Assembly: GCA_015491705.1 (NCBI GenBank)
Contig: WFVK01000311.1
Location: 1 to 6,499, forward strand
Direction of reading: 5' to 3'
Source of the DNA: Nitrospirota bacterium
GTDB taxonomy: Bacteria; Nitrospirota; Thermodesulfovibrionia; UBA6902
DNA length: 6,499 nt
The first letter of the stretch is position 1. The number at the start of each line of letters is the position of its first letter. A program made the position numbers and the translations under genes. Shown one piece after another: positions 1 through 6,499 of this stretch. The notes below the pieces were generated by a model. It was not told the DNA's origin and searched no databases. It worked only from the letters and a program-made list of their open reading frames with translations.

Positions 1-1
1 T

Positions 2-148
2 GGAAATACGTCTCTGTTGCAGGAAGTAACGGGGAGTGAAATTGCAAAAGAGGTTGATATGCGTGCTGAATATTTCCTCAAGGAATCGCAGATAAAGCTT
101 TTCCGCCGGGCTCTCCGGCATGCGGGCGATGGTGTTATGCAACTGTAA
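2..148 (+). CDS. C-terminal fragment of an unrecognised protein (5' end outside window)
   Basis: An open frame enters from the left edge and stops at TAA 146-148, giving 48 residues that end in RRALRHAGDGVMQL. The other two forward frames close early in this stretch, which supports this frame as coding. The visible tail is charged and probably helical (EIAKEVDMRAEYFLKESQ), with no signal peptide, membrane segment or catalytic motif. I do not recognise the family. About 110 bases separate its stop from the promoter of the toxin-antitoxin operon, so it is probably a separate transcription unit. An internal ATG (59-61) exists, but the frame is open upstream of it, so a start inside the window is not needed. 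Confidence 0.45.
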   Translation, partial: GNTSLLQEVTGSEIAKEVDMRAEYFLKESQIKLFRRALRHAGDGVMQL

Positions 149-255
149 GGTTTAAAGAGTTGAGGCGTTGGGGAGTTCAGGATACCGGCACTGTTCACTG
201 ACACTTGGAAACAGAGATAATAAATAGAGCGAAAAAAGCAAGATAATGTCAAAAC

Positions 256-300
256 GTATTGCTATTTTAAAAAAGTAATGCTATACTGATAAAGTAATAC
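256..300 (+). promoter_or_regulatory. Promoter and likely operator of the VapBC operon
   Basis: A sigma70-like promoter is visible: TTGCTA at 259-264, a 17-base spacer, then TATACT at 282-287, predicting a start near 294 and a short leader before the antitoxin. Overlaid on it are three related half-sites: GTATTGCT (256-263) in one orientation, and AAAGTAATGC (272-281) and AAAGTAATAC (291-300) in the other. The last two are direct repeats with a 19-base period. AbrB-type antitoxins usually repress their own operon by binding repeats across the promoter, so these are the probable antitoxin or antitoxin-toxin binding sites. The promoter call rests on sequence match; the operator role is inference. 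Confidence 0.6.
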
Positions 301-303
301 TTC

Positions 304-314
304 AGGTGGGAGGT
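304..314 (+). promoter_or_regulatory. Ribosome binding site of the antitoxin gene
   Basis: AGGTGGGAGGT contains a strong GGGAGG (308-313) six bases before the ATG at 320. It fixes that ATG as the start and suggests efficient antitoxin translation. Confidence 0.7.
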
Positions 315-319
315 AAGGA

Positions 320-568
320 ATGGCGACGAGTACTTTAACAAGTAAGGGTCAGGTTACTATACCAAAGGAGATTAGAGAGGCGCTTGGACTCAAGGAGCAC
401 GACAGGGTGAATTTTGTCAGGAGGGGTGATGATATTCTTATAAAACCGGTCAAGGGTAACATTCTTGATCTGAGAGGTTCTGTACAGCCGGGAAAGAGAC
501 CCGAGGATTTTGAAGAAGTAAGGAGGATTACAAGGAAAATTATTGCTAAAAAGGCAGCCGGAAAATGA
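320..568 (+). CDS. vapB: AbrB/SpoVT-type antitoxin of a VapBC module
   Basis: This 82-residue protein opens with the swapped-hairpin AbrB DNA-binding signature: TLTSKGQVTIPKEIREALGL (residues 5-24), then a hydrophobic strand pattern to about residue 45 (DRVNFVRRGDDILIKPV). The basic C-terminal part (about 50-82) is what normally wraps the partner toxin. The length is typical of the family. In the cytoplasm it should bind and neutralise the PIN-domain toxin encoded next door and repress the shared promoter. The two genes overlap by ATGA (565-568), the usual sign of translational coupling. Base composition is AT-richer than the ligase and protease genes further right, consistent with a mobile toxin-antitoxin cassette. 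Family assignment is firm; target and operator details are inferred. Confidence 0.92.
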   Translation: MATSTLTSKGQVTIPKEIREALGLKEHDRVNFVRRGDDILIKPVKGNILDLRGSVQPGKRPEDFEEVRRITRKIIAKKAAGK

Positions 569-981
569 GCAGTGAGAAGATATTTGTTGACACGAATGTT
601 TTCCTCAGATATTTGACAAATGATGATGTTGCAGTAGCTGACAGGATTGAGAAAGTATTAAAAAAAGCATTCGTTGGAAAGGTATCACTTGTAACAAATG
701 TGTTTGTAATTGCAGAGATTATCTGGGTTCTTGAATCCTACTACGGGTACTCAAAAGAAGTAGTGGAAGTCATGGCTTCAAAGATTATAAATACCAGGGG
801 GCTTGAAATAAAAGATTCACATTTATTACTGAACGCATTAGACCTTTATGTATCTAAAAATATTGACTTTATTGATGCGTATAATGCCGTCTATATGAAG
901 GAACACAGCGTCAGGCGAATATTAACCCTTGATAGAAAGCATTTCTCAAGGATTGATGACATACACATCGAAAAGCTTTGA
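565..981 (+). CDS. vapC: PIN-domain ribonuclease toxin (VapC type)
   Basis: This 138-residue single-domain PIN protein has the acidic metal-binding residues in the expected order: D9 in FVDTNVFLRYL, E51 in VIAEIIWVL, D101/D104 in IDFIDAYNAV and D123 in ILTLDRKHF. PIN toxins of this class are Mg2+-dependent endoribonucleases, usually cutting tRNA or rRNA to halt growth; the specific target cannot be read from sequence. All catalytic positions are present and the length is normal, so it should be active. It has no clear Shine-Dalgarno of its own and starts inside the antitoxin stop (ATGA), implying coupled translation. Its codons are AT-rich. Immediately after its TGA the same frame continues into a decayed Cas6-like tail, so the toxin 3' end marks a recombination junction or an insertion boundary. 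Confidence 0.92.
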   Translation: MSSEKIFVDTNVFLRYLTNDDVAVADRIEKVLKKAFVGKVSLVTNVFVIAEIIWVLESYYGYSKEVVEVMASKIINTRGLEIKDSHLLLNALDLYVSKNIDFIDAYNAVYMKEHSVRRILTLDRKHFSRIDDIHIEKL

Positions 982-1119
982 AAAAAAGACTGGTCTCAAA
1001 AATCCACCCCCATGCTCGGCTTCCCCGGCACGTTTTCCGTGAACTTTGAAATCCCCGACTACCGGTGAATCGGCAAGTCGGTGTCAAGGGGGTTCGGGAC
1101 GGTGAAACGGTGTCGGTGA
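982..1119 (+). pseudogene. Remnant of a Cas6-type CRISPR RNA endonuclease (C-terminal end only)
   Basis: In the same frame as the toxin, the bases after its stop read DWSQKSTPMLGF, then GTFSVNFEIPDYR, an in-frame TGA (1066-1068), then IGKSVSRGFGTVKR and a second TGA (1117-1119). The glycine-rich pattern G-h-G-K-x4-R-G-F-G preceded by a hydrophobic strand ending in PDY is the hallmark C-terminus of Cas6 repeat-RNA endonucleases (Cas6b-like C-terminal domain). If the first TGA was GGA, the text becomes DYRGIGKSVSRGFGTVKR, restoring the first glycine of the motif with one base change. Everything N-terminal, including the RNA-cleaving histidine region, is absent, so this is non-functional debris. 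The family call is from memory of the motif and not from a search. No CRISPR array or other cas gene is visible. Confidence 0.68.
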
Positions 1120-1157
1120 CGGTTGACGGTGTCGGTAAAAATACAAACGGTGTCAGT
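1107..1157 (+). repeat. Three short direct repeats, ACGGTGTCRGT, about 20 bases apart
   Basis: ACGGTGTCGGT occurs at 1107-1117 and 1126-1136, and ACGGTGTCAGT at 1147-1157, with start-to-start spacings of 19 and 21 bases. A partial copy, CGGTGTC, is at 1079-1085 inside the cas6 remnant. The array overlaps the end of the remnant and lies between the convergent toxin and Mur ligase genes. It is too short and irregular for a CRISPR array. It may be a slippage-born minisatellite or a protein-binding cluster; I cannot assign a role. Confidence 0.55.
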
Positions 1158-1187
1158 TGGCGGCGCCGGTAGCGATACGGACATGGA

Positions 1188-2564
1188 CTACTGATACGGA
1201 TATCCGACACTGAGAATGCCGGCTATCTGTTTTGCAAGGTCTGCAAGGGTCTCGTCACGTGCGCCGAAGATTACATGCGTCTGATATTTGTTAAGCATCT
1301 TCAGGACATCGCTTCTCTTTTCCGTGGCTTCCGCGGACTTGCCGCGTGCCTTTATTTCTTCCGCAAGGTCACGGCTCGATATGTCCCTCGCGGCTGTCCC
1401 GCCCGCATAATATACAGGAAGGATGACAAGATGGTCCCCCTCGCGGAGGTTTTCAGTGAAGGCTTCGATGTATTCGTTTTTCATCATCCTCGTGGGAGTG
1501 AATCCATGAGGCTGGAATATATAACAAACTCCGTCCCGGAACCGTCCGGCTGTCTTCATCAGGGATGATATCTTGTGGGGATTATGGGCATAGTCATCAA
1601 TAACGAGGCTCTTTCCGTCATTCAGGTGAATGTCAAACCGTCTCTCTATGCCCTGAAACCGCGGCAGTACGCGGGCAATGTCATTGAGCGGAATCCCTGT
1701 TTCCGCAAGCAGTGCAATGCATGAGAGTGCATTGTAGAGGTTGTGTTCGCCCGGCAGCGCAAGGCTGAAGCCGGCTCCGTGCAGGGTAAAATCAGTGCTG
1801 AACTCCCTGTATTCAACATCTTCAGCCCTGTAATGTGAGGGATTGTGTATGGAAAATGTGATCGGTTTTCCGCATTTTATTTCAGAGAGGTTTTGATCAT
1901 CGGCATTCAGGATGATCTTTCCCGATGTGTTTTCCATGAGGGCACTGAACATCCGGGCGGTTTTATCAACGGGATGATGGTCAAGGGCAAGGTTCAGGAT
2001 GATCGAGTGCTGCGGTCTGTAGTTTACTATGCTGCCGTCTGATTCGCATGCCTCTATAACAAGATAATCCGAGTCCCCTGCCAGAAAGTTGCCCGGATTT
2101 GATGATGTCCTGAACTGTTTGACCCTTCCCCCTCCTATAAAATTGGGGTTGAGGCCGAGATGCTTCATCAGAAAGGCAAGCAGCCCTGAGGCGGTTGATT
2201 TGCCGCTTGTTCCTGAAACCGCCGTTGTCCTGAAGGATTCCGCGATTTCGCAAAGACAGGCGGGACGCGTCCTGACAGGGACTCCGAGCTCCCGGGCCTT
2301 TAATACCTCCGGAGTGCCGGCTTCCACCGCGGTACTGAAGACCGCCATGTCAAAGGTGCCGTCCAGACCCCGGCCGTCCTGAGGCACTACGGTAATTCCT
2401 GCGGAGGCGAATATCCTTTTAAGGGGATGGGCAGGGTTTGTGTCGAACAGCCTGTCCGAGCCCGCTACGGTATGGCCTTTGGCTGACATAAACCCGGCTA
2501 TTGCGGATACACCGCTCCCGGCTATACCCGAAAAAAACATCTTTAACGGCCTGTTCTTCATCAT
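1188..2564 (-). CDS. Mur ligase, MurC-type (UDP-N-acetylmuramate--L-alanine ligase family)
   Basis: This cytoplasmic ATP-dependent ligase of peptidoglycan synthesis has all three Mur domains. Residues below are numbered from the upstream ATG at 2588. The N-terminal Rossmann motif is GIAGSGVSAIAG (21-32). The ATP-binding central domain has GTSGKST (126-132), EACESDGS (179-186) and ALDHHPVD (201-208). The C-terminal domain has ERRFD (315-319), DDYAHNP (331-337) and FQPHGFTPTR (358-367). The ESDGS, DDYAH and FQPH motifs match MurC better than MurD, E or F; Mpl is the main alternative. The P-loop is atypical: GTSGKST replaces the usual GTHGKTT, suggesting a divergent paralogue outside the division cluster. 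I prefer the ATG at 2562-2564 because AAGGTG (minus strand of 2573-2578) lies eight bases upstream. The ATG at 2588 lies inside a hairpin repeat and lacks a good ribosome site. Confidence 0.82.
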   Translation of the reverse strand: MMKNRPLKMFFSGIAGSGVSAIAGFMSAKGHTVAGSDRLFDTNPAHPLKRIFASAGITVVPQDGRGLDGTFDMAVFSTAVEAGTPEVLKARELGVPVRTRPACLCEIAESFRTTAVSGTSGKSTASGLLAFLMKHLGLNPNFIGGGRVKQFRTSSNPGNFLAGDSDYLVIEACESDGSIVNYRPQHSIILNLALDHHPVDKTARMFSALMENTSGKIILNADDQNLSEIKCGKPITFSIHNPSHYRAEDVEYREFSTDFTLHGAGFSLALPGEHNLYNALSCIALLAETGIPLNDIARVLPRFQGIERRFDIHLNDGKSLVIDDYAHNPHKISSLMKTAGRFRDGVCYIFQPHGFTPTRMMKNEYIEAFTENLREGDHLVILPVYYAGGTAARDISSRDLAEEIKARGKSAEATEKRSDVLKMLNKYQTHVIFGARDETLADLAKQIAGILSVGYPYQ

Positions 2565-2572
2565 GGCATATA

Positions 2573-2578
2573 CACCTT
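2573..2578 (-). promoter_or_regulatory. Ribosome binding site deciding the Mur ligase start
   Basis: On the minus strand this reads AAGGTG, eight bases before the ATG at 2562-2564. It favours that start over the in-frame ATG eight codons upstream. Confidence 0.5.
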
Positions 2579-2581
2579 GCA

Positions 2582-2629
2582 GTTGCATAAAACATCACCC
2601 GTCCGCTTATGCAACATTAAGGATATCTT
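2582..2629 (-). repeat. Intergenic hairpin element, copy 1
   Basis: Perfect nine-base arms GTTGCATAA (2582-2590) and TTATGCAAC (2607-2615) enclose a 16-base loop with the core ATCACCCGT (2594-2602). A flank at 2616-2629 follows, ATTAAGGATATCTT. A second copy at 4975-5019 shares the arms, the loop core and 11 of 14 flank bases. This copy lies in the gap between the divergent Mur ligase and metallopeptidase genes and would be in the ligase's 5' untranslated RNA, ending just before its ribosome site. It is either a regulatory RNA or protein-binding element or a dispersed repeat. It has no U-tract on the outgoing side, so it is not a classical terminator. Confidence 0.65.
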
Positions 2630-2685
2630 AACGCACTTCCCCGTCCGGAAGCCATATTTATGCGCGATTAAGGTATATTATTCTT

Positions 2686-3363
2686 ATGCGCCGGCTGGAA
2701 TTTCCATTTGATCCTGATGAAAGAAAACAACGCATCAGGGACTACATTGAGAAGACTACGCGCAGGACGGTATCTCTTGTCATAACCGATAATTCAACAA
2801 CCATGCTGTCAATAAAAGATACTGGCAGGGCCCTTATGCTCAGGCTTCACAGGATCTTCCTTGAAGCCGGCATTGACGTTTTAAACGAATTGTCGGATTA
2901 CATAAAAGGGAGGAAGGGCAGGACGCCGCTGATCAGGAATTTTATAAATTCCAACACGCACAAGGTAAAGGAAAAACCGCCGAGGAGGGTTAATCTCAGG
3001 ACAGAGGGGAGGTATTACAATCTCCTTGACATCTACCGTTCGGTAAATGATACATACTTTGGAGGCAGGGTATCGGCATCCATCACATGGGGGAGCAGAT
3101 CTCCGCGCCGCTCGGCAAGGAAAAGAACCCTCGGGAGTTATACCGGCCGGGGCAGCCTGATAAGAATAAGTCCTGTTCTTGACTCCGGGAAGGTCCCCAG
3201 GTATTTTCTGGAATATATCGTCTACCACGAGATGCTGCATGCCGATATGGGAATCAGGGCGGGCAAGGGCAGACGCATAATACATTCCCGGGAATTCAGG
3301 AGACGCGAGAGATTATTCAAACACTACGACAGGGCGATCGCCTGGGAGAAAAAGTGGTGGTAG
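2686..3363 (+). CDS. SprT-like zinc metallopeptidase domain protein
   Basis: This 225-residue protein has a zincin active site: YHEMLHADMG gives HExxH at H181-E182-H185, and H200 in HSREF is the likely third zinc ligand about 15 residues on. The preceding segment (about 112-170: LLDIYRSVNDTYFGGRV, ITWGSRS, LGSY, IRISPVLDS) is the SprT-type core that leads into the catalytic helix. The first 110 residues are rich in Lys/Arg and not recognised; they may bind nucleic acid, as SprT/Spartan-family proteins often do. No signal peptide or membrane segment is seen, so it is cytoplasmic. Substrate is unknown. The start ATG at 2686 has only a distant TTAAGG (2668-2673, 12 bases away). A TATATT at 2674-2679 lies so close that the message could be nearly leaderless. 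Its 3' end is 14 bases from the convergent protease gene. Confidence 0.8.
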   Translation: MRRLEFPFDPDERKQRIRDYIEKTTRRTVSLVITDNSTTMLSIKDTGRALMLRLHRIFLEAGIDVLNELSDYIKGRKGRTPLIRNFINSNTHKVKEKPPRRVNLRTEGRYYNLLDIYRSVNDTYFGGRVSASITWGSRSPRRSARKRTLGSYTGRGSLIRISPVLDSGKVPRYFLEYIVYHEMLHADMGIRAGKGRRIIHSREFRRRERLFKHYDRAIAWEKKWW

Positions 3364-3377
3364 TCTGCCGGAAAGGC

Positions 3378-4934
3378 CTACTTCCGTCTCAGGTTTTCGA
3401 GTCTTTTCAGTGACTCTTCAATCTCCCTGACCGCCCCCCCTGTCCTCTCGAGCAGGTGTTCCATGTATTGCCGGTATGATGTCAGTATTTCGTTTTCATA
3501 TTCACGGCTCCGGAGCGCGGCGGCCAGCGCCAGATCAGCTCTCGGCAGTCCCGCCCCCTGCATTTCCCGCGGCAACCCGATGTCCGTTGCCGAGCCGTTT
3601 ATTATACTGCGCACGTAATACGGCTGCCATTCGTCCCCTGTTCTTATTTCAGGATAGGCCTCAAGTATCAATGCGGCCAGCCCCGCGACAGCAGGACATG
3701 CCATTGATGTGCCGTCCCACGCGGCATAACCCGTGGGAACGGTGGATAATATCGCCACGCCGGGGGCGCATACATCTATCCCGGGTCCGCAATTGGAAAA
3801 CCCGGCAATAAACAGTTCCCCGTCCGCGCTCACGTAATCCCCCTCCCGTAACTTATGGGCGCTGTCTTCCGGGAAAGTGCCTCTCTTACCGATGGCGGAG
3901 ACTGCTATAACACCTTCATATGCCGCAGGATATGAAACCGGTCCGCCGTCATTGCCTGCCGCGGCAATGCATGTAATGCCCCTTTCACCGGCCTCCCGGA
4001 GGGCCTGCTCAATCTGTACGGAATGTGAACGGCTGCCAAGGCTCATGCTGATGATATCCATGTAATTGTCAATGCACCAGTTGACGGCCTCGACAAGGTC
4101 GCTGAACCTGCCGCCCGGAAATACCTTCAGGGAATATATCCCGGCATCCGGCGCTATGCCCCTTACACCGGCCCTGTTGTCCTGTGATGCGGCAATACCG
4201 CAGCAATGGGTGCCGTGGCCTTTTTCATCAATATTCCAGTCCCCGGGGGCCCCGCCGTCGAGTGTATTGTATCCGCCCGCTGTCTTCAGGTCTTCATGGG
4301 CGGCTATGCCGGAGTCAATGATTGCAATCTTGACCCCCCTGCCTGTAAACGCCCTGCCTGCCTTGTCCATACCGAGCAGCCGGGGGCCCCACCCGTAGTT
4401 TCCATCCACGGGGAGCTTCCTTAATCTTATGTCTATTTCAGCGGAATCTTTCACCCGGGAGGCCGGTATGAGCTTTGACCAGTATGTATCCCTGGGAGAG
4501 GCTATGATATGCCTTAAAGCGGTTTCCTGCACCCTGACCCTTGCGGTTCCTTTACTGTCGGTTACGCCTTTGTAGGTTACGCTGCTCCCCGCGCAGTATA
4601 TCGTTACGTTTTCAACTGGGTCGCCTGTCTCTTCATCAAGCACCCTGAAGGCAAGTGACTGGTCGGCCTCCGCCGGAACCCTCGGCATAAGGCCGGGCAT
4701 CGCAAGGAACATTTCCAGTTCCCTGTCCTCTTCAATGATCAGATCCGGTTGCTCTTCCGCAAGCTTCACTGCCTGCTCCCCGGTCATCTCAACGATACTC
4801 TGTCCGGTGCGAAGTTTTCTTATTTTCCTGGCGCCCTCCAGGCCTGTCCCAAGAGAGTCTATTATGGTCTCCATGCTTCTGGGAACCACTGCGCTGTCCC
4901 TGTATCCGATTAGATATCTTTTCTTCTCAGGCAT
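3378..4934 (-). CDS. Subtilisin-family (S8) serine protease with pro-domain and inserted beta domain
   Basis: This 518-residue subtilase has a full catalytic set: D207 in VKIAIIDSGI, H240 in GHGTHCCGIAAS, oxyanion N328 in AAAGNDGG and S410 in GTSMACPAVAG. Residues 1 to about 75 resemble an inhibitor I9-type pro-domain (YLIGYRD, then IVEMTGEQAVKLAEE). Residues about 92-172 (LAFRVLDEETGDPVENVTIY through DIRLRKL) look like a carboxypeptidase-regulatory or transthyretin-like beta-sandwich placed between pro-domain and protease. The C-terminal 40 residues form a predicted charged helix or coiled coil (YRQYMEHLLERTGG to LENLRRK). No signal peptide or transmembrane segment is present and cysteines are frequent, suggesting cytoplasmic action, unlike most secreted subtilases. 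The start is supported by AAGGAG five bases upstream. The upstream radical SAM gene is on the same strand 85 bases away, so co-transcription is possible. Confidence 0.9.
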   Translation of the reverse strand: MPEKKRYLIGYRDSAVVPRSMETIIDSLGTGLEGARKIRKLRTGQSIVEMTGEQAVKLAEEQPDLIIEEDRELEMFLAMPGLMPRVPAEADQSLAFRVLDEETGDPVENVTIYCAGSSVTYKGVTDSKGTARVRVQETALRHIIASPRDTYWSKLIPASRVKDSAEIDIRLRKLPVDGNYGWGPRLLGMDKAGRAFTGRGVKIAIIDSGIAAHEDLKTAGGYNTLDGGAPGDWNIDEKGHGTHCCGIAASQDNRAGVRGIAPDAGIYSLKVFPGGRFSDLVEAVNWCIDNYMDIISMSLGSRSHSVQIEQALREAGERGITCIAAAGNDGGPVSYPAAYEGVIAVSAIGKRGTFPEDSAHKLREGDYVSADGELFIAGFSNCGPGIDVCAPGVAILSTVPTGYAAWDGTSMACPAVAGLAALILEAYPEIRTGDEWQPYYVRSIINGSATDIGLPREMQGAGLPRADLALAAALRSREYENEILTSYRQYMEHLLERTGGAVREIEESLKRLENLRRK

Positions 4935-4939
4935 ATTTT

Positions 4940-4945
4940 CTCCTT
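4940..4945 (-). promoter_or_regulatory. Ribosome binding site of the subtilase gene
   Basis: The minus strand reads AAGGAG, five bases before the ATG at 4932-4934. It fixes the start and so supports the absence of an N-terminal signal peptide. Confidence 0.7.
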
Positions 4946-4974
4946 CTTCGATAAATATAAATATTATCTTCCCG

Positions 4975-5019
4975 GTTGCATAGAACTATCGCCCGTTTAT
5001 GCAACATTGAGGTTATTTT
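4975..5019 (-). repeat. Intergenic hairpin element, copy 2
   Basis: Eight-base arms GTTGCATA (4975-4982) and TATGCAAC (4998-5005) enclose a 15-base loop with the core ATCGCCCGT (4988-4996). The flank ATTGAGGTTATTTT (5006-5019) runs up to the radical SAM stop codon. It matches copy 1 at 2582-2629 in arms, loop core and flank, in the same orientation. It lies between two same-strand genes, about 40 bases before the subtilase start. It could be a leader element of the subtilase, a processing or attenuation site between the two genes, or a dispersed repeat. The stem is AT-rich and lacks a following U-run, so intrinsic termination is unlikely. Confidence 0.65.
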
Positions 5020-6499
5020 TCAGTATGGAAACTGCCTGCCATGTGCATAACCGTTTTCAGCAGGAACGGCTATGCTTAAATATCTGTTGTCTTCGCTGAC
5101 CATAAGATTAAGCGATACCATTTCATCAAGAAAATCCTTGACGTCCCTCTCTCTTACGGCAAAATTTCCATATTTCTCCCGGATATAGGAGAAAACCGAT
5201 GAGAGAGTCCGGATCCTGTCGCAATATTCATAAATATCCTTTTGGGATGATTCAAGAACAATCCGGGATATTCGGGCGTTTGAGCGCCCGTCCTCGATGA
5301 CAAGGGTGGAGGGGGATGTTTCGACTGAGTGGAGATATTCATTGTTTGCATAACACTCCTGCCAGTAATTCATTGCATATTCCAAATCTTTTTCGCAATC
5401 AGGAGGCGTTACATCATCCCTGTAATTGAATTCAAAGTGATAAGCAAGGTTGAAAAGGCTGGATTCCTCAAAGGGATAAATGAATCTGTATATGCCACCT
5501 GGGCGTATATCAATAATGCCGTATTCTCCCGGATTAACAAAGTAAGGGCTGAATCGGTCGAGTTCAAAACTGGCGCGTACTTCAGGCGGTGGTAAATGAA
5601 CGATCTTGTATATCATATCCGTCATTTGCTTATAATCCTCAAATGTTTCATTGGGAAATTTAGTAAGGATATTCCACTCAGGATGAACACCGAACTGTTT
5701 GCAATATTTTAGCAATTGAATGTTTTGAATGGCTGTAACACCTTTGCTCATCAGCTTTAAGACGTGGGTATTCAGACTCTCAATACCCGGCTGAATACAA
5801 ATAACTCCAACCTCTGACAACATTTGCACCTGTTCCTTGTTAAGGTTGGACTTTGTCTCCCAAAATATTGGTATAGTCCATCCCATTTGCTTAAGTTCCG
5901 GAAGCAAATCCTTAAAATATTTCATGTCAAGTATATTATCAACCATGCAAATCCATGGCAGCTTATACTTTTTTATATATTTTTCCGCAAGGTAGATGAG
6001 CTCGTTAATAACTCTATCCTTGCTTTTACTCCGGAACCGGATCAATCCTCCATTAAGCCCACAGAACTTACACTGGGATTTCACACCCCACCAGCAACCC
6101 CGGGATGTTTCCATATCAACACCTACACAAATCGAAAGAGGAAATGAAAATTGATCAAGTTGATCAAAATAGTCTTTGTAATCAGGGTATGGTAAAGAAT
6201 CAAGATTTTTTACAGTGGTATCTCCAGGTGTAAGGATTGATTTTCCATTCTTACGATAGATAATACCGGGGATATCATCAACGGATTGTTTGTTTGATAA
6301 TTTCTTAACCAGTTCAGGAAAACTGTAATCTGCCTCTCCAGAACAAATATAATCTATAAATGGGAAACGGTTATGCAATTCAATCCCCATTTCTCTTTCA
6401 CAATTGGCTCCGCCAAAAACAATTATCTTGGTTGGATAAAGAAGTTTAATCCTGTGGGCTAGCGCTACCGAAGCCATATTTTGCTCAAACATACTTGAA
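5020..6499 (-). CDS. Radical SAM enzyme with B12-binding-type domain, RiPP maturation radical SAM protein 1-like (N-terminus outside window)
   Basis: At least 490 residues are visible and the frame is open to the window edge upstream of the first ATG (6490-6492), so the true N-terminus lies beyond. Counting from that ATG, residues 1-100 resemble the latter part of a cobalamin-binding-like domain (KIIVFGGANCEREMG, FIDYICSGEADYSFPELV). The radical SAM cluster site is TSRGCWWGVKSQCKFCGLNG with cysteines 133, 141 and 144 (CX7CX2C), followed by FRSKSKDRVINEL and a TIM-barrel region to about 330. The C-terminal part (about 410-490) may include a small helix-turn-helix-like segment. The CX7CX2C site with GLNGG and FRSKS is characteristic of the RiPP maturation radical SAM protein 1 family, which modifies ribosomally made peptides. 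B12 use and substrate are inferred. The gene is AT-rich against its neighbours, suggesting transfer. No precursor peptide is visible. Confidence 0.85.
   Translation of the reverse strand, partial: SSMFEQNMASVALAHRIKLLYPTKIIVFGGANCEREMGIELHNRFPFIDYICSGEADYSFPELVKKLSNKQSVDDIPGIIYRKNGKSILTPGDTTVKNLDSLPYPDYKDYFDQLDQFSFPLSICVGVDMETSRGCWWGVKSQCKFCGLNGGLIRFRSKSKDRVINELIYLAEKYIKKYKLPWICMVDNILDMKYFKDLLPELKQMGWTIPIFWETKSNLNKEQVQMLSEVGVICIQPGIESLNTHVLKLMSKGVTAIQNIQLLKYCKQFGVHPEWNILTKFPNETFEDYKQMTDMIYKIVHLPPPEVRASFELDRFSPYFVNPGEYGIIDIRPGGIYRFIYPFEESSLFNLAYHFEFNYRDDVTPPDCEKDLEYAMNYWQECYANNEYLHSVETSPSTLVIEDGRSNARISRIVLESSQKDIYEYCDRIRTLSSVFSYIREKYGNFAVRERDVKDFLDEMVSLNLMVSEDNRYLSIAVPAENGYAHGRQFPY

Follow-up and report, generated by a model that had tools for sequence, protein, structure and literature searches.

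What is the 3' end of a cas6 gene doing directly behind a toxin gene, with the rest of cas6 missing? We met this arrangement in a window that comprises an entire contig (C311, 6499 bases) of a Nitrospirota assembly of 2.26 Mb, 409 contigs and 88.7% completeness. Of the genomes used for comparison, G036 belongs to the same family as the window genome and G002 to the same genus. Features of the window are listed in Table 1.

Table 1. Features of the window, with strand and supporting matches.
Feature	Position	Strand	Evidence or remark
Gene end at contig edge	2-148		No Pfam match; no match among fetched loci
MazE/AbrB-type (VapB-like) antitoxin gene	320..568	+	Pfam MazE_antitoxin PF04014, 9.9e-15; NCBIfam AbrB domain, 2.3e-15
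PIN-domain (VapC-like) toxin gene, open frame	565..981	+	Pfam PIN PF01850, 1.5e-11
Broken 3' end of cas6b gene	977..1107	+	83% over 132 columns against intact cas6 of G036
In-frame TGA within cas6 fragment	1066..1068	+	
Three imperfect 13-base direct repeats, immediately 3' of cas6 fragment	1105..1157	+	
Mur-ligase-like gene	1188-2588	-	Top NCBIfam match MurC, below MurC cut-off
RiPP-maturation radical SAM C-methyltransferase, truncated by contig end	5020-6492	-	NCBIfam TIGR03975, E 9.9e-163

A cas6 remnant behind a predicted toxin gene

The first-pass annotation read positions 982-1119, in the frame of the toxin gene, as KKDWSQKSTPMLGFPGTFSVNFEIPDYR, a stop codon, IGKSVSRGFGTVKRCR and a final stop codon, and assigned them to the Cas6 C-terminus from a family motif. 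Frame, letters and stop are correct, and the assignment is right: with the TGA read as X, this stretch matches Cas6b_C (Pfam accession PF17262, E 1e-12, 48.7 bits, cut-off 39.4) and the PADLOC models for Cas6 (1.9e-14) and Cas6b (5.3e-13), and its DNA is homologous to intact cas6. The fragment has no match in NCBIfam. The Cas6b_C match covers window positions 982-1116 and only the last third of the profile (75-113 of 114). A profile of the cas6 3' end (hereafter the tail) scores 76.6 bits on the window and at most 1.3 bits on 20 shuffled windows, and five profiles (tail, cas6, cas1, cas2 and cas4) reach at least 9 bits nowhere in the window except at the fragment. The observation of a predicted Cas6 C-terminal remnant is confirmed.

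The cas6 of G036, the best-matching gene of our panel, aligns with the fragment over cas6 nucleotides about 520-651 of 669. The limits of DNA homology vary with the cas6 compared, starting at 972-978 at the earliest (972 with G091) and ending at 1100-1119; with other cas6 genes the homology begins at 991-1006. Because the alignment of the best-matching gene begins at the end of vapC, the VapC stop codon lies inside the cas6 homology. The interruption had been put down to a single G-to-T change, which falls short: about three quarters of cas6 are missing and there are further residue differences from intact relatives. The 5' part of the fragment also differs in length from intact cas6. There is no complete open frame of Cas6b (PF17262/PF17955) at the fragment, which contains an in-frame stop, and no Cas6b_N match over cut-off anywhere in the genome; the fragment is therefore a remnant and not a working Cas6b.

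The antitoxin and toxin genes overlap by 4 bases, and the PIN toxin gene lies immediately 3' of the MazE/AbrB-type antitoxin gene, a layout from which we predict a VapBC pair. Toxin functions, in the window and at the other loci, are assigned by family membership alone. The VapC protein has no match in NCBIfam or PADLOC. It looks about full length, since its homologue at L140, the only one of 19 loci where the homologue end was readable under our filter, stops at about the same place. The genome has a second Mur-ligase-like gene besides that of the window. Short intergenic inverted repeats, GTTGCATA...TATGCAAC, occur in the window (2577-2620 and 4975-5010), with similar ones, judged by eye, on contig C393 of the same assembly (about 2284 and 3040-3070); those of both contigs resemble a dispersed palindromic repeat.

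A second tail in the same genome

Contig C393 encodes, in this order, a TumE toxin (Pfam 7.3e-22), a 45-codon Cas6b tail, Cas1, a small protein and Cas4, followed by the beginning of a CRISPR array. The small gene has the position of cas2 and was called by eye. The tail is an open frame of 45 residues with an ATG (621-758). Its cas6 homology reaches the TumE stop codon and begins, in the earliest matches, at cas6 nucleotide 517, compared with 516 in the window.

Beyond the window and C393, we identified no further Cas6b_C match in the assembly, which has a single cas1 and carries the repeat pattern twice. An effector module was sought in this 88.7% complete genome and rejected, with no PF01881 match and Cas6b_N as above. 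A search for a cas3 of the L030 type also returned nothing, although such an empty result shows nothing when no control accompanies it.

Orphan cas6 tails across genomes

The tail profile matched 25 of the 395 genomes of the phylum, own genome included, and a scan of genome contigs yielded 40 loci in many phyla. We use the term orphan for a tail that no cas6 body immediately precedes; 35 such tails were catalogued, from 24 genomes and 27 contigs. These genomes are labelled Nitrospirota, Deltaproteobacteria, Planctomycetes, Clostridia and Euryarchaeota. Because most loci come from metagenome bins, taxonomic labels may be wrong, and small contigs, such as the two Euryarchaeota contigs of a single bin, may have been put in the wrong bin. 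The catalogue had 36 rows before G336 (L073) was dropped, its contig ending 94 bases upstream where the frame is still cas6-like; G166 (L069/L105) was excluded from the count for the same contig-end reason. The names cas2, cas3 and flagellar were assigned by eye.

In 34 of the 35 orphan tails, the earliest DNA homology lies at or beyond cas6 nucleotide 500 of about 670, in the last quarter of the gene. The exception (G380) starts at 446, and there a profile detects decayed cas6 further upstream; a protein profile somewhat lengthens a few other tails as well (model positions 156-179 of about 222). Longer cas6 remnants should have been picked up, because they too would contain the tail.

In 31 of the 36 rows an open frame of the same orientation lies upstream, and for 17 of them the best match falls at most 30 bases from the stop codon of that frame. 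PIN genes or TumE-cluster members make up eight of the 17 adjoining frames; the remaining nine comprise cas3 (G325), cas6 itself (G399), a YhcG nuclease, one antitoxin-like gene, two genes of nucleotidyltransferase type and three unknown frames. Over the whole set, genes preceding orphan tails include VapC, TumE, HEPN/nucleotidyltransferase, HicA and YhcG types. Orphan tails of three different genomes (L067 in the 4700s, L087 in the 5950s, L110 in the 1880s) share a palindromic insert at an identical place in the tail, with the sequence TCCTGAACTTGATTCAGGA or one very similar.

Layouts of loci with an intact cas6

Both a full cas6 and cas1 are in view at 24 distinct loci, which are no random sample because they were picked by their tails and are unequally related. 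Genes lie between the two in 19 loci; cas1 directly follows cas6 in five. Fifteen of the 19 have one or more intervening genes that exceed the cut-off of a Pfam family (toxin, antitoxin, HEPN, nucleotidyltransferase-TA or YhcG) or share a BLAST cluster with such a gene (E up to 1e-5). Two of the 19 are weaker cases, one with a gene in the cluster of an antitoxin match just below cut-off (L095) and one with a nucleotidyltransferase only (L103). The two left over carry a Bro-N-like gene below cut-off (L097) and an ORF6N-like gene recognised by eye (L081).

Full cas6, toxin-antitoxin (TA) cassette and displaced tail occur together in single loci with several gene families: VapBC (L089), a YhcG nuclease (L102), HicA (L175), HEPN/nucleotidyltransferase (L085, L104), a TumE pair (L110) and ORF6N (L174). 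The last of these, from another cas6 lineage, is ordered cas6, ORF6N, tail and second cas6. Some loci form ladders of the type cas6-TA-tail-TA-tail-cas1. L087 has cas6, two open frames, a tail, a TumE pair, a second tail, nucleotidyltransferase-type genes and cas1; L117 has cas6, tail, TumE pair, tail and cas1; and L114 has three tails. Where a locus holds at least two orphan tails (L067, L087, L101, L114, L117 and L119), the first outscores the second in five of six, with a tie in L087. Two observations speak against a simple order of age: at 39 bits, the third tail of L114 scores no lower than the second (37), and in L104 a weak match of 14 bits and 16 residues lies between cas6 and a tail of 51 bits. 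Cassette proteins without a Pfam match were found in L028 (27-293), L096 (5658), L087 (5179 and 5639), L117 (1697), L175 (1744) and L105 (323).

Decay is seen at two other loci. G308 has TA pairs and tails ahead of a decayed cas1, and G380 has a decayed cas6, a decayed TumA and Phd/ParE. In G397 (L071, C91), a tail-Phd-ParE unit at 422-1304 lies between CRISPR repeats seven and eight, in the place of a spacer. About 65 bases after this tail are nearly identical to those behind the cas6 of G312, and about half of them also occur in other aligned Phd/ParE copies.

Conservation of the tail

Among 15 full-length cas6 genes, protein identity is 94% in the tail and 45% in the rest, and identity at fourfold synonymous sites is 51% versus 41%. 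The high amino-acid identity of the tail thus mostly reflects protein constraint, and these values led us to reject strong homogenisation of tail DNA among loci. We also compared codon choice in near-invariant columns of 27 cas6 genes with the expectation from codon usage per locus. The mean z was 4.3 in the tail (31 columns) and 1.96 in the body (35 columns; one-sided p 0.0046), and cas1 from 21 of the loci gave 0.94 (174 columns; best 36-column run, 1.99). The excess in the tail beyond codon usage is moderate, and a motif of the cas6 body around PWLA is also high.

Nine orphan tails share their locus with a cas6 tail; in an ungapped comparison, which misjudges copies with insertions such as G142, that tail was the closest of 57 other copies in three of nine cases and among the top four in five. 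These results are compatible with exchange within the tail, short of proving it.

Did the window site hold a CRISPR-Cas locus?

The first-pass annotation concluded that the site once carried CRISPR-Cas. The fragment alone is no proof of this, because a tail with a TA pair can sit off the cas operon, as in G397. A profile scan of the window turned up no match to cas1, cas2 or cas4 of at least 9 bits, and the CRISPR repeat pattern of the genome (27 bases, at most two mismatches) occurs on C393 only. We looked for the Mur-ligase site in relatives. In the same-genus G002 the neighbours differ and include no cas gene (by eye), and across the 20 loci compared, window positions 1-1300 had no match at E < 0.15. 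With no cas6 body, cas1, cas2 or cas4 adjoining the fragment, the history of the window has to be read from its relatives. Likely readings are a TA pair and tail that survived the loss of the cas genes, or a cassette transferred from a CRISPR locus elsewhere. The earlier interpretation thus stands in part: its Cas6 assignment holds, and its two options, a TA pair inserted into cas6 or left beside it, are compatible with the recurrent cas6-TA-tail layout, whereas the single-base cause and the former CRISPR locus do not follow.

How tails may come to lie behind toxin genes

The end of cas6 is likely a recurrent entry spot for TA pairs into CRISPR loci. In the window genome, the tail behind the second toxin starts at nearly the same cas6 base as the first tail. 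Further support comes from the clustering of orphan-tail starts late in cas6, from loci that combine full cas6, cassette and displaced tail, from the genes between cas6 and cas1, from the scores of successive tails, from the decay series and from the conservation of tail DNA beyond codon usage. We consider it somewhat probable that recombination placing a TA cassette at the 3' end of cas6 left the window fragment. From the layout alone, itself directly observed, we infer the following mechanism. Incoming DNA with a TA pair beside a cas6 3' end would pair with the final ~45 codons of the resident cas6; its other end would join at or near the same stretch. The outcome would be a whole cas6 with the new TA pair behind it and the displaced old tail behind the toxin, marking the joint. 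Repeated entry would build ladders with the newest cassette closest to cas6, and upon loss of the cas genes the TA pair and tail would stay.

Several findings count against entry of cassettes by this route. We found no close strain pair with and without a cassette, and so no insertion caught in the act. The same-locus cas6 is nearest in only three of nine comparisons, and 51% fourfold agreement is low for RecA pairing of distant loci. Several orphan tails follow cas3, cas4 or cas6 with no toxin. The window VapC has homologues in 66 other genomes of the 395 searched (top identity 58%), and as a cassette marker it had to be abandoned: of the 67 matching genomes, own genome counted, none has it at a listed tail place except in the window. 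Separately, mobile carriers were sought and rejected, with 0 of 22 candidate stretches confirmed on viral contigs, no match in phages, and only two Runella records among plasmids, with Cas6 at 47-49%.

The main rival is exchange of effector modules, in which the cas6 3' end is a seam between the effector genes and a block of TA genes and cas1-cas2-cas4. A new effector operon would arrive with its own cas6, and sometimes TA genes; the break would fall in the old cas6, whose tail remains, and the TA pairs would be passengers. An intact cas6 at the operon front with an orphan tail behind cas3 (L174, L176, L178 and L179, by eye), and cas3 followed by a tail in L116, L112, L115 and L122, suit such an exchange. 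It does not account for the frequency with which tails lie against a toxin stop codon, or for the tail-Phd-ParE unit within the CRISPR array of G397. As the source of the window fragment we regard it as rather unlikely, although it may also be at work alongside cassette entry. Simple local decay, in which a CRISPR locus beside VapBC was deleted and the cas6 end left by chance with nothing recurrent, agrees with the broken frame, the lack of a visible function, the VapBC family being common in the phylum and the decayed loci of G308 and G380. Against it stand the shared breakpoint at the second toxin and the concentration of breakpoints (34 of 35) in the final quarter of cas6, which make it quite improbable.

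We think it very unlikely that an unseen, trans-acting recombinase recognises a DNA site within the 3' end of cas6 and moves the cassettes in the manner of an integron. The excess codon conservation of the tail, high at several codons encoding KSVSRGFGT, and the toxin-to-tail junction common to the TumE cassettes of L101 and L119 are what such a site might produce; junction positions, however, spread over about 80 bases, and about 30 cassette proteins scanned include no integrase or transposase. Assembly or binning artefacts, with repeated cas6 tails causing unrelated contigs to be joined, are possible at individual tail junctions, that of the window included, in a fragmented metagenome assembly of 409 contigs, and several tail contigs end near the tail. 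As a general cause they are highly improbable, as the layout appears in independent assemblies from several phyla and on long contigs (L087, 67646 bases; L119, 144061 bases). We give hardly any credence to the tail being a translated small Cas6 C-terminal peptide with its own function: the C393 frame is open and many orphan tails keep the consensus residues, but the window tail and many others carry stops or are truncated.

If cassette entry is correct, the orphan tail would be a readable scar of TA entry into CRISPR-Cas loci, and it possibly also marks where effector and adaptation modules swap. It could serve for counting insertions, for trial ordering of entries along a ladder and for finding sites where the TA pair is left and the cas genes are gone. 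A bolder proposal, which we judge unlikely, sees in the final ~110 bases of cas6 a docking site through which a mobile system of TA cassettes enters and exits CRISPR-Cas loci across phyla. Were it true, cells would be bound to CRISPR by integron-like arrays that persist after it is lost and are recognisable by the cas6 tail.

Comparison with known systems

In rhs and cdi loci, new toxin modules are gained at a conserved stretch, and older ones, the orphan toxin/immunity modules, are shifted downstream together with a piece of it. The cassettes proposed here would likewise push an old tail downstream, but their anchor is the end of cas6 and not part of a toxin gene. Integrons hold arrays of small gene cassettes, often TA pairs, each with a copy of a short site. 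Here the repeated site is cas6 coding sequence, and the scanned cassette proteins lack an integrase.

Toxins in CRISPR loci are treated in PMC3506569. In the Sulfolobales, cas gene cassettes are interspersed with VapBC pairs, sometimes several per locus, and these pairs have been suggested to help in keeping the CRISPR system (PMC4390879, section 8). This older suggestion becomes testable, because orphan cas6 tails can be searched for in any genome. TA pairs inside cas loci are thus already known (PMC4390879), and the displaced cas6 tail is perhaps a new aspect. That section mentions no displaced cas6 3' end, and our literature search, which covered few subscription papers and is weak evidence of novelty, found no description of one; the loci analysed here have a narrow insertion place and a readable scar. 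CreTA is likewise a TA system nested in a CRISPR-Cas locus, and it can make cells depend on that locus (PMC12737573). As described there, CreTA is RNA-based with a crRNA-like antitoxin, whereas the pair in the window consists of two predicted proteins.
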